From positions 1-9,120 of the forward strand of contig JAFDHR010000072.1 of the NCBI GenBank assembly GCA_019308645.1: a stretch of 9,120 nucleotides of DNA, given 5' to 3'. Position 1 is the first letter of the stretch. Every line of letters starts with the position of its first letter. Shown here one piece after another: positions 1-9,120 of the stretch. The stretch comes from Deltaproteobacteria bacterium. GTDB taxonomy: Bacteria > Desulfobacterota > DSM-4660 > Desulfatiglandales > B25-G16. The notes below the pieces were generated by a model. That model saw only the letters and a program-made list of their open reading frames with translations. It was not told where the DNA came from and made no database searches. The translations under genes were made by a program, and so were the position numbers.

Positions 1-112
1 ATTTTGCTATCATCGTAATTCTGTTGACTTAGCATTTTGTGGACGATATATTCTACAGATACTATCTGAATATTTTTTAGGCAAACAACGCTATTCTCGG
101 ACAAGCTCCTAG
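1..112 (+). CDS. 3' end of an unrecognised gene (partial)
   Basis: A reading frame is open from base 2 to a TAG at 110-112 and encodes about 36 residues, including SVDLAFCGRYILQILSEYF. It looks protein-like rather than random, but it is too short to assign. The frame of the HEPN gene that follows is already open from base 81 (after a TAG at 78-80), so the two frames overlap by about 30 bases. Either two translationally coupled genes meet here, or one gene has been split by a +1 frameshift just after the T-run at 73-78. No function is proposed. Confidence 0.4.
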   Translation, partial: FCYHRNSVDLAFCGRYILQILSEYFLGKQRYSRTSS

Positions 113-179
113 GGATACCAGAAATTATCTTAATGGCTTTATCGGCCATCTTAATAATATTGAATTTACGCGTAAGAAA

Positions 180-722
180 ATGGAGCGTTTATTCGGAAAA
201 AGGTTAATTTTCAAAAGAGATATAGAAATTATTTATGCCGGCTTATTTCTGGATTCTTTGACATATTTTGAGAACTTTATAGAAGAGTTATTCGTAAATT
301 TACTCATAGCTGATTCCGTTCATCCCTCCACTGTTGTCAAAGCGAAACACAAGTTTAATAGCACTAAGATTTGTAGAGAAATTATTTATGCCGGGGGGAA
401 ATATGTTGATTGGTTTCCATATGATTTTACTATAAAACGAGCAGAAATTTTCTTGAAAAATGGTAAGCCTTTCACCAATCTCGATAATCCTGATAGAAAG
501 ATACTTACTCAAATTTTCTATATCAGAAATGCAATAGCTCATAAAAGTAGGCATTCAATAAAAATGTTTAATAAACATGTTGTAGAAGGTTTGATTTTAA
601 TGCCGAGAGAAAAGACTCCATCTGGCTTTTTGAGAAGCCTTTTTGCCATGGCACCACCTCAAACAAGATATCAGTATTATATTTCACAGATAGTATATAT
701 GAGTAGGAAATTATATCATTAA
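180..722 (+). CDS. HEPN-domain protein, candidate RNase/toxin
   Basis: A 180-residue, mostly helical protein. Residues 116-121 read RNAIAH inside IFYIRNAIAHKS, which is the RX4-6H signature (here R-N-X3-H) of HEPN domains, many of which are metal-independent RNases in toxin-antitoxin, abortive-infection and CRISPR-associated proteins. A second helical stretch near residues 18-42 (IYAGLFLDSLTYFENFIEEL) fits the first HEPN helices, in the style of RiboL-PSP-HEPN proteins. The start is uncertain. The ATG at 180 has no clear Shine-Dalgarno sequence, and the frame stays open and protein-like back to 81 without ATG, GTG or TTG, so an ATT start or a frameshifted fusion with the upstream frame is possible. 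The gene ends just before a long attC-like repeat, so it was probably carried in as an integron cassette. HEPN assignment is good; RNase activity and target are inference. Confidence 0.72.
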   Translation: MERLFGKRLIFKRDIEIIYAGLFLDSLTYFENFIEELFVNLLIADSVHPSTVVKAKHKFNSTKICREIIYAGGKYVDWFPYDFTIKRAEIFLKNGKPFTNLDNPDRKILTQIFYIRNAIAHKSRHSIKMFNKHVVEGLILMPREKTPSGFLRSLFAMAPPQTRYQYYISQIVYMSRKLYH

Positions 723-734
723 ATTTTTGAGCAT

Positions 735-860
735 GCATAGTGGGGTGAACAGGGACGACAAACAACGTGGCAGTTTTTGAAAGGCCGTGCGCCGCATAAT
801 GATTAGAGGTATTTCAAAGTTGGTTGCTCCGCATTTTTGCCGCCCGTTACCCCGTTAGGT
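735..860 (+). other. attC-like recombination site 1 (imperfect)
   Basis: Two arms form a long imperfect inverted repeat. The left arm starts with GCATAGTGGGGTGAAC at 735 and the right arm ends with GTTACCCCGTTAGGT at 860. Pairing tolerates G-T wobbles and has extra unpaired bases on the left arm only, as in attC bottom-strand folds. The right core GTTAGGT (854-860) matches GTTRRRY perfectly. The left R'' box (GCATAGT) does not match RYYYAAC, so this site is degenerate or misplaced on that side. The crossover is predicted between 854 and 855. Confidence 0.55.
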
Positions 861-874
861 TGGGAGGAAAACAC

Positions 875-1189
875 ATGAGGAAATTTGCTGCGGCTCTTGC
901 CATTCTTTTGATCTTGGCCGGTTGCGCAACTGGCGAATTGATGTCACGTCTTCGCCCTGGAATGCCCAAACAAGAGGTAATTCAAATCTTGGGTAATCCA
1001 GACGGATATCAATCGCGCGGCGAGTATGAGGCACTCAAATATTCTCACCGCTTAGTAACCGGATGGGCATGGGACAGAGCAGATTACTTCGTAATTCTCA
1101 AAGGTGGCAAAACAGTCGAGTATGGCACTGGTGAGGTTCGCGTTAAGGATGTCAACAGTAATGTACTGTTCTTGATTCCCTTACGCTGA
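875..1189 (+). CDS. BamE/SmpA-OmlA-like small lipoprotein
   Basis: A 104-residue predicted lipoprotein. A charged N-terminus (MRK) leads into a hydrophobic stretch and the lipobox LAGC, with the lipidated cysteine at residue 17. After that, RLRPGMPKQEVIQILGNPDG and a tyrosine-containing strand (ALKYSH) match the fold shared by SmpA/OmlA (BamE) proteins: a 'G-M-(T/P)-K-x-x-V-x-x-(L/I)-L-G-x-P' helix turn followed by beta strands. It should sit in an envelope membrane. BamE itself assists outer-membrane protein assembly, but short proteins with this domain in cassettes need not do that job. The ATG at 875 is preferred over the in-frame ATG at 824 because GGGAGGA lies 7-13 bases upstream and the signal peptide begins there. 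It sits 20 bases inside the cassette, so its SD came with the cassette. Confidence 0.82.
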   Translation: MRKFAAALAILLILAGCATGELMSRLRPGMPKQEVIQILGNPDGYQSRGEYEALKYSHRLVTGWAWDRADYFVILKGGKTVEYGTGEVRVKDVNSNVLFLIPLR

Positions 1190-1224
1190 AGTACCTGCTT
1201 TGTACATAAATGGAGCTATCCATC

Positions 1225-1926
1225 ATGTTGGGCTTTTCCCCCGGAGTTCGCTTTATGCAAACACCTGATTTTGCCAATCGCCAACCGCTTGATATTATCT
1301 CTGAGAAGTTGTTCTTCGATTCGGCCGGCTTTGTCTATCGCGGACTCTCATGGTTGGACTACGCCAAGAGAACTGGCTCCGCCATCACACTTCAATATGC
1401 TGCGCTGGAGACCCGGCAGGCAATTGAACAAGTGCTGTTTGAGGAACTAGTCATGAGCGTGGGGGGACAACTTGACAGAAAGGAATACGAGAAGTGTAAA
1501 GGCAGTAGTACCAGGCTAGCGAAGATCATTCGAAAACTCAGTCCAGATTATCAACGGCTGGTCACCTTTACACAAACTATTTCATCGCTTATTCCGGGTA
1601 GTCCTACTCTTATAGAATGGGATCATAAAACACTACTTAGATACTGGGGGAGTGTTTCCACCTACCTTCATTGGGCTGGCGAGGCAAAAGAGACTTTTGA
1701 ATCGCCGCAGTGGTTTATAACAGGGCTGGAAACGGTCCAAAATGCTGCCACCTACCTTTGGGAGAAACTAAAAAGTGGCTATTCTGGGGTGATGCTGCCT
1801 GAGAAGATGCAGCCAGAGATTCAGCAGATTTGGGAGGATTTCAAGTCAGATAAAATCGACTTAGAAAGCGTTCGAAGAAGGGCGCTCATTGCTCTGCCAG
1901 TGCTTTCTATGAGGACAAGAACCTAA
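1225..1926 (+). CDS. Unrecognised cassette protein
   Basis: A protein of about 233 residues that I do not recognise. It appears soluble, with no signal peptide or membrane segment, and is rich in amphipathic helices, for example the stretch around LQYAALETRQAIEQVLFEEL and the C-terminal region EIQQIWEDFKSDKIDLESVRRRA. The helical YAALE-type segment vaguely recalls HEPN-like or AbiV-like proteins, but no RX4-6H motif is visible, so no such call is made. Starts at 1210, 1225 and 1255 are all possible. The ATG at 1225 has GGAG nine bases upstream, the ATG at 1255 has CGGAG eight bases upstream, and the ATG at 1210 has none. The stop TAA lies inside the attC R'' box ACCTAAC, typical of cassette genes. 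Only 35 bases separate it from the lipoprotein, with no attC between, so the two travel as one unit. Confidence 0.7.
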   Translation: MLGFSPGVRFMQTPDFANRQPLDIISEKLFFDSAGFVYRGLSWLDYAKRTGSAITLQYAALETRQAIEQVLFEELVMSVGGQLDRKEYEKCKGSSTRLAKIIRKLSPDYQRLVTFTQTISSLIPGSPTLIEWDHKTLLRYWGSVSTYLHWAGEAKETFESPQWFITGLETVQNAATYLWEKLKSGYSGVMLPEKMQPEIQQIWEDFKSDKIDLESVRRRALIALPVLSMRTRT

Positions 1927-1989
1927 CATCGGGCTGGACAAGGATGCGCGGAAAAGGACCCCGCGCACCTGTCAGCCCAGGCGTTCTTT
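1921..1989 (+). other. attC recombination site 2 (well formed)
   Basis: R'' is ACCTAAC (1921-1927), a perfect RYYYAAC. GGGCTGGACA (1931-1940) pairs with TGTCAGCCC (1970-1978), leaving one extra G on the left arm, the extrahelical base expected on an attC stem. TGCGCGG (1945-1951) pairs with CCGCGCA (1961-1967) to close the hairpin. The right core is G|TTCTTT (1983-1989), a hybrid whose last six bases belong to the next cassette. This is the clearest attC in the window. Confidence 0.9.
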
Positions 1990-2666
1990 AGGTTTTGAAT
2001 ATGAACAATACCGGCTTACATAAAGTGACTGACATCATTTCTATGATCGCTAAGATAATATTAATGATCAGGCCTGACCAAAAAAAATGGATAGTTAGGG
2101 TACTTGTTCTAAGCGGGTTAGCATTGATATCCCAACCTTTCTGGCAAGACATTTTAAACGCCTTCTTGGAACAAAAACTGAATTTTCATTTGCCACAGTC
2201 CATCTCAATAGGAGGATGGGTAATTTTATCATTTGGTATTATTTTCCACCTTTTAAACATCTATTTAGAGAAGCAAGCAAAGGAGGATGTAAATCCAAGT
2301 TTAAGTACAGAAGAGTCTTTTCCACCAACCAATTGGCTCACAGGAAAGGACGTAATGGAGGAATATAACTTAAGTGGATATGAGCTTTATCAGCATATAG
2401 AAGAAGGTTTACCTGTATATGATGAAAATACTGACATTTATTATAAAGATACAAAACCGATGGAACTAGAAGAGATGTGGTTCAGACTTGGATCGGAGAA
2501 AACTCAATTCATAGAATATGATCTTCTGAGCTTTTTATTTAAAAGAAAAGATATTGAAGATTATCTGAAAAAGTCTAACAAAAAACCTAACAAAACAAAT
2601 TAACACCGATTGCCAAAAGCCGCGCCGCTATGCTCTGCACCTTTTGGCATCCGGGTATTTGCGGCG
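1984..2666 (+). mobile_element. Integron gene cassette with one gene
   Basis: The unit lies between crossover points 1983/1984 and 2666/2667. Its front (GTTCTTT with the preceding G) matches the complement of its own R'' box AATTAAC (2598-2604) at five of seven positions, a weaker fit than in the neighbouring cassette. The coding region starts 17 bases after the front and ends with its TAA inside the R'' box, leaving almost no spare sequence. Confidence 0.75.
2001..2603 (+). CDS. Two-TM protein with excisionase-like C-terminal domain
   Basis: A 200-residue protein from the ATG at 2001 (AGG eight bases upstream; the in-frame TTG at 1995 is less likely). Two hydrophobic segments, near residues 29-50 (WIVRVLVLSGLALISQPF) and 67-88 (ISIGGWVILSFGIIFHLLNI), make a short membrane hairpin. 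The cytoplasmic remainder contains NWLTGKDVMEEYNLSGYELY followed by EEGLPVYDE, and then a C-terminal SFLFKRKDIEDYLKK. The order 'WLT..-helix-turn-helix-LPVY...-F+..DIE.YL' resembles excisionase/MerR-type winged-helix domains that occur in many uncharacterised bacterial proteins. Lysine- and asparagine-rich tail. Its role is unknown; a membrane-tethered sensor or regulator is only a guess. Confidence 0.72.
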   Translation: MNNTGLHKVTDIISMIAKIILMIRPDQKKWIVRVLVLSGLALISQPFWQDILNAFLEQKLNFHLPQSISIGGWVILSFGIIFHLLNIYLEKQAKEDVNPSLSTEESFPPTNWLTGKDVMEEYNLSGYELYQHIEEGLPVYDENTDIYYKDTKPMELEEMWFRLGSEKTQFIEYDLLSFLFKRKDIEDYLKKSNKKPNKTN

Positions 2667-2672
2667 TTACCG
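2598..2672 (+). other. attC recombination site 3
   Basis: TGCCAAAAG (2611-2619) pairs perfectly with CTTTTGGCA (2641-2649). ACCGAT (2605-2610) pairs with ATCCGGGT (2649-2656) with unpaired bases. TAACACC (2601-2607) can alternatively pair with GGCGTTA (2663-2669) with one mismatch. The R'' box is AATTAAC (2598-2604), six of seven to RYYYAAC, and contains the stop codon of the preceding gene. The right core is G|TTACCG (2666-2672), poor against GTTRRRY. The bases after the crossover belong to the hypE-tail repeat rather than to a recognisable cassette. Confidence 0.75.
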
Positions 2673-2807
2673 TGGCATGTCGAGGGGTACAGGTGTAAAT
2701 GAGGCTTAAAAAAATGCGGTAGGTATGAGAGAAGCAATGCACATCCCTTGCTCAGCAAATTCGGGGAAATTGCTCACCGCTTAAGGGCTCAAGAAGCCTG
2801 CGGCCTC
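2665..2807. repeat. 143-bp direct repeat, copy 1 (hypE tail)
   Basis: Matches 4939-5081 at a constant offset of 2274 with no gaps and 8 mismatches (positions 2676, 2692, 2693, 2776, 2779, 2785, 2801, 2803), about 94% identity. It carries the complement of the last codons of hypE (LLEPLSGEQFPRIC and the stop) plus 85 bases of hypE downstream flank. Identity starts at the G|TT core of an attC and ends inside the fused reverse-transcriptase frame. Confidence 0.97.
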
Positions 2808-3522
2808 GCCTCTCAAGCTCTTTATCAAGATCATCCAGAATGATATTAGCCAGTAGCGGGGAAAGTGGGCCGCCCTGAGGAACCCCTTTACGGGTCTTCC
2901 GTAGGCGGCCTCCTATCACCACACCGGCACGGAGGTACTTTCCGATCAGGCGCAATACCCGCTTATCATGGATACGCCGTGCAACCCGATGCATTAAAAC
3001 ATCATGGTTGACGGTGTCAAAAAACTTCGATAGATCCGTGTCCACGGCTATTCGGTATCCCTCACGGATATACTCACGTACCTTTTTGACAGCATCATGG
3101 GCCGATTTTCCAGGCCTGAATCCAAAACTGAACTCAGAGAAGGTTGGGTCAAATATCTCAACCAGCACCTGAGCTATGGCCTGTTGAATCAACCGGTCAA
3201 GTACCGTGGGAATTCCCAGAGGGCGGACTCCTCCGTCCGGTTTGGGTATTTCCACACGCAAGACCGGTAAGGGTTGATAACTTCCCTCTAAGAGGGATTT
3301 ACGGATATTTTCCCATCGGTCACGGATAAGGCCGGGGAACTCGGCTATTGATATTCCATCAACGCCAGAGGCTCCCTTATTTGCCTTCACCCGTTTCCAT
3401 GCCCTAAGCATGTTCTCCCTGGAAAGTATCCGCTCCAGTAGTTGATCATTTGGGTCGGGCGATTCAGTGACATGCCTCATGTTCATTCCTCCGTTCGGAT
3501 TCTTCATGTCATGAGAACTCAT
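2752..3522 (-). pseudogene. ltrA: Group II intron reverse transcriptase, truncated and fused to hypE tail
   Basis: Group II intron-encoded proteins reverse-transcribe and help splice their intron. This fragment holds the N-terminal part: SRENMLRAWKRVKANKGASG (RT0 region), VLRVEIPKPDGGVRPLGIPT (RT1), FSFGFRPGKSAHDAV (RT2), AVDTDLSKFFDTVNHD (RT3, with the first catalytic Asp) and KGVPQGGPLSPLLANIIL (RT4). It breaks off after ELERRG, exactly where an intact protein would continue HRF.RYADD, so the catalytic YADD, thumb and maturase domains are gone. The frame then runs into the hypE tail (RRLLEPLSGEQFPRIC) and stops there, giving a chimera of 256 residues. The start at 3522 has AAGGAG six bases upstream; an upstream ATG at 3561 is in frame but lacks this support. 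Inactive as a reverse transcriptase. Confidence 0.92.
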
Positions 3523-4149
3523 TGAGACTCCTTCCCTGTTCTGTGTTCGGCCCTTCACCATGTCCCGGGCATTACCCCGGGCATTGGGCTACTATGGCCT
3601 CGGCTGACTTCTGCCCAATCACCCTATGAGTTGCCTCATGGGGCGCTACTCTCAATTGCCTTACATCACCATCCTGCCTGCTTCCCTTTTTCGCTCGTTT
3701 TCAGGTGGAAGCCTACCTGGAAACGCCGGGACTTGTTCGCCGGTTGCCCCATCCGGCAGCTTTCACCAGACGGTGTGAAGACACCTTCGAGTCGCATGTT
3801 GAGCAGATCTCCCCGGATAAGAACGTGAACTTTCGCTACACAACCGCAGCATTTACCATATCTCCCGGACCCTGGGCTTCGTTATGTGGTGCTAACTTAC
3901 CCGGAGACTTGGCCTTATATGCTATTTCTGTCCGTCGGCTCATAGCTTTGCACTCCGGCTTCCTTCAGACCCTCCTTCACGGGAACGCCCTTGCCTTCGG
4001 CTAGTACTTTTGTTAATATATTCAACATATCAACCGGATTCACGTACAGGGGACTTCCACCCCATAAGCCCTTCGGCCTTGAGACGTGTCGACGAGCTCA
4101 CGTCGAGTCGCTCAGGGCCGAAAGGTTCACGCCCATGCCGGGCGTACAC
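2808..4149 (-). mobile_element. Group II intron remnant (5' portion)
   Basis: A truncated group II intron on the minus strand, so antisense to the cassette genes. The predicted 5' end is the complement of 4149, where the minus strand reads GTGTACGCCC, close to the GUGYG consensus. The element comprises the 5' ribozyme part and the first two thirds of the reverse transcriptase. The 3' half, including ribozyme domains V and VI, is missing, replaced by the hypE-tail repeat. It cannot splice or move by itself. The intron class was not determined. Group IIC introns are known to insert in attC sites opposite to cassette genes, which this orientation would suit. Confidence 0.82.
3523..4149 (-). ncRNA. 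5' ribozyme portion of the group II intron
   Basis: About 630 bases without a credible gene, rich in hairpins as expected of domain I and following domains. Plus-strand positions: GCCC/GGGC at 4131-4143 next to the predicted 5' splice site; CCTTCGGCC (4070-4078) against GGCCGAAAGG (4116-4125); GGGG/CCCC at 4049-4063; CCCTATGAG (3622-3630) against CTCATGGGG (3635-3643). Short open frames here on either strand are spurious. Confidence 0.7.
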
Positions 4150-4216
4150 CATTGGGTTAACCAGACGCCGAGAAACGTGGGCATTTTAGCTGAAATATCG
4201 GGGCGGGGCTGATTAC
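4150..4216. other. Upstream exon of the intron; possible degenerate attC
   Basis: This is what the intron was inserted next to. GGGTTAACCAGACGCC (from 4154) and GGGGCTGATTACCC (ending 4218) are imperfect inverted arms, and GGTTAAC (4155-4161) is one mismatch from RYYYAAC. It may be the remaining part of an attC invaded by the intron, but the right core would be GATTACC rather than GTT, so the call is tentative. Confidence 0.3.
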
Positions 4217-4285
4217 CCAAAACGTTCGACCTCGACGTGGTAAACGCTAGCGCGTTCACCACGCGGGTCAACTCTGACGTTATGG
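4217..4285 (+). other. attC recombination site 4
   Basis: TTCGACC (4225-4231) pairs with GGTCAA (4266-4271), leaving one extra C, the typical extrahelical base. CGTGGT (4236-4241) pairs with ACCACG (4258-4263), and ACGC (4244-4247) with GCGT (4252-4255), around a 4-base loop. AACG (4221-4224) pairs with CGTT (4278-4281) at the core. The right core G|TTATGG (4279-4285) supplies the front of the BrnTA cassette. The R'' box CCAAAAC is imperfect. Confidence 0.78.
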
Positions 4286-4294
4286 AAATAAAGA

Positions 4295-4331
4295 CCATAT
4301 AGAAAGCCATATAGATATATTGACATATATC
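4295..4331. promoter_or_regulatory. Candidate BrnA operator
   Basis: Two direct repeats CCATATAG (4295-4302 and 4307-4314) lie 12 bases apart, followed by a perfect palindrome, GATATAT (4314-4320), TGAC, ATATATC (4325-4331), that overlaps the -35 box. Ribbon-helix-helix antitoxins bind such short repeated half-sites and repress their own operon; that BrnA binds here is inference. Confidence 0.5.
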
Positions 4332-4348
4332 GTGAACTGCTGTATCTT
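4320..4348 (+). promoter_or_regulatory. Sigma-70-type promoter of brnTA
   Basis: TTGACA at 4320-4325, a 17-base spacer and TATCTT at 4343-4348. Transcription would start about base 4355, which is the A of the brnT ATG, so the toxin message would be leaderless. No Shine-Dalgarno sequence is needed or seen for brnT. Confidence 0.65.
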
Positions 4349-4354
4349 TATCGT

Positions 4355-4648
4355 ATGACGAAACGATCTGATTTTGAGTGGGATTTTTCCAAAGACAAAC
4401 TGAATCAAGAGAAACACGGTGTCTCCTTTGCTTCAGCGCAGCTTGCTTTTCTGGATTACAATCGTGTCATTTTGGAAGACCTGGAACACAGCGATGATGA
4501 AAAGCGGTATTATTGTCTTGGTAGAGTCGTTGGTGGAATTATGACCGTAAGATTTACCTATCGAAAAAACAAAATCAGAATTTTCGGCGCCGGATATTGG
4601 CGGAAAGGGAAAAAGATATATGAAAGAGAAAATAAAATACACGGATGA
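4355..4648 (+). CDS. brnT: BrnT family toxin
   Basis: A 97-residue protein with the BrnT layout: FEWDFSKDKLNQEKHGVSFA at residues 7-26 (family pattern 'F.WD..K...N..KHGVSFEEA'), then a D..H...E+R segment (LEDLEHSDDEKRYYCLGRV) and the strand pair MTVRFTYRKNKIRIFGAGYW. BrnT toxins have a RelE-like fold and act as ribonucleases that inhibit growth until bound by BrnA. The usual 'RIISAR+A' segment reads RIFGAGYWRK here and the C-terminus is lengthened by a basic tail, so it diverges near the expected active face. It precedes and overlaps brnA by 29 bases, the standard BrnTA order. Confidence 0.88.
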   Translation: MTKRSDFEWDFSKDKLNQEKHGVSFASAQLAFLDYNRVILEDLEHSDDEKRYYCLGRVVGGIMTVRFTYRKNKIRIFGAGYWRKGKKIYERENKIHG

Positions 4649-4850
4649 GCCTATTGGAAGGGTGAGGGTTATTTCCGACTTCCTTCCCTCACCTGAAGAG
4701 CTGGCCCTGAAGGACGAAACCCTTAAAGTTACAATTGCTCTCAGCAGAACCAGCCTAGAATTTTTTAAAAAAGAGGCAAAAAAATATAATACTCCGTATC
4801 AGAAAATGATTCGCAGGCTCTTGGATGAATACGCCGCCCATCAATCCTAA
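4620..4850 (+). CDS. brnA: BrnA-like ribbon-helix-helix antitoxin
   Basis: A 76-residue protein. The N-terminal half (residues 1-34, with IGRVRVISDFLPSPEEL) is probably the extended toxin-binding part. Residues 35-73 hold a ribbon-helix-helix DNA-binding unit: strand LKVTIALS, helix RTSLEFFKKEAKKYN, turn TPYQ and helix KMIRRLLDEYAAH, similar to CopG/BrnA antitoxins. It would neutralise BrnT and repress the shared promoter. The ATG at 4620 lies inside the end of brnT, with purine-rich GGAAAGGGAAAAAG just upstream serving as ribosome-binding site, so translation is coupled to that of the toxin. Confidence 0.85.
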   Translation: MKEKIKYTDEPIGRVRVISDFLPSPEELALKDETLKVTIALSRTSLEFFKKEAKKYNTPYQKMIRRLLDEYAAHQS

Positions 4851-4855
4851 ACTGT

Positions 4856-4946
4856 CCATAACCATAGCATGAACGCTGACTGGGGTTTTGCTGGCGCTCA
4901 ACTCCAGTAGGTTATGCCCAGGTTATCATCTACGTTGACGTTACCG
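4856..4946 (+). other. attC recombination site 5, last before hypE
   Basis: R'' is CCATAAC (4856-4862). CATAGCATGAAC (4863-4874) pairs with GTTATCATCTACG (4922-4934) with an extra unpaired base on each side. A central hairpin pairs ACTGGGGTT (4879-4887) with AACTCCAGT (4900-4908) through one G-T wobble. The right core is G|TTACCG (4940-4946), identical to that of attC 3, and is followed by hypE flank. The folding is less regular than in attC 2 and 4. Confidence 0.65.
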
Positions 4947-5081
4947 TGGTATGTCGAGGGGTACAAATGTAAATGAGGCTTAAAAAAATGCGGTAGGTAT
5001 GAGAGAAGCAATGCACATCCCTTGCTCAGCAAATTCGGGGAAATTGCTCGCCACTTAAAGGCTCAAGAAGCCTGTGACCTC
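4939..5081. repeat. 143-bp direct repeat, copy 2 (native hypE tail)
   Basis: The counterpart of 2665-2807, covering the hypE 3' end and 85 bases of downstream flank up to the attC core. It is the native copy, since it continues into intact hypE. The flank has no convincing hairpin terminator: only a 4-bp GCAA/TTGC stem, then a distant run of T on the transcribed strand. Confidence 0.97.
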
Positions 5082-6036
5082 CTATCCTGGTCTTGAGAAG
5101 AACCTTTCCTGGATTTTCATTTGTAACTTTACCGATTATTACTGATTCCTCACCCAGAGGATCTGCTTTCATAGCCTCAAGGACACTTTCAGTCTTTTCC
5201 TGTGGTATAAAGGCAACGAGCTTTCCTTCATTGGCCAGATAGAAAGGATCAAATCCGAGCAGATCACATACACCCCGCACCTCTTCTCTCACTACAATCT
5301 TTTCCTCTTCAACAATAACCCCCACTTTCGAGGAATTTGCTATCTCCCAGAGGACGGTGGCAAGCCCTCCCCTGGTCGGATCCCTTAAGACATGGATCTC
5401 TTTGCATGCGTTGATCATCTTCTGAACAAGCCCGTTAAGGGGAGCACAGTCGCTTTTTATCTCCCCCTTTAATGAAAACTCTCCACGCGCGAGGAGCACG
5501 CCTATCTCGTGGTCTCCAATGGAGCCATTGATGATAATGTTATCACCCGGCATTGCATTGGAGCCGCTTATATCAATCCCTTCAGGAACAATCCCAACTC
5601 CAGAAGTGGTAATAAAAAGCCCCTGTGCAGCACCATGCTCCACAACCTTTGTATCTCCTGCAACTACCATTACCCCTGATTGGCGAGCAACTTTCTTTAT
5701 CGATGAAAGAACCCTCTCAAGCTCTTCTGTAGAAAAACCTTCTTCCAGGATAAAAGAGGTTGAAATCCCTAAGGGCCTTGAGCCTACCATTGCGAGATCA
5801 TTGACAGTTCCACAGATTGAAAGTCTTCCGATGTCACCTCCCGGGAAAAAGAGGGGCTTCACCACGTAGGAATCAGTAGTAAAGGCAAGCCGTGATCTCT
5901 CGGTAGGGATTACAGCGCTATCATCCAGGGAGGTAAGAATTTTATTTTCGAGAAAGGGGAGGAATAGTTCCTCGATGAGATCATGACTTAATTTTCCGCC
6001 TGCCCCGTGAGCAAGCAGAATCTTTTTTTCTTTCAT
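5026..6036 (-). CDS. hypE: HypE, carbamoyl dehydratase of [NiFe]-hydrogenase maturation
   Basis: HypE receives a carbamoyl group from HypF on its C-terminal cysteine and dehydrates it with ATP to a thiocyanate, which donates cyanide to the iron held by HypC/HypD. Full length at 336 residues. Visible PurM-like ATP-binding features are HGAGG (10-14), DDSAV (38-42), FTTDSYVVKPLFFPGGDIGR (52-71) and SICGTVNDLAMVG (73-85); RDPTRGGLATVLWEIA follows in the second domain. The protein ends in PRIC, the essential C-terminal Cys-carrying tail of the family. The ATG overlaps the hypD stop as ATGA (6033-6036), with GAGG upstream for ribosome binding. Last gene of the operon. Its final 14 codons and flank recur at 2665-2807. 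Confidence 0.97.
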   Translation of the reverse strand: MKEKKILLAHGAGGKLSHDLIEELFLPFLENKILTSLDDSAVIPTERSRLAFTTDSYVVKPLFFPGGDIGRLSICGTVNDLAMVGSRPLGISTSFILEEGFSTEELERVLSSIKKVARQSGVMVVAGDTKVVEHGAAQGLFITTSGVGIVPEGIDISGSNAMPGDNIIINGSIGDHEIGVLLARGEFSLKGEIKSDCAPLNGLVQKMINACKEIHVLRDPTRGGLATVLWEIANSSKVGVIVEEEKIVVREEVRGVCDLLGFDPFYLANEGKLVAFIPQEKTESVLEAMKADPLGEESVIIGKVTNENPGKVLLKTRIGGHRLLEPLSGEQFPRIC

Positions 6037-7121
6037 TCGAAGTCCTCATATTTGTGAAAAGCAGCACAACTTCCCTCTGACGATACCATGCAGGGCCCAA
6101 CAGGGTCTTCAGGGGTACACCGTGTATTAAATAAGGGGCAATCCGGGGGTTTCTTAATCCCCTGTAGGATCTCACCACATAGACAATCCGGAGGATCAGC
6201 CTTTTCCTCATAGGGAATGTCAAATGCGAAAGCTGCATCCATTTCTCTAAATTCTTCCCTTAACATAAGGCCGCTTTCCGGTATCATGCCAAGACCCCTC
6301 CAGTAGGCGTCGAAAGGCTCAAAGACCTCTTCCATGACCTCTTGGGCCAGGCGATTTCCCTCATCTTTTACCGCCCTTGTGTACTGAATCTCTATCTCTG
6401 ATCTCCCTTCGGTCTTCTGGCGCATGAGCATATATATTCCCTCCAGGATATCGAGGGCTTCAAAGCCAGTGATTACACCCATAATAGAAAATTCATGTGC
6501 AATAAAGAAATAGGGAGTTTTCCCAATTATCACGCTTACATGGCCAGGTAGAATAAAGCCGTCTATCTTTACATTTTGTGAGGAAAGCAAGACCTTTATA
6601 GCCGGTGGTATGAGCCTTTGGGAGGAGAGTATATACAAATTAGTGATTGCCTTTCTTTTTGCCTCTTTGACAGCGGCAGCAATGGCACCAGCAGTAGTTT
6701 CAAAGCCTACTGCAAAAAAAATCACCCTCCTTTGAGGCTCTCTCATTGCAATTTCAAGGGGATCCAAAGGGGAGGTTATTATCCTGATGTCTCTGCCCAT
6801 CGCCCGTTCCTGATTAAGGGATGAGGAGGTTCCCGGAACCCTCATCAGGTCGCCAAATGTCACAAGAGTTACGTTGGGTAGGCGTGCCAGGGCAATGGCC
6901 CTATCGATCTCTCCTACAGGCGTTACACATACGGGACAACCTGGACCGGATATAAGCTCTATTTCTTTGGGCAGGAGTGATCGTATGCCCGATCGGAAGA
7001 TAGAAACGGTATGGGTACCACACACCTCCATAAATCGGAGGTGTCCATTCCTAAGATTTACGATCTCTTTGAGGATGGAGGATACATCCCTAATTTCATC
7101 TATCTTCTTCCGCTGATTCAC
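6033..7121 (-). CDS. hypD: HypD, Fe-S scaffold for Fe(CN)2CO assembly
   Basis: HypD carries a [4Fe-4S] cluster and, with HypC, holds the iron on which the two cyanides and the CO are assembled. Full length at 362 residues. Conserved features are MEVCGTHT (31-38, Cys34), GPGCPVCVTP (59-68, Cys62 and Cys65 as the thiol pair), FFAVGFETTA in the middle domain, LPGHVSVIIG, and the C-terminal cysteine-rich part (PPDCLCGEI, PPDCPLF, VGPCMVSSEGSCAAF) that binds the cluster. The start is GTG at 7121, preceded by AGAGG about five bases upstream and lying inside the end of hypC (26-base overlap), so the two partners are translationally coupled. Confidence 0.97.
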   Translation of the reverse strand: MNQRKKIDEIRDVSSILKEIVNLRNGHLRFMEVCGTHTVSIFRSGIRSLLPKEIELISGPGCPVCVTPVGEIDRAIALARLPNVTLVTFGDLMRVPGTSSSLNQERAMGRDIRIITSPLDPLEIAMREPQRRVIFFAVGFETTAGAIAAAVKEAKRKAITNLYILSSQRLIPPAIKVLLSSQNVKIDGFILPGHVSVIIGKTPYFFIAHEFSIMGVITGFEALDILEGIYMLMRQKTEGRSEIEIQYTRAVKDEGNRLAQEVMEEVFEPFDAYWRGLGMIPESGLMLREEFREMDAAFAFDIPYEEKADPPDCLCGEILQGIKKPPDCPLFNTRCTPEDPVGPCMVSSEGSCAAFHKYEDFE

Positions 7122-7338
7122 TGTAACCTCTCTCTATTTCTTCAAAAAGGGCTAATGTCTCGAGGGCTTCCTCCTTTTCAAGTTTCTGGATGGCAAAACC
7201 AACATGCACAAGCACATAGTCCCCTTCCATAACACCGGAGCATATCAGAAGACTTACTTCCCTTCTAATGCCGCCAAAGTCAACCTCGGCAATATCCTCT
7301 TTTATGAATACAACCTTACCAGGTACACCTAAGCACAT
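7096..7338 (-). CDS. hypC: HypC, hydrogenase maturation chaperone
   Basis: HypC binds HypD and the immature large subunit and shuttles the Fe(CN)2CO unit. An 80-residue protein of normal size beginning MCLGVPGKVV: after Met removal the N-terminal Cys2 becomes the iron/HypD contact. GDYVLVHVGFAIQKL (39-53, His45) is the other family hallmark, and the C-terminus is acidic. The ATG at 7338 is chosen over an in-frame ATG 27 bases upstream because AAGGAG sits seven bases before it and only this start exposes Cys2. It follows hypF by 35 bases. Confidence 0.96.
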   Translation of the reverse strand: MCLGVPGKVVFIKEDIAEVDFGGIRREVSLLICSGVMEGDYVLVHVGFAIQKLEKEEALETLALFEEIERGYSESAEEDR

Positions 7339-7373
7339 TGGTAATCTCCTTGTAAGTAATCGCAAAAATAATA

Positions 7374-9120
7374 TTACGAATCTTGTTTAGGGGTAATAAG
7401 GCCTTTATCAGTCACCTCTCCTTGAAGATGAAGTGCATAAAAGGCCTGTCCAAGGGATATACATCCGTCGTTTGGAGGGATCTTTTGATGAATATGAACC
7501 CTGAAACCATCCTCATTGAGGATATCCCATGCCTTTTCGAGAAGGAATGTATTTTGAAAGACCCCGCCACTCAGGAATACATCCGATAAACCGGTTTTCT
7601 CTCTTACCTGTTTAGCCATCCGGGATATAACCCGTGCTATGGAATTGTGAAAACGAGTAGAAATAATAGAGGGACTCTTTTTCAGTATTATATCCTTTAC
7701 AATTGCCTCAATAATGGGATCGGGATCGATGATAAGACTTCCCCTTTGCTCAAAAATTTCAAAAGGATACTCGCCTGACTCTCTCTCCTTCGCCATCTGT
7801 TCAAGTTCCACTGCTGCCTGGCCTTCGTAGTTGACTGACCGCCTCACATTCAGAAGAGCGCTCACTGCATCGAAGAGCCGTCCCATACTGGAGCACAAGG
7901 GTGAGTTTATCCGAGCCTTCACAGCCAATTGTATTTGCAACCATCGCTCAAGATCAAGCTCCTTTACGAAAGGTATGTGAAGCCCTTTAAAATCTCCATA
8001 GATCCTTTCAAGGTAGGCTGCTGCCATCCTCCATGGTTCCCATACGGCTTTATCACCCCCGGGCAGGGGGATTTGTTTTAAATGCCCTAAGCGTGTGTAT
8101 CCTTGAGCACTCACCTCCAGAAATTCCCCGCCCCAGACTGTGCCATCTTCTCCATACCCTGTTCCATCCAACACTACTGCAAGCGCAGGCCCAACGCTCC
8201 CATATTCTGCCATGCAGCTTAGTGCATGAGCAAAATGATGCTGAATCCCTATTTTGGGTATGTCAAGTCCCATTGCATACCTGGTGGAAAAATAGTCAGG
8301 ATGCAGGTCATGTACGACAAGCTCGGGCTCTATCTGAAACAGTTGTTTGAAGAGCTCTATACCTTGTTCAAAGGAGCTCATTGTCTCAAAGTTCTCCATG
8401 TCCCCTATATGCTGGCTCATAAAGGCATAATCACCTTTTGTGAGGCAAAACGTGTTCTTTAGATCTGCCCCACAGGCCAGGATATGTTTTCCTTCTTTAT
8501 GTAATTTGATGGGAAATGGTGCAAAACCTCGCGCCCTCCGTAAAAATGTTACCGTTTCCTTTAATGGCTTAATCACCGAGTCATCGCATCGTGTATGGAT
8601 TTCTCTATCATGCACCAAAAAGAAATCTGCAATATTGCGAAGCCGGGAAAAGGCCTCTGTATTTTTGAAAACGATGGGCTCATCGCTCACATTTCCACTT
8701 GTCATAACAAGGGCATCAACTCCTTCACCAAAAAAAAGATAGTGAAGTGGTGTATAAGGAAGCATCACCCCAAGAGTCTTCTGAAAAGGAGCAACGGATG
8801 GGGCTATCTTTGCACCTATTTTCCTCGGAAGAATGACAATCGGCCTCTCCCTGCTGCTAAGGAGATTGCTTGATATAACATCTACAATGCATAGACCTTT
8901 AACGACCTCCAAGTCCCTGCACATAAGGGCAAATGGCTTGTCCTCTCTATATTTTCTCGCCCTCAGCCTTGCGACAACCTCCTCCTTAGTCGCATCACAG
9001 GCAAGATGAAAACCCCCAAGGCCTTTTATAGCTACAATCTTACCCCTCTTAAGTAGAGCAATTGTCTCTTCTACAGGATCATGGGTTGTGACCATTTTAC
9101 CTGAGTTAGTAAAGAGCTGT
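7374..9120 (-). CDS. hypF: HypF carbamoyltransferase (N-terminus beyond the window)
   Basis: HypF uses carbamoyl phosphate and ATP to make carbamoyl-adenylate and passes the carbamoyl group to HypE. About 581 residues are visible; the frame stays open to the right edge, so the ATG at 9095 is internal and the acylphosphatase and zinc-finger domains lie outside. Counted from that Met: YrdC-like domain with KIVAIKGLGGFHLACDA (19-35), LPYTPLHYLFF (112-122) and VMTSGNVSDEP (130-140); linker RRARGFAPFPI (186-196); Kae1-like domain with HHFAHALS (286-293), VVLDGTGYGEDGTVWGGEF (307-325), SGGVFQN (509-515) and PPNDGCISLGQA (540-551). These include the metal-binding histidines and nucleotide loops expected for an active enzyme. 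First of the four hyp genes in transcription order. Confidence 0.96.
   Translation of the reverse strand, partial: QLFTNSGKMVTTHDPVEETIALLKRGKIVAIKGLGGFHLACDATKEEVVARLRARKYREDKPFALMCRDLEVVKGLCIVDVISSNLLSSRERPIVILPRKIGAKIAPSVAPFQKTLGVMLPYTPLHYLFFGEGVDALVMTSGNVSDEPIVFKNTEAFSRLRNIADFFLVHDREIHTRCDDSVIKPLKETVTFLRRARGFAPFPIKLHKEGKHILACGADLKNTFCLTKGDYAFMSQHIGDMENFETMSSFEQGIELFKQLFQIEPELVVHDLHPDYFSTRYAMGLDIPKIGIQHHFAHALSCMAEYGSVGPALAVVLDGTGYGEDGTVWGGEFLEVSAQGYTRLGHLKQIPLPGGDKAVWEPWRMAAAYLERIYGDFKGLHIPFVKELDLERWLQIQLAVKARINSPLCSSMGRLFDAVSALLNVRRSVNYEGQAAVELEQMAKERESGEYPFEIFEQRGSLIIDPDPIIEAIVKDIILKKSPSIISTRFHNSIARVISRMAKQVREKTGLSDVFLSGGVFQNTFLLEKAWDILNEDGFRVHIHQKIPPNDGCISLGQAFYALHLQGEVTDKGLITPKQDS

Follow-up and report, generated by a model that had tools for sequence, protein, structure and literature searches.

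A duplicated hypE-end segment beside a cassette array, probably a scar of an unequal microhomology-mediated join

A 143-nt direct repeat that flanks a truncated group IIC-attC intron and a BrnTA cassette next to hypE is probably the scar of a single unequal join, mediated by microhomology, between two diverged forms of an array/hypE boundary. It lies within a 9,120-nucleotide stretch of DNA (the window), where one copy runs on into an intact hypE and the other is joined in frame to a 3′-truncated reverse transcriptase (RT) of the intron.

Results

The repeat, the only long direct repeat reported in the window, occupies 2665–2807 (copy 1) and 4939–5081 (copy 2), with a spacing of 2,274 bp and 94% identity. 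In a base-by-base comparison, 135/143 positions were identical without gaps, all eight mismatches were transitions, and the longest identical run common to both copies spanned 82 bp (2694–2775). An origin of the repeat by chance was rejected (E = 6e-60 in blastn of the window against itself). Similarity begins at the same CGTTACCG in both copies, at 2665 and 4939, and ends inside coding sequence; the gapless duplication of about 94% identity claimed in an earlier note on this DNA is thus confirmed. That note's label, a hypE tail, fits only part of it: the last hypE codons are present, but the hypE stop codon lies at 2752–2754 (copy 1) and 5026–5028 (copy 2), so that only about two fifths of the repeat is hypE, the other 87 bp (2665–2751 and 4939–5025) being non-coding spacer downstream of the gene. 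In addition, the last 8 bp of copy 1 (2800–2807) match the intron RT and hypE about equally well. The repeat proper is therefore closer to 135 bp with six mismatches, two of the eight probably belonging to the RT. Features of the repeat, the fusion and the intron are as follows.

2665–2807, minus strand: copy 1 of the repeat, made up of the 87-bp spacer and a fragment of the hypE tail (repeat search, base comparison, blastn)
2752–2799, minus strand: codons and stop of copy 1 that derive from hypE (RLLEPLSGEQFPRIC, then stop), fused in frame to the RT (base and codon comparison)
2752–3561, minus strand: RT open reading frame, cut before YADD (RVT_1; TIGR04416)
2797–2805, minus strand: microhomology GGCCGCAGG at the junction of hypE with the intron RT (comparison with RT genes L054 and L055 and with hypE of L001)
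2800–4147, minus strand: group IIC-attC intron, 5′ portion, without the 3′ half (Rfam RF02001 at 3822–3986 and RF01998 at 3550–3645; Pfam RVT_1; 5′ end from alignment with plasmid introns)
4939–5081, minus strand: copy 2 of the repeat, running on into intact hypE (repeat search, base comparison, blastn)
5026–6036, minus strand: intact hypE, 336 aa (TIGR02124, 455.7 bits against a cut-off of 251.6)

The fusion point falls within a short stretch common to both genes. At the junction, RT genes read GGCCACAGG (L054) and GGCCGCAGG (L055), and hypE reads GGTCACAGG in the window (5071–5079) and GGCCACAGG in the relative L001 (HypE identity, 88%), the shared pattern being GGYCRCAGG. When 11-base windows of hypE were compared with those of the L054 RT, the junction did not stand out, matching at 8/11 positions against 24 other window pairs with at least 10/11; the microhomology therefore counts only in that the break falls inside one. 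The last RT residue before the cut corresponds to 253 of 459, ahead of YADD at 259, and RT genes run on into RYADD in each of the five loci with a match to that motif (L005, L006, L007, L054, and L055); L056, searched as well, gave no match. A natural RT end was rejected as an explanation of the copy 1 tail, with the LLEPL or PRIC stretch, and any HypE-like tail, present in 0/120 of the RT homologues listed (the best 120 of 7,999 scored).

Membership of the intron in group IIC-attC is indicated by both its RNA and its RT lineage, through the RF02001, RF01998, and RVT_1 matches and a DNA alignment to plasmid introns, one of which sits between qacEdelta1 and catB3 of NZ_CP031121. In that alignment the 5′ end is intact. 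This end, at about 4147, abuts an attC arm on the minus strand, which places the intron in an attC R″ box, antisense to the cassettes, as judged from the 5′ side only, the 3′ exon having been lost. The RT open reading frame scores 288.9 bits against TIGR04416, below the cut-off of 300, and covers positions 2–207 of the 353-position profile. With Pfam, the window RT showed no match to the GIIM maturase (P0001 has one), and Rfam gave no match 3′ of the RT. Compared with a full intron, which has domains V and VI and a complete RT/maturase, both RNA and RT are incomplete, and the intron is thus a remnant. Incomplete retrohoming keeps the 3′ end of an intron and loses the 5′ end; since the 5′ end is intact here, it was rejected as the cause of the truncation. 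The 5′ domain also contains a short palindromic repeat that is not in the introns of L005, L006, and L007.

The cassette features, with their attC-like sites, are listed below.

2598–2672, plus strand: attC-like site ending cassette 3, R″ AATTAAC at 2598–2604, possible core GTTACCG at 2666–2672 (long bottom-strand hairpin)
4148–4285, plus strand: attC-like site whose R″ box holds the intron, R′ GTTATGG at 4279–4285 (bottom-strand fold)
4355–4648, plus strand: BrnT toxin open reading frame (PF04365, E = 4.5e-20)
4620–4850, plus strand: BrnA-like antitoxin open reading frame (PF14384, E = 1.2e-4, 22.9 bits, under the Pfam cut-off of 26.1)
4856–4946, plus strand: attC-like site of the BrnTA cassette, R″ CCATAAC at 4856–4862, R′ at 4922–4928 or 4940–4946 (resembles the G013 site beside hypE)

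By hairpin folding against 200 shuffles, on which the attC calls rest rather than on a covariance model, three sites stand out, at least two being required of an integron or CALIN: 1919–1994 (z = -4.66), 2596–2672 (z = -3.37, 1/200 shuffles as good, core non-canonical), and 4151–4286 (bottom-strand fold, z = -3.94, 0/200 as good). The BrnTA site (4853–4946) folds only weakly better than shuffles (z = -1.6, 11/200 as good), and neither it nor 745–860 (z = -0.17) stands out. For the intron-bearing site, the original R″ would be CCATAAC, derived from its R′ and the TTGT/T insertion rule as given in PMC7923331. The BrnA-like frame had no NCBIfam match. Together, Rfam, Pfam, and the three clear hairpins bear out the intron fragment, BrnTA frames, and attC-like sites of the earlier reading. 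No integron integrase was recognised among the 17 window open reading frames scanned with Pfam; one exceeds the cut-off in 1/7 relatives (G013, split in two frames), and 14/14 control genomes match below the cut-off.

Both copies had been described as starting directly after an attC crossover. attC-like hairpins do lie just left of each copy, but their predicted arms stop 3 bp short of CGTTACCG in copy 1 (at 2661) and 12 bp short of it in copy 2 (at 4926), and GTTACCG does not fit the GTTRRRY core. Compared by eye with the similar attC of G013, the attC of copy 2 may originally have ended at GTTATCA (4922–4928); a MAFFT alignment with the same site placed a 17-bp insertion at that point instead. 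A start of both copies at an attC crossover is plausible.

In the hypE codons after the junction, the copies differ at 3/15 third positions and 0/30 first and second positions (Fisher p = 0.032, the codon at the junction being left out), and all three differences are synonymous; the spacers differ at 3/87 positions. Such a distribution would be expected of two functional genes. Third-position divergence between the window and G004, the closest genome, is 53/363 in hypD, 9/81 in hypC, and 67/574 in hypF (11–15%), and the divergence of the copies, from small counts, resembles this level between separate species. Among six relatives (hypE-end rows L003 and L004 were left out of the codon and relatives comparison as unalignable in the tail), the copy 1 base occurs at the three hypE sites in 4, 4, and 3, and the copy 2 base in 0, 2, and 3, so that older states would appear split between the copies, a mixed picture at three sites.

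Beside its hypE, G013 carries an attC-like site, toxin–antitoxin frames, and a short stretch of similar spacer; its hairpin is not clearly better than shuffles (z = -0.65). These array features were seen in one of seven relatives with a readable hypE end, the downstream DNA of the other six being only partly covered. With the intron in an attC R″ box and the G013 arrangement, the locus looks like an integron array/hypE boundary. Two hypE tails occur in no genome searched, and the check proposed earlier, for a relative with one tail and either cassette 3 or the BrnTA cassette adjoining, likewise found none there. Of 395 genomes drawn from the phylum, three matched, to the hypE tail alone and once each; G004 gave no match to window positions 1–5025, its contig C205 ending 41 bp into hypE, and an exact search for the spacer in viral contigs gave 0 matches.

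Discussion

The locus would be the 3′ end of a chromosomal integron, or of an integrase-less cassette cluster, abutting hypE. Version A of this boundary would have comprised cassette 3, its attC, the spacer, and hypE; version B would have comprised cassette X, whose attC carried the group IIC-attC intron, followed by the BrnTA cassette, its attC, the spacer, and hypE. One illegitimate exchange at GGYCRCAGG would then have fused the hypE end from version A into the interior of version B's RT gene. Next to cassette 3 it would have left the spacer and a stub of hypE about 50 bp long; the body of cassette X and the intron's 3′ half would have been deleted, and one intact hypE kept. We infer the separate lineages of A and B, the single event, and its mechanism; neither parental arrangement was present in any genome searched. 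The earlier proposal that one locus unites two array/hypE boundaries, probably of separate, diverged lineages, is supported by the hairpins, intron, BrnTA cassette, G013, and synonymous divergence.

The earlier note had also proposed integration of a circular molecule, made up of a hypE tail, the intron fragment, and BrnTA, through homologous recombination at that tail. Direct repeats around a 2,274-bp block are the expected product of such integration, and the copies differ as if from two lineages; however, the RT–hypE microhomology join would be needed beforehand as an additional step, Pfam recognised neither a replication nor a transfer gene in the nine block open reading frames scanned, and no such circle was seen. 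The circle is rather unlikely, and it is not needed, since a single unequal join at the RT/hypE microhomology accounts for the junctions.

Events within one strain, in which one sister chromosome lost its terminal cassettes to integrase excision, unequal sister recombination followed, and the copies diverged later, are also unlikely. They would make a second strain unnecessary, and at two of the three sites the intact copy has the state rarer in relatives (0/6 and 2/6), as if changed since. Yet third positions differ (3/15) and others do not (0/30), even though copy 1 would have been free of selection, and 4% divergence demands an old event.

An assembly or amplification chimera, from a metagenome or single-cell assembly, is improbable. 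The junction lies in microhomology, as is typical of amplification chimeras too, the 82-bp exact run could mislead a short-k assembly, and no second example occurs in the genomes searched; against this, assemblers join on far more than the approximately 9 bp by which RT and hypE overlap, and the fusion is in frame, for which chance gives 1/3. Although an intact gene end on one side and a displaced tail on the other are the usual layout of gene-end integration, it is very improbable that the block is an integrative element targeting the hypE 3′ end with the repeats as attachment sites, as no recombinase was recognised among its nine open reading frames (Pfam), the repeat is long and 4–6% diverged, and its right end lies in the RT/hypE microhomology.

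Read as the product of a single unequal join, the scar is neat but essentially ordinary. It would mean that the far end of a chromosomal integron can be remodelled by ordinary illegitimate recombination and not by the integrase alone, and would provide a route by which host DNA comes to lie between attC sites. The 2,274-bp block is itself bounded by attC-like sites, and there is a slim chance that it records the birth of a cassette, host DNA (hypE end and spacer) having been joined through microhomology to an attC intron to give a pseudo-cassette movable by an integron integrase; no empty site or circle of the block was seen. Such a pseudo-cassette, if real, would be another route to what IIC-attC introns have been proposed to bring about in cassette formation. 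If excisable, the block would offer a concrete case for the open question of cassette origin; otherwise it is a local scar.

Like a chromosomal integron or CALIN array, the locus has short open reading frames on one strand, attC-like hairpins, a toxin–antitoxin cassette, and a IIC-attC intron in the opposite orientation; it differs in that no integrase was seen in the window, several attC cores are non-canonical, and a hypE tail is duplicated within the array. Known cassette-like units with a piece of attI similarly carry along part of the array edge, but there the piece is attI and recombination was assayed, whereas here it is the flank on the hypE side. With IIC-attC introns of integrons, such as the ltrA intron of NZ_CP031121, the remnant shares its 5′ end, orientation, R″-box position, and a related RT; in contrast, it lacks the 3′ half, is fused to hypE codons, and has an extra palindrome in its 5′ domain. 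This class of introns in integrons is described in PMC7923331, which includes UHB.F1, a truncated IIC-attC intron in a soda-lake metagenomic cassette array. As described there, UHB.F1 resembles the present case as a truncated intron within such an array, but it is 5′ truncated, at the edge of its contig, whereas the window intron lacks its 3′ part and is joined to a host gene.

The hypE-end repeat and its fusion to an intron reverse transcriptase

The duplication of a hypE tail claimed in the earlier note proved exact in place and quality: base-by-base comparison of 2665-2807 (copy 1) and 4939-5081 (copy 2) gave 143 nt with eight mismatches, all of them transitions, and no gaps, and the window matched against itself recovered the repeat at E 6e-60. 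On the minus strand, the repeat reads as the final hypE codons (...RLLEPLSGEQFPRIC-stop) followed by an 87-bp spacer. Copy 2 lies within an intact hypE (TIGR02124, 455.7 bits). Copy 1 is fused in frame to the N-terminal portion of the reverse transcriptase (RT; RVT_1) of a group II intron, which covers positions 2-207 of the 353 in TIGR04416 at 288.9 bits, slightly under the cut-off of 300.

Features of the locus (plus-strand coordinates; z, fold z-score of attC-like sites)
180-722, cassette ORF
745-860, attC-like site, z -0.17
824-1189, cassette ORF
1210-1926, cassette ORF
1919-1994, attC-like site, z -4.66
1995-2603, cassette ORF
2596-2672, attC-like site, z -3.37
4151-4286, attC-like site, z -3.94
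4853-4946, attC-like site, z -1.6
beyond hypE, to the right, hypD and hypC (Pfam)
beyond hypE, to the right, hypF (Pfam HypF_C domains)

At the break point, the RT gene reads GGCCACAGG in locus L054 (RT gene 89% identical over 740 bp by blastn) and GGCCGCAGG in locus L055; the matching stretch of hypE reads GGTCACAGG in the window and GGCCACAGG in locus L001, and the fusion itself (2797-2805) reads GGCCGCAGG. RT and hypE are therefore so alike here that the break falls within ~9 bp of near-identity. The mismatches at 2801 and 2803 would most simply be RT bases, leaving six mismatches in 135 bp. The junction stretch is not the longest hypE/RT match, as 24 other pairs of 11-base segments agree at 10 or more places.

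A truncated group II intron beside an attC-like arm

Intron parts were detected with Rfam on the minus strand at 3822-3986 and 3550-3645. The 5′ end lies at ~4147, with opening bases that align gap-free with three plasmid introns, one of which (NZ_CP031121) sits between qacEdelta1 and catB3. The intron adjoins an arm of the attC-like hairpin at 4151-4286, whose R′ is GTTATGG; from this R′ and the TTGT/T intron target given in PMC7923331, an R″ of CCATAAC is inferred. A related intron in genome G076 likewise begins, by eye, against an attC-like arm. The window intron is without its 3′ half: the RT of the closest full homologue (P0001, 459 aa, 94% identical) runs past residue 253 into YADD at 259. 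A short palindromic repeat in the intron 5′ domain (4080-4122) is missing from the introns in loci L005-L007; similar copies are scattered in relatives (four, two, and three matches in G010, G014, and G007).

attC-like sites and cassette ORFs

That both copies begin at an attC crossover point, as had been proposed, is plausible: the shared start CGTTACCG fits G|TT, but GTTACCG departs from the consensus GTTRRRY, and at the BrnTA cassette the arm resembling that of relative G013 extends to GTTATCA, 18 bp before the core of copy 2. In an alternative MAFFT alignment, 17 bp are set as an insertion ahead of CGTTA. The 17 bp at 4923-4939, which separate the G013-like arm from the core opening copy 2, may derive from the attC end of a cassette since lost. 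None of the four cassette ORFs matched Pfam or NCBIfam at E 0.001; that at 824-1189 has, by eye, a lipoprotein-like start. The gap between this ORF and the one at 1210-1926 is just 20 bp, so one attC may be missing.

Origin of the two tails

Judged from its junctions, the locus probably goes back to a single unequal exchange, mediated by microhomology, that brought together two arrangements: "cassette 3 | spacer | hypE" and, with a proposed lost cassette X whose attC carried the intron, "cassette X with intron | BrnTA | spacer | hypE". One such exchange would give every junction, leaving over just the 17 bp ahead of copy 2. The earlier suggestion of a circular molecule integrated by homologous recombination at the hypE tail is possible, but it would still need the same microhomology join of RT to hypE, with homologous integration as an additional requirement. 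Because direct repeats and attC-like sites flank the 2,274-bp block, it could in principle be removed by homologous recombination or by an integrase.

Past the junction, the hypE tails differ at 3/15 third positions and 0/30 others (p 0.032), and the spacers at 3/87. For comparison, third-position differences between the window and the nearest genome, G004, are 53/363 in hypD, 9/81 in hypC, and 67/574 in hypF. Divergence between separate strains or species would fit, short of proof, because the 95% interval for 3/15 spans 4-48%. Polarity at three sites was mixed: among six relatives (two further rows, with the tail unaligned, were left out), the copy 1 base occurred in 4, 4, and 3, and the copy 2 base in 0, 2, and 3.

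The array boundary in other genomes

Array features at hypE are seen in two lineages. In G013, an attC-like site (z -0.65) resembling the BrnTA one comes after hypE, and two toxin-antitoxin pairs (MazE-like with PIN; PIN with Phd/YefM) lie beyond it. An exact pattern for the BrnTA-type attC had a single match in G013 and no match in six other genomes, and the G013 spacer resembles that of the window for only ~22-26 bp past the hypE stop. A toxin-antitoxin pair is nearest hypE on the array side in both (BrnTA, 4355-4850; PIN pairs, L043:252-1645); such pairs are perhaps array-stabilising. G013 also carries an above-cut-off integron integrase on a different contig from hypE, split over two overlapping frames (L044:3758-4749), probably through inactivation or sequencing error; the other six of seven genomes and all 14 controls gave only sub-cut-off matches. 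Alignments of L001, L002, L011, L012, L013, and L068 end at the hypE stop or a few bases off, and no array was seen by eye past hypE over ~1.1 kb (L001), 3.1 kb (L002), 300 bp (L011, L068), or 90 bp (L012, L013).

With hypE plus spacer as the query, matches came from 28 of the 85 genomes searched within the order; several of these genomes gave two matches, each to its own part of hypE. The tail end plus spacer matched in 19 of the 85, and the repeat alone in 3 of 395 genomes drawn from the phylum, once apiece. No two-tailed genome occurred among the matches listed from either set; G004, whose contig ends 41 bp into hypE, falls outside this judgement.

Comparison with known integrons

Titles and abstract openings of the papers listed in literature searches yielded no mention of an integron at hypE, which does not prove absence. 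Desulfobacterota are among the integron carriers in "The Natural History of Integrons" (PMC8618304), and PMC12901181 covers Delta-attI-type cassettes. According to PMC7923331, Leon and Roy proposed that IIC-attC introns help cassette formation, and a soda-lake array carries a truncated IIC-attC intron.
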